Origin: Microcystis aeruginosa NIES-4325
GTDB lineage: Bacteria > Cyanobacteriota > Cyanobacteriia > Cyanobacteriales > Microcystaceae
Direction of reading: 5' to 3'
DNA length: 64,000 nt
NCBI RefSeq assembly: GCF_008974145.1
Contig: NZ_BJKP01000003.1
Location: 70,976-134,975, forward strand
The translations under genes and the position numbers were made by a program. Numbering within the stretch: position 1 is the first letter of the stretch; each line of letters starts with the position of its first letter. This document shows, piece by piece, positions 1 to 64,000 of the stretch. The notes under the pieces were generated by a model. It was not told where the DNA came from and did not search any database. It saw nothing but the letters and a program-made list of their open reading frames with translations.

Positions 1-242
1 TAAATAAACTGCACGGCGTTAATGTGGCGGAATTTGACCTATTAGTTAGGGATGACTATCAAGGTCAGGGTATTGGTACTGAATTACTACAGCGTTTGGT
101 CACTATTGGCAAAAAGGAAGGATTAGACGGAATTGAAGGGGAAATTTTAAGTGATAACCGCGCTATGCAGATGATAGCCGCTAAAGTGGGGTTTTCTCTC
201 CATAAAACTGCCGATTTTGTCAAAGCGGAGCTTGAATTATGA
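1..242 (+). CDS. GNAT family N-acetyltransferase, 3' end only
   Basis: The reading frame is open to the left edge of the window (codons for N-K-L-H-G-V-N precede the GTG at 24), so this is the C-terminal part of a longer gene. It shows the acetyl-CoA binding motif A of the GNAT fold: RDDYQGQGIGTELLQRLV, with the Q-x-x-G-x-G core, followed by a helix and DNRAMQMIAAKVGF, the usual motif B region. The family transfers acetyl groups to amines, and the substrate cannot be told from this fragment. The stop is TGA at 240-242. No downstream partner shares its strand before the convergent gene at 533. Confidence 0.8.
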   Translation, partial: NKLHGVNVAEFDLLVRDDYQGQGIGTELLQRLVTIGKKEGLDGIEGEILSDNRAMQMIAAKVGFSLHKTADFVKAELEL

Positions 243-532
243 AGTCTTTTTGACAAGCTGATCAGGCAATGGCCAGATAAATTTTGGCAAACTTATGATA
301 AATTCTCACAAACTAAATTACTTTCATGGTGATTGATCAGATCAGCCTAGTTGTTGTTTTCCTTCCTAGGGGCTGAATCGGTAGCTGTCCTGAAGGTGGT
401 TTGATGGCATAATAATAGATAAATATAAATTTCGTTAACTGAATCTCCCTTATCTTTAAGTTTTCGATGCCATTTCATCATTAACCCTCCTTGATTAAGA
501 AGATGATTCCATAGGGATTGTTCATCCTTCCA

Positions 533-1738
533 TCAACTTGCTCCCAGAGCTTTTAGGGTTTCTTGCAGCATTTCAGCGCGAGAGACATTACCCTGATCTT
601 TTAATAATTGTAGGCCTTTTTGCCAAATCTCGATCGCCTCATTATAACTACCGAAAACTATATAAGCAACCCCTAGATTTTGGTAAATAGCGGGATTATC
701 GGGGTTTAACTTAAGAGCTTTTTTATAAGCTTTAATCGATTCTGGTAGCCGGTGCAGTTGTTTGAGAACCAGTCCTAGATTATAGTAACCATCGGCATAC
801 CTAGGATCAATTTCTACGGTTTTCTCAAAGATAGATAAGGCAGTTTCGTAGTTTTCTGCTTCGTATAATAACCCACCTAAATTATTATAGGCACCCAGTT
901 TTAACTTATCTAAAATTGGCTGCTCGATTGCTTTGATAAAATGATCAACTGATTTCTTAAATTCATCCACTGAATAATAATAATTAGCGAGATGATAATA
1001 TAACTCGTATAAAATATGCGGATTAGAGCCATGGCATTTTAAACCATGTTTAAGCAGCTTAAAACCCTCTTTATCCCTGCCAATGTTGAGATATAACGCT
1101 CCCAATTTACTACACACATAGGGATCGTGGGGATGTTGCTGATAAAAGCCCTCCATCGCTTTTCTTGCCCGTGCAAACTTATCTAAGCTGGCTATTTTAT
1201 CGACGGTGTAACCGTAGTGAAAGATAGCAATTTCTGGCAGTTCAACTATTTTCCAATCAGGCTCTTTTTTTAATAAAATAGCCACATTATCATCAATAAT
1301 TGAGTGATAGGGACGGGTAAAAGTGACTTGAGGATGTCGGCGAAATAGTCGCGAAATTAGAGAATAAGGTGATTGTACGGCTCCGATTTCATGGCGGATT
1401 AAATTAATGACTAAATTTTCCTCTTTTTCCATCGCCCGACGCATTTTCGGTAGGATAGCCCGATTCAATTCCTCATCGGCATCCAGGACTAAAATCCAAT
1501 CGCCGGTAACATATTTTAAAGCCTCATTTCTGGCATCGGAAAAATTACCCTGCCAATCGTAACTAGGGACTATGGCACCGTAACTTTGAGCAATAGCGAT
1601 CGTATCATCGGTCGAACCCGTATCCATAACGATCATCTCATCCACCACCTCTTTGACGCTATCCAAACAGCGCCCGAGATTTTCGGCTTCATTTTTGACA
1701 ATCATGCAGAGACTAAGTTTAGGCATAACTTTACTCAC
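533..1738 (-). CDS. Family 2 glycosyltransferase with C-terminal TPR repeats
   Basis: A protein of 401 residues. The N-terminus (LSLCMIVKNEAENLGRCL, then DTGSTDDT) is a GT-A fold family 2 glycosyltransferase of the SunS/TPR type, and LDADEE near residue 80 is the metal-binding DxD motif. From about residue 195 onward there are five or so tetratricopeptide repeats (for example YADGYYNLGLVLKQL and NPAIYQNLGVAYI). The start could be the Met at residue 1 or at residue 5. It lies 48 bp downstream of the MCP gene on the same strand and so is probably the last gene of the pilus chemotaxis operon. Such enzymes may glycosylate proteins or build polysaccharide; a role in pilin or pilus-associated glycosylation is only inference from position. 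Confidence 0.85.
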   Translation of the reverse strand: MSKVMPKLSLCMIVKNEAENLGRCLDSVKEVVDEMIVMDTGSTDDTIAIAQSYGAIVPSYDWQGNFSDARNEALKYVTGDWILVLDADEELNRAILPKMRRAMEKEENLVINLIRHEIGAVQSPYSLISRLFRRHPQVTFTRPYHSIIDDNVAILLKKEPDWKIVELPEIAIFHYGYTVDKIASLDKFARARKAMEGFYQQHPHDPYVCSKLGALYLNIGRDKEGFKLLKHGLKCHGSNPHILYELYYHLANYYYSVDEFKKSVDHFIKAIEQPILDKLKLGAYNNLGGLLYEAENYETALSIFEKTVEIDPRYADGYYNLGLVLKQLHRLPESIKAYKKALKLNPDNPAIYQNLGVAYIVFGSYNEAIEIWQKGLQLLKDQGNVSRAEMLQETLKALGAS

Positions 1739-1786
1739 TCTAAAGGATAGCAGCTAATCAATCACCCACCGATTGCCGCTCACTGA

Positions 1787-4186
1787 TTATTTATTATCCC
1801 CCGAGTCTACCTTAAACCGTTCTACCGAAGAAAGCAGCTCCTCGGAGATACTAACCAAATTTTGCAGAGAACCCGCCACCCGTTGGGATTCTTGGGAAGT
1901 TTCCTGAGCAGTCAATTCAACCGACTGCATAACATGGGCGACATTGAGAGAATTTTCCCGTTGTTTGACCGTATCAGCGGTAATCGATCGCACCAGCGTA
2001 TCAATACGCTTAGAAACTTGGATAATATCATCGAGGGACTTCTTCGCCTGTTCCGAGCGCTCAGTCACATCGATAACCTGTTGAATCCCCTCCTCCATCG
2101 CCGTCATAACCGAACCCGTTTCCGATTGAATCTGTAAAACAATCTGTTCAATATCCTTAAGAGATTTAGCAGATCTATCAGCCAACTGACGCACCTCATC
2201 AGCCACAATCGCAAAACCCCGGCCAGCATCTCCAGCGCGCGCCGCTTGAATCGAAGCATTAACAGCCAACAAATTAGTCCGCGAAGCAATCTGAGAAATA
2301 ACCGCCACAATTTTCGATATCTCCTGGGAAGCAACCGCCAAACGCTTCACCTTTCGCGCCGTTTCCGACACCGTCTCGCGGATTTGCAAAATACCCGCCA
2401 CAGTTCTTTCCACCGAATCGCCCCCCTTTAGAGCAGTAATCGAAGAAGTGCGAGCGACATCCTCAGCTTCCCTAGCGTTTTCTGCCACCCTTTGAATCGA
2501 ATCCGTCATCATCTGCACAGAATCGAGAGTAACAGCCAACTCCTCCGCCATCCGCAGAGCATCCCTAGACTGATTGCGAGCAAAAGATTCACTATCAGTA
2601 GTACCTTGATTCACCTGTTTAGCCGCTTTTTTCACCTGTCGGACAATTTCGCGCAAATTTTGGATAGTCAAATTAAAAGCATCAGCCACCGCACCCAAAA
2701 CATCCGCACTTACCTCCGCCTCCACAGTTAGATCCCCCCTAGCGACACCTTCCACATCATCAAGAAGTCGAATCACCTGCCTTTGTAGATCTTCCCGTTC
2801 CCGTTCCGTTTCAGCAGCGCGGCGTTGAGCCGCCGTAGTAGTAGTAACCACAACCCGGGCCATCTGATTAAAACGATTAGCCATATCACCGAACTCATCA
2901 TCCGAATAGATCGTCGCCTTAGCGTTAAAATTACCCTCCGAGAGCAGCTCAAATTGGCATAGCAGATCATTGAGACAGCGCTTAATCTGACTAACGAGCA
3001 CCTGTAAACCTAGCCAAGTCAGAGCAAAGACACCCACCCCCGTTACTAACATCTTGGTAAGTACAAGTTGACTAAAGGGGGAAAGGCTGGCCGAGGACGG
3101 TTTCGGGACCACCTTCTCAGTTTTCCCCTGACGAATCGCAGCCGGTTTAGCAGCAAATAGAGAAGAAAGCCAAGAAGAAGTACTAACAGCAAAAATTAAC
3201 ACCACCGGGGTAAAACCCGCAAAAGCCGCTAAAATGAGTTGCTTTTTGCTTAAAGAAGCATTGACAAAAAAAGCTAAATGGCCGGGATTGACTTCCACCA
3301 CAGGCGCTCGCCGGCGATAGTCAGAGTTAGGGGGATGACCGTCCCTCTTATCGTCAGGTACATTTAGACGAGAAGGATTAAAACCAAGCTCTCCCACACC
3401 AGAACCAGCATTAAGGGGTTCCCTCGCTTCAGGGGCAAAACCACCACTAAAAGCTTCCGATCCCGAACTGGTCTCCGAGTCCCCCAGTTCTGTGTCTAGC
3501 TCCGTCAAATCCGGTGGGGAAAAACCGTCTAAAATCTCATCATTAAGATTTGGTTCGCTCAAAACTTTAGTTTGGTCTTCCTCATATCCTTTTTTAGTGA
3601 TTCCGCCCTGATTAAAGCCAGTTTTTGCCCCTTGTCGATAGGACAGTACCTGATCCATAGCAAAAGTGCTTTCCCCCATAGTGTCAGTATAGGATAAGTC
3701 TGCCACCGTCGGCTCGCCGATATCCCCCTGATTGAAAAGACCACTATCCCAATCCGTACCTTCATTTTGCCAATCGGAGTCAGCCGCTTCCGACTCCCCA
3801 GACCGAGAATTGCTAAAAAATTGACTCGGATCAAAGTCCGCCTCGCTGTAGGCAATGACTTCCGTAGCATTGATTATAGAATCTTCATCCTCGGACTCAA
3901 AAGGCAATTGCCGAATCCGCTCGAGCCCCAGTCGAGCATAATCAACTATATCGGAGGGTCTAGGAGATTTTTTAGCCAATTGCAGCACCTTTTCGTAACA
4001 TTCCTCTGCTAATCTGTATTGTTGTAGTCCTAGATGAATATGCCCCTGTAAGAGGATGACATTGGCATCATCGGCATACTTGGCGATCATGTCTTTGATA
4101 ATCACGGCGGCCTCCTCAAGGTTGCCCTGGCAATAGGCGCTGTTAGCCTGTCCATAGAGTTTTGCGTATTCCTTTCCTGACGGCAT
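1787..4186 (-). CDS. pilJ: Methyl-accepting chemotaxis protein, PilJ type, with N-terminal TPR
   Basis: A signal transducer of 799 residues for the pilus (Tax2/Pil-type) chemosensory system. Order seen: TPR-like helices at residues 1-95, a long acidic low-complexity linker (about 100-290), a transmembrane segment around 315-340, a second one around 375-400, a HAMP domain after it (region ending RFNQMARVV), a second HAMP-like segment, then the MCP signalling domain with the conserved hairpin tip ([19 protein letters not shown] and [17 protein letters not shown]). There is no GAF or bilin-binding domain, which separates it from the phototaxis receptor PixJ. Both TM segments lie after the linker, so the TPR and linker are probably cytoplasmic. 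The order PatA-CheY-CheW-MCP matches Synechocystis slr1041-slr1044. The CheA kinase is not in this window. Confidence 0.9.
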
Positions 4187-4290
4187 AAGCCTCTCCCCTA
4201 GTAAAGTTAAAGTGGTGAAGTGTTGTAGTTAGTAATTTCAAGAAAGAATTGCTATAAATCATCATCATCTGCTGCTACTTTTTTGAGATT

Positions 4291-4821
4291 TTAAGCCGCC
4301 CAACGGGCAGAACGGAGTAGGGCTAGATGATCGAGTAGTCTTAAGGTTTTTTGGGATTCTTGGGACAGAATCCACTCTCCCCGCACATAGGGGGCGATCT
4401 GATCGGGAATACTGGCGGCACTACCTAGTTTATCTAGGTTAAGCCATTCCATATCTCCCAAACTTTCCACCGCTAAACCAAGGACTGTATCCTGTTCTTC
4501 GATCGCAATTACGGGAATTTCGGCTCGATCAGTGTTTAAGCGTTTCTTATCCCCCAAGAATTGAGCTAGATCCGCCACCCAGATCACTTGACCCCGGAGA
4601 TTGATCACGCCGAGGAGTAAGGGTGAAGCATTGGCAATGGGGGTAATGCGATCGATTGGTTGCTGCATCACCTCGCGAATGCCCACGGCACTAAGGGCAA
4701 ACTCGTCCTGAGAGGGTAGATAGAATCGCAGGTGCAGTTCACCGACGGGAGTTTTTAATTCCGGAGTGTCGGGGGCGATATTTTGAGCGTTACTGGCAAA
4801 AAAATCAGCGTTGTTAAGCAT
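4291..4821 (-). CDS. pilI: CheW-like coupling protein of the pilus chemotaxis operon
   Basis: A CheW-domain adaptor that couples the MCP to the CheA-type kinase. The chosen start (MLNNADFF, ATG at 4819-4821) gives 176 residues and has an AAGAGA ribosome site about 10 bases upstream. A longer frame to 4911 would add about 30 residues (MPSPGTVPLWLM...) with no family resemblance. Typical CheW stretches are LRFYLPSQDEFALSAVGIREVM, split here as LRFYLPSQDEF and VGIREVM, then PLLLGVINLRGQVIWVADLA and VLGLAVESLGDM. It sits between the CheY and MCP genes. Confidence 0.88.
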   Translation of the reverse strand: MLNNADFFASNAQNIAPDTPELKTPVGELHLRFYLPSQDEFALSAVGIREVMQQPIDRITPIANASPLLLGVINLRGQVIWVADLAQFLGDKKRLNTDRAEIPVIAIEEQDTVLGLAVESLGDMEWLNLDKLGSAASIPDQIAPYVRGEWILSQESQKTLRLLDHLALLRSARWAA

Positions 4822-4913
4822 TGATTTTGTTCTCTTGCAACTATATGGTTCGGGCGGCGTTTTTAGCTGTCTTGACATTAGCCATAGGGGGACTGTCCCC
4901 GGCGAGGGCAATT

Positions 4914-5279
4914 TTATCGGCGCAGCAGTTGTTTAATAGTGCCAATGAACTCAATTGGCTCAAAGGGTTTGACAATGTAGGCATCGGCTCCGATTTTCAT
5001 GCCCCAATAGCGATCAAAAACTTCCCCTTTCGAGGAACACATGATCACCGGGACATTTTGGGTTTTTGGATCCGACTTGAGACGACGACACACCTCATAA
5101 CCATTCATGCGGGGCATGACGATATCGAGGACGACTAAATCGGGATTGGCCTTCTGAATATGTTCGAGGGCTTCTACCCCATCCGTGGCGATCGTGACCT
5201 TAATGCCGCTATTGCGGAGTAGATCACAGATCAGTTCCCGTTGCGCTTGGCTGTCTTCTACCAGCAATATTTCCCTCAT
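4914..5279 (-). CDS. pilH: CheY-like response regulator of the pilus chemotaxis operon
   Basis: A single-domain receiver protein of 121 residues. The acidic pocket (E8, D9), the phospho-acceptor D52 in VVLDIVMP and the conserved lysine in IVKPF are all present, so it should be phosphorylated by a CheA-type kinase. It lies between the PatA-type regulator and the CheW gene, in the same order as in Synechocystis slr1041-slr1044. In that system it is thought to control type IV pilus function and motility. The symbol follows that synteny. Confidence 0.92.
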   Translation of the reverse strand: MREILLVEDSQAQRELICDLLRNSGIKVTIATDGVEALEHIQKANPDLVVLDIVMPRMNGYEVCRRLKSDPKTQNVPVIMCSSKGEVFDRYWGMKIGADAYIVKPFEPIEFIGTIKQLLRR

Positions 5280-5520
5280 AACTCCCTACCTAGTTAGGAT
5301 ACCAAGGACAACAATAGATAAATATGCCTGATCATAGTTCCCGTTGACCCGATGCTCCGAAATTGCTCCCATTTTTGCCTCCAACACAATCTGAAATTTA
5401 TGACGGGCTTTTCCTCTAAACAAGAACTTGATTGACCCTTGCTGGCTTCATCTCTATATTTCCCAATTCCACCGTCAAAAACGACCAGCTAAGGGAATTT
5501 TTTTCAGTTATCAGTTATCT

Positions 5521-6687
5521 TCAAGCCCTCACCCTCTCCCCCTGAACGTATTTTTCCAGCAGCAGTAATAATTCATTGTCGCTGAAAGGTTTGCTTAAAT
5601 AATCGGTTGCCCCGACCATTTTGGCTTTTACCCTTGCCAGCAGTCCCTCTTGACTGGTTAACATAATGATCGGGGTATGGCGCAAAGTTTTGGTTTGTCG
5701 CCAGAGATGACAGAGTTGATAACCGTCTAGTTTGGGCAGGGCGATAGCGCAGAGAATGAGATCGGGTTTGATCGCTACAGCTTGACCGATAGCTTCTAGG
5801 GGATCACCGAAAATACTACAGGAGTAGTGAGAATTTTCTAAAATACTCCCGACTTTCTCACGAATACTGGCATCGTTATCGATGAACAGAATCCGAGGTG
5901 AGGGGGTTAATTTTTTCCGGCTATCTCCTCCATAAGTTCTCCAGCTATCCACCAGACGCAACCAGCCCCTTTGGGCGTAGGGATAAAGATTACGGGCAAT
6001 TGTTATCGGTTCTCGCCTTAAATGGCGCGATAGTTGCCGTAGGGTGAGGCGGCGTTTAACCCATTGACTGAGATTACTGTAGGCCTGCCCTGGCAAAACC
6101 AATTCTAATTCTTCCGGCCGGCTGATAGTGATAAACTGGTCTAGGTGTTCGATCTGGGGATAAAATCGCTGCCACTCTTGCCTTTGTCTGGCAATTTGGG
6201 GAATTAAGGGGCTGATTTCTAGGGTTAGGAGCGGAGGAGCGATCGCAGTCCCCAAACTAAAGCTAAAGTCACCTTTTGCTAAACTAAACAAATCGAAAAG
6301 GGTTTCGAGAATCATCGCCGTCAAAATTTCTCGACCTCGCTGGGGAGTTAAGCTATTCTTGGCTATTAATTGCCATATATAGGCGTATTCAGGGATATTG
6401 ATGATTTCTCTCCTGTTATCGTCTCCTTGTTCTTCCCTAACTTTGATTCTGTCGGGATATAAATAATCTTGCAAACGGGCGAGAGGAGGAGTACCAGACT
6501 CGATCCCATAGGCAATTTGACCGTTGACAAAAAACAAGAACCATGATCTCCCTGGACAGGCAAGGGCGGGGGCCTCAATTAATAGTTCTCCTGTTCTTTG
6601 TCCTAATTCAATCAATTGTAAGATACTGCGAGTGTCAATCTCACTTAAGCTTCCTTGCATAATTTCTTGGAACTTCCCCCACCACAT
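5521..6687 (-). CDS. pilG: PatA-type response regulator (DUF4388 plus degenerate receiver)
   Basis: A protein of 388 residues. The N-terminal part (MQGSLSEIDTRSILQLIELG, then TGELLIEAP) is the PATAN/DUF4388 domain of cyanobacterial PatA-like regulators, and residues about 264-385 are a receiver domain. The receiver keeps the acidic pair (D270-N-D272), T344 and K366, but the phospho-acceptor position in LILCAIALP holds Ala314 instead of Asp. It is probably an unphosphorylatable pseudo-receiver that works by protein contacts. The start could be 6687 or the family-typical MQG at 6660; neither has a strong ribosome site. It is the first gene of the operon, divergent from hmpF. Confidence 0.87.
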   Translation of the reverse strand: MWWGKFQEIMQGSLSEIDTRSILQLIELGQRTGELLIEAPALACPGRSWFLFFVNGQIAYGIESGTPPLARLQDYLYPDRIKVREEQGDDNRREIINIPEYAYIWQLIAKNSLTPQRGREILTAMILETLFDLFSLAKGDFSFSLGTAIAPPLLTLEISPLIPQIARQRQEWQRFYPQIEHLDQFITISRPEELELVLPGQAYSNLSQWVKRRLTLRQLSRHLRREPITIARNLYPYAQRGWLRLVDSWRTYGGDSRKKLTPSPRILFIDNDASIREKVGSILENSHYSCSIFGDPLEAIGQAVAIKPDLILCAIALPKLDGYQLCHLWRQTKTLRHTPIIMLTSQEGLLARVKAKMVGATDYLSKPFSDNELLLLLEKYVQGERVRA

Positions 6688-7207
6688 GCTATTTCTTTTA
6701 GTCTAGGAGAATGTATTCTCTCCTCTTGTCACTAACAATGGATATGATAAGCTAATTATATAACATATTTTTCAGTAAGCTTGACTGCACTCAAACTGTC
6801 CTCAAAAAAATTAGTACAAAAGTCCTAGCCTGTTGTCCTTGCTTCTCGCTCTCATGGTGTCTTAACCGCTCATTTAGATGTAGATGGGGGGTCAGCTGAT
6901 TCAAACTTCAGTCGGAGGAGAAAAGAGGCAGAAAACACGCACCCGTTTATGAGCTTGACAGGAGATTTTTTTGAGACTAGAACAGTAAGTCAGCTCTGAA
7001 AAATCTGCCCAAAATTTCCCCTGGCTAAGAGGAAAATTGATAACAAGTCTATGTATTAAAAAGAGAAACTATCTCGAGGGATAGAAATTAAAAATTTTTT
7101 GGGATCAGATGGTTAGAATAAAACCATAGAGGGGCTGCTCCTAGTCTTGAGCGCTAAGTCTTTCTAAAACCAATTACAAAAACTTTTATGATAGAGGACG
7201 ACTACTC
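6688..7207. promoter_or_regulatory. Divergent intergenic region between the pil chemotaxis operon and hmpF
   Basis: This stretch of 520 bp has no convincing gene. It must hold the promoters of both the leftward pil operon and the rightward hmpF. One sigma-70-like candidate on the plus strand is TTGACA at 6955-6960, a 17-base spacer, then TAGAAC at 6978-6983. Another -10-like hexamer, TAGAAT, is at 7114-7119 without a clear -35. The hmpF ribosome site (GAGG, about 10 bases before the GTG) closes the region. Confidence 0.4.
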
Positions 7208-8830
7208 GTGTTATACCTTGCAGAAGTAAAAAAACAGACTAGGGGTTTTATCGGCGGTTACAAAACCGAGGTAAAACTTTTGGCTTGTCAGCATAACGAT
7301 CAGACGTGGAGTGCCATACCAGGGGACGATATCTTAACTTACGACGAAACCAAGTCCATCGGTGAAGGTGCGCTTCTCTTGGTCAATTTGAGCAATAATC
7401 GTCAACTGCAAGGAAACCCAGAATTAGCGGGAGCGGAGATGGTGCGGCAACTGCAAAAGATTTCCCGTTTGATGGAGCGCAGCAAGCAAGATCAAGATAA
7501 AATCGAGCAGTGGAAACAATCCCTCACCTATCAAAGCGAGATTCTCAACCGCCAGAAAATGGAAATGGAGGCAAGAATTGAGCAAATAGAGCAAGTAGAG
7601 GCAGAATTCGAGTATTTAGAGCGACAAAGACAACAAGAACTGGAAACCCTAAAACAACAATTAAAGGATCAACAGCAAGACCTGGAAGAAGGACAAATAA
7701 ATTTCAACTCCGCCCCCAATCTTTCCCCAGAACAACAACAATTTATTCGTTCTCTAGCGGAACGTTTAGCCAATAATCACGATCTGGGCAATTCTCCCTT
7801 ACAAATTCTCGATTCCACTCTTGAATCCGTGCAGGGACAACAGGCAATTTTAAACAGTTATTGGCGGGATTTAGAGGAGCAGAAAAAGGCAGTAGAAGAT
7901 CGTCAGGTCGCTAACGACGAAATGCTCAATCATCTCGAACAAAGAGCTAGGGAATTACAAATGAGTCGCAGTGCTTGGGAAACAGCTAAAGTACAATTAC
8001 AAATACAAGAAACTATTCTGAGTCAAAAACAGGAATTATTCGAGAGCCTTAACCTCACCCTACAAACCACTGATTCTACCCGACAAATGCTCCTTAGTCT
8101 CGCCCAAGGGCAAGACCTAGACTTTGAGTTTACAATCGATCTAGAACCTCTTGAAAAAATGCCTTTAGAAGAATTAGAGAGCTTAGTTAAGAATTTACAA
8201 ATAGACCTTGATCGCTTAGAAAATTTTGTCAACGACCAAGAGGAAGAATTAACTCTCCAATCCCAAACCGTGGCAGAATTAGAAGCAAGAATGACCACAA
8301 TAGATGAATCCGAGCGAGCTAATTTAGAGGCAGAATTAGCCGAGGAACAGGAAAGAAAAGGAATGCTGACGCAAACTTTAGTGGGACAAAGACGTAATCT
8401 CCAAGAAAGGCAAGCTATTCGCTCTCAACACCTGAAAATTCTGCAACGGAGACAGGGAATTTTATCCCCAGAAGATGCCCAAAAAAGTGGCTTTGAACCA
8501 GTGTTAATTCTCTTGGCTGATCATTATCAAAATAATCTCGCAGAAAGTCAACGTTTAGCAGCAGAAATCAAGCGACTACAAGAGGATTTACAAAAAAGCA
8601 GCGATAGTATTGATGGTCAATGGTCGGATTTAGAGCAAAAAACTCGTGAATTTGAAGAACAGGATCGACAATGGCGCGATGCTAATCTGGCATTATTGCG
8701 CTTAAAAACTCAGGTACAACAGTACGAAACTTTCCTGCAACCCGTGCAGGATCATCTCGATCAAATCCGTCAAAAACTAGAGACTATCTCCCAGTGGTTG
8801 ACACCTATGGAATCTAATTCACCCTATTAA
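7208..8830 (+). CDS. hmpF: Pilus motility taxis protein HmpF
   Basis: A protein of 540 residues that begins with a short globular domain (MLYLAEVKKQTRGFIGGYKT, then LLACQHNDQTWSAIPGDD) shared by cyanobacterial HmpF proteins. The rest, from about residue 75 to 530, is almost entirely charged, Gln-rich coiled coil. HmpF is known in filamentous and unicellular cyanobacteria as a factor needed for type IV pilus-driven motility that localises with the chemosensory Hmp/Pil system. The start is GTG at 7208 with a GAGG ribosome site. Its divergent position next to the PatA/CheY/CheW/MCP operon supports the assignment. Confidence 0.88.
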   Translation: MLYLAEVKKQTRGFIGGYKTEVKLLACQHNDQTWSAIPGDDILTYDETKSIGEGALLLVNLSNNRQLQGNPELAGAEMVRQLQKISRLMERSKQDQDKIEQWKQSLTYQSEILNRQKMEMEARIEQIEQVEAEFEYLERQRQQELETLKQQLKDQQQDLEEGQINFNSAPNLSPEQQQFIRSLAERLANNHDLGNSPLQILDSTLESVQGQQAILNSYWRDLEEQKKAVEDRQVANDEMLNHLEQRARELQMSRSAWETAKVQLQIQETILSQKQELFESLNLTLQTTDSTRQMLLSLAQGQDLDFEFTIDLEPLEKMPLEELESLVKNLQIDLDRLENFVNDQEEELTLQSQTVAELEARMTTIDESERANLEAELAEEQERKGMLTQTLVGQRRNLQERQAIRSQHLKILQRRQGILSPEDAQKSGFEPVLILLADHYQNNLAESQRLAAEIKRLQEDLQKSSDSIDGQWSDLEQKTREFEEQDRQWRDANLALLRLKTQVQQYETFLQPVQDHLDQIRQKLETISQWLTPMESNSPY

Positions 8831-9008
8831 CAGTTAGGCTTAATTGGGGCTTCTTGAACAGATAATATAGGGCAATCCAGACAAAGATGTCGCTGTTTTT
8901 GCCGATGACTTTTATAGCTTTTTATCTATGAATAAAATAATTTAGAGCAATTTAACTCTAGGTCAGATGTGGTGTAGACTAGGATTAGTAATTTATACTC
9001 AGATAGTT

Positions 9009-9095
9009 ATGAGAGAATCCGATCGAGAAATAATAATTTTAGCGGCTGTGGCCTCCCTCTTGGCAGTGGTGGCGGAAGTAGTGATCGCTTTTTAG
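9009..9095 (+). CDS. Possible 28-residue single-span membrane peptide
   Basis: ATG at 9009 opens a 28-codon frame ending in TAG at 9093-9095. The peptide starts MRESDREI and continues as an unbroken hydrophobic helix rich in Ala, Val, Leu and Ile (about residues 8-28), the shape of the tiny single-span subunits of photosynthetic complexes. It does not match PetG, PetL, PetN, PsbM or PsaM as I remember them. A TATACT -10-like hexamer lies just upstream at 8994-8999, but the ribosome site is weak. It could be a chance frame. Confidence 0.35.
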   Translation: MRESDREIIILAAVASLLAVVAEVVIAF

Positions 9096-9221
9096 ATAAA
9101 AAAAACTGATTGATGGGGTTAAATTCTGGCAAAATTGACAATCAATGACTAGGAAAGATATCGATAAAATGCCTGTAACAGTGGCATCAATTGCGATCGC
9201 CTCGATCGGGGAAATTAAAGC

Positions 9222-9446
9222 ATGAATATTAGTGTAACGGGTCAGGTAAAAAGAATCGAAATAGGCACGGGAACTTGGGCATTAATTGCTGATAACGGTC
9301 AAACCTACGAATTAATGGAACCGACCGCCGAATTAATCCAAACAAAGGCAAAAGTCACAGTTATAGGTCAAATTCGCTCGGATGTGATGACTCTGGCCAT
9401 GATCGGGCCAATTTTACAAGTGACCTCCTTTCAATCCCTGGCATGA
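9222..9446 (+). CDS. Small conserved hypothetical protein, beta-rich
   Basis: A 74-residue protein (MNISVTGQVKRIEIGTGTW, then ADNGQTYELMEP and VTVIGQIRSDVMT). The pattern of short strands with turn glycines looks like a small OB-like beta barrel, a fold inferred from appearance only. There are no cysteines, no signal peptide and no catalytic motif. It stands alone between a HIP1 octamer (9193-9200) and a hairpin at 9461-9492 that may end its transcript. Function unknown. Confidence 0.65.
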   Translation: MNISVTGQVKRIEIGTGTWALIADNGQTYELMEPTAELIQTKAKVTVIGQIRSDVMTLAMIGPILQVTSFQSLA

Positions 9447-9460
9447 AGCCGAAAAATACT

Positions 9461-9492
9461 GCTTAAAAACGGACAAAAACCGCTTTTTAAGC
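9461..9492 (+). terminator. Hairpin after the 74-residue gene
   Basis: GCTTAAAAACGG and CCGCTTTTTAAGC form a long stem with one bulged base around a 7-base A-rich loop, starting 15 bases past the stop at 9446. The descending arm contains five T residues. It looks like a rho-independent terminator, although the T run lies inside the stem. Confidence 0.45.
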
Positions 9493-9576
9493 CTGTAATC
9501 TCGAAAAATTGCCGTAATTGTCCCTCAGCTATCCCAGAAAGAAAAATTGTCAAGAATACCCTAGAGGTTGATTTTT

Positions 9577-9594
9577 TTCGAGAATAATCTCGAA
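9577..9594. promoter_or_regulatory. Palindrome TTCGAGA-N4-TCTCGAA, possible operator
   Basis: A perfect 7-bp inverted repeat with a 4-base centre lies about 120 bp upstream of the squalene/phytoene synthase-family gene. A TACAAT hexamer that could serve as a -10 box follows roughly 15 to 20 bases later. It could be a repressor site near the promoter or just a small hairpin. No known cyanobacterial regulator is matched. Confidence 0.3.
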
Positions 9595-9716
9595 ATTTTG
9601 GATAATAATACTACAATAGACAGCAACTTTGTCTTAGGAACATCGGAATAACCTAAACCGATCTGTCTGATTGGTTCAACTCGTAGTTACCTAAGTTGGC
9701 GTGAGGAGAGGACTGA

Positions 9717-10526
9717 ATGAATTTGCGCGATAATGCTTTAACGATTCTGCAAGAAACGAGTCGAACTTTTTATATTCCCATAAGTCGTTTACCAGATCGT
9801 CTGCTCGAGGCAGTAGCTTCAGCTTATCTCTGTATGAGGGCGATCGATGAAGTAGAAGACCATCCCGACCTAGATAACTTCAGTAAAGCCCAGATATTAA
9901 GACAAATTAGCCTGAATTTACAAGCAGGTACTGAAAATTCTACCAAAGAGGATTTTACTTTTGGCTTAGTCCATCGGGAGATTTTGCCGGAAGTAACCCT
10001 GAGAATTGGCGAATGGGCCCTGTTAGCACCGGATTCGATCGCCCCCCGGGTTTGGGATGCCACGGCGGCCATGGCCGATCGCATGGCCTACTGGGCTGGG
10101 AATAACTGGGATATTCGCACAGAAGTGGAATTAGATCAATATACCTTTAGTGTCGCCGGTGCCGTGGGTTTATTGCTGTCTGACCTCTGGAATTGGTACG
10201 ATGGCACCGAAACTAATCGCAGTTATGCCATTGGTTTTGGTCGGGGTTTACAAGCAGTTAATATTGCCCGCAACCATGGGGAGGATCGGCGCCGGGGGGT
10301 AAGTTTTCTGCCCCAAGGTTGGACAATTAGTGATATTCATAATTATGCCCGTCGCAATCTGAAATTAGCCGATTATTACACTCAATCGCTGCCGAAAGGG
10401 CCAGCCCTTGATTTTTGTAAGATTCCCCTTGCTTTAGCCCATGGCACTCTCGAAGTCCTAGCTTTAGGTAAGGAAAAACTCAGTCGCAGTGATGTTATCG
10501 CTTTGGTACAACAAATTACCCGTTAG
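9717..10526 (+). CDS. Squalene/phytoene synthase family protein
   Basis: An all-helical prenyl-condensing enzyme of 269 residues. The N-terminal substrate motif is present (TSRTFYIPISRLP, then YLCMRAIDEVEDHPD, with the Asp-rich DEVED). The second motif is NIARNHGEDRRRGVSFLP, closer to the N-x-x-R-x-x-x-E-D form of squalene synthase than to a typical CrtB. Family members join two farnesyl or geranylgeranyl diphosphates head to head for hopanoid, sterol or carotenoid precursors. The protein is short for a squalene synthase (usually about 330 or more). ATG at 9717 has GAGGAGAGG just upstream. Which product it makes cannot be settled from sequence alone. Confidence 0.8.
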   Translation: MNLRDNALTILQETSRTFYIPISRLPDRLLEAVASAYLCMRAIDEVEDHPDLDNFSKAQILRQISLNLQAGTENSTKEDFTFGLVHREILPEVTLRIGEWALLAPDSIAPRVWDATAAMADRMAYWAGNNWDIRTEVELDQYTFSVAGAVGLLLSDLWNWYDGTETNRSYAIGFGRGLQAVNIARNHGEDRRRGVSFLPQGWTISDIHNYARRNLKLADYYTQSLPKGPALDFCKIPLALAHGTLEVLALGKEKLSRSDVIALVQQITR

Positions 10527-10544
10527 AGGAAATCACAATTAAAA

Positions 10545-10591
10545 TTGCCCACGATCGCTCTTCCAAAGTCAGGAATCACAAGCGTGGGCAA
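10545..10591 (-). terminator. Terminator of petBD between convergent genes
   Basis: TTGCCCACG (10545-10553) and CGTGGGCAA (10583-10591) form a perfect 9-bp stem with a 29-base loop. Read on the minus strand the stem is followed by TTTTAATT, so it fits a terminator for petD. The converging synthase gene ends 18 bp away and may use it too. Confidence 0.5.
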
Positions 10592-10613
10592 AAAACTCCT
10601 GGAGTTCAGTAAC

Positions 10614-11096
10614 TTAGAACAAACCGAGAGTTAAAGATATATCGATGGGGAAAGTGGCACCAATACCTAACCAAATCGTGACCACGGTACCGAATAGGAA
10701 GATAGCGGTGGCGACGGGACGACGGAAAGGATTTTGGAATTTATTGACGCTTTCAATAAAAGGAACTAACATCAAGCCTAGGGGAACGCCGGCCATGCAA
10801 GCGATACCTAAGAGTTTGTTAGGAAGAATACGGAGAATTTGGAAAACCGGATAAAGATACCACTCTGGCAGAATTTCTAGGGGAGTAGCGAAAGGATCGG
10901 CAGGTTCACCGATCATGGTGGGATCCATAATCGCTAAACCGGTGCAGAGTCCGATCGTACCAAAGATAACCACCGGGAAGACATAGAGCAGATCGTTGGG
11001 CCAAGCGGGTTCACCGTAGTAGTTGTGACCCATACCTTTAGCCAACTTAGCGCGTAGAGCGGGATCGCTGAGATCGGGCTTTTTTAATGTGGACAT
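10614..11096 (-). CDS. petD: Cytochrome b6-f complex subunit IV
   Basis: A protein of 160 residues, the standard length for PetD. It carries the family start ([20 protein letters not shown]) and the quinol-site motif PEWYLYPVF, with three transmembrane helices. Subunit IV forms the Qo side of cytochrome b6f, the plastoquinol-plastocyanin oxidoreductase of the thylakoid, together with PetB. It lies 51 bp downstream of petB on the same strand, the usual cyanobacterial petBD operon, and a hairpin at 10545-10591 ends the unit. Confidence 0.98.
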
Positions 11097-11147
11097 GGAT
11101 AATGTCTCCTAAAAATGATTTCGGATCGACAGAGATATTTTTCTGAA

Positions 11148-11816
11148 TTATAGAGGCCCAGAAATGCCTTGTTTACGGATCATCAAGAAATGTAGCAACA
11201 TGAAGACCGCGATCGACCAGGGTAGTACAAAAGTATGTAAGCTGTAGAAACGGGTTAAAGTTGCTTGACCGACGCTTTCGCTACCGCGCATCAGGGTGAC
11301 GAGTTGATCACCGACGACGGGAATAGCAGCCGGTACACCAGAAACGATTTTAACCGCCCAGTAACCCACCTGATCCCAGGGTAAGGAGTAACCGGTGACA
11401 CCGAAGCTAACGGTGATCACGGCCAAGACAACCCCAGTTACCCAGGTTAATTCGCGAGGTTTTTTGAAGCCACCGGTCAGATAGACGCGGAAAACGTGCA
11501 GGATCATCATTAAGACCATCATACTGGCGGACCAGCGATGGATAGAACGAATTAACCAACCAAAGTTGACTTCGTTCATGATGTACTGTACGGAGGAGAG
11601 GGCTTCTGCTACAGTTGGTTTGTAGTAGAAGGTCATGGCGAAACCAGTAGCAAACTGGATCACGAAGCACACAAGGGTGATACCACCAAGACAGTAGAAG
11701 ATATTGACGTGAGGGGGGACGTATTTGGTGCTGATATCATCAGCGATCCCTTGAATTTCTAAGCGTTCCTGAAACCATTGATAGGCTTTAGAATCCGTTA
11801 CTTGTTTGGTAAACAT
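11148..11816 (-). CDS. petB: Cytochrome b6 of the cytochrome b6-f complex
   Basis: A protein of 222 residues, the exact usual length for PetB. It has four transmembrane helices with paired heme-ligand histidines ([20 protein letters not shown] and the helix ending [19 protein letters not shown]), plus the early cysteine in VNIFYCLGG that binds the extra heme c-prime. It moves electrons across the thylakoid membrane in linear and cyclic photosynthetic electron transport. It is co-transcribed with petD. The divergent ATP-grasp gene begins 238 bp away. Confidence 0.98.
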
Positions 11817-12053
11817 TGCGTAACCAGTAAGAAAAATGAAAGATTTAAGGTTTGACCTTTAAAAAATGTAACACAGTTTTCAGGGCTAATTCTCGCTCCG
11901 GTCAGGTTTCTCCACCAGTGGGGATCGATTGGCGATCGCTGGGACGAAAAACCGCTAACTTCCTAAAATTTACCTTAAAATGTCTCCTAGACTACAAAAA
12001 ATCAGGCCAATTGTCCGACACTGGGAATAGGTAAGGTATGCAATGAGGTCAGT

Positions 12054-13490
12054 GTGCTATTAAATACCTACGATCCCGAAGGCTTCTACGACGAACTATT
12101 CTTAGATGATGGTCAACCTCGTCCCCACGCATCCCCTTTAATCAAATGGTTGCAGAATCTGCCCCCCCGAGAACTTCAACAACACCGGGAAACGGCTCAG
12201 TCGGCCCTGTTTGAATTGGGGGTGACTTTCAATGTCTATAGCGACAATCAAGGGGTAGAAAAAATCTTTCCTTTTGATATTATTCCCCGAATTGTCGCGG
12301 CTGAGGACTGGGATTATTTAGAAAGGGGACTGAAACAACGCATCAAAGCTCTCAATCTTTTTCTCTCGGATATCTACAATGACCAGTTAATCATTAAAGA
12401 TGGCATTATTCCCCCCGAATTAATCGCCTCGGCGACGGGATTTCTGAAACCCTGTCTGGGACTGAAACCCGCCGGAGGTATCTGGTGTCACATCACGGGA
12501 ACCGATTTAGTCCGCGATAAGGATGGTCAATGGTACGTTTTAGAGGATAATTTGCGGGTTCCTTCCGGTATTTCTTATGTTCTCGAAAATCGTCGGGTAA
12601 TGAAAAGCACCTTCCCCGATATTTTCCAGACAATGAATGTTAAACCGGTGGATGATTATCCTTCCCATCTGTTGGAAACTCTCCTTAATTTAGCACCGCC
12701 CCAATTGCCTAATCCCACAGTGGTGGTTTTAACCCCCGGAACCTATAATTCTGCCTACTTTGAACATTCTTTTATCGCCCAACAAATGGGGGTAGAATTA
12801 GTGGAAGGGCGTGATTTAGTCGTCTTTGATGGTTATCTACAAATGAAAACCACCAAGGGATTAAGGCGAGTAGATGTGGTCTATCGTCGCCTCGATGATG
12901 ACTTTTTAGATCCAGCAGTTTTTCGTCCCGATTCGATGTTAGGTGTACCCGGATTATTAAAAGTTTTCCAGGAAGGCCGCGTCGCTTTGGCTAATGCCCC
13001 TGGTACGGGAGTCGCCGATGATAAGGTGATTTATGCTTTTGTCCCCGATATGATTCGTTATTATCTGGGAGAAGAAGCGATTTTAAATAACGTTCCTACC
13101 TATCTTTGTTGGCGAGAAAAGGACTTAGATTATGTCTTAAATAATCTCGATAAATTAGTTGTGAAAGCTGCCAATGAATCGGGAGGTTATGGGATGTTAG
13201 TCGGTTCTCAATCTACCTCGAAAGAACGAGAAGAATTCGCCTCACGTATTGCTGCTAATCCCCGCAATTATATCGCTCAACCGGTGTTAAGTCTTTCTCG
13301 GGTTCCGACTTTAATTGACAGGGAAATTGAAGGTCGTCATGTGGATTTACGTCCCTATATTCTCCATCGGGGCGATGAAATTTATGTTCATCCTGGTGGT
13401 TTAACTCGCGTAGCTTTGAAAAAGGGTTCTTTAGTGGTTAATTCTTCTCAAGGTGGTGGCAGTAAAGACACTTGGGTTTTAACCAAGTAA
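12054..13490 (+). CDS. Circularly permuted ATP-grasp type 2 protein (DUF404/DUF407 type)
   Basis: A 478-residue member of the COG2308 ATP-grasp family of predicted amide-bond-forming ligases. Family stretches seen: GFYDELFLDDGQPRPHA at the start, PFDIIPRIV, WYVLEDNLRVPSGISYVLENR, VYRRLDDDFLDP and LVVKAANESGGYGML, with the ligase basic and acidic residues in place. The start is GTG at 12054 with GAGG five bases upstream; nearby ATGs are out of frame. The alpha-E gene follows after 114 bp and then a transglutaminase, a set described (Iyer and colleagues, 2009) as a predicted peptide ligation and cleavage system. The substrate is not known. Confidence 0.9.
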   Translation: MLLNTYDPEGFYDELFLDDGQPRPHASPLIKWLQNLPPRELQQHRETAQSALFELGVTFNVYSDNQGVEKIFPFDIIPRIVAAEDWDYLERGLKQRIKALNLFLSDIYNDQLIIKDGIIPPELIASATGFLKPCLGLKPAGGIWCHITGTDLVRDKDGQWYVLEDNLRVPSGISYVLENRRVMKSTFPDIFQTMNVKPVDDYPSHLLETLLNLAPPQLPNPTVVVLTPGTYNSAYFEHSFIAQQMGVELVEGRDLVVFDGYLQMKTTKGLRRVDVVYRRLDDDFLDPAVFRPDSMLGVPGLLKVFQEGRVALANAPGTGVADDKVIYAFVPDMIRYYLGEEAILNNVPTYLCWREKDLDYVLNNLDKLVVKAANESGGYGMLVGSQSTSKEREEFASRIAANPRNYIAQPVLSLSRVPTLIDREIEGRHVDLRPYILHRGDEIYVHPGGLTRVALKKGSLVVNSSQGGGSKDTWVLTK

Positions 13491-13604
13491 TCAGGACAAT
13501 AATCGAAATTTTGCTGGGTTACGGCGAAAATTAAATTATCAGTCAACTGCATAAATTATTGTCGCCTAACCCAACCTACCCTTTTCACTTTTTCCTCGTT
13601 AATT

Positions 13605-14606
13605 ATGCTTAGTAGAGTTGCCGATTCAATTTATTGGTTAAATCGCTATATTGAACGGGCAGAAAATGTCGCCCGGTTTATGGATGTTAACCTTAATTTA
13701 ATGTTGGATATTCCCACCAGCGTTTTGCAACAGTGGGAACCTTTGGTTTTAACCACGGGAGATTTAGAACAATTCAAGGAACGTTACGGCACAGCCACCG
13801 CAGAAAATGTGATCAATTTCTTGACATTTGACACGGAATATAGTAGTTCGATTATCTCTTGTTTGCGCTGGGCCCGAGAAAATGCTCGGTCAGTTCGCGA
13901 GATTATTTCTTCGGAAATGTGGGAACAGGTTAATGGTTTTTTCTTGATGGTAAAAGATGCTTCCTCTTACCATCCTCAAACTACTTTACCTAACTTTTTT
14001 ACTCAAGTTAAATTGGCTAGTCACCGTTTTGCGGGGGTGATGGATGCGACGATGACTCATAATGAAGGTTGGCATTTTGGCGTTATGGGAAGATTACAGG
14101 AACGCGCCGATAAAACCGCCAGAATTCTTGATGTTAAATACTATTATCTCTTGCCTTCCGCCCAATGGGTAGGAACTTCTCTAGACCAAATTCAATGGAT
14201 TGCTTTACTGCGGTCGGTGAGTGCCTACGAAATGTATCGTAAATGTCAACGAAGGATTACTCCTAGTGACGTGGCCGAATTTTTAATTCTTAATCGAGAG
14301 TTTCCTCGTTCAATTCACTTTTGTCTGCGGGAATTAGACCACTGTTTGCATCAAGTTACTGGGACTCCTATAGGAACTTGGGGGAATTCCGTAGAAAGAA
14401 GTTTAGGGAGACTTTGTGCAGAAATGAGTTATCTAACTATCGAGGATATTATTGAAATGGGATTACATGAATTCCTCGACCATATTCAAAAAAGAGTTAA
14501 TGATGTGGGAATAAAAATGACGGAAACTTTCTTTGTTTTTAATCCCGAACTTGCCCCACCTCTGCCAGTAAATAACTTTCAATATCAATCCCAATTAACA
14601 ACTTAA
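13605..14606 (+). CDS. Alpha-E domain protein (DUF403)
   Basis: A 333-residue all-alpha protein that begins with the family hallmark MLSRVADSIYWLNRYIERAEN and carries SCLRWARENARSVRE and TPSDVAEFLILN. It belongs to COG2307, the alpha-E proteins nearly always coded beside COG2308 ATP-grasp ligases. Its biochemical role is not established. The stop codon shares a base with the ATG of the transglutaminase gene (TAATG at 14604-14608), so translation of the two is probably coupled. Confidence 0.9.
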   Translation: MLSRVADSIYWLNRYIERAENVARFMDVNLNLMLDIPTSVLQQWEPLVLTTGDLEQFKERYGTATAENVINFLTFDTEYSSSIISCLRWARENARSVREIISSEMWEQVNGFFLMVKDASSYHPQTTLPNFFTQVKLASHRFAGVMDATMTHNEGWHFGVMGRLQERADKTARILDVKYYYLLPSAQWVGTSLDQIQWIALLRSVSAYEMYRKCQRRITPSDVAEFLILNREFPRSIHFCLRELDHCLHQVTGTPIGTWGNSVERSLGRLCAEMSYLTIEDIIEMGLHEFLDHIQKRVNDVGIKMTETFFVFNPELAPPLPVNNFQYQSQLTT

Positions 14607-15472
14607 TGCGTTATCACATTCGGCATCAAACTAACTATTTCTATAATCAACCCGTGATTTTATCGCCCCATCTGCTGCGCTTGCGACCAAAATCCGATGG
14701 TGGGCAAACTTTGCGAGAGTTTACCCTCAAAATTAACCCAGAACCTTTAACAATAACTAATATTATCGACCTCGATGGTAATTCTTGTTTACAAATTTGG
14801 TTTAATCAACCGACGGAAGAATTATTGATTGATGTGGTGAGTGAAGTGGAAACCCATGGGATTAATCCTTTTCAGTATTTGTTGGAACCTTGGGCGACCT
14901 GTTTGCCCTTTGATTATCCCATTTCTCTCCACAGTCAATTACAACCCTACAGACAATTTTATGGGTTAAATAATGACCCTGATATGACAGCATTAGCCCA
15001 GGAAGTTATGCAAGAAACCGAGGGACAGGTGCTATCTTTCTTGTTTAATCTTAATGACAAAATTTACCGCAATTGTCAGCAAATTATTCGTCTTACTGGA
15101 GAACCCTATCTACCCGGAAACACTTGGAAAAATAAGCAGGGTTCCTGTCGCGATTTTGTGGTTTTATTTATGGATGTGTGTCGCTGTGTGGGATTAGCTT
15201 CCCGTTTTGTCAGTGGCTATCAAGAAGGAGATTTAGACCAAGGAGAAAGACATTTACACGCTTGGGTAGAGGTGTATTTGCCGGGGGGCGGCTGGAAAGG
15301 TTATGATCCTACCCATGGATTAGCGGTGAGTGACCGTCATATAAGCCTCGTTTCTAGTCCAATTCCCCTTTATTGCGCGCCGGTAGAGGGAAATGCTCGA
15401 CCGGTTAATCTCGGTCATCAAGTGATAGAATCTCAGCTATCATCGACAATTTCCATCGATTTGTTATCTTGA
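14606..15472 (+). CDS. Transglutaminase-like cysteine protein with N-terminal beta domain
   Basis: A 288-residue protein. Residues 1-80 are the bacterial transglutaminase-like N-terminal domain (MRYHIRHQTNYFYNQPV). The papain-like catalytic triad can be read as C181 (NKQGSCRDF), H218 (RHLHAWVEV) and D234 (GYDPTHG). Such proteins act as peptidases or amidases rather than true cross-linkers. It is the last gene of the ATP-grasp/alpha-E/transglutaminase set. No signal peptide is seen, so it should act in the cytoplasm with its partners. Confidence 0.9.
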   Translation: MRYHIRHQTNYFYNQPVILSPHLLRLRPKSDGGQTLREFTLKINPEPLTITNIIDLDGNSCLQIWFNQPTEELLIDVVSEVETHGINPFQYLLEPWATCLPFDYPISLHSQLQPYRQFYGLNNDPDMTALAQEVMQETEGQVLSFLFNLNDKIYRNCQQIIRLTGEPYLPGNTWKNKQGSCRDFVVLFMDVCRCVGLASRFVSGYQEGDLDQGERHLHAWVEVYLPGGGWKGYDPTHGLAVSDRHISLVSSPIPLYCAPVEGNARPVNLGHQVIESQLSSTISIDLLS

Positions 15473-15484
15473 GGAGAATTTTTT

Positions 15485-15580
15485 ATGGCTAAAGGATTTG
15501 GCACAGCAACAAAAGGACATTTAGGCTATGTTTTATTGTTGTGTCCTACTGCTAATGTTTATCGAAAAAATCGGGTCTAA
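15485..15580 (+). pseudogene. Truncated small gene next to a repeat remnant
   Basis: ATG at 15485 follows GAGGAG at a good distance and opens a 31-codon frame (MAKGFGTATKGHLGYVLLLC...) that ends where a structured repeat-like sequence begins (about 15571). The strong ribosome site and the sudden stop suggest the 5' end of a gene cut off by an insertion or deletion. I do not recognise the protein. A genuine 31-residue peptide is the alternative. Confidence 0.35.
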
Positions 15581-15712
15581 AACCTCGCTTTAAGGCGAAA
15601 AGTTTTGGGAGCGGGGCATAAATCCCCGTTACAAAAACGGCCGACCGCCTCCTGCCTTCGTTAAGAAGCCGCCGCCCTCGCCTTCTTGGGAATCTTGGCG
15701 AAACTACAGCTA
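15575..15712. repeat. Hairpin-rich, GC-rich remnant, possibly an IS200/IS605-type end
   Basis: The sequence changes character from its AT-rich surroundings. It has a hairpin AAAAC..GTTTT enclosing CGCTTTAAGGCG, then GCGGGG-CATAAAT-CCCCGT, then a GC-rich tract with GCCGCCGCC. Adjacent small subterminal hairpins of this sort are typical of IS200/IS605 right ends. No transposase or TnpB frame is present. The identification is by look only. Confidence 0.3.
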
Positions 15713-15714
15713 TC

Positions 15715-16161
15715 TTACCGAAAAGAAAGTCTGCCGCCATCGTTCAGGGGGTTGACGAAATGAATTCCCTCAATGGTAGCCCCGGAATTAAAATCCTCGC
15801 TATAGACCGTGGTGATTTGATTTAAGCGAGCGGTCGCCCAGATCTGGGCATCCCAGTAGGAAAACCGGTAACTTTCTACTCCACGGGTGGCTTCCAGAAC
15901 GATCAACTCGGTGATCGGAACTACCTCACAGGCTATTAGATATTGACGGATGCGGGCCAGAGCTTCTTCGTGGGTTAGCAGGGGGCGACGGCTGCGGGTG
16001 ACGGCCTGAAAGAATTCTCCCATCACCTGCGGACTGATGACAGCGCGGGTGGTGCGGATCAGGTCATCGACAACGGTTAATGCCCGTTCCCGTTTGCTTT
16101 TCTCGGCGATATCGTAGAGATAGACCAGAATATTGGTATCGAGCAGGACTCTATCGTTCAT
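15715..16161 (-). CDS. PIN domain toxin (VapC type)
   Basis: A 148-residue PIN-fold ribonuclease. The acidic residues expected for metal binding are visible: D8 in VLLDTNILVYLYD, E49 in GEFFQAV, D in YRFSYWDAQIWATA and D in VYSEDFNSGA. VapC toxins cut specific RNAs (often tRNA or 23S rRNA) and are held in check by the antitoxin coded just upstream. The antitoxin gene (16151-16480) overlaps it by 11 bp, the usual toxin-antitoxin arrangement. Confidence 0.88.
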   Translation of the reverse strand: MNDRVLLDTNILVYLYDIAEKSKRERALTVVDDLIRTTRAVISPQVMGEFFQAVTRSRRPLLTHEEALARIRQYLIACEVVPITELIVLEATRGVESYRFSYWDAQIWATARLNQITTVYSEDFNSGATIEGIHFVNPLNDGGRLSFR

Positions 16162-16480
16162 AGAGATCCTCCCTTCGCCAATCCCTTTTACCCGGTTGTG
16201 ATGGGCGGTTTTCGAGACCGGCGATAAAGGCCTTTTCTCGCTCCCAAGCGCTCAAGCTCGGGGTGAGAGAGTTGACCCTGAGCGAAGCCGAAGGGTCAAC
16301 GTCGAGCGAAGTGGCCTCTGAGCTACGCCGAAGAGTCGAGACGTTGACGGAAATTATGTGTCGGTCGATCGCCTGTCGGATGATCTCGGCCTCACTCAGT
16401 CCCGTCTGTCGGGCTTTCTCTTTCAGTAAATTATTCTGCTCGGCTTCGATATAAATTTGCTTGCGGATTTTGCTGACCAT
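16151..16480 (-). CDS. Antitoxin (ribbon-helix-helix type) carrying an in-frame palindromic insert
   Basis: The N-terminal part (MVSKIRKQIYIEAEQNNLL, then TGLSEAEIIRQAIDRHI) is a ribbon-helix-helix DNA-binding domain of the kind paired with VapC toxins. The C-terminal part (SAWEREKAFIAGLENRPS, then DWRREDLYER) should wrap the toxin. Between them about 26 residues (STLRRSSEATSLDVDPSASL and flanks) are coded by nested inverted repeats at 16271-16348, which look like an inserted palindromic element. ATG at 16480 fits the domain; upstream ATGs at 16501 and 16513 would add MYNVMYILEPA. No start has a strong ribosome site. Confidence 0.78.
   Translation of the reverse strand: MVSKIRKQIYIEAEQNNLLKEKARQTGLSEAEIIRQAIDRHIISVNVSTLRRSSEATSLDVDPSASLRVNSLTPSLSAWEREKAFIAGLENRPSQPGKRDWRREDLYER
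16271..16348. repeat. Nested palindromic repeat element inside the antitoxin gene
   Basis: Two perfect inverted repeats are nested: TTGACCCT (16272-16279) with AGGGTCAA (16292-16299), and GTCAACGTC (16295-16303) with GACGTTGAC (16340-16348). Motifs GAGCGAAG and GCCGAAG recur between them. The 78 bp equal 26 codons and stay in frame with the antitoxin, so the element is translated. Confidence 0.7.
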
Positions 16481-16670
16481 AGCCGGTTCAAGTATATACA
16501 TCACATTATACATTACTATAAGCGTCGTGAATCGTAATCACCAGTTTTTTTATATATCTGAATCTGCTTAGTGCGCATATACTATTAAAACCGAAAACCC
16601 CTATCTATCAATGGATACACCCATTAACCTTTCTTAATCTACTAAGTAATTTTCTATGGAGAGTTAAATT

Positions 16671-17108
16671 ATGTCGTCAACTGCCTACGAAACTGATTAT
16701 AATCAATGGCTAAAAGAGACGGTAAAACAGTTACAAGAGCGTAATTTTGAGCAGGTGGATTGGGATAATTTAATTGAAGAAATCGAGAGTATGGGAAAAA
16801 GTGATAGACGAGCTTTAATGAGTCTGTTAACCCGTCTTATCGAACATCTTTTAAAGCTGGCTTATTGGCAAGAAGAAAAAAAGCGGTCAGGTAATCATTG
16901 GGCGGCAGAAATAGTCAATTTTTGCGCCCAAATTCAGCATCGTTTAGAAGATAGTCCCAGCTTACGGCCAGAATTAGCGGCTATGTATGATAAAGTTTAT
17001 CCAGTGGCAATTAAATCGGTTTATCAGCTTTTTTCCCTCAATTCAGACGCTCATATATCCCTCGAACAAACATTAGATGATAATTGGTTTCTCCCAGCAG
17101 AAAAATAG
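16671..17108 (+). CDS. DUF29 family protein
   Basis: A 145-residue protein with the cyanobacterial DUF29 pattern: YETDYNQWLKETVKQLQERNF near the start, split by W and L positions, then NLIEEIESMGKSDRRAL and LLTRLIEHLLKLAYW. It is helical, soluble and of unknown function. DUF29 genes come in many copies in Microcystis and related genomes; a second copy lies at 49601-50068. It is preceded by GGAGAG about 8 bases before the ATG. Confidence 0.85.
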   Translation: MSSTAYETDYNQWLKETVKQLQERNFEQVDWDNLIEEIESMGKSDRRALMSLLTRLIEHLLKLAYWQEEKKRSGNHWAAEIVNFCAQIQHRLEDSPSLRPELAAMYDKVYPVAIKSVYQLFSLNSDAHISLEQTLDDNWFLPAEK

Positions 17109-17219
17109 TTCTTAATTATAAAAACTGATGGCCCCACCCTCATACTTATTAAAACTTAAATTTTAGGGTAAAAAAAGAGGAATATAATATCAGGCAGTCA
17201 AATTAAGGATATTTTCTGG

Positions 17220-17951
17220 ATGAGAATCTTAACATCTACCACTATTGCAGTTTCTCTCTCTTTATCCCTTATCGGCCCCAGCTTTGCGGTTAGCTTGGTA
17301 ACTAATCGTGCCGACCTCAAGGGTAATGATTCCATCGATTGGTCGAGTCTTGGTAAGGTTTTAAACCCTTTTAACCCTAATTTCGCTGATTTTCTCGGTT
17401 TTTCCTTTTCCGGTACCTCCGCTGGAGGATTGGGCTTAGATGTAGATATTAATCCGATAAATCCGCCGATTACACCGCCTTTTGTCTTTAAAACGGCTCC
17501 TATTCCGCAGGGCATCCCGACTAACTTTGCTAACGGTGATTTTCTCTTGTTTACGGGGCTGCAGTTTGGTATATTTCCCGCTCCGGGCAACCCTGGCCCG
17601 ATTTCGATTAGCTTTGCGCAACCGGTTAGGGCTGCTGGAGCGCAAATCGCTGTGGATGATGAGCCGAACTTTGTTGGTACTATCAAAGCATTTGATATTA
17701 ATGACAATCTTTTGGATAGTTTTAGTGTCAATGGTACATCTTCTACAGCATTGGATAATTCTGCCATTTTTCTGGGGGTAAAAAGTGCTTTGGCCGAGAT
17801 TAGCCGCATTGAATTTAGTAGTGATTTTAATAACCGCGCCATTGGCATTAATACTCTCAGTATCGATAACCCTGCCATTCCTGAACCATCCCTGACAATG
17901 GCTATCCTCGTTATGGGTTCGGGTTTGCTGTGCCTGAAAAAAAGGCTATGA
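17220..17951 (+). CDS. PEP-CTERM exported protein
   Basis: A 243-residue protein. Residues 1-23 are a signal peptide (a hydrophobic run ending near PSFAVS). The C-terminus has the PEP-CTERM sorting signal: PEPS at about 221-224, a hydrophobic helix (MAILVMGSGLLCL) and a basic end KKRL. Proteins of this class are exported, processed by an exosortase and placed at the outer surface or exopolysaccharide layer. The middle is a beta-rich, Gly/Asn/Pro-rich domain (for example VRAAGAQIAVDDEPNFVGTI) typical of such proteins. Specific function is unknown. Confidence 0.85.
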   Translation: MRILTSTTIAVSLSLSLIGPSFAVSLVTNRADLKGNDSIDWSSLGKVLNPFNPNFADFLGFSFSGTSAGGLGLDVDINPINPPITPPFVFKTAPIPQGIPTNFANGDFLLFTGLQFGIFPAPGNPGPISISFAQPVRAAGAQIAVDDEPNFVGTIKAFDINDNLLDSFSVNGTSSTALDNSAIFLGVKSALAEISRIEFSSDFNNRAIGINTLSIDNPAIPEPSLTMAILVMGSGLLCLKKRL

Positions 17952-18163
17952 TAGTGGAAAGGACGAGCCTAATTTTGATGGGAAAATTAAGTTCGACTTT
18001 CTAAAAGCTGTTATCTCCACAGAATTGAATGACTTGATAATGTTCAAACTTCCTCTCTGGAACCCCAGCACTTACCACTCCTTACCCACGACTATAAAAT
18101 TAGCATCCATCTGGCGGGGGTATTACCCTGATTAATACCCCCTATTTTTGGTCTGGTATAGTG

Positions 18164-19507
18164 TTAAGCTTCTCCTGTGATTGATAAACCCTCTACCCAA
18201 ACGTAGGGACAAACACCACTGGGAGTAATAACTGCTTCCGGTTCCAGATAAACAATCGATTTCAGCAGTGTTAAAATATCCCCAGCTACGGTAGCGGAAT
18301 CGATGCTAATGCGCTCATTTTTGTTAACTAACCAACCGTCAAAGGGCAAAGAGAAGGAACCTTGTAGAGAATTAACTCCCGCGTGAAGTGCCTGTAAACT
18401 ATCAATTAAAACCACATTTTCTGCTGTTTCCAAAGAATAGCTCTTTGGTTGATTAGCACTAGCAAAAACGTGATAAAAATGGGGACTAACCGTTACTTTT
18501 GCGCCAATGTTACCGTTACCAGTCGGTTCTGTATTCATCCGTTTAGCGGTAATCGTGCTATGAAGAAAATTACTCAAAATACCCTCTTTAATTAATTCCA
18601 CACGACGGGTGGGAGTGCCTTCACTATCAAAAGTTTCTGCGGAAATATTAGCCGGATGGAGAGCATCATCGCACAAATTTAAGGCAGTAGCGGCGATTTG
18701 TGTTCCCAAAGATTCAGGAGTAGAAAGACTCTGTTTATCAAGGACATTTTGGGCATTAAACAGATTAGAAAATGCTCCCATTAGACTCAAAAAGGCGCGG
18801 GGGGCAAAAACCACTAAATATTTACCCGTGGTAATCGGTTGATAGTCCAGATGGCTAACAGTTTTGCTAATCGCTTCCTCGATGCAACCATCGATATCTA
18901 ATTTTTCCAAGCCCGGACTCACCCGAAAAGCACCGGCGCTGCGGGGTTTTTTGCCTTCCTGTTCGGTTTTGGTGTATAAATACACGCTGGCATAACTACG
19001 CGCTTCCTGACGCATTGCCCCGTCGCTATTGAGATAAAAACGTCTGACCTGCTGTTGTCCCAAACCGTTATAGGGAACACTGGCAATAGCTGGATGGGCT
19101 GATAGTAAGGATTTTTCGGCGGCCAATAACTTATCGATAAGAGTGGACACAGGTGCTTGATTAGACATTTCGCTGGCCACTTCTGTGGTAGGTGCGGTGG
19201 CAGCGGGACTAAAATCGGGGACATTTTCCTTAACCCCAAAAAAGCTGGCTTCTTGGGCGGTTTTCAGGGCTAATTGCAGTCCCACCGGGTCCACATCGGT
19301 GGTCGAGGTGACACCGACTTGATTATCCTGATTCCAGACGCGAACGATAACGCTGGAACGATTGGAAGCTTGTACCTGTTTGGGTTCCCCTTGAAACACA
19401 TCCACATCGGTTTCATCCACAGAGGAACCATAGATGTCGTATTTAGCAATTCCTAAAGCTTGGGCGCTAGAATTAGCGATTTGGGCGATATCTTCGACTT
19501 TTGGCAT
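18164..19507 (-). CDS. pmbA: PmbA/TldE-type subunit of the TldD/TldE protease
   Basis: A TldD/PmbA-family protein of about 447 residues from the start MPKVEDIAQIA at 19507. It lacks the HExxxH zinc motif of TldD, as TldE does, and has family stretches such as SVDETDVDVFQGEPKQV and NGNIGAKVTVSPHFYHVF. With TldD it should form the heterodimeric metalloprotease that trims unfolded or modified peptides (microcin B17 and CcdA in E. coli). The frame continues upstream to 19606, but that part is translated GGGTGATA-type tandem repeats and is not accepted as coding. It is third in the set tldD, DUF456, pmbA. Confidence 0.9.
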   Translation of the reverse strand: MPKVEDIAQIANSSAQALGIAKYDIYGSSVDETDVDVFQGEPKQVQASNRSSVIVRVWNQDNQVGVTSTTDVDPVGLQLALKTAQEASFFGVKENVPDFSPAATAPTTEVASEMSNQAPVSTLIDKLLAAEKSLLSAHPAIASVPYNGLGQQQVRRFYLNSDGAMRQEARSYASVYLYTKTEQEGKKPRSAGAFRVSPGLEKLDIDGCIEEAISKTVSHLDYQPITTGKYLVVFAPRAFLSLMGAFSNLFNAQNVLDKQSLSTPESLGTQIAATALNLCDDALHPANISAETFDSEGTPTRRVELIKEGILSNFLHSTITAKRMNTEPTGNGNIGAKVTVSPHFYHVFASANQPKSYSLETAENVVLIDSLQALHAGVNSLQGSFSLPFDGWLVNKNERISIDSATVAGDILTLLKSIVYLEPEAVITPSGVCPYVWVEGLSITGEA

Positions 19508-19529
19508 AGATTTTTTTTGGTGTTGGAGG

Positions 19530-19585
19530 ATAGGTGATAGGGGGATAGGGTGATAGGGTGATAGGGAAGTGGGGGAATGGGGAAA
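19530..19585. repeat. Short tandem repeats (GGGTGATA-like)
   Basis: Units close to GGGTGATA repeat three to four times, with degenerate G-rich copies on either side, in the gap between DUF456 and pmbA. This is one of several short tandem tracts between genes in this window. Confidence 0.6.
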
Positions 19586-19616
19586 TTTCAAATAAAATCC
19601 CAACATTCAACATCTT

Positions 19617-20162
19617 CTAACTGATAACTGAAGAGAGATGCGGCCAGGTGGTGACAATAAAGACAATAACGGCAGCCGTGGCCAGCATAGCTTTGGCAAC
19701 GTGGCCGATAACCGTACCGACGACAATACCAACACAGACTTTTAGGGATTGTTGCAAACGGGGAGTTAATTCCAAATCGCGACGATAGGCGTATTCTCCC
19801 AAAAAAGCCCCCACCACAGGACCGACAAATAAGCCGATAATCGGGCCGCCAATAGGTAAAGCCGGTAAAAGCCCGAATATTCCCGCTAATAAACCCACTA
19901 CTAGCCCGATTTGACTCCAATTGCTCGCCCCAACTTTTTGGGCACCGAGATAACTAGCGAGGAATTCCACCCCCAGACTGAGGAGAAGGACAACAAAGGC
20001 CACGGTTAAAGCGACCCCCATCCCCGCGAATTTGGTGACGAAACCCCACACCAGCATGGCGATTAAAATCAAACTCATGCCGGGGATAGCGGGTAGCAGT
20101 TCGCCAATTATCCCCACTATCATGATGGCAATGAGGAAATAGTAGAGAATCACTAAAGCCAT
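19617..20162 (-). CDS. DUF456 family membrane protein
   Basis: A 181-residue integral membrane protein with about four to five hydrophobic segments and Gly-rich hairpins (MIVGIIGELLPAIPGMSLI; IGPLF-like stretches GGPIIGLFVGPVVGAFLGEY; FIVTTWPHL at the end). DUF456 proteins are small bacterial membrane proteins of unknown role. It starts 2 bp after the stop of tldD, so they are probably translated together. The pairing with tldD and pmbA could mean the protein helps the peptide-processing pair at the membrane, but that is only inference. Confidence 0.88.
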   Translation of the reverse strand: MALVILYYFLIAIMIVGIIGELLPAIPGMSLILIAMLVWGFVTKFAGMGVALTVAFVVLLLSLGVEFLASYLGAQKVGASNWSQIGLVVGLLAGIFGLLPALPIGGPIIGLFVGPVVGAFLGEYAYRRDLELTPRLQQSLKVCVGIVVGTVIGHVAKAMLATAAVIVFIVTTWPHLSSVIS

Positions 20163-20164
20163 GA

Positions 20165-21634
20165 TTAACGACCGCCAACGGTAATAGAATCGACTTTTAA
20201 ATGGGGTTGACCAACGGTGACATAAACGCTACCACTGACGGAACCGCAAAAACCGGCCGCTAGACCTAAATCTTGGGAACACATGGAGATTTTATTCATA
20301 ATCTCCTTGGCTGAACCGATTAAAGTTGCGCCTTTCAGGGGTTTAGTCAGGTTGCCGTTTTCGATAAGATAAGCTTCCTCGACAGCGAAATTAAATTCAC
20401 CGGTCGCCCCCACACTACCACCGCCCATTTTTTTGCAATAAATGCCTTTATCGATGGAATTAAAGAGATTATCGAGGGTATATTCACCGGGAGCGATGTA
20501 GGTATTCCGCATCCGACTAGCGGCCGCATAGGTGTAGTTTTGACGGCGACCGCTACCTGTGCGGGGATGGCCGGTTTTAATTGAACCAGTGCGATCGGCA
20601 ATGAAGTTTTTTAGGATACCATTTTCAATGAGGAGAGTACGCTGGGCCGGCATTCCCTCATCGTCCATATCGATAGTACCGAAAGCTTTATCGGATAATC
20701 CTTCGTCCCAAGCCGTCAGGTTTTCGTGGGCGATTTTTTCGCCTTTTTGATCGAGAAAGGGCGTGGTTTTTTGCTCAATTTGCGTAGTTTCTAGCAAATG
20801 GCCGCAGGCTTCGTGGAAGATAACGCCGCCAAATTCATTGGCCATGACGATGGGATAACTGCCGGATTCTACATAGTCAGCGTAAAGCTTTTTCCCCGCC
20901 GATTCGGCCACTTCTGCCGCTGATTCCTCGGCATTCCACGTCCGCAGAAAATCGGGATTACTGGTATTACCCACCCGTTTACCAATGCTAGAACGATTAG
21001 TCCCATCGGCACAGAGGAGATTATAGCCCACGGATTGGGTGAGGCGAATATCCCGGGCAAAAGTGCCGTCACTAGCGGCAACTAAAATTTCTTGCCAATC
21101 GCGAAAATAAGCGGCGCGACGAGATTGGACGTGAGAGGCTTTCTGATTGAGTTGAACGTTAGCAGCTAGGAGAATATCACCCATTTCTCGCAAAGAACTG
21201 CAATTATTCAGCCAAATATCTTTATTTTTGACCGTGGCATAATCCCGGAACATTTCCAGATTGATTTCGGGAATATACGCGTTAGGACTGGGTAGGTTTA
21301 AACCGAGAATCGATAAACCTTTTTCTAGGGCATTTTTTAAGCCTTGGAAGCTTAAATCGTTGGTACTGACATAACAATCGGCTTTCCCGCGAAAAAGGCG
21401 GATTCCTGCCCCTGTAGATAGTTTCGGTGAGAGACTGGTGATGCTGTCATCTTCGGCTAAACAACTGATATAGTTGACTCTTTCGAGGAAAAATTCGATA
21501 AAAGTCGCCCCGGCAGCCCGTCCCAGTCCCAGAAGAGTGGACAAAGGGGCCGCCCAAGAGCTATCAAAGCGCTCCAGACTAGGATTATATTTCAGGGTGG
21601 GGAGTTCTTTGGAGATGAGTAGGGTGGGTGACAT
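20165..21634 (-). CDS. tldD: TldD metalloprotease subunit
   Basis: A 489-residue TldD-family protein with the zinc motif HEACGH at residues 274-279 ([14 protein letters not shown]). TldD is the catalytic subunit of the TldD/TldE peptidase, which degrades or trims flexible peptides threaded into a closed chamber. Other family parts: [20 protein letters not shown] and [14 protein letters not shown]. It is the first gene of the minus-strand set tldD-DUF456-pmbA. Cyanobacteria make many ribosomal peptides, so peptide maturation is a possible job, without direct evidence here. Confidence 0.93.
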
Positions 21635-21809
21635 AAAGCTCGTTTATCAGTTAATCTGCTGGTTTCTAGTCTAACAGTTCTCAGTTTTTTGCGTCTTGGG
21701 GCGGTCTAACCCGGCTAAATTTTTCTCATTCATATCTCTTAATAAAAACCTTGATTCGATCGCTGATCACCCGCAAGATTAAAGTAAAGAGCGACTCAGG
21801 ATCAAAATA

Positions 21810-22274
21810 ATGGCCACAGCGACACAATTCTTAAACATTTCTGACTTGACAAAAGATGATTATTGTGTATTCGGTTTAGCGATTTGTTTTCTTAAACGGG
21901 AGGGAGAATTAGAAAAAGTGGCGGTGTTAGAACCGATTCCCTCGGCAGCCCTAGAGGCAATTGTCAAAGGAATTCCCACTTCCTACGAATTTGCCCGCGC
22001 CATGGCTTTGGGAGAGGTATTTCAGGACGATAATCCCCAAATACCCAGTAATTTTCCCGATAATGTACAATTATGCGAGAATTTTGTCGAAAGGGCGATT
22101 GCGGCCACTCGCACCTATAAAAATCAACCCCACCTGCAAGGGTTAATCCCCTTGGGCGGCCAAAAAGACGATTTAAACTTTTCCCTAGAGAAAAAACGCA
22201 TCTTAAATGCTGTTCATGTGGTGCGGACGGAGGATAACGTCAAACAACATTCTCACACCCATAAGGTTTTGTAA
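21810..22274 (+). CDS. Conserved hypothetical protein (cyanobacterial type)
   Basis: A 154-residue soluble protein (LTKDDYCVFGLAICFLKREGE, split by me at E, then FARAMALGEVFQDDNP and QLCENFVERAIAATRTYK). No motif that I recognise, no signal peptide and no membrane segment. It has a mixed alpha/beta appearance and ends in a His-rich tail (KQHSHTHKVL). It is divergent from tldD and stands alone. A repeat copy lies just downstream at 22332-22380. Confidence 0.7.
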   Translation: MATATQFLNISDLTKDDYCVFGLAICFLKREGELEKVAVLEPIPSAALEAIVKGIPTSYEFARAMALGEVFQDDNPQIPSNFPDNVQLCENFVERAIAATRTYKNQPHLQGLIPLGGQKDDLNFSLEKKRILNAVHVVRTEDNVKQHSHTHKVL

Positions 22275-22331
22275 TCAAGGTGAGTTCGGGTTAGGGAAAT
22301 TTTGCAATTTTCCCTGATTCCGAACTCAGGT

Positions 22332-22380
22332 TATAGTAGTTATCTTAAGGGTGAGGTGTAAAGTTGGGATTTTGAGGAGT
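22332..22380. repeat. Dispersed intergenic repeat, copy 1
   Basis: The sequence TATAGTAGTTATCTTAAGGG plus GTGAG and AAGTT resembles the stretches at 41194-41250 and 57322-57371. The shared core is AGyAGTTATCTyAAkGGTGAG, followed about 8 bases later by AAGTT and a T/G-rich tail. All three copies lie between genes. Confidence 0.5.
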
Positions 22381-22407
22381 CGGTCGTCAGGAGATGATTT
22401 TTATTTA

Positions 22408-23706
22408 TTAAGGCAATGCTACACATAAATTTTTGCTGACTGAATATATATCTTCAAACAAATAATCCCATTCATGTTCTAGATGTCTAGCAATGTGGTA
22501 AGCAAGCAAGGGTGGGACAGCATTACCAATTAGTTTGTAACCCTCCGTAGCCGAAAGTGAATATTTTCTATCTCCCTTGTTTTGTGGACGCACAAATTGA
22601 AAATCATCGGGAAAAGTCTGTATTCTCGCACATTCCCGCACAGTTAAACGTCTCATTTTTAACCCTGCTGCTAACTCATTAACTATCTTTCCCCCTAATT
22701 CTAAAGATAATCTCCTAAATTCAATATTGCCGTGATGTTCCGAGCGAATAGTCGGACCTAAACCCTGTAAATTAACCTCGATTTGTCCCTGAGTTTTGCC
22801 ATAATGTTTAGCTTTTGAATAGCTTTTTTGTGAGAGGTCAAATAACTCATCTTCCGGTTCTGCTAAACCTGATAATATCTGACCAACTGTACTGTAAGTT
22901 TTAAGAGGATATATTGACTCAAACAGATTTAATTGATGCCTAATAACTTGATGGGTTGGATGTGGAAAAATATCACGATTTTGTAGATGTCCTATCGCTG
23001 TCGCTTTTAAATAGGTTTTATTTAAACCGATAAAGATAATTCTTTCCCTCGTTTGGGGAATTCCGTAATCGGGAGCAAAGAGAAGTTTAGGAATAACTAT
23101 ATATCCATCTTTACCAATGGCACTAAAATCATCTTCAATTATATCTTTAACATTAGCCAAAGAGATTAAACCTTTGACATTTTCAGCAATAAAAACTTTA
23201 GGTAAGGTTAATTCAATAACTCTCTTCATCCAATAATAGAGTTTCCCGCGATTATCCTGAAAACTATCTTCACTCTCGTCTAGCAGTTTCCCCGTGTGAC
23301 TTTTGTGAGAATTAAACCCCTTTCTTTTTCCTGAAACACTAAAATCTTGACAGGGAAAACCTCCCGTTACTACATCAATATTACTGGGAAACTGAAACTC
23401 TCCTTTTTCTGCTTGTTTGACTAAATCTACAATACTCCCCAAGTGAAATACATTCTTTTTACCCCTTTTTTCAAAGTAGGGAATCCAAGCATTATGGGCA
23501 GCTTTAGTTATATCATTAGCAAAGACAGTTTCAAACGTAGTGCGTTGAAGTTTTAGCCATGGTTCCCGTCTTTCTACTATCCAATCTTGATGAATATTTT
23601 CATTAACACAGTCTTGGTGTACCCAAAAACCTCCCTCTAATCCTAAGTCCATTCCCCCGCAGCCAGAAAATAGGGATAAAACTCGCTTTTGTTGCCTATT
23701 CATCAC
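22408..23706 (-). CDS. DNA (cytosine-5) methyltransferase
   Basis: A 432-residue C5 methyltransferase. Motifs in order: I (LSLFSGCGGMDLGLEGG), IV with catalytic Cys119 (GGFPCQDFSVSG), VI (FIAENVKGL), VIII (QTRERIIFIG), IX (RLTVRECARIQTFPDDF) and X (YKLIGNAVPPLLAYHIARHL). The target-recognition part lies between VIII and IX. There is no restriction endonuclease gene beside it, so it is either solitary or the remaining half of a type II system. Its AT content and TTA/ATT-rich codons are a little higher than in the housekeeping genes around it, in line with transfer. Confidence 0.93.
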   Translation of the reverse strand: MMNRQQKRVLSLFSGCGGMDLGLEGGFWVHQDCVNENIHQDWIVERREPWLKLQRTTFETVFANDITKAAHNAWIPYFEKRGKKNVFHLGSIVDLVKQAEKGEFQFPSNIDVVTGGFPCQDFSVSGKRKGFNSHKSHTGKLLDESEDSFQDNRGKLYYWMKRVIELTLPKVFIAENVKGLISLANVKDIIEDDFSAIGKDGYIVIPKLLFAPDYGIPQTRERIIFIGLNKTYLKATAIGHLQNRDIFPHPTHQVIRHQLNLFESIYPLKTYSTVGQILSGLAEPEDELFDLSQKSYSKAKHYGKTQGQIEVNLQGLGPTIRSEHHGNIEFRRLSLELGGKIVNELAAGLKMRRLTVRECARIQTFPDDFQFVRPQNKGDRKYSLSATEGYKLIGNAVPPLLAYHIARHLEHEWDYLFEDIYSVSKNLCVALP

Positions 23707-23795
23707 TATTGATTGATTGATTGAATGAGTAATTTAATAATATCACACTGATAATCAACTCGATCGAAAGGGATTAATTAAAGTTAGTTGATTGG

Positions 23796-23894
23796 ATATA
23801 GCGGTGTGCAGTCGTATGAGGTACAGTGTCACGAGCTATAAACCATGCTAGGCAAAGCTTAGTCTGTATCTCACTCAATCGCTTACCGCTATAT
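23796..23894. mobile_element. MITE-like element with TATAGCGGT ends, inserted in a toxin gene
   Basis: ATATAGCGGT at 23796-23805 and ACCGCTATAT at 23885-23894 are perfect 10-bp terminal inverted repeats of a 99-bp segment with no coding capacity. Similar subterminal bases (TATGAGGTACAGT next to the left end, a GAGATACAG on the other strand next to the right end) recall the element at 57394-57489. The right end lies inside the C-terminal codons of the PIN gene and supplies its stop. Confidence 0.65.
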
Positions 23895-24281
23895 TATTAA
23901 CCCATCCTGCATATCTTCAGAGTAAAGAATACTAGCATCGGATGCTAAGGCACTAGCTACAATTAAACTATCCCAAAAAGAAAAACTGTATTGAGTACGA
24001 AGATTAGAAGCGGATTCAAGAATTGTTAAGTTAAATTCCACCACTCGACAACGATTGTAAAGCTCTCGATTGATAGAGCTAATCCTCTCTTCCTGAAAAT
24101 TAGCTTTTCTAAGCAAATTAACGGAGATTTCATTAATAACTTGAGTGCTAATAATCAAGTTTGATTCTTCAGTAATAGAAGTGGCAATAATGTGCTTTCT
24201 TTCTCTTTCCAAAACTTCTATTCGTTGATCCTCAAAGAACCGATAAAGCCAAATGTTAGTATCAATAAAGCTGGTTAACAT
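23889..24281 (-). CDS. PIN domain toxin (VapC type) with C-terminus cut by a MITE
   Basis: A 130-residue PIN ribonuclease: D8 in SFIDTNIWLYRF, E in VINEISVNLL, D in SFSFWDSLIVASAL and the late SEDMQDG. The frame ends at TAG at 23889-23891, inside the terminal repeat of an inserted element. Beyond the element, codons at 23793 and below read NQLTLINPFRSS then stop, the usual end of such toxins. The present protein therefore lacks about a dozen C-terminal residues. All visible catalytic acids are kept, so activity is uncertain. It is paired with the small gene at 24288-24524, 6 bp upstream. Confidence 0.82.
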   Translation of the reverse strand: MLTSFIDTNIWLYRFFEDQRIEVLERERKHIIATSITEESNLIISTQVINEISVNLLRKANFQEERISSINRELYNRCRVVEFNLTILESASNLRTQYSFSFWDSLIVASALASDASILYSEDMQDGLII

Positions 24282-24287
24282 TTTTAT

Positions 24288-24524
24288 TTACGATTGGCGA
24301 TTATAAATTTCATCACGAGAGATAAATCCAGAGAATTTAACGGGATTTTCGGTTAAATCATCGATAATTTCCTTATTTTTGAGTTCTGAATTCGTTCTAG
24401 TCGTCGTTTGTTTGATCACAATAACTTGAACTTCGCTGTCTTCCCTCAAGTCCTGTTGGTATTCTTCGGGAATTTCGATAATACCTTGTTTGATTTTGGC
24501 TTTAAATTCCACTGCATTTAACAT
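24288..24524 (-). CDS. Antitoxin-like partner of the PIN toxin
   Basis: A 78-residue acidic protein (MLNAVEFKAKIKQGIIEIP, then EDSEVQVIVIK) with the short beta-strand start seen in AbrB-like or PhdYefM-like antitoxins, and a flexible C-terminus (PVKFSGFISRDEIYNRQS) that probably binds the toxin. It lies 6 bp upstream of the PIN gene on the same strand. The orphan protein at 31907-32164 has a similar start. Family assignment is by pattern and position. Confidence 0.72.
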   Translation of the reverse strand: MLNAVEFKAKIKQGIIEIPEEYQQDLREDSEVQVIVIKQTTTRTNSELKNKEIIDDLTENPVKFSGFISRDEIYNRQS

Positions 24525-24919
24525 ATTGTTTCTCTTGATCGACTGTCTGTAAGCTCAATTATAACAAACCTTGCTTAATCCCAACAGTTCTGTGCTGTTA
24601 TAATTTTCTTGCCGCTAATAATCTTCGGCTCAAAGGCCAGCGGATTGGCATTGAAACTATTCTTTATTAAAGGGTGAGCGCATCTCAAACGCTATTGACA
24701 ATTGACCAATTTTGTGATACACCTGCCTATAAGAATTTAAAGTGATACTAGGCAATCAGAATAGTTACAAATTCGATTCATTTGGTCGATTGTTACTTAA
24801 CAATTGAGACGGCAAATTCTACTCAAATATGCCTGAATCGTGGGCAAGCAACCCACAGAAGTTAATTTTATCAAGGATTGTTAAGATGCGCTTACCCTGT
24901 ACCCCGAATGGAGTATTCT
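24525..24919. other. Intergenic stretch containing a possible MITE
   Basis: No gene is seen in about 395 bp. Most of it (24671-24898) is enclosed by near-perfect inverted repeats listed separately. The rest is AT-rich without a recognisable promoter. Confidence 0.5.
24671..24898. mobile_element. MITE-like segment with 15-bp inverted ends
   Basis: AGGGTGAGCGCATCT at 24671-24685 and AGATGCGCTTACCCT at 24884-24898 are inverted repeats with a single mismatch, bounding 228 bp with no coding capacity. No target duplication is obvious. The core GAGCGCATCTTA recurs near 31719, possibly a broken copy. Confidence 0.5.
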
Positions 24920-25012
24920 ATGAAGATAAATCAGACAGTGATGCAATTTAGACTTGAATCGGCGCAACTCTTACACGAGAGTGAGACAATAGAAGTATAT
25001 CCTCCAGAATAA
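24920..25012 (+). CDS. Possible 30-residue leader or small protein
   Basis: ATG at 24920 opens a 30-codon frame (MKINQTVMQFRLESAQLLHE...) ending in TAA at 25010-25012, 8 bp before the ATG of the next gene. The tight spacing suggests a small operon of three unknown genes. There is no strong ribosome site and I recognise no family, so it may be a chance frame. Confidence 0.35.
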   Translation: MKINQTVMQFRLESAQLLHESETIEVYPPE

Positions 25013-25020
25013 TCCTGTAG

Positions 25021-25605
25021 ATGCCATTACCTCGTTATCAAGTCACCCTTCAAGATCACTCCGGTTCTATTGGACAAGCTGAATTAACAGAAGCAACTCA
25101 AGATGATATGCCCTCATTAAAACGAGGAGAGTGCGAATTCTATTGGGAGTCTTTCTGGGAAAAAGCCGATTTTCAGTATCAGGCAATAGTTAAACTGACA
25201 CTTAATGGAAAGTGTTTAGGTTTAGTTCATCTTTCGGCATTTAACGATTCTATCGAAGACCTTGAAGAACTTAAAAATAAGTCTCCAGAGTATATATTCA
25301 TCGATTATCTAGAAAGAATTGATAAACAGACATCTTACAAGCCAGTGGGATTATGGTTAATCTGGTATGTAGTCAATATAGCACTGTCGCTCTGTACTGG
25401 GGATTGTCATGAAACTTTGATTTTGCTGCACTCTGTCTCAGAAGCGATCCCCTATTATGAAAAGCAGGTTATGATGGAGGGTGTCAATTGGGTCACACTA
25501 GCACCAGGAGAGGAAGGCTATGCTTTCAGGTTTACTAAACAAGGGGCAAAACAGTTTTGGGACAGAATCCAACAGCGATACGGACCAGCAAACTTCTTTG
25601 AATGA
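25021..25605 (+). CDS. Hypothetical protein, possibly GNAT-like
   Basis: A 194-residue soluble protein that I do not recognise. It contains YIFIDYLERIDKQTSYKPVG and, further on, a hydrophobic helix LWLIWYVVNIALSLC followed by LILLHSVSEAIPYYEKQVMM. The late Y-Y-E-K pattern resembles the final strand and helix of acetyltransferases, but no clear acetyl-CoA motif (Q/R-x-x-G-x-G/A) is present. It lies between two tiny genes and near a PIN toxin pair, an accessory region. Function unknown. Confidence 0.6.
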   Translation: MPLPRYQVTLQDHSGSIGQAELTEATQDDMPSLKRGECEFYWESFWEKADFQYQAIVKLTLNGKCLGLVHLSAFNDSIEDLEELKNKSPEYIFIDYLERIDKQTSYKPVGLWLIWYVVNIALSLCTGDCHETLILLHSVSEAIPYYEKQVMMEGVNWVTLAPGEEGYAFRFTKQGAKQFWDRIQQRYGPANFFE

Positions 25606-25723
25606 AAAATATTTATCTGAAGATGCGAGTGACGTTATAAAAGCTGGCTCTAAATCTTACATGAATTATCGAGAACGGGCTGAATGGTTGAAAAAATTAA
25701 AACAGTCGAAACAGGAAAACTAA
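25598..25723 (+). CDS. Small protein overlapping the hypothetical gene upstream
   Basis: A basic small protein ending YRERAEWLKKLKQSKQEN. TTG at 25598 would give 42 residues and an 8-bp overlap with the preceding gene, a coupling-type layout. An ATG at 25520 would give 67 residues but overlap by 86 bp and begin inside the earlier gene's conserved part. Its charge and size are those of antitoxins or regulators, but there is no family match that I know. Confidence 0.4.
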   Translation: MNEKYLSEDASDVIKAGSKSYMNYRERAEWLKKLKQSKQEN

Positions 25724-26063
25724 GGTTAATTGTGATTTTTAAGGATAAAATTCCCAAAAAAAAGGGATTTTAATTGCCTTTTCCGATGGGATTACCGGGT
25801 TTTACCAGTAAGTTTGCGCCAATTCAGGCTTGAATTGGCATTGTCAAATCCCTTGTTTACACCATTTTGATTTCTTCTTCCGTCATATTAAAGCAGATTA
25901 CACCACAGTAAAATTAAATATTTTTGATGTTTTAGTCTAACCTAACGCAGCTTCTTTTCATTTGAATAGAAATTTTATGTATTCTCACTGTTAATTGTCT
26001 CCTTATTATTGGGTAGGCTAAGATCGTAAACTAATAGTCAATAGTTAAAGTTGATCAATAAAT
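25724..26063. other. Intergenic stretch with one small hairpin
   Basis: No gene is seen. A perfect hairpin CCAATTCA-GGCT-TGAATTGG lies at 25819-25838. It is about 95 bp past the last codon and lacks a T run, so it is not a clear terminator. Confidence 0.4.
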
Positions 26064-26549
26064 ATGCCTAATGTAAATTGTATTCACAAATCTATATTTC
26101 TAAAGCTCATAAGTTTTTCTAGTCCCTTGCTTACTTGCACAGGACTAGCTTTATCTCAAAATTCTTGGATACCTATCAGACAAGATAGAGACGTGAAAAT
26201 AATGCTCGATTCAAGTTCTCTGGATTTGGTAGAGATTCAAAAAATATCCTTCGGACGAGGAGTGACTTATTACGGAAATTCTAAAACTTTTCTCAAGTAC
26301 GATACTTATAGTTTCTCGAATAAGAAACAACAATGGTTTCAAAAAGAATGGATAACTGATTGTAAACACTGGGCGACAATAACATCAGTTCAAGTATTTG
26401 ATAAAGATATGCAAAAGCTTAAAAGTAGCAATGACGATTATGGAGTAAATATGGTAGACCAATATACTCAGCGTGGTTTTGGTTCTGATTTAATTCGTGC
26501 TTACTTCTTAGGTTATAAGAAAGCATGGAACATGGTATGTGAGAAGTGA
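26064..26549 (+). CDS. Hypothetical exported protein
   Basis: A 161-residue protein with an N-terminal hydrophobic stretch (FLKLISFSSPLLTCTGLALS, about residues 12-31) that fits a signal peptide ending near LALSQ. The mature part is beta-rich with W-W-x-x spacing (NSWIPIRQDRDVKIMLDSSS, KKQQWFQKEWITDCKHW) reminiscent of small surface-adhesin E-like domains, but that is a resemblance only. It has two cysteines in the mature part (C116 region and the C-terminal CEK) that could form a disulfide. No neighbours on the same strand. Function unknown. Confidence 0.6.
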   Translation: MPNVNCIHKSIFLKLISFSSPLLTCTGLALSQNSWIPIRQDRDVKIMLDSSSLDLVEIQKISFGRGVTYYGNSKTFLKYDTYSFSNKKQQWFQKEWITDCKHWATITSVQVFDKDMQKLKSSNDDYGVNMVDQYTQRGFGSDLIRAYFLGYKKAWNMVCEK

Positions 26550-26743
26550 AAACTCCTGAATTGAATCAAATCAATGAACCTCCTCACTGGAAGACTCCCT
26601 AGTGGGTTGTGTTCAATCGGCATATCAGACATTAGGACGATCGCCAATTTCTATCTCTTATCCTTGTACGAATCTTGTATGATAGTGGAGTAAAGAGTAC
26701 AGTCTCGTTACAAGAGAAAGGCTGAAACCGTTGTTATATCTAA

Positions 26744-26828
26744 TGGGCGGAGTCGGACTCGAACCGACATGAGGGGCTGCCTCGCCACATTTTGAGTGTG
26801 GTGCGTCTACCAATTTCGCCATTCGCCC
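26744..26828 (-). tRNA. tRNA-Leu (anticodon CAA)
   Basis: The reverse complement folds as a class II tRNA: acceptor GGGCGAA/TCCGCCC (one A-C mismatch), D arm with AAATTGGTAGAC, anticodon stem CCACA/TGTGG around loop CTCAAAA (anticodon CAA), a long variable arm CGAGGCAGCCCCTCATG and T arm TCGGTTCGAGTCCGA. No CCA is coded. Its first 22 bases are also the end of the M48 protease frame, whose stop TAG lies in the D loop. Confidence 0.93.
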
Positions 26829-27694
26829 TTGGCATTAGTTTTATCATTATAACCCATTTTTGGCCCCTTTAACAAATTTTGATAATCGGGGGAACTGGCC
26901 CAACGATCGATTTCTCGCGCGCGCAGGACGGGGAGGGGATGGGTTAACTGTTGGGTTTGCAAACCCTTTAACATTTCGCCCATTTCCGAGACGCTGACGG
27001 CATCGTAGGACTTGGCCTGATCGATAAAAGCCTCTAAATTTAATAAAGGTGCGAGACTGGGGGAACCTCCGGCTAACTTCATTAACACCGACATGACGAT
27101 TTTGGGGTCTTGAACTGCCAATAAAGCCGCTCGATCGCAACTAAACTCGGCGCAGCGCACCCATGCTAACATTCTCTCCTGTAGGGATCGTGCTAACATT
27201 GTCCCCCAATTGGGTAGTAATCCCGCCGCTAGAACCATAATATTGGCTAAAGTCAGATAAACGCCGTGTTCACATTTGAGATGTCCTAATTCGTGGGCCA
27301 TTACCGCTTGAATTTCTGCGGGAGTCAGCATTTCAATTAGGGAAGTGTGCATCACCATAAACGGTTTTTTGCCGCGCATGGCGAAGGTATAGGCGTTAGG
27401 AACGGGGTTTTGTTGAATGTATAATTGAGGTGGTTCTAAGTCGAGAACTCGGCAAGCTTCTAGGAGGAGATTATGCAGGTCGGGTAATTGTTTTTCCCCC
27501 ACCAAAACACTAGCAGCAATATTATTTAAGTAAAAGAATTCCTCAGCGACGGAACCTAATAAACTTCTCACGGCTATATCTAAACCGGGCAGTTGTTTAA
27601 GGGAATTAGTGGCCTCTAGGTCGATAGGATGGCGAAAATCATTGGCTTTTAAGCCGAGTAATAACTGTTTTGATAATTCCATATTCTTATTCAT
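26807..27694 (-). CDS. M48 family metalloprotease
   Basis: A 295-residue zinc protease with the HELGH motif at residues 134-138 (VMAHELGHLKCEHG) and the third ligand region EFSCDRAALL. A hydrophobic segment (YLTLANIMVLAAGLLPNW) right after the active site suggests membrane association, as in HtpX/Ste24 relatives. The last codons (…AKGEWRNW, TAG) run 22 bp into the tRNA-Leu gene on the same strand. The gene begins inside the last bases of the TPR gene upstream (8-bp overlap), so the two are likely one operon. Confidence 0.9.
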   Translation of the reverse strand: MNKNMELSKQLLLGLKANDFRHPIDLEATNSLKQLPGLDIAVRSLLGSVAEEFFYLNNIAASVLVGEKQLPDLHNLLLEACRVLDLEPPQLYIQQNPVPNAYTFAMRGKKPFMVMHTSLIEMLTPAEIQAVMAHELGHLKCEHGVYLTLANIMVLAAGLLPNWGTMLARSLQERMLAWVRCAEFSCDRAALLAVQDPKIVMSVLMKLAGGSPSLAPLLNLEAFIDQAKSYDAVSVSEMGEMLKGLQTQQLTHPLPVLRAREIDRWASSPDYQNLLKGPKMGYNDKTNAKGEWRNW

Positions 27695-28106
27695 TTAACC
27701 AAGCTTTGACGCGTTCTAAACTTTTCCAATCGGGTTTTCTAGCTAAACCATCGGCGATATTTTCATCCACTTCTTGGCGAACTTCTTTGTTTAAACTAAC
27801 TAATTGTTGCACCAGTTCGATATGTTCCCTAACTCCGGCGGTTTTGGTTTCTAACATAGCCAAAACCAAATTGATCCGGTTTTGGGGGGAAACTTTATCG
27901 AGTTTAACGGCTTTTTGGGCGGCTTTTAGGGCTAATTCTGGTTTATCGGTGAGCATATATAACCAAGCTAAACAGGACCAAACGGCGGCATTTTTCGGAC
28001 TGCGATCGCTTAATTGTTTAAATTCCGGCAATAAACTGGCGGCACTTTCTCCCTGTTGGTAGCGTTCTAAACCTTGTTCGAGGGTAAAATTGGCGGTTTC
28101 TGTCAT
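27687..28106 (-). CDS. TPR-containing protein
   Basis: A 139-residue helical protein with two to three tetratricopeptide-like repeats (FEFKQLSDRSPKNAAVWSCLAWLY-type pattern beginning at about residue 27; then LALKAAQKAVKLDKVSPQN). No signal peptide or membrane segment. It overlaps the start of the M48 protease gene by 8 bp, so it may be an adaptor for that protease, an inference from coupling. Confidence 0.82.
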   Translation of the reverse strand: MTETANFTLEQGLERYQQGESAASLLPEFKQLSDRSPKNAAVWSCLAWLYMLTDKPELALKAAQKAVKLDKVSPQNRINLVLAMLETKTAGVREHIELVQQLVSLNKEVRQEVDENIADGLARKPDWKSLERVKAWLNE

Positions 28107-28225
28107 TTTCAGTGGCGGGGTTAATCAAGGAGCAAATTTAACGGTTATCGGTGTATTACACGGAGTTAATACAATTTACCTTTATCTAATATTTTAGCAA
28201 AATTTGTCCCTTTGTAAGCAAAATT

Positions 28226-28963
28226 TTAAAAGACGATGCCCCGTTCTCGCCAGATCATCAATAGGCCACTCATCGAAACGAATAACATCACTGCTTGTTT
28301 AAATTGTTGGGTACTCATTCTTTCTAAAACTTTTTGTCCTAACCAATTGCCCGGCCAGGCCGCTAATCCTAATAATAAACCGTAACCGAGAAAGGGCAGA
28401 TGTAAAACTCCAAAGGCTCCGTAGGCGATTAATTTGGCCACATGAACTACTACCATGTGAACGGATTTCGTTGCCACCATTGGTTCTTTAACTAGCCCAT
28501 AGTTAATATAAAACAGGTTCATCATCGGGCCGGTACTACCGACTAATCCCGACAGGAAAGCGTAGATAAATCCCGATGGCATAAAATACCAAGTTTTAAT
28601 CTCAAAAAAAGAATTTTCTTGTTGGGGAAATAATTGTTTAAGCGAGGATAAAACCAGAAAAATTCCCAAAACTAGCGGCAACCATTTGAATTGTAAATGG
28701 GCAAAGACAAAAGCGCCGAGGGTAGATCCGATAATTGCCCCGGGTAGATACCATACCGTCGAGGGCCAGTCAATGACGCGCCAATACATTCCCATGCGTT
28801 GGACGTTACCGAGTAGCATCCCCGTGGTTAAAACTGGAGGAATGACGGCAGCATCGAGAAACCAACCTAAAACGGGGAGTAGAATCAGAGGACTGCCGCC
28901 ACCAGCAAGGCTACTAAAAAACCAAGCTAGACTACCTGCCAACATCAAGGTAACAATGATCAT
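28226..28963 (-). CDS. TSUP family transporter (TauE/SafE-like)
   Basis: A 245-residue integral membrane protein with seven to eight hydrophobic segments and the two repeated TauE/SafE hallmarks: near the start (LAWFFSSLAGGGSPLILLPVL) and in the second half (FIYAFLSGLVGSTGPMMNLF). The family exports or exchanges sulfite, sulfonates, thiosulfate or related organic anions across the plasma membrane. The substrate here cannot be told. It lies between the TPR/protease pair and the Anbu peptidase, all on the minus strand. Confidence 0.88.
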   Translation of the reverse strand: MIIVTLMLAGSLAWFFSSLAGGGSPLILLPVLGWFLDAAVIPPVLTTGMLLGNVQRMGMYWRVIDWPSTVWYLPGAIIGSTLGAFVFAHLQFKWLPLVLGIFLVLSSLKQLFPQQENSFFEIKTWYFMPSGFIYAFLSGLVGSTGPMMNLFYINYGLVKEPMVATKSVHMVVVHVAKLIAYGAFGVLHLPFLGYGLLLGLAAWPGNWLGQKVLERMSTQQFKQAVMLFVSMSGLLMIWRERGIVF

Positions 28964-28994
28964 CGAGTTGTAAAGTTAAGTTAAAAAGAGTTAC

Positions 28995-29762
28995 TTAATC
29001 TATTATGATATCTTCTTTGGGATCTTCATCGGTATAATGCCATTCCACATTGGGCATAGCCTCGAAAGCTTGCCGGACGTAATCCTCCCAGAGTTTCCGC
29101 ATTTTAGCTAGGTAGGGATCTCCTAGTCGCAATTGTAACTTATGACGTAGGCTTAGGCTATTAGCTTCATACATACTCAAATAGATAGGTGGACCAACGG
29201 AAATATTCGATTTCATGGTCGAATCGATGGAAAGTAAGGCACATTTTGCCATTTCCTCTAGGGGTGTATCATAGGTAATAGTGCGATCGAGAATCGGTTT
29301 ACCGTATTTAGTTTCACCTATCTGTAAAAAGGGCGTTTCTTTGGTGGCTTGAATATGATTTCCCTGGGGATAAATCAGGAATAATTGCTGGTCTTCTCCT
29401 TTAATTTGTCCCCCAAGAATAAAGTTACATTGGAAATCAATACTATCTTTTTCTAGCCAAGTTCTTTCCCTAGCTTGTACTTGACGACTTTTATCACCGA
29501 TATAGTGGGCAATATCGTAGAGATGATTCAGAGAATGGAGATTTTTATCCTCTTGATTGTGCAGATCTCTTTTTAGTTCGTGAATCACTCCTTGGCTAAT
29601 CGATAAATTCCCCGATGTGCAGACCATAATTACTCTTTCTCCCGACACCGAAAAGTCAAATAATTTCCGATAGGCCGAGATATAATCGACTCCCGCATTC
29701 GTGCGAGAATCCGCCCCCATAACAATGCCAAAACGATTGATAATTCCTAAACAGTAAGTCAT
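28995..29762 (-). CDS. Anbu: proteasome-type NTN peptidase
   Basis: A 255-residue protein of the Anbu (COG3484) class, bacterial relatives of proteasome beta subunits. After removal of Met1 the N-terminal nucleophile Thr1 would be exposed (MTYCLGIINRFGIVMGADSR), with Asp17 and Lys32 of the catalytic set in GADSRTNAGVDYISAYRKL. In bacteria Anbu is typically coded with COG2308 ATP-grasp, alpha-E and transglutaminase genes; here those lie at 12054-15472, about 13.5 kb away. The cellular substrate is not known. The peptide repeats flanking it (29773-29875) are intergenic heptamers. Confidence 0.9.
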   Translation of the reverse strand: MTYCLGIINRFGIVMGADSRTNAGVDYISAYRKLFDFSVSGERVIMVCTSGNLSISQGVIHELKRDLHNQEDKNLHSLNHLYDIAHYIGDKSRQVQARERTWLEKDSIDFQCNFILGGQIKGEDQQLFLIYPQGNHIQATKETPFLQIGETKYGKPILDRTITYDTPLEEMAKCALLSIDSTMKSNISVGPPIYLSMYEANSLSLRHKLQLRLGDPYLAKMRKLWEDYVRQAFEAMPNVEWHYTDEDPKEDIIID

Positions 29763-29772
29763 TTTCAGTTAT

Positions 29773-29875
29773 CAGTAAACAGTAAACAGTAATTAGTGAA
29801 GAGTGATCGGTGAATAATATCATTTAAAGCTTAAAACTTTAATCTGATAACTGATAACTGATAACTGATAACTGA
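29773..29875. repeat. Heptanucleotide tandem repeats (CAGTAAA and CTGATAA)
   Basis: CAGTAAA occurs about three times from 29773 and CTGATAA four times at 29844-29871 plus a partial unit, directly before the fabG stop. These are short 7-bp tandem repeats of the cyanobacterial STRR style, with no coding content. Confidence 0.75.
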
Positions 29876-29876
29876 A

Positions 29877-30674
<798 letters not shown>

Positions 30675-30794
30675 TCAAGAGAAAACTTTGTACTGATAAC
30701 TTTGCTCAAAACACTTAATTATCTCACAAGCGGGTTAATCTGACCGCAGCCATCCTCAATCGCGATCGCTCTGTACCCACTTTCCTCTATAGTA

Positions 30795-31703
30795 TCAGGG
30801 AGAATTGGCCGCCACTAATTGATCGAGTTGTTGCTGCATCAAATAACAGACTTTCTCATAACATTCCCGTACATAACGGCGGTCCCGGGCTGCTTTTTTG
30901 CCGTAACGTTCAAAAATAATCGGGGGACAAACCCGCGTATGTATCGGCACAGGTAAGGGAATATTCGGCAAGGGACCGATAGCTAGTCCCCAGGGTAAAC
31001 CGAAATAGATGGGACAAGTCCCGGGGTCAATACCGAAAGGCCAAGGCATACCCTGTTTATGCAATTCTTTTAATTGAGGATAAATATCTTCGAGGACAAA
31101 CAGGGTCGAGTGAGCGCCGTGGGAAATGGCGGGAATAATCGGCACTTCGTACTGTAAAGCTAGTTTAACAAAAGCTAGATTACCGGCAAAATGAATTTTA
31201 TTTCTTAAACTGTGGGGACGGAAAACATCCGTAGCACCTCCTGGATAAATTAGTACACTAGCACCACTATTCAAAGCAGCGATCGCCATTTTCGGATGTG
31301 CATGAACGGCCCCCATTTGGGCTGCTAGACTAGCTTGGGGTGGAAAAACTCGCCAGACTCGCGAATCCATCAAACCATAGATTAAGCGATCGCTGCCAAA
31401 GCGTTGAAACCAATCATACATCATCATAAACATATCGGGAGCCGCTAAACCGCCGTTATGGGAGCCGATGAATAATACTTGTCCTGAGGGGGGAATATTT
31501 TCCCAACCATCGGTTTTAACGCGAAAATAATGGTGATAAAACCAATCCAGAAGGGGGACAAATTTTTCGATCACTTGCGGATCCCGATCCTCTAATGACC
31601 AACCGGTGAGGGTATCAACAGGGGCCTTGGCTGCTTGTAGGGATAATTCGGCAAAAGTGACCGTAGATGAGACAAAAGAGCTAAAAATCTGCATTGATGC
31701 CAA
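30795..31703 (-). CDS. PlsC-type acyltransferase (lysophospholipid/diacylglycerol acyltransferase-like)
   Basis: A 302-residue acyltransferase with the H-x4-D motif (SHNGGLAAPD), the glycine-rich YPGGATDVFRP motif and family tail IPLPVPIHTRVCPPIIF. It resembles the type-2 diacylglycerol acyltransferase/plant phytyl-ester synthase group, to which Synechocystis Slr2103 also belongs as I remember it. Members acylate diacylglycerol, phytol or plastoquinol. There is no membrane-spanning helix apart from a mild hydrophobic N-terminus, so membrane association is likely peripheral. It is 150 bp from fabG on the same strand, which fits a lipid context. Confidence 0.85.
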   Translation of the reverse strand: MASMQIFSSFVSSTVTFAELSLQAAKAPVDTLTGWSLEDRDPQVIEKFVPLLDWFYHHYFRVKTDGWENIPPSGQVLFIGSHNGGLAAPDMFMMMYDWFQRFGSDRLIYGLMDSRVWRVFPPQASLAAQMGAVHAHPKMAIAALNSGASVLIYPGGATDVFRPHSLRNKIHFAGNLAFVKLALQYEVPIIPAISHGAHSTLFVLEDIYPQLKELHKQGMPWPFGIDPGTCPIYFGLPWGLAIGPLPNIPLPVPIHTRVCPPIIFERYGKKAARDRRYVRECYEKVCYLMQQQLDQLVAANSP

Positions 31704-31906
31704 GGGGATAATTTGAGCGCATCTTATTATCGCAAATTTCGCTTAAAAAACCCATCGTTTTAGAACGGCTTTCCTTGATGATTCTGCGATGTCGAACCTG
31801 TTTGGGGTGAAGATGTCTTTATGGTTAAAAGATCGCAAGGGACGCACCTTGTCAGATGAGGACATATTATACTATCCTTATGATAGTAGTAACCTGAGCC
31901 GAAACC

Positions 31907-32164
31907 ATGAAAACAATTAGTTTTAAAACCCATGTAGGAGAAGATGGAACATTACAAATATCTTTACCGCCTGAACTTAAAAATACAGATTTAGAAGTAA
32001 CCTTAGTTTATCAGCCAATATCTCTAAAAGAACAAGAAGAAAAAACCACATTTAGCCAATGGCAAGAAGGCTTCTTTGAAGAAGTAATTGGCGGTTGGGA
32101 AGGTGAATTATTAATAAGAGAAAAACAGCCAGATTATGAGGAAAGAGCGATCGAGAATGATTAA
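31907..32164 (+). CDS. Orphan antitoxin-like protein
   Basis: An 85-residue acidic protein that begins with short strands (MKTISFKTHVGEDGTLQIS, then LPPELKNTDLEVTLVY), a pattern seen in antitoxins upstream of PIN toxins in this genus. No PIN gene follows; instead a methyltransferase begins inside its last codons (ATGATTAA, overlap 8 bp). It may have lost its toxin, or regulate the methyltransferase gene by coupling. Family by pattern only. Confidence 0.6.
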   Translation: MKTISFKTHVGEDGTLQISLPPELKNTDLEVTLVYQPISLKEQEEKTTFSQWQEGFFEEVIGGWEGELLIREKQPDYEERAIEND

Positions 32165-32933
32165 GGATAAAAATCAGCAAACCTATAGAGACCCTAGTAT
32201 TGTCGGTTATTATGCCCAATTAACCGCACTACAGCCAGCAGAAAGGACAATTTTAACCCGGCTGCAAGAGCGTTTATCGACGATGAAAATGCTTGATTTA
32301 GGGGTAGGTGCGGGACGGACTACGAAGTATTTTGCCCCTCTTGTGGGAGAATATATCGGTGTTGATTATTCTGCGGAAATGATCGCCGCTTGTCGTCAAA
32401 AATTCCCCCATTTAGTCTGGCAAGTGGCCGATGCTAGAAATCTAGAACAATTTGCCGATAATTATTTTGATTTTATTCTCTTTAGTTTTAATGGCATTGA
32501 TTATATTTCCCATGCTGACCGTTTTCTAGTTTTAGAGGAAATTAGCCGCCTCGGTAAAGCGGGTGGTTATTTTTGTTTTTCTAGTCATAATCTTCAGGGA
32601 ATTATCCCAGAATTCGATTGGAAAAAAAAGATTAGTTTGAATCCTTTTAGTAGCTATGTCAATTTAGTCATCTGGGCGATTTTGCGGGTCTGTAATCCCT
32701 CTCTTAGCTACAGACAGTTATTGACTGCTGACTATGCAATTATTCGAGATGAACCCCATAATTTTCGTCTGCAAAATTATTACGCCACCCCCAAAGAACA
32801 ATTAAGACAGTTAAGGTCTTACTTTCAAGAGATTAAAATTTATTCTTGGAAAACCGGTCAGGAAATTAAAAGCGAACAAGAGTTAAATACTAATCTTGAT
32901 CATTGGCTTTATTATCTCTGTCTTCTTCCCTAA
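32157..32933 (+). CDS. SAM-dependent methyltransferase (class I)
   Basis: A protein of about 258 residues from ATG at 32157 (an earlier in-frame ATG exists at 32136). Motif I is MLDLGVGAGRTTKYFAPLV, followed by the acidic strand-2 end YIGVDYSAEM and motif post-II VADARNLEQFADNYFDFI, the signs of a Rossmann-fold methyltransferase. Substrate unknown. The frame overlaps the 3' end of the convergent uvrA gene by 44 bp, so its final residues are uncertain to be functional. It is coupled to the antitoxin-like gene upstream. Confidence 0.78.
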   Translation: MIKDKNQQTYRDPSIVGYYAQLTALQPAERTILTRLQERLSTMKMLDLGVGAGRTTKYFAPLVGEYIGVDYSAEMIAACRQKFPHLVWQVADARNLEQFADNYFDFILFSFNGIDYISHADRFLVLEEISRLGKAGGYFCFSSHNLQGIIPEFDWKKKISLNPFSSYVNLVIWAILRVCNPSLSYRQLLTADYAIIRDEPHNFRLQNYYATPKEQLRQLRSYFQEIKIYSWKTGQEIKSEQELNTNLDHWLYYLCLLP

Positions 32934-35802
32934 TATTATCCCGCTTTTTTGGGGGATATTGAAGTAATGCTTGGGCAAGATAATGACCGGTGTAGGATTT
33001 TTCACATTTAGCCACGGTTTCCGGTGTTCCCACCGCGATTAATTCTCCCCCCTTGTCCCCTCCTTCCGGTCCCAAATCAATAATCCAATCGCTACAGCGA
33101 ATCACGTCGAGATTATGTTCGATGACGATAATCGAATTACCCTTATCGACCAATCTTTGTAACACATCTAAGAGATGATGCACATCATAAAAAGATAACC
33201 CCGTAGTCGGTTCATCGATCAAATATAGGGTTTTTCCCGTGGCCCGTCGGGATAATTCGGCCGCTAATTTCACCCTTTGCGCTTCCCCACCGGATAAAGT
33301 GGGGGCGCTTTGACCGAGTTTACAGTATCCTAAACCCACATCCACGAGAGTTTGTAATCTGGTGGTGGCCCGGGGGACATTTTCAAAGACTTTTAATGCT
33401 TCCTCGATCGTCATATCTAAGACATCGGCGATCGAATAACCTTTATACTTAACCTGTAGGGTTTCCCGATTATAACGCGCCCCTTTACACACATCACACT
33501 GCACATAGACATCGGGGAGAAAATTCATCTCGATCACGTTTACCCCTTGGCCTAGGCAAGCTTCACAGCGTCCTCCCTTAACATTAAAAGAAAACTGCCC
33601 CGCTTTGTAACCTCTAGCTTTTGCTTCGATGGTTTCGGTGAAAATCTCGCGAATAATGTCAAAAACCCCCGTATAGGTGGCAGGATTTGACCGAGGAGTG
33701 CGTCCTATCGGTGATTGGTCGATGACAATTACTTTGTCAACCGCGTCCAATCCTTCCACTTTATCTAACTCTTTGGGGAAGGGAGTTAAACGGGTTAAAT
33801 GATGTTGTAAAGCTGGATATAATAACTCATTAATTAGGGTGGATTTGCCTGAACCAGATACTCCTGTAATCGAGACTAATTTTCCTAAAGGAATCGTTAC
33901 ATCAATATTTCTTAGGTTATTTTGATGGCAATTTTTTAAGACTAAAGCATTACCATTCCCAGACCTTCTTTGGGGAGGAGTTTCAATAACTTTGCGTCCC
34001 GATAGGTAGGCTCCTGTTATCGATTTTTTGGACTTTAAAAGACTTTTAAAACTGCCTTGACAGATGATTTCTCCGCCATGAATCCCCGCTTTCGGACCGA
34101 TATCGACCAAATAATCAGCTGCCCGAATCGTTTCTTCATCGTGTTCGACAACAATTAAAGTATTACCTAAATCTCGCAATCTTTGCAGGGTTTCTAACAA
34201 TTTACTATTATCTCTTTGGTGTAATCCGATGCTAGGTTCATCGAGAACGTATAATACTCCCGTTAATCCTGAACCGATTTGAGTGGCTAATCTAATTCGT
34301 TGGGATTCTCCCCCAGATAAAGTCATCGCTGGTCGATCGAGGGTAAGATAATCTAATCCCACATCGATTAAAAATTGTAGTCTCGCTTTGATTTCTTTGA
34401 GAGCTAATTCTCCAATTAATGCTTGTCTTGGGGTTAAATGACAATCATTAATTCTCTGCAAACAATCCCGAATCGGAACTCCGGTAAAATCCGTGACCGT
34501 ATATTCTCCTAAACGTACCGATAAAGCTTCTGGTTTTAATCTTTTTCCGTGGCAAACTTCACAGGTTTGGTTAACAATATATTTTTCTAGTCTTTGTTTA
34601 ATAACTTCCGAGGTGGTTTCTTGATAATTCCTATCTAAAATATTGATAACTCCCGCAAATTCTCGATAGTAACCGCGACCAGTATCGTAACGGTAATCAT
34701 CTTCAAAATAGATCGGTTCTTTACTACCATAGAGAATGATATCTTGCTGGGTTTTTGTTAGTTTCCGCCAAGGAGTTTGAATTTCAAAACCTAAAGCTTG
34801 TCCTAAACCGTAGAGGAGAGAAAGATAGTAGGAATTATCCTTATCTGACCAGGGGGCAATAGCAGAATAAACCGGTTGTTTCGGGTCTGGAATGACTAAA
34901 TCTGCCGAAAATTTCCGTAAACTGCCTAATCCGTGACAGTTGGTACAAGCACCATAGGGAGAATTAAAAGAGAATAAACGGGGGGATAATTCTTCCATAA
35001 CGGCCCCGTGTTCGGGACAGGCAAATTTCTCGGAAAAGACAATTTCTTTGGTAACTTCGGGATTAGCTTCGTTATTCTCATCGAGAATTTCCACAATCGC
35101 TACACCGTCGGAATGCTTTAAACAAGTGGTTAAAGAATCCACTAATCTTTCCTGTAAACCCTCTTTTTTGATCAGGCGATCGATAACAATTTCAATATCA
35201 TGAAGATGTTTTTTATCTAACTCGATCTCCTCGGATAATTCTACTACCTTGCCGTCAATCCGCACCCGGGCAAAGCCTTGGGAGGCTAAACTAGAGATTA
35301 ATTGCTTATGAGTGCCTTTTTTGCCGCGAATTACTGGGGCTAAGATTTGAAATCGGGTTTTATCGGCTAATTCCATCACTCGATCGCACATCTGATCGAT
35401 GGTTTGGGGGGCAATATTGCGATCGCAATGGGGACAATGGGGTTCACCGGCACGACCGAACAATAAACGCAAGTAATCGTAAATTTCCGTAACAGTTCCC
35501 ACACTAGAACGGGGATTGTGGGAAGTGGATTTTTGGTCAATGGAAATAGCCGGACTTAAACCCTCGATCGCATCCACATCGGGTTTATCTAATTGTCCTA
35601 AAAATTGACGCGCGTAGGCGCTGAGGGACTCCACATAGCGGCGCTGTCCCTCGGCAAAAATAGTGTCGAAAGCGAGGGAAGATTTGCCCGACCCTGAAAC
35701 TCCCGTAAAAACAATCAACTGATTGCGGGGTAATTCAAGATCAACATTTTTGAGATTGTGTTGTCGGGCGCCACGGATACGGATCGAGTCAGTTTGAGCC
35801 AT
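32890..35802 (-). CDS. uvrA: Excinuclease ABC subunit A
   Basis: A protein of about 970 residues. Two ABC modules can be read: Walker A GVSGSGKSSLAFDT and GVSGSGKSTLINEL, signatures LSGGESQRIRLA and LSGGEAQRVKLA, and Cys-rich zinc motifs (ACPEHG...CTNCHG; CEACLGQG...CDVCKGARYN). UvrA scans for DNA damage and loads UvrB in nucleotide excision repair. The start MAQTDSIRIRGARQHNL at 35802 is typical; a longer frame to 35829 adds MLRTTWHHP without support. Its last 44 bp overlap the convergent methyltransferase frame. Confidence 0.97.
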   Translation of the reverse strand: MAQTDSIRIRGARQHNLKNVDLELPRNQLIVFTGVSGSGKSSLAFDTIFAEGQRRYVESLSAYARQFLGQLDKPDVDAIEGLSPAISIDQKSTSHNPRSSVGTVTEIYDYLRLLFGRAGEPHCPHCDRNIAPQTIDQMCDRVMELADKTRFQILAPVIRGKKGTHKQLISSLASQGFARVRIDGKVVELSEEIELDKKHLHDIEIVIDRLIKKEGLQERLVDSLTTCLKHSDGVAIVEILDENNEANPEVTKEIVFSEKFACPEHGAVMEELSPRLFSFNSPYGACTNCHGLGSLRKFSADLVIPDPKQPVYSAIAPWSDKDNSYYLSLLYGLGQALGFEIQTPWRKLTKTQQDIILYGSKEPIYFEDDYRYDTGRGYYREFAGVINILDRNYQETTSEVIKQRLEKYIVNQTCEVCHGKRLKPEALSVRLGEYTVTDFTGVPIRDCLQRINDCHLTPRQALIGELALKEIKARLQFLIDVGLDYLTLDRPAMTLSGGESQRIRLATQIGSGLTGVLYVLDEPSIGLHQRDNSKLLETLQRLRDLGNTLIVVEHDEETIRAADYLVDIGPKAGIHGGEIICQGSFKSLLKSKKSITGAYLSGRKVIETPPQRRSGNGNALVLKNCHQNNLRNIDVTIPLGKLVSITGVSGSGKSTLINELLYPALQHHLTRLTPFPKELDKVEGLDAVDKVIVIDQSPIGRTPRSNPATYTGVFDIIREIFTETIEAKARGYKAGQFSFNVKGGRCEACLGQGVNVIEMNFLPDVYVQCDVCKGARYNRETLQVKYKGYSIADVLDMTIEEALKVFENVPRATTRLQTLVDVGLGYCKLGQSAPTLSGGEAQRVKLAAELSRRATGKTLYLIDEPTTGLSFYDVHHLLDVLQRLVDKGNSIIVIEHNLDVIRCSDWIIDLGPEGGDKGGELIAVGTPETVAKCEKSYTGHYLAQALLQYPPKKRDNIREEDRDNKANDQD

Positions 35803-35899
35803 CGGATGGTGCCAAGTAGTCCTTAACAATAATAGCTTTGACGAATGGGTTTCAGCTACTAGAAAACCAGTCTTCTATCATATCAAAAGATTCTCGGGG

Positions 35900-36673
35900 T
35901 TAAACCGCCCGTTCGAGAAACTCGCGCATATCTCGATCGGACCCAGGACAACAGCTATGAGTCGCTTCTTCTTCTAAATGGGCTAAAACTGGGCAATTAA
36001 TCCGATAATCTGGTTCTTTTGACCGTTCTAGTTGCAATTCGTACACTTGTTTTTCCAGTTGTTCAATGCGGTCCACCAAAGCGCGAATAGCCACCGCTTC
36101 CGAGTCGGGTAAATCACCGTGTTCGAGGGGTTGCACCTGCGTCCCAGCCCGATAGATTAAACGACCTGGTACACCAACAACGGTACAATCGGCGGGAATA
36201 TCGCGCAGGACCACAGAACCAGCGCCGACGCGAACGTTATTACCCAGATAAATATTACCTAAAACCTTAGCCCCGGCGCCGACGACCACATTTTCCCCTA
36301 GAGTCGGGTGACGTTTACCGCTTTCTTTCCCCGTCCCTCCTAAAGTAACTCCTTGATAGATGAGGGCATAATCACCGACAATGGCGGTTTCTCCGATGAC
36401 AACTCCCATGCCATGGTCGATAAAAACACCCTGACCAATTTGGGCGCCGGGGTGAATTTCGATACCAGTGAAAAAACGGGCAAGATGGGAAATTAAACGG
36501 GGAATAAAGGGAATCCCGATGTGATATAGCCAATGGGCGAAGCGATGGCACAGTAAAGCCTGTAATCCGGGATAACAAAATAGTACCTCTAACCAGTTAC
36601 GGGCAGCGGGGTCACGTTCAAAAATGATCTTGAAATCGGCTAGGAGAGTAGATAACACGAGTCTTGATTCCAT
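35900..36673 (-). CDS. cysE: Serine O-acetyltransferase
   Basis: A protein of about 257 residues from [14 protein letters not shown] at 36673. The N-terminal helical part ([19 protein letters not shown]) is followed by a left-handed parallel beta-helix of hexapeptide repeats ([34 protein letters not shown]) with the catalytic His and Asp around [12 protein letters not shown]. It makes O-acetyl-serine, the first step of cysteine synthesis. A frame to 36727 adds [13 protein letters not shown] without family support. The C-terminal tail is longer than in enterobacteria, as usual in cyanobacteria. Confidence 0.93.
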
Positions 36674-36887
36674 ATTGATCGAGCTTATACTAAACCATGT
36701 TATCACTCCAGTAAATGAGCCGTTCAACTAAAAAGCGATCGAGTAAGCTGTTTTCCTAGTTCGCTTTTACTGCCCTTGGCCAAATTTTGAAGATATCCTT
36801 AATTTCTCTCTTGTTTAATCTTCCTTTAACTTGGTACTGAAAAAATGCTATTGTTTGGCGTTTTTTTGCAAGGTTTCAGCTAAAAAT

Positions 36888-38519
36888 ATGATTCAGGCTA
36901 TCTATCGTCACCAGTGGAAATTTTTATTAACCTTGCTGTCAATTGCTGGCAGTATCAACATTGTTACCGAATCGGCCTCAGCTTTAAATATCACCCGATT
37001 GAGCAGTCTTGGCAATAGTACAAATGCTACTAATAACTTCGGGGCAGAAATCCCCGCTTATGACCCCGCTAGTCGAAAATTATTCGTGACCGGTCCCAAT
37101 AATCGTCTAGATATTGCCGATATCAGCAATCCCGCTAGTCCAATTCGCTTACCCTCGATCGATCTTAGCTCCTACGGTGCGGGGGTTAATAGCGTTGCCA
37201 TCAAAAATGGTATCGTGGCCGTGGCCATGGAAGCTAATCCCATTACCAATAACGGCAGTGTGGTATTTTTCGATACTAATGGTGTCTTTAAGAATCAGGT
37301 GACTGTGGGTGCTTTACCAGATATGTTAACATTTACTCCTGACGGTAATCGGGTTTTGGTCGCTAACGAAGGGGAAGCAGCTAACGGTGTCAATCCCGAT
37401 GGTTCTATTAGTATTATTGACCTTAGCGCTGGTGTTCTCAATTCCACCGTCAACACTGCTAACTTTACCAGCTTTAATGGTCAAGAGAACGCCCTAAGAA
37501 ATCAGGGAGTACGTATTTTCCCCGATCAAACGGTTTCCCAAGATTTGGAACCGGAATACATCACAGTTTCCGAGGATGGAACCACTGCATGGGTGGCTTT
37601 ACAGGAAAATAACGCTATTGCCGTACTGGATATTCTCAACGCTCAAGTTACTGCTATTTTACCCCTAGGAGCCAAAAATTTTAACGCACCGGGTAATGGT
37701 TTGGATCCTAGCGATCAAGATGGAGGAGTAAATATTAATAATTGGCCGGTTTTTGGCTTATATCAGCCGGATACGATCGCTACCGTTACCATCGCCGGAC
37801 AAACCTATTTAATTACTGCCAATGAAGGGGATACTAGAAATGAGGCCCGACGAGTTTCTAATCCAAATCTAATTTTAGACCCCGATGTTTTCCCTAATGC
37901 GGCCACATTGAAATTAACCCAAAATCTCGGACGTTTAGATGTTTCCACCATCGACGGACTTAATGCGCAAGGTCAATATAGCCAACTTTTTGCCTACGGT
38001 GGTCGTTCTTTTTCGATTTGGAATGTCACTAATGGACTGTCCCCGGTCTTCGATAGTGGCGATGATTTTGAACAAATTTTAGCGGCTTTTTCGGCAACTC
38101 CCCTAACTCCTAGTATCTTTAATTCTGATGGTAATCCTAGTAGCTTCGATAGTCGTAGCGATAATAAGGGGCCGGAACCGGAAGGTTTAGCAGTGGGAAC
38201 TGTGGGTAATCGTCTCTATAGTTTTGTGGGAATAGAAAGGGCTGGCGGTTTCATGGTTTATGATATCACCAACCCTAGTAATCCTTTGTTCACTAATTAT
38301 GTCAATGATTGGCAATTAGGCGATATCTCTCCCGAAGGATTATTATTTATCCCCGCTGCCGATAGTCCCAATGGTACTCCCCTGTTAATTGTTGCCAATG
38401 AAGTTAGTCGTAATCTGGCGATTTATTCCGTGAAACCTGTCCCAGAACCTAGCGCAGTTTTAGGATTGCTAACCCTCGGATTAGCTGGTTATAGTTTGAA
38501 AAAAAGAGGGAATTGCTAA
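36888..38519 (+). CDS. Choice-of-anchor I family protein with PEP-CTERM signal
   Basis: A large exported protein (about 543 residues from ATG at 36888). A signal peptide (FLLTLLSIAGSINIVTESAS) is followed by beta-propeller-like repeats with choice-of-anchor I features (ITRLSSLGN..., LPDMLTFTPDGNRVLVANEG, PEYITVSEDGTTAWVALQEN, DGTP-like loops) and an Asp-rich region. The C-terminus is a PEP-CTERM anchor: PVPEPSAVLGLLTLGLAGYS then KKRG. Relatives are often called alkaline phosphatase-like. It probably ends up at the cell surface. Its frame ends at 38519, next to the convergent tsaB gene. Confidence 0.88.
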   Translation: MIQAIYRHQWKFLLTLLSIAGSINIVTESASALNITRLSSLGNSTNATNNFGAEIPAYDPASRKLFVTGPNNRLDIADISNPASPIRLPSIDLSSYGAGVNSVAIKNGIVAVAMEANPITNNGSVVFFDTNGVFKNQVTVGALPDMLTFTPDGNRVLVANEGEAANGVNPDGSISIIDLSAGVLNSTVNTANFTSFNGQENALRNQGVRIFPDQTVSQDLEPEYITVSEDGTTAWVALQENNAIAVLDILNAQVTAILPLGAKNFNAPGNGLDPSDQDGGVNINNWPVFGLYQPDTIATVTIAGQTYLITANEGDTRNEARRVSNPNLILDPDVFPNAATLKLTQNLGRLDVSTIDGLNAQGQYSQLFAYGGRSFSIWNVTNGLSPVFDSGDDFEQILAAFSATPLTPSIFNSDGNPSSFDSRSDNKGPEPEGLAVGTVGNRLYSFVGIERAGGFMVYDITNPSNPLFTNYVNDWQLGDISPEGLLFIPAADSPNGTPLLIVANEVSRNLAIYSVKPVPEPSAVLGLLTLGLAGYSLKKRGNC

Positions 38520-39122
38520 TCACATCCCGTAAAATGGTAGCGCCTCCGACCAATGGGGGCGTTTTCCCGTTTGCCAGTCCAAATGGGCTAAATCGAGGAT
38601 AGCGGGGGCATTTATGCCTAAATAACTGGGTGTGGCTAATCTTTGATAGGGAATAGTTAAGTTTTCTAAAGTGTGCTGCCATTGTTCCAAAGTCATCAGG
38701 CTATCAGCTAAATAAACCCGATTACCCCGATAGATGCCTACATACAATTGTCCCCTAGTGGCGGGCATTTCTAGGGCTAGATAGGTATCGAGGGGATAAA
38801 AATCCCGTTGTGACCAAGCAAAGGCCGCTAAACTGGAGACGGTAAAAATCGGTAGCTGTAATTGTTGTGCTAGGGTTCTAGCTGTGACTATACCGATGCG
38901 GGTACTGGTAAAGCTACCTGGCCCCTTAGCTGTGGCGAGAAAGGCTAAATCTGCCCATTTTTGCGGGGCTAGGAACTGTTTTAGATAGGGGTGGAATAGG
39001 TTCGATAAATCCCTGTCTAAGTCCCAAGTTTGTTGACGACTATAATCGCTGAAATTAGAGAGGGCCAGTCCTAGTTGGGGACTGCTGGTATGCAAGGCTA
39101 ATCCATAGACAGGGGAAGACAA
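38520..39122 (-). CDS. tsaB: tRNA threonylcarbamoyladenosine biosynthesis protein TsaB
   Basis: A 200-residue ASKHA-fold protein. Family signatures: VYGLALHTSSPQLGLAL at the start and KGPGSFTSTRIGIVTARTLA in the middle. TsaB is the partner of TsaD in making the t6A modification at position 37 of ANN-reading tRNAs. The stop sits directly against the end of the preceding convergent gene, with no gap. A tRNA-Lys (an ANN-decoding t6A substrate) lies 25 bp upstream on the same strand, a coincidence worth noting. Confidence 0.92.
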   Translation of the reverse strand: MSSPVYGLALHTSSPQLGLALSNFSDYSRQQTWDLDRDLSNLFHPYLKQFLAPQKWADLAFLATAKGPGSFTSTRIGIVTARTLAQQLQLPIFTVSSLAAFAWSQRDFYPLDTYLALEMPATRGQLYVGIYRGNRVYLADSLMTLEQWQHTLENLTIPYQRLATPSYLGINAPAILDLAHLDWQTGKRPHWSEALPFYGM

Positions 39123-39147
39123 GTCAATCTTTATCAGTAAGTTTTTA

Positions 39148-39219
39148 TGGGTCGCCTGGGATTCGAACCCAAGACCAATCGGTTAAAAGCCGAGTGCTCT
39201 ACCGCTGAGCTAGCGACCC
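39148..39219 (-). tRNA. tRNA-Lys (anticodon TTT)
   Basis: The reverse complement begins GGGTCGCTAGCTCAGCGG and folds with acceptor GGGTCGC/GCGACCC, anticodon loop CTTTTAA (TTT), T loop TTCGAAT and discriminator A. No CCA is coded. The D loop is one base short of common forms. Confidence 0.95.
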
Positions 39220-39282
39220 GTTTCGTGTTCTGCACACGATTTATCAATATAACATCTTATCGGGGCTAAGTCAAGGGGTAAT

Positions 39283-40155
39283 TTAAATTTGATTGACTCG
39301 CATTTCCACGATCGCCTCGCGGCCACTCTGGGGTTCTAAGTAGGTCAAATGTTCGCCTGTATTGAGGGCGTTGCGGGGAGCGCTCCAGGGTTCGAGACAG
39401 ATATAATTTTTATCTTTCAGGGTCCAAAAAACTATAGTTGTATAGAGAGCGTCGTAACCGAGGACAATTTGGCGCTGATGATAGGAATCACTAAAACTAC
39501 TTTGATGGCGAGTAATTTGCAGAAAAGCGGCATCAATTTCTTCGAGATTAAAGTCAAAGTTACCAGAGTAGGAATGGAAGGTTTTCGTTTGTTGATCGAG
39601 GTATTGGGAGGAGGGAATGTCAAAGGATAATCGGGTTTTATCGGTGACTTGAAAATAGGGATGAAACCCGATAGAAAAGGGCATTTTTTCGGGGGAAAGA
39701 TTAATTACTTTTTGGTAAATTTTGAGGCTGTTTCCTTGCAGTTGATAGGTAAAGATTAATTGAAAATCAAAGGGATAGACTTGACGAGTGGCTTCACTAC
39801 TGTTTAATTCTAGGGTTAAACTAGCGGCAGTTTCGCTGCTTTGTTTGCTGACTTGCCAGGGTAAATCACGAGCAAATCCGTGTTGTTTCAGGGTATAGTT
39901 TCGGCCTTGGTGTTGATAGGTATTATTGGATAAGTTGCCACAGATAGGAAATAAAATCGGGACTCCTCCGCGGACGCTGAGGTTAGGATCTTTGAATCTT
40001 TCTGTGTCCAGATAGAAAATATCTTCTCCGCAAATTTGCCAACGGGTGATGATTCCTCCTCTAGCGGGAACCACTTCCAGATAAGCGTCAGCCTCTTCAT
40101 CCTTGAGACAATAGGTAAGATATTGATTTTGGTTTTGAGTGATAGTAAAGGTCAT
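39283..40155 (-). CDS. Aldose 1-epimerase family protein
   Basis: A 290-residue galactose-mutarotase-fold protein. The family's active-site region is visible: RGGVPILFPICGNL, KQHGFARDLPW (with the catalytic His), SIGFHPYFQV and the late acidic site (CLEPWSAPRNALN). It interconverts anomers of sugars or hexose-6-phosphates; the exact substrate is not shown. It stands alone between tRNA-Lys and the phytol-kinase-like gene. Confidence 0.87.
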   Translation of the reverse strand: MTFTITQNQNQYLTYCLKDEEADAYLEVVPARGGIITRWQICGEDIFYLDTERFKDPNLSVRGGVPILFPICGNLSNNTYQHQGRNYTLKQHGFARDLPWQVSKQSSETAASLTLELNSSEATRQVYPFDFQLIFTYQLQGNSLKIYQKVINLSPEKMPFSIGFHPYFQVTDKTRLSFDIPSSQYLDQQTKTFHSYSGNFDFNLEEIDAAFLQITRHQSSFSDSYHQRQIVLGYDALYTTIVFWTLKDKNYICLEPWSAPRNALNTGEHLTYLEPQSGREAIVEMRVNQI

Positions 40156-40215
40156 ATCAGTAATCAGTTATCAGTGAATATCATCGGTCTTCGGTAGCTT
40201 GAAAGCTGAGATAGC

Positions 40216-40902
40216 CTAGATTGAGATGAAAATTTGGGTAAGAAAATAGGCAATGGCGGCGCTACCAATCGGTACAGTGAGATTATCTATACCTAGTTTC
40301 GAGAAAGTTTCTAGAATAGTAGCTCCGAGCGCTGTTAATAAAGATACTAAAATAATTGGCGGATTAATGCCATTAATAAAAGATAAAATAATCAAGCTGA
40401 CTAAAAAACTGATTGCTAACATAGTCAGGGAACCTTCCAGACTTTTGCCACTGCCGAAAATTTTGTAGGGATGTTGACCGAAATTTTGTCCGACTAGGGC
40501 TGCTAATCCGTCTCCTAAAGCCATAATTAAAATACCCATTGCTGCGTATTCGGGGTGAGAAATTGGCCAAAAACAAGCCACGAGAACACCGATACTAACA
40601 GCATAAAAAAAAGTTCCCCAACTGCGGCGACCAACACTATTAAGACTGGGTAAAATGGGGAAAAAATAGGATAGGATAGCAATAATTGCCGCTAGGATCG
40701 CCGCACTTATTCCCACCCAAGCGGGGATATTTAACCACCAGGCAAAAAGGATGACGTTTCCCGTGCCAATGTGGACAACTTTGCGGGTAATTTCGCCATC
40801 GGTACTGAAAACCCTTTTTAATTTTTCAGCGATAAGAATCAGAACAGCTAGGTAACAGGCGACTAAACCGATCGAAAATAGGAGAGAGTGGGACAGTTCC
40901 AC
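40216..40902 (-). CDS. Polyprenol/phytol kinase family membrane protein (VTE5-like)
   Basis: A 228-residue membrane protein with six to seven helices and the CTP-dependent kinase motifs of the dolichol/phytol kinase family: ITRKVVHIGTGN near residue 38 and the later ALGDGLAALVGQNFG plus KSLEGSLTM. Plant VTE5 and Synechocystis homologs phosphorylate phytol released from chlorophyll for tocopherol and chlorophyll reuse. The membrane-bound site and cyanobacterial context agree with that role, but other isoprenols are possible. Confidence 0.85.
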   Translation of the reverse strand: MELSHSLLFSIGLVACYLAVLILIAEKLKRVFSTDGEITRKVVHIGTGNVILFAWWLNIPAWVGISAAILAAIIAILSYFFPILPSLNSVGRRSWGTFFYAVSIGVLVACFWPISHPEYAAMGILIMALGDGLAALVGQNFGQHPYKIFGSGKSLEGSLTMLAISFLVSLIILSFINGINPPIILVSLLTALGATILETFSKLGIDNLTVPIGSAAIAYFLTQIFISI

Positions 40903-40956
40903 GTGACAAAAGCGAAAATTGACTATCTATTAGTTTAGGCGATCGAGGTGACATTG

Positions 40957-41187
40957 ATGAAAGGAATTTTTATCGGTTTAATTAAGGGATATAGACGGTT
41001 TATTTCGCCGCTATTTCCCCCTTCCTGTCGTTTTCAACCCACCTGTTCCCAGTATGCCATGGAAGCGATTGATCGCTTTGGTGTGCTGCGGGGTTCTTGG
41101 TTAGCAATTAAGCGTATTCTCCGTTGTCATCCCTTTCACCCCGGAGGTTATGATCCTGTACCTCCCTGTAGCCACAAGCACGATTAA
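40957..41187 (+). CDS. yidD: Membrane protein insertion efficiency factor YidD
   Basis: A protein of about 76 residues with the full YidD signature: [20 protein letters not shown] (cysteines in CxxxxxxTC arrangement), [23 protein letters not shown]. It helps YidC insert membrane proteins. ATG at 40957 has GAGG 8 bases upstream; a GTG at 40948 is in frame but would place the ribosome site inside the gene. It stands alone, divergent from the kinase gene. Confidence 0.94.
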
Positions 41188-41193
41188 AAGCCA

Positions 41194-41250
41194 CAGCAGT
41201 TATCTCAATGGTGAGATAAGAAGTTTTCGTTTTGGGGATTCAGGAGTCAG
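41194..41250. repeat. Dispersed intergenic repeat, copy 2
   Basis: CAGCAGTTATCTCAATGG, then GTGAG and AAGTTTTCGTTTTGGGG, match copies at 22332-22380 and 57322-57371. It lies just after yidD. Confidence 0.55.
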
Positions 41251-41367
41251 GCTTCGGCCGTGAGCTCAGCCGAACGGATTCAGGAGTCAATAGCAAACTA
41301 GGTTATACTTCATTTTTAGGGTAAAGTCTGTAAAACTATTGATATTTTTAGACCCGTTGATGACCGC

Positions 41368-42126
41368 CTATTTTCTTTGGGGAAAGCGATCAATATCGGC
41401 GATACCATAAAAGATAATCTGTTTATCTTTTAAACGTAGTCGATCGACCCTTAACTGAGTACCATCGAGAGCAAATTTATCTAAATCCATGAGGTTGTTA
41501 ACATGGCTGATTAAAGCTTCTCCTAAAGCTTTCGATCTTTCGTCGCCTTGGTAAACCACCTCAACAAATTGAATTTTTCGCCGTTCTTCCACAACTACAG
41601 CAGTGGTCATTTCTAGAAGAATCGGTTCTTCTTCTCCCAATTTGATTAGACTTTTGAGAGTTAAAGTTTTGTCGTCATTGAGAATTAATTCCGTATTTTG
41701 ACAGTGAATTGATTTACCTTCGTACTCTAATCTTTGCAGTTTTTCGACAATAAAAGGTGTATTAAAAGAGGTGGTTAAGTCTTCTTCCGTTAAAACTACC
41801 CGCAAAGTGGCCCGCGTCGGTTGACGGAGTTTCACCTGTCCGGTAAAAATGGCACTAAAATCGATCGCCACCGCTTGCACATACAATTCCATGGCTTCGA
41901 TGCGTAGGCCATTGTACATCAGCATCGACTGACCGATAAAGTCAAAACCGTCGATACTGCCTTGGAGTAATTTGGCCACGGGTTCGGCGCGGACAGTCGC
42001 TGTCAGCTTGCCTGTGCGTTTGAATAATGCAGCGATCGCAGCACTCACCGCCTTACTGATGAGTTGATCGCCGCTCTGATTGGGAAAAGGTAAGCTACCA
42101 AACACGCCTGCTGTCATATCTCTCAT
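41368..42126 (-). CDS. DUF2993 (LmeA-like) lipid-binding domain protein
   Basis: A protein of about 252 residues from MRDMTAGVFGSLPFP at 42126; a frame to 42201 adds an unsupported AT-rich extension. It shows the DUF2993 pattern (ISKAVSAAIAALFKRTG, KLLQGSIDGFDFIGQSMLMYN, LRIEAMELYVQAVAID) of small lipid-binding barrel proteins such as mycobacterial LmeA. No signal peptide is clear, so it should be cytoplasmic or peripheral. It is divergent from the ferrochelatase-like gene. Confidence 0.82.
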   Translation of the reverse strand: MRDMTAGVFGSLPFPNQSGDQLISKAVSAAIAALFKRTGKLTATVRAEPVAKLLQGSIDGFDFIGQSMLMYNGLRIEAMELYVQAVAIDFSAIFTGQVKLRQPTRATLRVVLTEEDLTTSFNTPFIVEKLQRLEYEGKSIHCQNTELILNDDKTLTLKSLIKLGEEEPILLEMTTAVVVEERRKIQFVEVVYQGDERSKALGEALISHVNNLMDLDKFALDGTQLRVDRLRLKDKQIIFYGIADIDRFPQRK

Positions 42127-42264
42127 AAGTGGGACTACAACGATCTTAACATTATTTAAAGTTTCTTTACATATCGTTTTATTAATGAAGATGATAAGCA
42201 ATCTGTATGATTCTGTAGAGGTTATAAATTTTTAGCGGTCTATCCCGTGCGAGGGGATAGGATG

Positions 42265-42300
42265 GAAAAACGCTACTATCCCAGTGATATAGCGTTTTTC
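42265..42300. promoter_or_regulatory. Perfect 11-bp inverted repeat upstream of the ferrochelatase-like gene
   Basis: GAAAAACGCTA (42265-42275), 14 bases, then TAGCGTTTTTC (42290-42300), ending 24 bp before the start at 42325. It may be an operator or a hairpin in the leader. TATAGCGTTTTTCAC (from 42288) also resembles the end of the MITE at 57394, so it could be part of such an element. Confidence 0.4.
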
Positions 42301-42324
42301 ACTTAGAAAATCGGGGTTAAAAAC

Positions 42325-43464
42325 GTGGTTGCCATTTCAGATCAACAACATTTAGCCGCTACCCACAACCACAGCGATCGAGTGGCGGTATTATTGATGG
42401 GATACGGGGAAGTGGAGAGTTATGAGGACTTCGCCAACTATAATGAACAGGCCTTAAATCTGCTGACGGCTAAGTTCGCTCCCGTACCGACTTGGGTTTA
42501 TCCTCCCCTAGCGAAATTATTGGCCCTATTTGACCTACACGAATGGCAGCACCAGCATAATCACTTTATTTCACCCCATAACCACATTTTTGAGCATCAA
42601 AGACAGGAAATCGAGCGCAATTTACAGGCAAAATGGGGTAATCGGGTGGAGGTATTCAAAGCGTTTAACTTCTGCGCGCCTTTTTTACCGGCACAGGTAT
42701 TAAGGGAAATCCGCGAAGGGGGATTCGAGAAAATTTTGATCTATCCTCTCCTCGTGGTTGATTCTATCTTTACCAGTGGCATTGCGATCGAACAGGTTAA
42801 CAAAGCTTTAGCTCAGGGACAAACGGGGGAACATTGGGTCAAAGGATTGCGCTATATTCCCTCGTTTTATAACCAACCCGCTTATATAGATCTAATGGCG
42901 CGGTTAGTGGAAGAAAAAATCGCTGCTGAGGTAGCTAGTAGCTGTCTTCCCTCGCAAATTGGCATTATTTTAATGAATCACGGTTGTCCCCACGAAGCGA
43001 AGGGATTTACGTCGGGAATCGATGAAAGTCAAGCTTTATACGAGTTAGTCCGGGAAAAATTAATCTATCGTTATCCCTTGATTTCTGTGGGTTGGTTAAA
43101 TCACCAAACCCCTTTAATTAAATGGACGCAACCGAATGCAGAGTTAGCGGCGAAGAATTTAATCGAATTAGGGGCAAAAGCTTTAATTTTCATGCCAATT
43201 GGCTTTGCTACGGAAAATCACGAAACTTTACTGGATGTGGAGCATATTATCGAAGCTTTACGCCGCAAGCACGACCAAGTTAATTATGTGCAGATGGCCT
43301 GTGTCAACGATAACCCCGAATTTTGCCAGATGGCTGCCGATTGGGCCGAGGAACATATCGAAGCTCTCGTATCACAAGAGGCTTTATCTGTCAATAGTTC
43401 TGTAACAATTCCTCACATTCATTCCGACCACCATCATCACCACGGACATCACCACCATCATTAA
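42325..43464 (+). CDS. Ferrochelatase-like protein with His-rich tail
   Basis: A 379-residue protein of the ferrochelatase/chelatase fold. The C-terminal half has the HemH-like signatures LMNHGCPHEAKGFTSGIDES, TPLIKWTQPNAELAAKNLIE and FMPIGFATENHETLLDVEHI. The N-terminal half is LLMGYGEVESYEDFANYNEQ. The last 16 residues are His-rich (HIHSDHHHHHGHHHHH) and histidines recur at HNH, HEWQHQHNH and HNHIFEH, as in metal-storing chelatases. It lacks the CAB-like helix at the end of the main cyanobacterial HemH, so it is probably a second chelatase that inserts or stores a metal such as Co, Ni or Fe. Confidence 0.8.
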   Translation: MVAISDQQHLAATHNHSDRVAVLLMGYGEVESYEDFANYNEQALNLLTAKFAPVPTWVYPPLAKLLALFDLHEWQHQHNHFISPHNHIFEHQRQEIERNLQAKWGNRVEVFKAFNFCAPFLPAQVLREIREGGFEKILIYPLLVVDSIFTSGIAIEQVNKALAQGQTGEHWVKGLRYIPSFYNQPAYIDLMARLVEEKIAAEVASSCLPSQIGIILMNHGCPHEAKGFTSGIDESQALYELVREKLIYRYPLISVGWLNHQTPLIKWTQPNAELAAKNLIELGAKALIFMPIGFATENHETLLDVEHIIEALRRKHDQVNYVQMACVNDNPEFCQMAADWAEEHIEALVSQEALSVNSSVTIPHIHSDHHHHHGHHHHH

Positions 43465-43533
43465 GCTTGGACGGCGAAAATCAGTCCCACCACTTGTCAC
43501 TTTTGGAAGTACAATTTATAATTGTGCTTTCCT

Positions 43534-43606
43534 GGGTACGTAGCTCAATGGATAGAGCATCCGCCTTCTAAGCGGACGGTTGTAGGTTCGATCCCTACCG
43601 TACCCG
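43534..43606 (+). tRNA. tRNA-Arg (anticodon TCT)
   Basis: GGGTACGTAGCTCAATGGAT begins a standard cloverleaf: acceptor GGGTACG/CGTACCC, anticodon loop CTTCTAA (TCT) in stem TCCGC/GCGGA, T loop TTCGATC, discriminator G. No CCA is coded. Confidence 0.95.
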
Positions 43607-43744
43607 TTATTGCCGACTAGGGAGCGGATAGGCTGTTTTCAAGTCAGCTAAATCTTCTAACTCAATCGGGTTGATTTCTGCTGTCTCGGTGTGAGAAGAG
43701 GAGGCAGAAAAATCTGCCTCCTCCTCCTTATAGCTAAGACAGGA

Positions 43745-44809
43745 TCAGTTTTTGCGGTAAAAAATCTTACTGCCTTGGTCACTGACAAAATGACAATTGC
43801 GGTAGGATCGCCAGAGAGATTTGAAAATCGGTTCTTTCGAGACGCGATAATAGTCTCCTAAGACGGGACGGATAGCCTCGGTTGCTTCTTGGAGATGATA
43901 GTGGGGAATAGTGATAAAAATGTGATGGGCGACGTGAGTACCAATTTGGTGATGGATGGGATTAAAGATGCCATAATCGCGATCGATGGTAGAAAGCGCC
44001 CCTTTGAGAAAGTACCAATCTTGACCGCGATACCAGGGAATATCATCTTCGGTGTGGTGTAGGAATGTCACCAGGTCTAACCAAACCACAAAGACGATAT
44101 AGGGCATGATGTAGTAGTTAAACAGAAACCAAAAGCCTTGGCTGATACCCACCCCGATTAATAGACCTAACATAAAGGTACAGCAAACGGTGCTAGTCAC
44201 TACCTGCCACCGTTCCGAGGGACGAAAGAGGGGGCTTTCGGGCATAAAATGGGACCCCTGTTTATTAGGGGAACGACGGAAAAGATAGAGGGGATAAACA
44301 AATAAAATTAGCTGAAAACGAGCTAATTTTTCGTACCAAGCCATATTATTATACTGGGTTTCCGTGACGGGATACCAACTTTCGTCGGTGTCGATATTGC
44401 CAGTATTAGCGTGATGGGTGCGATGACTGATACGCCAACCGTGGAAAGGTACGAGAATGGGAGTATGACTGAGATGACCGATTAAGTTATTTAACCAACG
44501 ATAACGGGAAAAGGAACCGTGACCGCAATCGTGACCGACGACAAATAAGGCCCAAAACATGGTTCCCTGCATAAACCAAAAAAGGGGGAAGAACCAAGCT
44601 TGATTAATCTGGTAAGTTATCCAGTAAAGTAGGGTAATAATGCCAATATCAAAAAAAAAGTAGGCTAAAGAGCGAAAAACGCTTGATTGGAAGCAACGGG
44701 CCGGGATAGCTAGACGGACATCCTGTAGGGTAAATGGCAAAAATTCTCTTTTTAGGGCAGGTTTAGGTAGGGTTTGGGACACTAGGTTATAACTCAAGGT
44801 AGATGACAA
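43745..44809 (-). CDS. desB: Omega-3 (delta-15) acyl-lipid desaturase
   Basis: A 354-residue membrane di-iron desaturase. Three histidine boxes: HDCGH (93-97), HRTHH (129-133) and HVAHH near the end (IGTHVAHHIF). Family-specific stretches such as GHLSHTPILVPFHGWRISHR, NTGNIDTDESWYPV and FLRRSP-like YLFRRSPNKQGSHFMP match cyanobacterial DesB closely. It adds the omega-3 double bond to fatty acids already in membrane lipids, usually under cold control. There is a GC-rich hairpin at 44971-44987 upstream, which probably ends the aminotransferase transcript. Confidence 0.93.
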   Translation of the reverse strand: MSSTLSYNLVSQTLPKPALKREFLPFTLQDVRLAIPARCFQSSVFRSLAYFFFDIGIITLLYWITYQINQAWFFPLFWFMQGTMFWALFVVGHDCGHGSFSRYRWLNNLIGHLSHTPILVPFHGWRISHRTHHANTGNIDTDESWYPVTETQYNNMAWYEKLARFQLILFVYPLYLFRRSPNKQGSHFMPESPLFRPSERWQVVTSTVCCTFMLGLLIGVGISQGFWFLFNYYIMPYIVFVVWLDLVTFLHHTEDDIPWYRGQDWYFLKGALSTIDRDYGIFNPIHHQIGTHVAHHIFITIPHYHLQEATEAIRPVLGDYYRVSKEPIFKSLWRSYRNCHFVSDQGSKIFYRKN

Positions 44810-44970
44810 GGGCAGTATTGACGAAGGCTTGAGAACTAAAGTTTTCTGTTTCTCGATGCGCTATCTTTTCTCTGTCTCAGCTAGGAGCGGATAAGACCGA
44901 GCGATCGAGCGAATTTCGTCTAACTCACTAGGATTTTATTGTAGGGCTTAATGTAACTTAACAAAAGCCC

Positions 44971-44987
44971 CTGGGGAAAGTCCCCAG
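44971..44987 (-). terminator. Possible terminator after the aminotransferase gene
   Basis: CTGGGG-AAAGT-CCCCAG is a tight 6-bp hairpin. On the minus strand it is followed by GGGCTTTTGTT. It lies about 100 bp past the stop of the aminotransferase gene and 160 bp upstream of desB. Confidence 0.4.
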
Positions 44988-45087
44988 AAAGTCCTTTAGG
45001 AAGTACATTCCCTTTTTTATAGTTCAAGTCCGTTAAAACTGAAAAAAAGGGCGAACAAAATTCACCCTAACAGACAAAGTAATCATC

Positions 45088-46251
45088 CTACAAAGTGCCG
45101 ATAAACTTATCAATGCGATCAAATCCTTTTTCAATCGTCTTTAGGTCTGTAGCATAGGAAAGACGAATACAATCATCAGCACCGAAAGCAATACCGGGGA
45201 TAGCAGCCACTTTTTGGGTTTCGAGGAGTTTCTGACAAAAATCCCGGGATTTTAAACCAGTTTGACTAATATCGATAAACACATAAAAAGCACCGTTGGG
45301 AGTAGGACAATTAAGTCTGGGGAGCGATCGCACTCGTTCTAAAATATACTGTCGGCGCTCGCTAAAAGCTTTGACCATTTCCTCGATGCAATCTTGGGGA
45401 CTCTCCAAAGCAGCGATCGCACCGTACTGAGCAAAAGTGCAGACATTGGAGGTACTATGACCTTGGATCTTAGTCATAGCCTTGACAATTTCCACCGGTC
45501 CTGCTATGTAACCGACGCGCCACCCCGTCATCGAGAAAGCTTTAGCAAAACCATTACTAATAATACTGCGCTGAAAGATTTCCGGACCAAAAGAAGCGAT
45601 ACTGCGGTGAATTGCGCCATCATAGAGGATTTTCTCGTAAATTTCGTCAGAAACCACTAAAATATCCTTTTCAACCACAATTTTTGCTAAAGCTGCGATT
45701 TCTTCGGGAGTATAGACAATGCCGGTGGGATTAGAGGGAGAATTGAGAACAAATAATTTAGTTTTCGGTGTAATTGCCGCTTCTAGCTGTTCGGGGGTGA
45801 TTTTATACTGATTCTCTAGGCTAGTGTTGACTATAACCGATGTTCCCCCCGCTAACGTCACCATTTCAGGATAACTCAACCAGTAGGGTGCGGGAATAAT
45901 TACTTCGTCCCCCGCTTCAATTAACGCCATGATTAGATTATAGAGAGACTGTTTACCGCCATTGGTAACGATGACATTATCGGCATTGTATGCTAATTGA
46001 TTATCCCGCAGCAATTTCTCAGCGATGGCTTTTCTTAACCCCGGTTCTCCGGCAGCCGGTCCGTAGCGAGTTTTTCCCTCATCGAGGGCCTTTTTCGCGG
46101 CAGCTCTGATGTGAGTGGGTGTGTCGAAATCTGGCTCCCCGGCGCTAAAACTACAGACATCTTCGCCGTTTCTCTTCATTTCCTTGGCCAGAGAGTCGAT
46201 AGCTAGGGTAAGGGAGGGGGTGACTTGATTGACTCGTGACGCTAGTTTCAT
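45088..46251 (-). CDS. Class I/II aminotransferase (aspartate aminotransferase type)
   Basis: A 387-residue PLP enzyme, fold type I. Lys237 in [18 protein letters not shown] should bind the cofactor; [11 protein letters not shown] and [10 protein letters not shown] are the other family motifs. Family I-gamma aminotransferases of this kind use aspartate or prephenate with 2-oxoglutarate. In Synechocystis-like genomes this is the usual AspC-type enzyme. Alternative: another class I aminotransferase acting on a neighbouring amino acid. Confidence 0.9.
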
Positions 46252-46373
46252 AGTATTTTACCCTGAAAGGGCTTTTCTGATGACCTACACAACCTTTAGT
46301 ATTGTCCATCACCTCGATTGTTCTGGGTGTTTTTTTATATAATCTACGGAATTGCGGCGCTTAGGGATGGGAA

Positions 46374-46440
46374 TGGGGTGTGGGGTGTGGGGTGTGGGGT
46401 GTAGGGTGTGGGGTGTGGGGTGTAGGGTGTGGGGTGATGG
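46374..46440. repeat. Heptanucleotide tandem repeats (GGGTGTG)
   Basis: About nine 7-bp units close to TGGGGTG/GGGTGTA follow one another in the gap between the aminotransferase and the restriction enzyme gene. There are no spacers, so it is not a CRISPR. A second heptamer tract follows at 46465. Confidence 0.8.
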
Positions 46441-46464
46441 GGAGAATAAATAAAAATAATCTCC

Positions 46465-46493
46465 TTTTGCCTATTGCCTATTGCCTATTGCCT
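46465..46493. repeat. Heptanucleotide tandem repeats (TTGCCTA)
   Basis: Four TTGCCTA units in a row lie just past the stop of the type IIL enzyme gene. The same unit recurs at 57265-57284. Confidence 0.75.
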
Positions 46494-46496
46494 TCG

Positions 46497-49250
46497 TTAT
46501 TGAGTATTTTTTCTTTTTGCGGGTTTTTGTTTGCTGGTAGGGAGTAGGGGAGCGGTTAATTTTTCGTAGAGTTCAAAGAGGTATTCAATACGGTTTAATT
46601 CACTGGTAAAGGGTTGGGGACGATAACACAAATCAACGGCTTTGTCAAGTTTTTGGTGAGCTTTGAGCAAGTACGGGGGCATGGTTAAAGGATCGTATAA
46701 ATCCGCAAGGCTACTATCGGGATATTTTATCCTAGTATCTAGCACAGCTTGAGCGCAAGTTTCGACGGTTTGTTTTTGTTTGTCGGTGATATTTTCTGGA
46801 AAGGGGTAGTTATTATAAACAATATCTTTTGAATAACGATAATCACTTTTTAATCTTCCACACACATATTTAACCCATGCCATGTGCATTTCTGAAGTAA
46901 GAATACCAAATAAATATAAATTGGCATTAGGAATTAATAAAACTTGATCATTACCAATAACATTTTTATTCATAAAACCTATTGGAATATATTTTCTTCT
47001 TTCAGATGAGACACGGGGAACAAGTAAATAATTCGTTTCGGGTTGTGCTATTTGACAGAATAGAGTAGGTGTCGCCGCAAATTTACGAGTAGAAGCAGCT
47101 TTACTTTTTAATCTAAAATTTTTAACCTTATCTACTCTTTTGATGACTTCTGGTAATGTCTTTAATTCAGTGGGAGAAATATCAAGTAACCAGAGACAGT
47201 AGCGACTATAACCATTAATAAATTCTTGCGCTCCTGTATAAGGTTTAATCCATTTTTCTGCCTTCGGCTCTAATTTTAAAAATTCTTCTTTTTCCAGTTT
47301 TGTAAAAATAAAATTACCACCATCTCTTGGCATACTACCAAAACGCATTAATGGAACATTAGACAAAGGAAAACTTCGATTATAAATAATGATATCACTT
47401 CCATCAACCAAATAGGGATTAATATTATTGGACTGAACAACTAATGATTCACCTTGAATATCTTCATAATCAAATAGGATTTTATTTGTTATATTAAAAC
47501 TTCCAAAGCCAATAATAACACAATGAACTGCTGCGTTTCCTTTTGCTTCATTACTCCATTTAAAAGTACGATGGGCAAAATGAATTTTTAACTGATATTT
47601 TTGAAAAAGAATATTCCAAAGTAATGCAACTTGCTCCCCTTGAGATATAGAATTTGTGGAAACAAAAGCAACCCTGATTCTATTGCTCTGAATTATTTGA
47701 GCAGCCTTGATATACCATGCACACACATAATCTAAAACGCCTATTCCTTTCTCACCGTCGAAAACATAAGCCATATCATTCCTTTGCTGTTCGTTCATAA
47801 TCATCGCACCAACAAAAGGAGGATTTCCTAAAATAAAATTGAGCTTCTCTTTTGATATAACTTCCTCCCAATCAATCCGTAAGGCATTTCCATGCACAAT
47901 CTTTGCCGATTTTTTCAATGGCAAACGCACAAAATACTGACCAAAAGTATTACTAACCTTAACATTCATCTGATGATCAATTAACCACATCGCCACTTCT
48001 GCCACCCTCACCGCAAACTCATCGTATTCAATACCAGCAAACTGATTAACATCTACCTGAATAATGGTACTAATATCTGTTACTAACTGCCCCGTTTTAT
48101 CTAACTCTTGTAACACCAAAATCTCTAAATCGCGTAACTCCCGATAGGTAATAATTAAAAAATTGCCGCAACCACAGGCAGGATCAAGAAAATATAAATT
48201 AGCAATCTTTTTCCGAAATTCTAGTAATTTATTGCGATTGCCTTTAATCTTCTCAAATTCTCTGGATAAATCATCTAAAAATAACGGTTTAATCACCTTT
48301 TGAATATTTTTCTCGGAGGTATAATGCGCCCCTAAATTGCGTCGTTCTTTTGGATTCATTACCGCTTGAAACATAGAACCAAAAATAGCAGGGGAAATTT
48401 TTCCCCAATCAAAAGCACAAGCTTCTAATAACATGACTCGCATCTTGCTATCAAAAGCCGCTAAGGGTAATGACTCCTCAAATAACTTGCCATTTATGTA
48501 GGGAAATTGAGTGAAATTCTCATCCAGATTTTTTAATCTTTTTTCTTCTGGTGTATTCAAAACCTGAAAAATATAAGCAATGTGCATCGCTAAATCACTG
48601 CCATCTTCTTTGGTATGTAGATCAATATATTCCCAGAAAATACCCTTATTAAAAATACCCGTATCATCGGCAAATAAACAAAATAATAAACGCACTAGAT
48701 AAACTTCCAAATCATGCCCCATATAACCAATTTCTTTGAGGCAATCATGAAGTTTTCCCATTAACTCGGCTGCTTGAAGATTGACGGAATCTTCGTCTTT
48801 ATAAACTCGCTTTTCGTAACCAGCAATAAAATCAAATAAATGAACGTTATCAACAAAATTACTTAATTCAAATTCCCATTGATTGCCCGAATCTAAATCA
48901 TATAATTTAAACCGTTGAAAATCCGAGACTAAAATATAACGCGGTAACTCATGTTCCTTTAAATTGGGAAAATAATCCTTTGCCTGTTGTGTGGCTTTTT
49001 CTAAATCTTTCCCCTTCGATTTATGCTCAACTAAAATCGTTCCTTTCCAGAGTAAATCAATAAAACCCTGTTTATTATCTGCTTTTTTTATCGGTTGCTC
49101 AAAACTAGCTACCCTACGCCGTGAAATGCCAAAGACATTAAAAAAATCATTCCAAAAAGATTGAGATTCTGCTTTTTCTGAAGTCTCTCCTTCCCACTCT
49201 TTTTGAAAAGCGATGGCGCGATTTTTTATTTCATTCCAACTTAAAGGCAT
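46497..49250 (-). CDS. Type IIL restriction-modification enzyme (MmeI-like)
   Basis: A 917-residue single-chain restriction and methyltransferase enzyme, the length of MmeI (919). The N-terminal nuclease keeps D65-x9-E75-x-K77 (GFIDLLWKGTILVEHKSKG), the exact spacing of MmeI. Adenine methyltransferase motifs follow: I DPACGCGNF (356-364) and IV NPPF (476-479). The C-terminal third (about 620-860) holds the target-recognition part, and its sequence sets the site. Type IIL enzymes modify one strand and cut about 20 bases away. All key residues are intact. Codon use is AT-richer than in flanking housekeeping genes. Confidence 0.92.
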   Translation of the reverse strand: MPLSWNEIKNRAIAFQKEWEGETSEKAESQSFWNDFFNVFGISRRRVASFEQPIKKADNKQGFIDLLWKGTILVEHKSKGKDLEKATQQAKDYFPNLKEHELPRYILVSDFQRFKLYDLDSGNQWEFELSNFVDNVHLFDFIAGYEKRVYKDEDSVNLQAAELMGKLHDCLKEIGYMGHDLEVYLVRLLFCLFADDTGIFNKGIFWEYIDLHTKEDGSDLAMHIAYIFQVLNTPEEKRLKNLDENFTQFPYINGKLFEESLPLAAFDSKMRVMLLEACAFDWGKISPAIFGSMFQAVMNPKERRNLGAHYTSEKNIQKVIKPLFLDDLSREFEKIKGNRNKLLEFRKKIANLYFLDPACGCGNFLIITYRELRDLEILVLQELDKTGQLVTDISTIIQVDVNQFAGIEYDEFAVRVAEVAMWLIDHQMNVKVSNTFGQYFVRLPLKKSAKIVHGNALRIDWEEVISKEKLNFILGNPPFVGAMIMNEQQRNDMAYVFDGEKGIGVLDYVCAWYIKAAQIIQSNRIRVAFVSTNSISQGEQVALLWNILFQKYQLKIHFAHRTFKWSNEAKGNAAVHCVIIGFGSFNITNKILFDYEDIQGESLVVQSNNINPYLVDGSDIIIYNRSFPLSNVPLMRFGSMPRDGGNFIFTKLEKEEFLKLEPKAEKWIKPYTGAQEFINGYSRYCLWLLDISPTELKTLPEVIKRVDKVKNFRLKSKAASTRKFAATPTLFCQIAQPETNYLLVPRVSSERRKYIPIGFMNKNVIGNDQVLLIPNANLYLFGILTSEMHMAWVKYVCGRLKSDYRYSKDIVYNNYPFPENITDKQKQTVETCAQAVLDTRIKYPDSSLADLYDPLTMPPYLLKAHQKLDKAVDLCYRPQPFTSELNRIEYLFELYEKLTAPLLPTSKQKPAKRKNTQ

Positions 49251-49600
49251 AGTTTTAAATCCTTATCTTTCGCGGGTTTGCTCAAAGATACTAGAAAATG
49301 GTGTAGGGAGCCAGATGCAGTTAGCAAGGGATACAGATAAGTAGCTGGTTATAATTAAATTGAAGATAAATTTTAGGTTCGATCCCCCCTGCCCCCCTTG
49401 ATAAGGGGGGTGCCGATAGGCGGGGGGATCTCCCCTTAATAAGGGGGGCATCTGATAATTTTTAACGCCTACCTACTTAGTTTCCATTTTAGGTTATTTT
49501 TTGGTAAACTACAAGGGAAGCTAGAAATTAGTAACGCATTGAGAATTGTATCCGCTTAGTTATCAGTGCAGTTATTGACACGAACGAACAACTTATCGCT
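49251..49600. other. Intergenic stretch with nested palindromes
   Basis: No gene is seen in 350 bp. The notable part is a run of inverted repeats at 49381-49448, listed separately. It separates the restriction enzyme gene from the DUF29 gene. Confidence 0.5.
49381..49448. repeat. Nested GC-rich palindromes
   Basis: GATCCCCCC (49381-49389) and GGGGGGATC (49422-49430) enclose CCCCCC-TTGATAA-GGGGGG (49392-49410). A similar CCCC-TTAATAA-GGGG follows up to 49448. It looks like a small palindromic repeat element or a strong bidirectional terminator. Confidence 0.6.
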
Positions 49601-50068
49601 ATGTCCAAGACTCTCTACGAACAAGATTTTCAATTGTGGCTCGCAACAACAATTAATCACCTACAGAAGCGGGAATTTGCTGCGCTGGATACTGATAACT
49701 TAATTGAGGAGTTAACCGAGTTTGGAAAATCGGAAAAAAGAACTTTAGAAAGTAATTTGATGATTCTTTTGGCTCATTTGCTCAAATTAAAAGTACAGCA
49801 CGACGCACCGCCATCAATGAAGGATAGCTGGTATTGTTCTATTATTGAGCATCGCCAGCGAATTGAGAAAAACTTACGCAATACACCTTCCCTGAAATCC
49901 TATCTAGAAACTGCTATCGAGGAAGCTTATCCAGATGCTCGTCAAGTGGCAATTAAGGAAGGGAAACTTGCTCAATTTGGTGTTCGGATTCCCCCAGAAA
50001 ATGATTATCCTCAAATTTGTCCTTTCTTGCCAGAGCAAATCTTAGATGAGAACTTCTATGGCAATTGA
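49601..50068 (+). CDS. DUF29 family protein
   Basis: A 155-residue paralogue of the protein at 16671-17108: YEQDFQLWLATTINHLQKREF at the start (with the Trp in place), NLIEELTEFGKSEKRTLES and LMILLAHLLKLKVQHD. Helical, soluble, unknown function. It lies alone, after the palindromic tract. Confidence 0.85.
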   Translation: MSKTLYEQDFQLWLATTINHLQKREFAALDTDNLIEELTEFGKSEKRTLESNLMILLAHLLKLKVQHDAPPSMKDSWYCSIIEHRQRIEKNLRNTPSLKSYLETAIEEAYPDARQVAIKEGKLAQFGVRIPPENDYPQICPFLPEQILDENFYGN

Positions 50069-50174
50069 CCAAATGTGTCTCAGCTTATAATAATATGAAC
50101 AACCACAAAGGCACAAAGGACACAAAGATTAGGTTTTTCTGGCAACCCTAACTAAAACTTACCTGAAGAAAAGC

Positions 50175-50200
50175 CCCCAGAAAACATCACTTTCTAGGGG
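50175..50200 (-). terminator. Terminator of the thrC-moaD unit
   Basis: CCCCAGAAA (50175-50183) and TTTCTAGGGG (50191-50200) pair with one bulged base. Read on the minus strand the stem is followed by GCTTTTCTT. It lies about 40 bp past the MoaD-like stop. Confidence 0.5.
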
Positions 50201-50238
50201 TTTAATTACAATTGACGGAAAACAAACTTATAGGGAGG

Positions 50239-50514
50239 TTAACCTCCAGCCACCGCAGGAACGATACTGACTTCATCGCCATCTTTTAAGGGGGTTTTTG
50301 TCCCATCGAGGAAGCGAATATCTTCACTGTTGACGTAGAAATTTAAAAAGCGCCGGGGTGCGCCATCTTCATCGCATAAGCGGGCCTTAATACCGGGGAA
50401 ACTTGCTTCTAAGGATTCGATTAAATCACCGACATTACTAGCACTACACTCGACGGTAGCCTTATTTTTTGTAAATTGTTGCAGGGGAGTGGGAACGAGA
50501 ACTTTTACGGCCAT
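50239..50514 (-). CDS. MoaD/ThiS family ubiquitin-like sulfur carrier
   Basis: A 91-residue beta-grasp protein from [15 protein letters not shown] at 50514, ending in the diglycine VPAVAGG that is needed for adenylation and thiocarboxylate formation. MoaD and ThiS deliver sulfur for molybdopterin or thiazole; CysO-type relatives deliver it for cysteine or methionine synthesis. It follows thrC by 105 bp on the same strand and shares the terminator at 50175. Which acceptor it serves is not shown. A longer frame to 50523 adds MIS without a ribosome site. Confidence 0.88.
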
Positions 50515-50619
50515 AGATATCAAGGAAAAAGTGGAAAGGACAGTAAGCTGTTAAAAATTTAAATTGCTTGTGGAGATGAGGCAAGGGGATAATCGCCCCA
50601 TCATCCCTGAACATCAATT

Positions 50620-51924
50620 CTAGACGAGAACCTGTTGCCATTCGAGGCGTTCGAGGGTGCGGGAACGTTCTAGGGCCCGTTCAAAGCTTTCTAATTTCGG
50701 TTCGATTAACAGGGGTTCACCGATATAACCCTGTACCGCTTCTTGGGTTTTTAGACCATTACCAGTGATATAAACGACCGTGGTTTCTTCGGGGTCGATT
50801 TTACCCGCTTCTACTAATTTTTTCAAGACAGCGATAGTCGTACCGCCTGCGGTTTCCGTGAAAATGCCCTCCGTTTCTGCCAAAAGTTTAATACCTTCGA
50901 TAATTTCGGCATCGGTGACGGATTCAATATTACCGCCAGTTTTACGGGCAATATCAAGGGCATAAACACCATCGGCGGGATTACCAATAGCGATCGATTT
51001 GGCGATAGTATTGGGTTTAACTGGGGCGACAAAATCCCGTCCTTCCTTGAAAGCTTGGGCAATGGGGGAACAACCCTCCGCTTGGGCGCCACTAAAACGC
51101 ACTGCTTTATCTGCCACCAAACCGACTTTGACGAATTCTTGGAAGCCTTTATAAATCTTGGTAAACAGGGAACCACTGGCTAAAGGTGCGACAATATGAT
51201 CGGGGAGTTTCCAGCCTAATTGTTCGGCCACTTCAAAGCCTAAGGTTTTGGAACCTTCGGAATAGTAGGGACGCAGATTGATGTTGACAAAACCCCAACC
51301 GTAGGTATTGCCCACTTCTGAACAGAGACGGTTAACCTGATCATAATTGCCTTTAACAGCCATGACCGTGGGATTATAGATTAGGGTGCCGAGAATTTTA
51401 CCCGCTTCTAAGTCGGAGGGAATGAAAACACAACAGTCTAAACCGGCGTGAGCGGCAATAGCGGCGGTGGAATTGGCCAGATTTCCCGTACTAGCACAGG
51501 AAACGGTAGTAAAACCTAATTCTTTAGCCCGGGTAAGGGCGACGGATACCACTCTATCTTTGAAGCTGAGAGTGGGCATATTGACGGCATCATTTTTAAT
51601 GTAGAGATTTTTTAGACCCAAGCGCCGAGCTAAACGGTGGGATTTAACTAGGGGAGTCATACCCGTACCCACATCGATAGGATTTTCACTTTCCACCGGC
51701 AAAAAAGAACGATAGCGCCAGATGGAATTGGGACCTGCTTGAATGCTTTCTCTGGTGACGGTGCGACGGATGAGGTCGTAATCGTAGTCCACTTCCAGGG
51801 GGGCAAAGGTTTCTTCGCAGATATTCAGCGCTTTCAGGGGGTAGGAGGTCCCGCCTTCCTTAGAAACCAAGCGGGTAAAGGTGGGGATGAATTTTGAGGT
51901 TTCGATGTTTGTCGCTAGGGTCAT
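50620..51924 (-). CDS. thrC: Threonine synthase
   Basis: A 434-residue fold-type II PLP enzyme with Lys122 in PTLSFKDRVVSVAL and the phosphate-binding loop around ASTGNLANSTAA. It converts O-phosphohomoserine to threonine. It is of the plant/cyanobacterial class with an N-terminal extension. The gene is followed by a MoaD-like gene. An 8-bp inverted repeat at 51993-52017 lies about 70 bp upstream of the ATG. Confidence 0.93.
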   Translation of the reverse strand: MTLATNIETSKFIPTFTRLVSKEGGTSYPLKALNICEETFAPLEVDYDYDLIRRTVTRESIQAGPNSIWRYRSFLPVESENPIDVGTGMTPLVKSHRLARRLGLKNLYIKNDAVNMPTLSFKDRVVSVALTRAKELGFTTVSCASTGNLANSTAAIAAHAGLDCCVFIPSDLEAGKILGTLIYNPTVMAVKGNYDQVNRLCSEVGNTYGWGFVNINLRPYYSEGSKTLGFEVAEQLGWKLPDHIVAPLASGSLFTKIYKGFQEFVKVGLVADKAVRFSGAQAEGCSPIAQAFKEGRDFVAPVKPNTIAKSIAIGNPADGVYALDIARKTGGNIESVTDAEIIEGIKLLAETEGIFTETAGGTTIAVLKKLVEAGKIDPEETTVVYITGNGLKTQEAVQGYIGEPLLIEPKLESFERALERSRTLERLEWQQVLV

Positions 51925-52410
51925 GATTTTCCTGTCTTGCCGTCAACTGAATCTACAAGCATCCTATCACCGGCAAAATCTTGGTGTCAAATATACCCGA
52001 ATATTTTTGTCGGGTATAAATTTATACAAAAACTAGGGGATAATCTGGGGAGCAGCAAGGGTTAAGGGGAGATGGTTGGGCTGCCGTGTCAGGAAACTTC
52101 GGTGTAGTTTTAGGTCAAAACAAGAACTAGGAGAAGGGATTTAAGTTTTTTAGGAGGCTATAGCCTTTTTTTGCGGAATTTTATCGAAATAAATCATAAT
52201 TTACGTTTAAATAGCTTAAACAGGGGGCGATTAACTGCGGTTGTCAGAAAGTTTCTCGCTTTACTCAGGATGATTGTCAAGAAAAGTGACAAATTATGTG
52301 ATTTTGTTGAGAAATAATAATTTTTTCCGGACTGCCCAATAAAATTGACTATTTTCGGCAGTCGGCAGGAGATTATTTTTATTTATTCTCCCTTCTCCCC
52401 ACTTCATAAT
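51925..52410. other. Intergenic stretch upstream of thrC
   Basis: No gene is seen in about 490 bp between the divergent... (in fact same-strand) rsmD end and thrC start. The only clear structure is the inverted repeat at 51993-52017. The rest is AT-rich without an open frame of note. Confidence 0.45.
51993..52017. promoter_or_regulatory. Inverted repeat ATACCCGA-N9-TCGGGTAT, possible operator of thrC
   Basis: A perfect 8-bp inverted repeat with a 9-base centre lies about 70 bp upstream of the thrC start. Its symmetry and place fit a regulator site, or the stem of a leader hairpin. I know no matching regulator. Confidence 0.4.
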
Positions 52411-52956
52411 TCATAATTCATATGCTTTTTGATAAAAAGTTAAGGTAGTATTGCCGTAGCGTTTTTGACGACAAATAGTTAAACCTTCTAGATTAATTGC
52501 TGGCCAAGATTTGGGATTGTGTTCCACGGCAATTTCCCCTAGGGAATCTAATAAATTAGATTGAGAGATGGCAGTTAATACCGGTAAATATAACCCGCTT
52601 TCGTAGGGAGGATCAAAATAAATTAAATCAAAACTTTTCCCCGCTAAAGTGGCTAACTTTATTACCACATCCCCCCGAATTACTTGGAATTGCTGGTGAG
52701 AAGTTGCTAAATTGCGCCAATTTTCCTTGATAATTTCGCCAGCGCGTCCTGATTGTTCAATTCCGATTACTAGACTCGCACCTCGACATAAAGCTTCCGC
52801 ACCCATGGAACCATTACCCGCACAAAGATCCAACCAACGACAGCCGGATAATTTCTGTTGCCAGATATTAAATAAAGCTTCTCGCACCCTTGCTGTCGTC
52901 GGACGGGTTAATTGTCCTGCTAGGGTTTTTATGGGACGATTGCCGTAAATTCTCAT
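52411..52956 (-). CDS. rsmD: 16S rRNA (guanine(966)-N2)-methyltransferase RsmD
   Basis: A 181-residue methyltransferase of the RsmD family. Features: MRIYGNRPIKTLAG at the start, PTTARVREALFNIW, motif I WLDLCAGNGSMGAEALCRGA and the catalytic motif IYFDPPYESG (NPPY/DPPY type). It modifies G966 of 16S rRNA in the small subunit. It starts 3 bp after the stop of the uracil-DNA glycosylase gene, so the two are one operon. Confidence 0.92.
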   Translation of the reverse strand: MRIYGNRPIKTLAGQLTRPTTARVREALFNIWQQKLSGCRWLDLCAGNGSMGAEALCRGASLVIGIEQSGRAGEIIKENWRNLATSHQQFQVIRGDVVIKLATLAGKSFDLIYFDPPYESGLYLPVLTAISQSNLLDSLGEIAVEHNPKSWPAINLEGLTICRQKRYGNTTLTFYQKAYEL

Positions 52957-52959
52957 TAG

Positions 52960-53637
52960 TTAAAAGGCAAATTCAGTTAATCTTTTTTGTAATAAATCGG
53001 GAAAAAGGGCATAGTATCTTTGATTGAGAGGAGAAGGATGGGGGAGAGGCAATAAAGTTACTTTCTTTTGCTGTTTTAATCCCTGTTCATCGGTAGCGGT
53101 AAGGGTAACTACCAGTTTTTTGGTAAAGCGTTCTTTATCAAGATAGAATTTATCTACTTCTTTGGGTTTACCATAGGGTTCAAACCATTTAAAAGCTTCC
53201 GTGCCAAGGGGAATGATATGATCACCTTGCCAATAAAAAACGAGCAGTTTTTCTATAAATGGACGAAAACGATCTTTTACTTCCCCAGAATAAGCTTTAT
53301 TACCCGGGGGTTTGTAAGGAACTGTATTAGTTAGGAAAATTCGATCGCACACCGATAATAGCTCTTGACGATCATGGGATTTTCTCCCCTGCCAAGCTTG
53401 AAAAAATCCCTCTCTTACCATTCTACCGGCCGCCCCGATCAAAGGTTGTCCTGCATATACTTCATCTCGTCCTAAATCCCGGCCAAAAAAGCATAACTGA
53501 CTAGCAAGATTACCAGCATACAAAACTGGTTCAAAGGGGTCTTTTTGTGCCTCATGGTAAATTAGGGTATCGATGGGAAAATCCTCTTTTTTTGCCTCTT
53601 GGTGTACCTGTTTAATTAGGGTTTTAATGTCGGCCAT
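52960..53637 (-). CDS. Uracil-DNA glycosylase family protein
   Basis: A 225-residue protein with UDG superfamily motifs: LCFFGRDLGRDEVYAGQPLIGAAGRMV, split by me at the GRD element, then FLTNTVPYKPPGNKAYSG and the late LPHPSPLNQR (motif with His). Such enzymes remove uracil or deaminated bases from DNA. The N-terminal FGRDLGRDEVYAGQPL element recalls family 4/5-type proteins, but no Fe-S cysteine cluster is seen. It is coupled to rsmD downstream. Confidence 0.85.
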   Translation of the reverse strand: MADIKTLIKQVHQEAKKEDFPIDTLIYHEAQKDPFEPVLYAGNLASQLCFFGRDLGRDEVYAGQPLIGAAGRMVREGFFQAWQGRKSHDRQELLSVCDRIFLTNTVPYKPPGNKAYSGEVKDRFRPFIEKLLVFYWQGDHIIPLGTEAFKWFEPYGKPKEVDKFYLDKERFTKKLVVTLTATDEQGLKQQKKVTLLPLPHPSPLNQRYYALFPDLLQKRLTEFAF

Positions 53638-53752
53638 TATTCCAGAAATCAGTTATTAGTGGCTCTTTATTCTACTACAAAAATGAAAATTATCAGTCTT
53701 CAGGAGATTATTTTTATTTATTCTTCCTTCTCCCTACACCCTACACCCCAAT

Positions 53753-54709
53753 TCACTCCTCGGTGCGATATCCAAATTCTGCTAAAAGTGAGCGAGATTG
53801 TCGCCATTTCGGTTCTACCTTCACAAATAATTTTAAATATACCTCCCCAGCGATTAACTTTTGAATAGCCGATCGAGCGGAAGAGCCGATCGCTTTTAAC
53901 ATACTGCCATTTTTACCGATGACGATCCCTTTTTGGGAATCTCGTTCCACATTGATGGCGGCAAAAACCTTGGTTAAAGCGGGAGTTTCCTCGACGCGTT
54001 CAATCACCACCGCCACAGAATGGGGAATTTCCTGACGGGTTTGCAGTAAAATCTGTTCACGGATTAATTCGCCCATAATAAACCTTTCCGGCTGATCGGT
54101 GACTAAATCGGGGGGATAGTAATAGGGACCGACTTCGAGGGAATCAATTAACAGATTTTGCAGTTCTGCGATTCCCGTCCCCTCCAGTGCCGAAAATTTG
54201 AGCAGAGGCCAGTTATTTTCCGCCGCTAAGGTGCGATAACTGTCGTCGATAGGCTCCCGGTCTTCTGGTTGCTGATCGGCTTTATTTAGCCCTAAAATCG
54301 TGGGAGTTTGGTTTTTAGTCAGTAAATCGGCAATATAGTGATCGCCATTGCCCAAAAAATTACTACTATCGACAACAAATAAAACTAAATCTACAGAATT
54401 TATGGCGTTTTCGGCATTTTTAACTAAAACTTTGCCTAATTCGTGATGGGGCTTGTGAATGCCGGGGGTATCGACAAAAATCATCTGGGAGCGCTCGTCG
54501 GTGACAATGCCGCGCAAACGGTTGCGGGTAGTTTGAGCGATGGGGGAAGTAATGGCGATTTTTTGTCCCACTAATTGATTCATCAGGGTGGATTTGCCCA
54601 CATTAGGACGACCAATAATGCCAATAAAACCAGATTTAAAACCAGTGGGTGCGATGGGAATTACTGCCGAATCGAGATTAACGGCTTGGGAGTTGATCAA
54701 ATCGTTCAT
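53753..54709 (-). CDS. era: GTPase Era
   Basis: A 318-residue Era GTPase. G1 GRPNVGKST, G3 DTPGIH, G4 NKAD and the effector region PIAQTTRNRLRG are present, and the C-terminal KH domain is ERDSQKGIVIGKNGSMLKAI. Era binds the 3' end of 16S rRNA during small-subunit assembly. The N-terminal 20 residues before the G domain are slightly longer than in E. coli. Confidence 0.96.
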   Translation of the reverse strand: MNDLINSQAVNLDSAVIPIAPTGFKSGFIGIIGRPNVGKSTLMNQLVGQKIAITSPIAQTTRNRLRGIVTDERSQMIFVDTPGIHKPHHELGKVLVKNAENAINSVDLVLFVVDSSNFLGNGDHYIADLLTKNQTPTILGLNKADQQPEDREPIDDSYRTLAAENNWPLLKFSALEGTGIAELQNLLIDSLEVGPYYYPPDLVTDQPERFIMGELIREQILLQTRQEIPHSVAVVIERVEETPALTKVFAAINVERDSQKGIVIGKNGSMLKAIGSSARSAIQKLIAGEVYLKLFVKVEPKWRQSRSLLAEFGYRTEE

Positions 54710-54744
54710 AATTAAAGAATATTACTTAAAAAATATTTTTACCC

Positions 54745-55512
54745 ATGCAAAGGATAATTTTGTTCTTGTTAGTATTGATTTTAGGCTGTAGTAACCATTT
54801 AGAATTGTCTATAGCGGGAAATTTAAGCGATCGCTTAACTAATTATCCTCGCTGGATGACTAAACCAGTGGTTAGTTTTGCCAGCGGAGATTTAGTTTAT
54901 CCCGATTGGATGGTAGGCAATTGGACTGTCACCAGTACCCTAATCGATTTAACCGCTCCTCTTGCTCCCCAGATTATCACACCAGGTTTTGAAAGTAATC
55001 GTCGTTACCTAGAAAAATCGATCGAGTTTCCGGTGAGATTCATCGAGAAAGCTATTTCCAGACCGATAAATGCTGCCTTTTTATCCACCATTATCAGTAA
55101 ACCATCAATTGTGGCCGATCGCTCCTTTAATGGTTTAGCAATTAGTCGCGCCTACTTAGGTAATCAATCGGTATTATCCGTAAAAACTGATCCTAATAAT
55201 CCCAATCGTCAGATTACCTTTTTACGGGGCGCTCATCAACTAATTTCCACCGTAATTGCCAGAAATAGCGAAACTCCTAGCCAAAATCAATTTATTGCCA
55301 CAGAAATCAGTCAACAAATTTTCCGGGGAGAAACCAATACTTATCTTAATGAGGTGGAAACCACCACAGCCTATCAGTTATTATCTCCTAATAAAATTCT
55401 AGGCGATCAGGTGACAGCCATTTATCTTTCCCCCCAATCCCCTGATTATTTCCAAGTGCCGAATCGTCCTGTGGCTTTGTATCGTTATCGCCTAGAATTG
55501 CTGAAAGATTAA
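54745..55512 (+). CDS. Conserved exported protein (possible lipoprotein)
   Basis: A 255-residue protein. The N-terminus (IILFLLVLILGCSNH) is hydrophobic and ends with ILGC, a possible lipobox, so a lipoprotein of the thylakoid or plasma membrane is likely. The rest shows a conserved pattern (LTNYPRWMTKPVVSFASGDL, YPDWMVGNWTVTSTL, ...) that recalls cyanobacterial and plastid proteins of unknown role. It is divergent from era. Confidence 0.72.
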   Translation: MQRIILFLLVLILGCSNHLELSIAGNLSDRLTNYPRWMTKPVVSFASGDLVYPDWMVGNWTVTSTLIDLTAPLAPQIITPGFESNRRYLEKSIEFPVRFIEKAISRPINAAFLSTIISKPSIVADRSFNGLAISRAYLGNQSVLSVKTDPNNPNRQITFLRGAHQLISTVIARNSETPSQNQFIATEISQQIFRGETNTYLNEVETTTAYQLLSPNKILGDQVTAIYLSPQSPDYFQVPNRPVALYRYRLELLKD

Positions 55513-55641
55513 TATCACCACTGGTTAAACCCTGCTGAAACTGGCGCAGTCTTTCCCCATCCTGTTGAAAAAGTATAGGGGGAGCTTTTCAGTGATCAGT
55601 AATCAGTGGGGGATTGGGGAGAAGGGGAGAATAAATACAAG

Positions 55642-55667
55642 CTGACTTCTGACTTCTGACTCCTGAA
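55642..55667. repeat. Heptanucleotide tandem repeats (CTGACTT)
   Basis: CTGACTT, CTGACTT, CTGACTC and a partial CTGA follow directly on each other, with no coding content. Confidence 0.65.
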
Positions 55668-55743
55668 ATAGAATAATGAGCTTGTAATCAAAAGTTCATG
55701 TCTGCGTCACAGTAAGTTCATATCCCCCGCCTAGATTAGAGAT

Positions 55744-55804
55744 AGTCAGTCCTCAGCCGTTTTCCGAAACACTCCTCTCACACCCACGATTATTAGGACT
55801 GACT
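55744..55804 (+). promoter_or_regulatory. 10-bp inverted repeat with T tail upstream of the HtrA gene
   Basis: AGTCAGTCCT (55744-55753) and AGGACTGACT (55795-55804) are a perfect stem with a 41-base loop, followed by TTTTATTC. Its loop holds ACTCCTCTCACACCC, one base longer than the ACUCCUCACAC core of the cyanobacterial small RNA Yfr1. It may be a small RNA, an attenuator or a terminator; none is proven. Confidence 0.35.
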
Positions 55805-55841
55805 TTTATTCCCTTCTCAGAATGGTTAAACAATAAAAACT

Positions 55842-57122
55842 ATGACTCGCAATATTTTTAACGATAATATTTCCCCTATCAACGCAGGTAATCCCAAACC
55901 CTCCAAATCTTCTGCGATGAAAAAACTTTTTGCCTATTCCTCTTTACTGGTTTTGGGTGCCGGGTTAGGTATCGGTGCCACCTACGCCTACAGTCAAAAT
56001 CCTCTAGAATTAGCCCAAAATATTGCCCCCGCTGCCACTAATCCTCGCCCCTCCACACCAGCGGCTGCCGCTCCCTCGTCTCTGGTTATTCCTACCAATT
56101 TTGTCGCTTCTGTGGTGGAAGAAGTGGGGCCGGCGGTGGTAAGAATTAATGCTTCTAGGGAAGTTAATGGAGGCAGTGATTTTTCGGAATTTGCTAACGA
56201 TCCTGTTTTCCGTCGCTTCTTCGGTTCTCAAATACCAGAGCGAGGAGAAAAACAAGTTCAAAGAGGTACAGGTTCCGGGTTTATTATCAGTAATGACGGT
56301 AAAATTATCACCAATGCTCACGTTGTCGAGGGAGCAGATAAGGTCACTGTCACCCTCAAAGATGGTCGCACTATTGATGGCAAGGTTTTAGGTAGTGATC
56401 CTTTGACTGATGTGGCAGTGGTACAGGTAGAAGCGAGCAATTTACCCACGGTTAAATTAGGTAATTCTGATAGTTTACAGGTGGGAGAATGGGCAATTGC
56501 TATCGGTAATCCTTTGGGATTAGATAACACTGTCACCACGGGGATTATTAGCGCCAAGGAACGCAATGGCTCCCAAATTGGTGCTAGTGATAAACGGGTG
56601 GATTTCCTGCAAACCGATGCGGCAATTAACCCCGGAAACTCCGGCGGACCTTTGTTAAATGCTCAGGGAGAAGTCATCGGAGTTAACACCGCTATCATTC
56701 AAAATGCCCAGGGTTTAGGTTTTGCTATTCCGATTAAAACTGCCCAAAGAATCGCCGAACAATTAATCGCCACGGGTAAGGTGGAACATCCCTATCTCGG
56801 TGTTCAAATGGTGCAGTTAACTCCGGAGGTAAAAGAACAATTAGCCGATAGTCCCATGGCTGATAATTGGACTATCCCCGATGATTCTGGTGTCTTGTTA
56901 GTGCGGGTGATGAGAGATTCTCCTGCCGCAGAAGCAGGATTGCGATCGGGTGATGTGTTAAAGTCTGTAGGTGGTAAGAATGTCACCGATCCCGATGCGG
57001 TTCAGGAAATTGTTGCTAATACTCAAATCGGTGATAATTTACCCGTAGAAATTAGCCGGGAAGGACAAAAAATTAATCTGAATATTCAAGTGGGTAGCTT
57101 GAATACTGCTAACAGATCCTAG
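55842..57122 (+). CDS. HtrA/Deg-type trypsin-like serine protease with PDZ domain
   Basis: A 426-residue protease. After a membrane anchor or signal (LFAYSSLLVLGAGLGIGATY) and a Pro/Ala-rich linker, the triad is H160 (TNAHVVEG), D190 (DPLTDVAVV) and S267 (NPGNSGGPL). A single PDZ domain follows from about residue 310 (HPYLGVQMVQLT, GLRSGDVLKSVGG). It belongs to the HhoA/HhoB/HtrA class of cyanobacterial Deg proteases that remove damaged proteins in the periplasm or lumen. The upstream region at 55744-55804 may regulate it. Confidence 0.93.
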   Translation: MTRNIFNDNISPINAGNPKPSKSSAMKKLFAYSSLLVLGAGLGIGATYAYSQNPLELAQNIAPAATNPRPSTPAAAAPSSLVIPTNFVASVVEEVGPAVVRINASREVNGGSDFSEFANDPVFRRFFGSQIPERGEKQVQRGTGSGFIISNDGKIITNAHVVEGADKVTVTLKDGRTIDGKVLGSDPLTDVAVVQVEASNLPTVKLGNSDSLQVGEWAIAIGNPLGLDNTVTTGIISAKERNGSQIGASDKRVDFLQTDAAINPGNSGGPLLNAQGEVIGVNTAIIQNAQGLGFAIPIKTAQRIAEQLIATGKVEHPYLGVQMVQLTPEVKEQLADSPMADNWTIPDDSGVLLVRVMRDSPAAEAGLRSGDVLKSVGGKNVTDPDAVQEIVANTQIGDNLPVEISREGQKINLNIQVGSLNTANRS

Positions 57123-57264
57123 TCTGGAAGATAAGTGGGAAAAGACCGAAACTTTATAGAGAGCTTGTTAGTAAGCTCTCTATATTTCTAGTTTTACTTT
57201 TGGCTCCTAAATCTAATAGTTATACTAAATCTGGTTATTAAAGACTGATTATTTATTCCCCCTT

Positions 57265-57284
57265 TTGCCTATTGCCTATTGCCT
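57265..57284. repeat. Heptanucleotide tandem repeats (TTGCCTA)
   Basis: Three TTGCCTA/TTGCCTC units in a row. The same unit is found at 46465-46493. Confidence 0.6.
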
Positions 57285-57321
57285 CTCCTGATATGTAGCC
57301 TATACTCAACGGATTTAGTAT

Positions 57322-57371
57322 TATAGCAGTTATCTTAATGGTGAGTTACTAAGTTTTCCTTTTGGGGAGAC
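57322..57371. repeat. Dispersed intergenic repeat, copy 3
   Basis: TATAGCAGTTATCTTAATGG, then GTGAG and AAGTTTTCCTTTTGGGGA, match copies at 22332-22380 and 41194-41250. Confidence 0.55.
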
Positions 57372-57393
57372 AGAAGAAGATGCCTTGTCAGTT

Positions 57394-57489
57394 TATAGCG
57401 TTTCTCACACCTATGTGGCACAGTTAAACCTTCGTTGATTAAGCTTTTAATCACCAGTAATGTACCTCTTGCAAACAGGAAACGCTATA
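57394..57489. mobile_element. MITE-like element with TATAGCGTTTC ends
   Basis: TATAGCGTTTC (57394-57404) and GAAACGCTATA (57479-57489) are perfect 11-bp terminal inverted repeats bounding 96 bp, with subterminal CCTATGTGGCACAGTT and, on the other strand at the right end, AGAGGTACATT. The style matches the element at 23796-23894. A second short inverted copy (TGAGAAACGCT, 57503-57513) lies just to the right. Confidence 0.6.
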
Positions 57490-57746
57490 TACTTCATCTT
57501 GATGAGAAACGCTTTAAAAGTGATTCCAAGAATTCAGTGATTTACAACAAATCTAGAATATGATGTTTATTTAGAGAGTGTTTTAATTGAAATTGCTGTA
57601 GAAAGACAATAAAGATACCAAGAGATAGCATAGTGCAGAATTATGGCTCAACATATCTAACCACCTCTTGCCTTTTTTGCTTTTGCCTATCTTAATCAAG
57701 AAGTTAATTTTGTCCTATTGCTTATTGTCCCTATCTGAGCTTATCA

Positions 57747-58727
57747 CTAATTTTCTGGCTGAATTGTTTGGGCTAATCCTTGCTCTAAAGTAAAGGGAGG
57801 TTGCCAATTCAGGGTTTTTTGAATATAGCTAGAGTCAACGGCAAGAGAACCAAGCAAGCGTTCGATATTATAGCTGTTAAAAGGTAGGTTTTTCCCTGTG
57901 ATGGATTCTATGCTATCACCCAGATAACCTAAGAATCTAAGTAGGGTAGTGGGGACGGGCAGCAATTGACAGGGTTGTTGAATTTGTTGAGCAATGAGTC
58001 GAATTAATTGGGGAGTAGAAACAGCTTGGTTATCGCTAATTAAAAAGATTTGATTAGCGGCATTAGGATGATCTAAACAGGTAATAATGGCAGCAACTAA
58101 GTTACCCACAAAGACAAAACTACGGCGATTTTTGATCGCACCAAAAGGTAAGGGTAATCCCCGTTTAATTAGTTTCATCAAGCGCTCCATATTACCGGGA
58201 TTACCTGGCCCGTAAACTAGAGTAGGACGAAGGATCGTCCAAGTAATGTTACTATCTTTGGCAAGGTTAATTAAAGCTTGTTCTGCTTGCAGTTTACTAC
58301 GACCATAGGGACTATCGGGATGACAAGGAGAGTTTTCTGTGAGTATCCTATCGCTTTGAGTTGTCATCGCACCGATAGAACTGATAAAAATAAAGTGTTT
58401 AACTCCTGCTTGAATTGATTGTTGAACTAAGTTAGCTGTACCTTGAGTATTAACCTTAATAAACTCCGCTTCTGGATTGGGAATAGTTTCGTTGATAATA
58501 TGAGCGCGGGCCGCTAGATGGATGACTATATCAATTCCCTGTAGTGCCTCTTGCCAATTAGTTTTTTCATCGATATTGCCAACTTTGATAGTTTTAATTG
58601 GGATAGATAAGGACTGAGACAAATTCTTTCGTACTGCCGCAGTAATCTGGAATTGATGCTGAGATAAAATTGGTAGAAGATAGCTACCGATAAAGCCTGT
58701 TGCGCCAGTAATTAGAAGTTTTTGCAT
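57747..58727 (-). CDS. NAD-dependent epimerase/dehydratase (extended SDR)
   Basis: A 326-residue SDR-fold protein with the NAD motif TGATGFIGSYLLP and YGRSK (the YxxxK catalytic pair), plus GPGNPGNMERLMKLIKRGLP as in UDP-sugar C4-epimerases of surface polysaccharide clusters. It is the last gene of the leftward polysaccharide cluster, 40 bp downstream of a glycosyltransferase. It probably makes a UDP- or dTDP-sugar for the transferases upstream. Confidence 0.88.
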   Translation of the reverse strand: MQKLLITGATGFIGSYLLPILSQHQFQITAAVRKNLSQSLSIPIKTIKVGNIDEKTNWQEALQGIDIVIHLAARAHIINETIPNPEAEFIKVNTQGTANLVQQSIQAGVKHFIFISSIGAMTTQSDRILTENSPCHPDSPYGRSKLQAEQALINLAKDSNITWTILRPTLVYGPGNPGNMERLMKLIKRGLPLPFGAIKNRRSFVFVGNLVAAIITCLDHPNAANQIFLISDNQAVSTPQLIRLIAQQIQQPCQLLPVPTTLLRFLGYLGDSIESITGKNLPFNSYNIERLLGSLAVDSSYIQKTLNWQPPFTLEQGLAQTIQPEN

Positions 58728-58767
58728 AAAAAATCAATACAGTTAACATGGTTTGTTTTAATCTTTA

Positions 58768-59994
58768 TTAAGTTGTTTGAGCAAAAATATCTCGGAAAAG
58801 TTGTTTATATTTCTGATCAGCAAGATCAAAATTATATTTAGTTTTAGATATTACAGCAGCTCTGTCGCCCATTTGTTTACATATATCAGGATGAGATGCG
58901 GCAAATTCAATAGTTTCCACTAATTTATCAAGATTTCCTGGTGCAACTACCCAGCCAATATTTTCTTCTTGAACAACCTGAGCTAGTTCAGACGAATCAT
59001 CGGTGATTGCAATAATCGGTTTACCAGCAGCCATTTGATTATACATCCGACAAGGAACCGATACACCAGTCATTCCTGGGACAAATCCAATAAAAGCGAT
59101 GTCACAAGCATTAAGAGAGGTGATTAGCTCGGAACGGGGTAGAAAAGATATAAGGCTGATATTTTCTAGATTTTTAGTTGCTGTATATTCAACTAACCAA
59201 TCTTTTTTAGCACCATAGCCAATGACTATAAAGTGAATATTTTGATAATTTATTAGTTTTTCCGCTGCTTGAGCAAGGTATTCTATACCATGGGTTCTAC
59301 CTATATTACCAGAATAAAGAACTATAAATCGATCACCAACATTTAGTTTTTCTAAGAGAGAATTATTCAGCCTGTCCGCAGGTTCTATCTCATCGTCAGA
59401 CCAGTTAGGAATAAGAGCAATTTTTTCTAATTTTTTTTCTGACAACTTACTAGCAATTAATTGATTCATATCTCTGCCCAGAGAGATAATTTTTATAGAA
59501 TTTTCATAAACTATTTTATTAACGATATTCAGTAACTTAACTAGCCAAGATGATGAAGACACCAGTTGAGTTGCTATTAGTGCCTCTGGGTAAACATCAT
59601 GAACTAGCAAAACATAACGGCAATTCTTTAACCATTTGATTAGTAAAGCAACAAGGGGTAAAAGGGGAGGATTGGTAACTACTAATAAGCAATCTTCTTG
59701 CTTGCACAAAATCAAGCATTTCAAAAAAATTGCTATAGTCCGAGTCAGGATATTTAATATTCTGCCCCAAAAATAATCCTTATTAAAAGTTGTTCCTACA
59801 CAGCGAATAACATCGACATTGTTAATGGTTTCCTGTGGAGGCGATTTCTCTGCTAAAAAGAAGTTTGTTGCTGGACCAGTGATGACCTTAACTTTATATT
59901 CTTTCGCTAGTCCTTCAGCAGTTTTCGTCAGTAAGTATCCTGTGGAGGTTTGTTCAGGAAAGTATAGTTCTGTCAGTATGATGATTCTGCTCAT
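58768..59994 (-). CDS. Glycosyltransferase family 4 (WbuB-like)
   Basis: A 408-residue GT-B glycosyltransferase. The N-terminal donor/acceptor fold (LTELYFPEQTSTGYLLT) resembles WbuB-type enzymes, and the C-terminal half has the expected site (VLYSGNIGRTHGIEYLAQAA, then GMTGVSVPCRMYNQMAAGKP with the EX7E-like region). It transfers a sugar, often L-fucosamine-type in relatives, to a lipid-linked intermediate. Part of the polysaccharide cluster. Confidence 0.85.
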   Translation of the reverse strand: MSRIIILTELYFPEQTSTGYLLTKTAEGLAKEYKVKVITGPATNFFLAEKSPPQETINNVDVIRCVGTTFNKDYFWGRILNILTRTIAIFLKCLILCKQEDCLLVVTNPPLLPLVALLIKWLKNCRYVLLVHDVYPEALIATQLVSSSSWLVKLLNIVNKIVYENSIKIISLGRDMNQLIASKLSEKKLEKIALIPNWSDDEIEPADRLNNSLLEKLNVGDRFIVLYSGNIGRTHGIEYLAQAAEKLINYQNIHFIVIGYGAKKDWLVEYTATKNLENISLISFLPRSELITSLNACDIAFIGFVPGMTGVSVPCRMYNQMAAGKPIIAITDDSSELAQVVQEENIGWVVAPGNLDKLVETIEFAASHPDICKQMGDRAAVISKTKYNFDLADQKYKQLFRDIFAQTT

Positions 59995-60237
59995 GATTTA
60001 AATTAAATGCTAAACTACATTAATAGTTGTCAAAGTATTTTGTGGCTCTCCTAGACTGGTTATAGCAAATTAGTAGTTTAAATGAGCCTAAACCCTTAAA
60101 TAGCATGGAATCCAACAAAGCAAAAAGCTTTTTTTATTAAAATTGCTTTTTTGAATTATGGTTATCCTTACTTAGCAAGGCTTGCGTGGATTATTTTCTG
60201 CTAATATATCATAACTACTCTAGAAGATACTATTTTG
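59995..60237. other. AT-rich spacer in the polysaccharide cluster
   Basis: No gene is seen. The sequence is AT-rich and may carry the promoter of the epimerase and glycosyltransferase pair, as it lies directly upstream of them on the minus strand. Confidence 0.4.
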
Positions 60238-60399
60238 TCAATAAAATAACCCTTGATAAACGTCTAACGTTTTTTTTGCGGCTATTTCCCAAGTAAAGTA
60301 ATTTTGCTGTCTAAATTTTGCATTTTTCATGAGTTCCATTCGTCTAGACTGATTAGATAATAGTGACTCGACAGCATTCAGAAAACTTTCAAAATCGCC
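60238..60399 (-). pseudogene. C-terminal remnant of a family 4 glycosyltransferase
   Basis: Read on the minus strand from about 60399 to the TGA at 60238-60240, the frame gives GDFESFLNAVESLLSN, RRMELMKNAKFRQQ, NYFTWEIAAKKTLDVYQGLF, the typical last helices of GT4 enzymes. Its own beginning is missing. It joins out of frame with the end of the GT2 fragment at 60378-60683. Confidence 0.72.
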
Positions 60400-60683
60400 T
60401 GATTATTTGCGTAAAAATCGTCTGAATTGAGAATGCCAATAATATCTCCAGTTGCTAGGTTTAAACCTTTATTCATGGCATCATAAATCCCTTGATCTGG
60501 TTCGGAAATAAATTTGGCTATCTTTTCACTATAAGACTGAATAATTTCTATGGTACTGTCAGTAGAAGCACCATCAATTACAATATATTCAATATCTGGG
60601 TAGTCTTGGCTTAAGACAGAACTAATTGCATAGGCAATAGTTGCCTGATTATTGTAAACAAAAGTAATGATCGATACCTTCAT
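60378..60683 (-). pseudogene. Truncated family 2 glycosyltransferase
   Basis: The first 101 residues of a GT2 enzyme (MKVSIITFVYNNQATIAYAI, DGASTDSTIEI, the DxD-like NSDDF) then stop. A full GT2 is about 250 residues. The frame ends in the region where it meets the GT4 remnant at about 60380-60399. The two partial genes look like the flanks of one deletion. Confidence 0.78.
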
Positions 60684-60784
60684 TGTTAATAAGTAATGGC
60701 AGGTTGGCTGTTTAATCAGAACCTCATTATAGCATAAAATTTTAGCAATTCGGTTCTACAGGACATATTGTGCTAGATTCCCAA

Positions 60785-60856
60785 AAAGCCAGACGGGGCA
60801 AGGATTTTGTGTGCAGATAGATTTTTTAGTCTGAATTGCTTGCCCCGTCTGGCTTT
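60785..60856 (-). terminator. 18-bp perfect inverted repeat after a glycosyltransferase gene
   Basis: AAAGCCAGACGGGGCAAG (60785-60802) and CTTGCCCCGTCTGGCTTT (60839-60856) pair perfectly, 36 bases apart, starting 16 bp past the stop at 60872. It probably ends the transcript of the glycosyltransferase, but its length and GC content against AT-rich flanks could also mean a small mobile palindrome. Confidence 0.5.
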
Positions 60857-60871
60857 CATCAATTCAGCGTA

Positions 60872-61951
60872 TTATTGACACAGTAAATCGATAAATTTAT
60901 TCGCAACTTCATCCCAACTATTAGGAATTTTTGCTAAAGCTTGTTTCCAGTTAACTTGCCATTTATCAGCCATTCTACGGTGCAACTCTTCGATTGCTTC
61001 ACAAGCTGATTTAGCACTCAGGGGATCGAAGTAAATAGCTTGCTCTTCACATAGCCAACGAGCATAGGGAAGATCAGAACAAATAATTGGTAAACCTGCT
61101 ATCATTGCTTCAACTAATGGTAATCCATAGCTTTCCAACAATGAAGGAAAAAATAAGGCTGTAACTTGCTCATATTGCTTTAAACATTCTTCTGGGGTTA
61201 ATCTACCAACACACTTAAGCCAATTCAACTTGGCAATACTTGGCGATATTTCTGTAGAATTTAATGTTACGATTACTTGTACAGGAAATTCTATTTGATT
61301 AACAAAATCATTCATAGCTTCAAATATTTTAAAGTTTTTGTGAGGATAATTGTTGGCAGGATAAAATAAAGTAATGGAATCTTCTTGAAGTTTCCTATTA
61401 ATCATTCTTCTATTAAACCAGACAGGAGCAGGCTGAGGGATGATTGTGACTCTGTCAGTCAACTCAGGATATGAAGCAATAATCTGCTCTTTCATTACTC
61501 CTGTTTGTACAACTATATGTTTGACAAATTTTAGATTGCTTTTAAATATCCAGCGAGCAATTCTATATTTAATATTGCGCCCCGAATAAGGGTTAATCTT
61601 AGGAGAAATTAAATTCGGTTGATGGACTAAAACAACTTGGTTGTCAAAGCCTCTGAGGGGAAGATCGCCCAAAATTAGTGATCGCTCTGTTTTTTTAAAG
61701 TACAATGGAGATAAAAGACTTTCACTGACACGAGATAAGCTATTCGGTAAAAATCGCTTTAATCTATGTACTTTTATTGAATCTAATTCCCCTGGTTCCC
61801 CTGGCTCAAACATAGAATCTTTCAAAGGCAAATAGAGTTCAATTTTTTGAGCTTTAAATTGCTTTATTAAGGAAGTAATTAAGGATTTAACTACCTGACA
61901 AGCCCCTAGTCCACTGATATTAGTACCATGAATCATGAGTTGTTTGTTCAT
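60872..61951 (-). CDS. Glycosyltransferase family 4
   Basis: A 359-residue GT-B glycosyltransferase with the C-terminal donor-site region LFFPSLLESYGLPLVEAMIA (EX7E) and LICSDLPYARWL. The N-terminal part (MIHGTNISGLGACQVVKSLI) fits mannosyl- or glucosyltransferases of polysaccharide assembly. It is part of the leftward polysaccharide cluster, with a strong hairpin after it at 60785-60856. Confidence 0.85.
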   Translation of the reverse strand: MNKQLMIHGTNISGLGACQVVKSLITSLIKQFKAQKIELYLPLKDSMFEPGEPGELDSIKVHRLKRFLPNSLSRVSESLLSPLYFKKTERSLILGDLPLRGFDNQVVLVHQPNLISPKINPYSGRNIKYRIARWIFKSNLKFVKHIVVQTGVMKEQIIASYPELTDRVTIIPQPAPVWFNRRMINRKLQEDSITLFYPANNYPHKNFKIFEAMNDFVNQIEFPVQVIVTLNSTEISPSIAKLNWLKCVGRLTPEECLKQYEQVTALFFPSLLESYGLPLVEAMIAGLPIICSDLPYARWLCEEQAIYFDPLSAKSACEAIEELHRRMADKWQVNWKQALAKIPNSWDEVANKFIDLLCQ

Positions 61952-62105
61952 CTTGATTGGTCTTGGCTCCGCTTAGGCTATGTTTGAGGAATAAGGCAGG
62001 GGTGAATTGGCAAAATAAAATTTAATCTGCATAATTGCTTTAAACTGCCTGAAAATTAAGTTAATTTTATTGGGTAATTTGCTACTGGTTAATTCACGAA
62101 AAATA

Positions 62106-62927
62106 TTAATTTACATAAATATCTGTAGACTTAGTTATCTTCATCTTCCCCGCCAACAAAGATTGTCTTAAAAATCTCATTATGTAATGAGGCAAGTTAT
62201 TTAATCTCCATTGTGTGAATACAACCCAGTCCTGTAATTGAGCAGGTTGAATGGGTGAATAAATTTGCTGTCTTTCAGCTTCCATAGCTTCTCTTTTCTT
62301 ATTCGTCAATTGGTTTTCATGAATCCGAAAACAACTTATACTTTCACCAGAAAACCGAGAAAATTTTAAATTCGATAACAAAGCTCTCAGGTAAAAATCC
62401 GCATCCGAACTCAAAGAATAATCTTCTTTAAACCCCTTGAGCTTTTGGTAAACTCTATTCCGGAAAATCGCTGCTGGTTGAGCAAAGCCAAATATACCGA
62501 TTCGGAACAGTGAAAGCAACTGCTCGGGTCTAGCGGCGGACATAGAATAGACGAAACGACCATAACCATCAGTATAGTCACAACTTCCATAGACTATATC
62601 TGCTTTGGTATCTTTTCCAAAAGTCGTTAGTCGATTCACGCTATCTGGATATAACCAATCATCGGAATTAATGTAGCCCAGCCATTCCGTATAACATTCC
62701 CGTAGCCCAGTGTTAATTGCTCGATACATATTGCCCGGTTCAGCGTACAAAGTTTTGACATTCCAGCGTTTACATATCTCTAGAGTACCATCGGTTGAGC
62801 CGCTGTCTACTACGATGATATTAACATCTACGTCTTTCTGCGATCGTAAAGAGAGCAAGGTCATATCCAGTGTAGCCGCACTATTCAATGTTGGAATCAC
62901 ATAACTAATCTCGCTTATTTGGCTCAT
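62106..62927 (-). CDS. Glycosyltransferase family 2
   Basis: A 273-residue GT-A enzyme with VIPTLNSAATLDMTLLSLRS, VDSGSTDGT and the metal site YINSDDW. The C-terminal part is basic with helical stretches, as in enzymes that attach to the membrane. Donor and acceptor are not known. It sits between the polymerase gene and the GT4 gene of the cluster. Confidence 0.87.
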   Translation of the reverse strand: MSQISEISYVIPTLNSAATLDMTLLSLRSQKDVDVNIIVVDSGSTDGTLEICKRWNVKTLYAEPGNMYRAINTGLRECYTEWLGYINSDDWLYPDSVNRLTTFGKDTKADIVYGSCDYTDGYGRFVYSMSAARPEQLLSLFRIGIFGFAQPAAIFRNRVYQKLKGFKEDYSLSSDADFYLRALLSNLKFSRFSGESISCFRIHENQLTNKKREAMEAERQQIYSPIQPAQLQDWVVFTQWRLNNLPHYIMRFLRQSLLAGKMKITKSTDIYVN

Positions 62928-62976
62928 TGGTTATCCTAGAAAATAACTTTAGACATTGTACCCTAATTAAGTAAAT

Positions 62977-64000
62977 CTAGTCAAATCGTTTCATTTCCAT
63001 TCCTTCCCTTTCCCTAATGAAAGCAAAAAAGTTTGATTTAAAACAAATCCCAAATAGCAAAGGCAAGACAATATTCCAGTAACTAGGACGGTTGAGCATT
63101 ACAAATGCTAATTCTGCCATAGCACCTAAAGAGATTGCTACGCCAAGTTTAGCCCAATGCTCATAAACATTTCTTAGGTAAGGATTCGCAGTGAGTTTGC
63201 TTTCAGCTATAAGGTCTCTGATTTGACTTGCTCTACTGCCAAAGATATAGATAAAGATTATGAGTCCTGCTAACCCAGTTTCAACGATTAGTCGGGATAG
63301 CATAGAATAGCCGTCATGTTGGTTTAGACGAGCTAAAATGCCTGCTTTTAAAGGCGCAGCCTCCTGAAAAGCATAAGCAAAATTACCTAAGCCAATTCCT
63401 AGCAAAGGATTTTTTTGTAAAGCATAGATTGTGGTACTATAACTGTTTAAAATAGACCCCACACTTATATTTGTGATTTCACTATCTTTTAAAGCAAAAG
63501 GATCGATAAATTTTCCCGAACTCCAGAAAAGTTCTAATTCATCAAGTCTAGATCCAATAGTTGGACTAAATTGATTAATATCCTCTTTATAGGTAAACAT
63601 AACAATCACCAAAAAGAATATAATTGCAAACAAAGGAATAACTTTAGTTAAACATAATTGTATTAAACTTTGTTTTGAAAATTTTCTAATTCGCCATTTT
63701 CGATTAATAAAAATAAAATAAGCTATCAGTAAAGAGAGAGCAAATATATTTGTTACTGACTGAGTTAAGGTGACAGAAGTTACAATAATAATCAAGGAGA
63801 TAGTAGCAAAAATCCTCTTGTTTTTTTTGAAATATCCTGACAATAGCATCTGGCTAATAATTGCGAAGGCTGGCATAGCATAAATTCCTATATCTCCAGG
63901 TTCAGTAAGTACTCCTGAATGCCGTCCTCCCCCTAAAGACAGAGAATAATCCTCATCCGCCGCAGCAACCCTCACTGAATAGGGGAGAAGCCGAGCTATA
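62977..64000 (-). CDS. O-antigen ligase/polymerase-type membrane protein, 5' end outside the window
   Basis: A multi-pass membrane protein (at least six to seven helices in the visible 340 residues, e.g. LIIIVTSVTLTQSVTNIFAL and VIPLFAIIFFLVIVMF) with a large periplasmic loop containing NPLLGIGLGNFAYAF, the pattern seen in Wzy/WaaL-type proteins. The frame is open to the right edge (codons for I-A-R-L-L-P-Y-S precede the GTG at 63975), so the start is not in this window. It is the first visible gene of the leftward polysaccharide cluster. Confidence 0.82.
   Translation of the reverse strand, partial: IARLLPYSVRVAAADEDYSLSLGGGRHSGVLTEPGDIGIYAMPAFAIISQMLLSGYFKKNKRIFATISLIIIVTSVTLTQSVTNIFALSLLIAYFIFINRKWRIRKFSKQSLIQLCLTKVIPLFAIIFFLVIVMFTYKEDINQFSPTIGSRLDELELFWSSGKFIDPFALKDSEITNISVGSILNSYSTTIYALQKNPLLGIGLGNFAYAFQEAAPLKAGILARLNQHDGYSMLSRLIVETGLAGLIIFIYIFGSRASQIRDLIAESKLTANPYLRNVYEHWAKLGVAISLGAMAELAFVMLNRPSYWNIVLPLLFGICFKSNFFAFIREREGMEMKRFD

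Follow-up and report, generated by a model that had tools for sequence, protein, structure and literature searches.

The window analysed here, a 64,000-nucleotide stretch of the Microcystis aeruginosa NIES-4325 genome, holds an ATP-grasp gene, an alpha-E gene and a transglutaminase gene in a row, and elsewhere a gene for the peptidase Anbu (Table 1). The first three are contiguous and co-directional, with 114 bp between the ATP-grasp and alpha-E genes and a single base shared by the alpha-E and transglutaminase genes; open reading frame coordinates and Pfam matches agree with the three-gene row (12054-15472) proposed in a sequence-only reading of this DNA.

Table 1. Positions of the four genes and of the upstream site within the window
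Feature	Position	Strand	Description
Degenerate NtcA-box-like sequence TGTCTCCTAGACTACA	11981..11996	+	form GTCN8TAC, upstream of ATP-grasp gene
ATP-grasp gene	12054-13490	+	ORF, GTG start, 478 aa
Alpha-E gene	13605-14606	+	ORF, 333 aa
Transglutaminase gene	14606-15472	+	ORF, 288 aa
Anbu gene	28995-29762	-	proteasome-like Ntn hydrolase

The ATP-grasp protein is of the circularly permuted, COG2308 type (Pfam CP_ATPgrasp_2, E 1.9e-171) with a near-full-length relative in PDB 3n6x (E 7e-173). The alpha-E protein matches Pfam Alpha-E (E 1.2e-106), and comparison of it with PDB sequences gave zero matches up to E 1. The transglutaminase matches Bact_transglu_N (E 2.2e-24) and Transglut_core (E 2.2e-16), and its residues C181, H218 and D234, present as claimed previously, align with the Cys, His and Asp of PDB 6g49 and 3isr and belong to the triad. 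Loose patterns applied to 43 transglutaminase relatives recovered the Cys motif in 42 and DPT in 32, and a narrow His pattern was found in 12. Anbu matches Pfam Proteasome (E 3.9e-6) and was identified by five PDB sequences at E ≤ 0.001, titled Anbu (three) or Peptidase (two), the best being 5loy (E 4.4e-78). After removal of Met it carries Thr1, Asp17 and Lys32, the active-site residues of Anbu, given as Thr1, Asp17 and Lys32(33) in the available text of PMC6376114. NCBIfam gave zero matches at E ≤ 0.001 for all four proteins, and the whole genome a single match each for the ATP-grasp protein, alpha-E and Anbu.

The transglutaminase gene and Anbu are separated by 13,522 bp (about 13.5 kb by the earlier estimate) containing many open reading frames, and in the window Anbu does not form one operon with the other three genes. 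In G095, of the same genus, about 52 kb separate the set from Anbu, and both are coded on one strand. Anbu relatives at 97-98% identity to the window copy were found at seven loci, all from Microcystis. A reading of Anbu in G133 as broken was dropped, since the break is a stretch of N characters in the assembled sequence.

Joint retention of the ligase set and Anbu

Co-occurrence was scored in a first sample of 194 cyanobacterial genomes and a second of 291, about 60 being common to both; all genome counts are raw, with shared ancestry ignored. Strong ATP-grasp matches and alpha-E were present in the identical 46 of 194 genomes. The laboratory strain Synechococcus elongatus, which served as a control, also gave matches for both ATP-grasp and alpha-E. 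Anbu was found in 34 of these 46 and in 1 of the 148 others (kinship ignored), while the second sample divided into 174 genomes with alpha-E and Anbu, 33 with alpha-E only, five with Anbu only and 79 with neither. Alpha-E accompanied Anbu in 34 of 35 Anbu genomes of the first sample and 174 of 179 of the second. The sequence-only reading had named as the observation that would count against it that Anbu and the set vary independently; this was looked for and not obtained, the exceptions being just 1/35 and 5/179, and its suggestion that the four genes may act as one system is supported. Anbu is still nearly always accompanied by the set where the distance between them reaches hundreds of kilobases to megabases. 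Among 20 genomes with alpha-E and Anbu on one contig, 12 have the two genes more than 40 kb apart, consistent with one system despite distance, and co-loss contrasts occur inside f1/g5, f6 and f20. The set and Anbu tend to be kept or lost jointly, even when scattered.

Adjacent, convergent Anbu and set were found in several other families, and in close cyanobacterial clusters Anbu is mostly convergent with the ligase operon, as in the window. The separation and opposite strand of Anbu had been reported correctly, although the opposite strand is no oddity, convergent Anbu being the commoner layout in such clusters. Since the genes co-occur and are adjacent in relatives, the window set was classed as a dispersed variant of the Anbu system, and its layout is best explained by drift from a formerly adjacent cluster.

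Set-bearing genomes with no Anbu match number 12 of 46 in the first sample and 33 of 207 in the second, and in family f23 they are 27 of 28. Anbu looks dependent on the set and not the reverse; it was therefore placed downstream, where it looks dispensable. That Anbu would be an obligatory step in the proposed ligation followed by cleavage is not supported by these genomes, nor by the NtcA-type boxes, which mark the ligase operon and not Anbu.

NtcA-type sites upstream of the ATP-grasp gene

A GTAN8TAC box lies upstream of the ATP-grasp gene in 28 of 41 genomes, compared to 61 of 1190 other genes (kinship ignored). In held-out genomes, 27 of 30 ATP-grasp genes had any NtcA-type site, and 21 of 30 had one between -200 and -60, an interval for which the shuffle mean was 1.1. 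By the counts of 28/41 and 27/30, the ATP-grasp family as a whole carries the GTAN8TAC mark of an NtcA promoter. Boxes are present in 6 of 8 cases in f23 and absent from 9 of 10 fetched dispersed ATP-grasp genes, the dispersed G129 having one; upstream of Anbu an NtcA-type site was found in just 5 of 43. Downstream of the box, a loose -10-like hexamer is at offset 22 in 7 of 28 and offset 23 in 11 of 28, and strict TAN3T at offset 21-25 is present in 4 of the 28 box-bearing promoters (canonical spacing ~22 nt).

At the window set an exact NtcA box is absent and the degenerate site alone is present; exact boxes number 10 in the window against 8.8 by chance, none near the set. The degenerate site scores 10.7, compared to 13.3-19.9 for the sites of relatives, and a site as good arose in 7 of 200 shuffles. 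It is located at -102 from the conserved FYDE anchor, with 19 of 28 relatives' sites at -98 to -109, and is identical in G097, similar in G133 and absent in G095. The site retains GTN10AC, which the available text of PMC3898017 describes as highly conserved across a wider set of ChIP sites. In Burkholderia, the same gene families depend on NtrC and sigma-54, as described in the accessible part of PMC5491218. PMC9284123 was considered as a precedent linking NtcA to a transglutaminase and set aside, its available text concerning a different gene.

QMZ and other recurrent neighbours

Neighbours were sought by all-against-all clustering of open reading frames at 79 loci (window included), then 99, then 119. 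Within the first 79 loci, a cluster judged kinase-like by eye also recurred near Anbu in four families at 151-8164 bp, and another in three families at scattered distances. At 119 loci a protein here termed QMZ was present in 19 families and 44 genomes, a count that is inflated because 38 of the 40 loci added to the first 79 were centred on QMZ; other non-core clusters reached at most five families. An ABC-ATPase-like cluster occurs in five families and 13 genomes, its distance to differing system genes varying between 56 bp and 7.4 kb in the 11 places measured. Among the clustered loci no gene for biosynthesis or transport was found repeatedly at a fixed position, and the recurrent neighbours include no unfoldase. 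The neighbours of Anbu in the window (M48 peptidase, TPR, TauE and a presumed TldD/TldE pair) are not in clusters found near Anbu in at least three families in the passes over 79 and 99 loci.

QMZ is an apparently undescribed protein of ~180 residues, with an apparently new N-terminal domain containing an invariant Gln pair in a GQQQ stretch, a Met/Pro linker and a predicted zinc ribbon. In this genome it is encoded outside the window, on another contig (G000:C58:1628-2137). In ten families its gene is next to that of Anbu or of the ATP-grasp protein, and at loci fetched regardless of QMZ it is beside Anbu in five genomes of four families, always within about 170 bp. All five genes form a single cluster in G207, G217, G227, G262, G289, G240 and G221. 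In the second sample, 102 of 104 newly sampled QMZ-positive genomes have alpha-E or Anbu, and in 30 of the 104 QMZ is no more than 4 kb from alpha-E or 12 kb from Anbu; the 30 fall to 22 when a single genus with a recurring 8.6-8.8-kb spacing is left out. Within the host genus, QMZ and alpha-E are present together in 12 of 12 genomes. Of 118 QMZ matches, four come from genomes in which alpha-E was not detected; Anbu is present in two of the four, another match covers the zinc ribbon only and the remaining genome is 88% complete. QMZ looks like a fifth component of the Anbu system and is the strongest candidate for a substrate or an adaptor.

Of the alpha-E genomes, 23 of 46 in the first sample and 93 of 207 in the second lack QMZ, which is therefore not a universal substrate. 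Because the first search scored at most 11 candidates per genome, it was repeated with the N-terminal domain alone in 80 genomes, comprising 63 with the set and Anbu but no QMZ and 17 others. Just short or weak pieces appeared, in 6 of the 80; most absences therefore look real, and a search artefact is disfavoured. The N-terminal-domain search did not find QMZ in seven f23 genomes. Separately, four partial matches to the Met-rich/zinc-ribbon region came from viral contigs and were left out of the counts; viral contigs scanned for alpha-E relatives gave none.

Interpretation and comparison with known systems

The genes are regarded as a functional unit because of their joint retention and loss, their adjacency in relatives and the NtcA-type boxes in most sampled lineages. 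A functional association together with a nitrogen link is likely, and the fuller reading, in which the four window genes form a dispersed, nitrogen-linked cyanobacterial Anbu system working with QMZ, is on balance probable. Under nitrogen shortage, the ATP-grasp protein would activate a carboxylate with ATP and, with alpha-E, form an amide bond. The transglutaminase would act on a glutamine, plausibly within the invariant Gln pair of QMZ where that protein is present, and Anbu, where present, would hydrolyse the product. The order of these steps (ligase set, QMZ glutamine, then Anbu) is tentative and less likely than not. In the available text of PMC6376114, Anbu shows neither peptidase activity nor specific interaction with its operon partners, and phosphate release from ATP is the sole activity reported for the Yersinia ATP-grasp protein. 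A reported product of the Anbu operon was not found in the literature.

The Pup-proteasome system of actinobacteria combines an ATP-dependent carboxylate-amine ligase of glutamine-synthetase-like fold with a peptidase of the proteasome type and a small protein bearing a functional Gln, and is tied to nitrogen starvation. If the proposal holds, the cyanobacterial system would likewise pair a ligase and a proteasome-type peptidase with a small Gln protein, the candidate being QMZ. It differs in the ATP-grasp fold of its ligase, in the internal position of the QMZ Gln cluster and in the lack of an unfoldase among recurrent neighbours. That QMZ serves as a protein tag or a tethered adaptor for an independently evolved Pup-like route in nitrogen-starved cyanobacteria is improbable. 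The transglutaminase, ATP-grasp protein and alpha-E would then use the invariant Gln pair to link QMZ with other proteins or with itself, the Met/Pro linker and zinc ribbon would pass the conjugate on, and Anbu would release or degrade it.

There is some chance that the product of the set is instead a small peptide metabolite, perhaps a compound related to nitrogen or stress; Anbu would then be a salvage peptidase, and QMZ would be no substrate but a regulator or metal sensor. Persistence of the set without Anbu in f23, where NtcA-type boxes are still present and QMZ was not found in the seven genomes searched, is consistent with this, as are the predicted zinc ribbon and Met-rich linker of QMZ. 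However, QMZ is located beside ligase and peptidase genes alike and hardly occurs outside genomes with the set, genes for biosynthesis or transport hold no constant place, and the ABC-ATPase-like cluster is scattered. It is very unlikely that Anbu is an independent general protease of nitrogen-starved cells, its nearness to the set reflecting inherited linkage without functional coupling: the authors of PMC5666114, in its available text, favour plain protein degradation and the NtcA box that marks the ligase operon is lacking at Anbu, yet Anbu is nearly always accompanied by the set, even when far removed from it, and the scarcity of Anbu genomes without alpha-E disfavours such independence. 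That the three genes and Anbu are incidental neighbours, as the distance, opposite strands and intervening reading frames in the window and the differing layout of G095 might suggest, is hardly credible given the adjacent convergent layout in several other families and the class-wide co-occurrence.

The window set is the cyanobacterial form of the known four-gene Anbu operon (Iyer et al. 2009; Valas and Bourne 2008, as cited in the available text of PMC5666114 and PMC6376114), and therefore the set itself is not new. Both have the same four families, contiguous ligase genes in the named order, the Anbu active-site residues and a genomic association. The sampled cyanobacteria differ in that Anbu is mostly convergent with the ligase operon or distant from it, QMZ is present in about half of set-bearing genomes, NtcA-type boxes occur and many genomes have the set without Anbu. 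The Burkholderia cenocepacia H111 cluster I35_5080-5083 (DUF404/407-DUF403-transglutaminase) similarly has the ligase, alpha-E and transglutaminase families controlled by a global regulator of nitrogen metabolism, there NtrC with sigma-54 and in cyanobacteria NtcA; it includes a second, large transglutaminase-domain protein, and the available text of PMC5491218 makes no mention of Anbu. The RloABC/RimBK systems likewise encode an ATP-grasp protein, a transglutaminase-like protein and a peptidase in a single operon, but the first is RimK-related, the second an inactive membrane transglutaminase and the third an aspartic peptidase, and alpha-E and Anbu are not mentioned in the accessible part of PMC12239564.

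Structures of Anbu have been solved, while a 2021 paper (PMC8665760, in its available text) still describes it as without known function. The present analysis suggests that the system works under nitrogen limitation, signalled by NtcA, that Anbu depends on the ligase set and not the reverse, and that QMZ, with its invariant Gln motif, is a specific partner to test. If QMZ is the substrate, the target of the Anbu system would become a matter for direct in-vitro experiment. In bloom-forming Microcystis, the system is kept as a unit although its genes are scattered.

Gene arrangement of the ligase set and Anbu

The association of Anbu with the ATP-grasp, alpha-E and transglutaminase genes has already been published, and the set as such is therefore not new. 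Passages of PMC6376114 and PMC5666114 describe a four-gene operon of Anbu with these genes, name cyanobacteria among the Anbu carriers and credit the idea of peptide synthesis or tagging to Iyer et al. 2009. The window lies in a 3.88-Mb assembly, and its set and Anbu were identified by Pfam and PDB sequence searches. Residues 12-476 of the ATP-grasp protein are related to PDB 3n6x, and no solved relative of alpha-E was found among PDB sequences at E up to 1. The transglutaminase residues C181, H218 and D234, named from the sequence alone, were present on checking.

Features of the window and the QMZ gene of the same genome (G000)
Feature	Position	Strand	Basis
Degenerate NtcA box	11981-11996		conserved position; 7 of 200 shuffles as good
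ATP-grasp ORF	12054-13490	+	Pfam CP_ATPgrasp_2
alpha-E ORF	13605-14606	+	Pfam Alpha-E
Transglutaminase ORF	14606-15472	+	Pfam Bact_transglu_N + Transglut_core
Anbu ORF	28995-29762	-	Pfam Proteasome; PDB Anbu matches 5loy, 5nyw, 5lox, 5nyj, 5nyf
QMZ	G000:C58:1628-2137		locus L165

Within the first sample, alpha-E and Anbu share a contig in 20 genomes; the distance between them exceeds 40 kb in 12 of these and is smaller in eight. Six of these eight (the window genome, G172, G027, G036, G058 and G083) are convergent, with the ligase operon running towards Anbu on the opposite strand, and in the other two (G060, G170) Anbu lies upstream on the same strand. Seven loci picked for a nearby gene for QMZ, a zinc-ribbon protein described below, rather than sampled at random (G207, G217, G227, G262, G289, G240 and G221) are convergent too, with gaps ranging from an overlap to less than 200 bp. 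In G095, of the same genus as the window, the genes are on the same strand with about 52 kb between them. The window layout is most plausibly the common cyanobacterial one, stretched by insertions.

Seven loci whose Anbu is 97-98% identical to that of the window are all Microcystis. Between the set and Anbu, two minus-strand ORFs (18164-21634) resemble a TldD/TldE peptidase pair; this name, like acsF-like, kinase-like, ABC-ATPase-like and transposon-like, was assigned by eye. ORF clustering of the loci did not place the pair among recurrent clusters near Anbu. At L053 (G172:C3:12090-12665), two partial transglutaminase N-terminus matches directly precede the full gene.

Dependence of Anbu on the set

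Among 194 genomes drawn across the phylum (the first sample), alpha-E was found in 46 and Anbu in 35. ATP-grasp matches at E<=0.001 occurred in 57, of which 46 were strong and fell in exactly the alpha-E genomes, the remaining 11 being weak (E 7e-9 or worse). The transglutaminase, from a broad superfamily, matched 88 genomes at E<=0.001, and analysis was restricted to 45 with strong matches, including two (G131, G175) without alpha-E. The sequence-only reading had tentatively joined set and Anbu in one peptide ligation-and-cleavage system, and their co-variation holds in one direction: alpha-E is present in 34 of 35 Anbu genomes, and Anbu in one of 148 genomes without alpha-E (G175, with three divergent copies). 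The reverse fails, as Anbu is missing from 12 of 46 set genomes (eight of family f23, three deep-branching, and G105). Anbu depends on the set.

The second sample comprised 291 class-level genomes, about 60 of them shared with the first as judged by handle numbers, and was searched at a stricter threshold (E<=1e-20). Both were present in 174 genomes, alpha-E only in 33 (27 of these f23), Anbu only in five (G175, G254, G355, G364, G384) and neither in 79. Fisher values on the co-occurrence ignore shared ancestry and are not readable as probabilities; contrasts among relatives, chosen after the tables had been viewed, are more telling. Within f1, genus g5, G143 has everything and G147 and G183 nothing; the system is present in G129 and G157 of f6 and absent from their relatives G039 and G099; in f20 it is present in G060 and absent from G185. 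G039 and G185 show marginal transglutaminase matches only. The system genes of G143 and G129 lie hundreds of kilobases to megabases from one another; more than one deletion may thus lie behind the joint loss seen in their relatives.

G175 (L083, L084, L085) and G394, of one f23 genus, have three and two divergent Anbu-like matches; those of G175 are at 39-43% identity, and transglutaminase-like matches adjoin one of them, with neither alpha-E nor a strong ATP-grasp found in that genome. In deep-branching G016, G044 and G053 (L092, L093, L094), alpha-E lies inside open frames of 655-1044 codons that also contain a transglutaminase-like match, which suggests a fusion. Second, lower-scoring CP-ATP-grasp copies occur at L087 (G070:C15) and L088 (G189:C1:144578).

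QMZ, a facultative linked partner

QMZ, a protein of about 180 residues and probably a fifth component of the system, was found by clustering ORFs around Anbu and alpha-E with annotation disregarded. Its N-terminal domain spans about 85 residues; the protein also has a linker rich in Met and Pro and a zinc ribbon of the form CxxCG...CxxCG. Gln34, Gln35 and four Cys columns are invariant in 44 sequences, with QQQ in all 44 and GQQQ in 40. Pfam returned zinc-ribbon families and, in one member each, stray Amelogenin (3e-5) and beta-flower (0.0035) matches; the N-terminal domain matched nothing in Pfam below E 0.01 or in the PDB below 0.8.

In the clustering, QMZ lay no more than about 170 bp from Anbu in five genomes of four families and near alpha-E in four genomes of three families; a kinase-like cluster also reached four families near Anbu, though its distances ranged from 151 to 8164 bp. 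Once loci around QMZ matches had been added, 23 genomes from 10 families were seen to have an ATP-grasp or Anbu gene within 700 bp of QMZ; QMZ may lie on either side, and its orientation varies. Extended clustering left QMZ as the sole non-core cluster in more than five families, a count inflated by the choice of 38 of the 40 added loci by QMZ itself. Among 104 QMZ genomes new in the second sample, at least 30 have it close to alpha-E (up to 4 kb) or to Anbu (up to 12 kb); eight of the 30 belong to one genus with 8.6-8.8-kb spacing, and 22 remain when that genus is left out. QMZ is a linked partner of the system.

Full-length QMZ occurs in 24 of the 194 genomes, and the set accompanies it in 23. 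The remaining genome, G131 (L171 9695-10000, L161 9581-10078), has only a truncated transglutaminase on a separate contig beside transposon-like ORFs, which looks like loss of the system. QMZ and alpha-E occur together in 12 of 12 genomes of the window genus. In the second sample, QMZ matched 118 of 291 genomes at E<=1e-6, 114 of them with alpha-E; of the other four, G364 and G384 have Anbu, G347 is 88% complete and G279 matches in the zinc ribbon only. It is missing from 23 of 46 and 93 of 207 set genomes in the two samples, and most of these absences held up when the search was repeated with the N-terminal domain. With half of the set genomes lacking it, QMZ is facultative as a partner and cannot be the universal substrate.

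In three Microcystis genomes QMZ lies about 160 bp after an acsF-like gene, and in two f2 genomes 195 bp from a member of that family in opposite orientation (L165, L160, L162, L158, L170). At L159 (G157:C58), a second transglutaminase-like match (146945-147766) sits inside a 1111-codon frame with QMZ directly upstream on the same strand.

Nitrogen-type boxes and a proposed working of the system

Passages of PMC5491218 report Burkholderia DUF404/407, DUF403 and transglutaminase genes to be NtrC/sigma-54-dependent, and for this reason the NtcA box (GTAN8TAC, as given in PMC3898017, which also cites an earlier computational NtcA prediction) was sought in cyanobacteria. Exact boxes in the window are at chance (10 vs 8.8), with none near the set. 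In 41 genomes whose ATP-grasp start could be anchored by a residue pattern, 28 (12 of 18 families) have a box no more than 450 bp ahead of the gene's conserved start region, vs 61 of 1190 for the remaining genes of these loci. A loose -10-like hexamer starts 22 nt after the box in seven of the 28 and 23 nt after it in 11; strict TAN3T is rare. Of 40 further loci, 30 were usable, and 27 carry a box, between -200 and -60 in 21, vs 1.1 on average and at most 5 in that interval over 300 mononucleotide shuffles. In family f23, six of eight have it.

Of 10 further ATP-grasp genes outside the operon (L239-L248), one has a box; an eleventh usable locus, G214, was not dispersed and had none, and the dispersed G129 gene has one. 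Counted with G129, two of 11 dispersed genes thus have a box, and the break-up of the operon may be accompanied by loss of nitrogen control.

Boxes are scarce elsewhere, at 5 of 43 Anbu, 2 of 59 alpha-E, 2 of 43 transglutaminase and 0 of 26 QMZ genes distant from ATP-grasp; the putative NtcA control is therefore a property of the ligase operon. Among the papers listed by literature searches, none links NtcA to Anbu or to the set; PMC9284123 concerns another gene.

To the association itself, the dependence of Anbu on the set, the linked QMZ and the nitrogen-type boxes, a possible working can be added. The ATP-grasp protein with alpha-E would form an amide bond, and the transglutaminase would use a Gln, for which the invariant QMZ pair is the best candidate where QMZ exists. 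The product would then be removed or degraded by Anbu.
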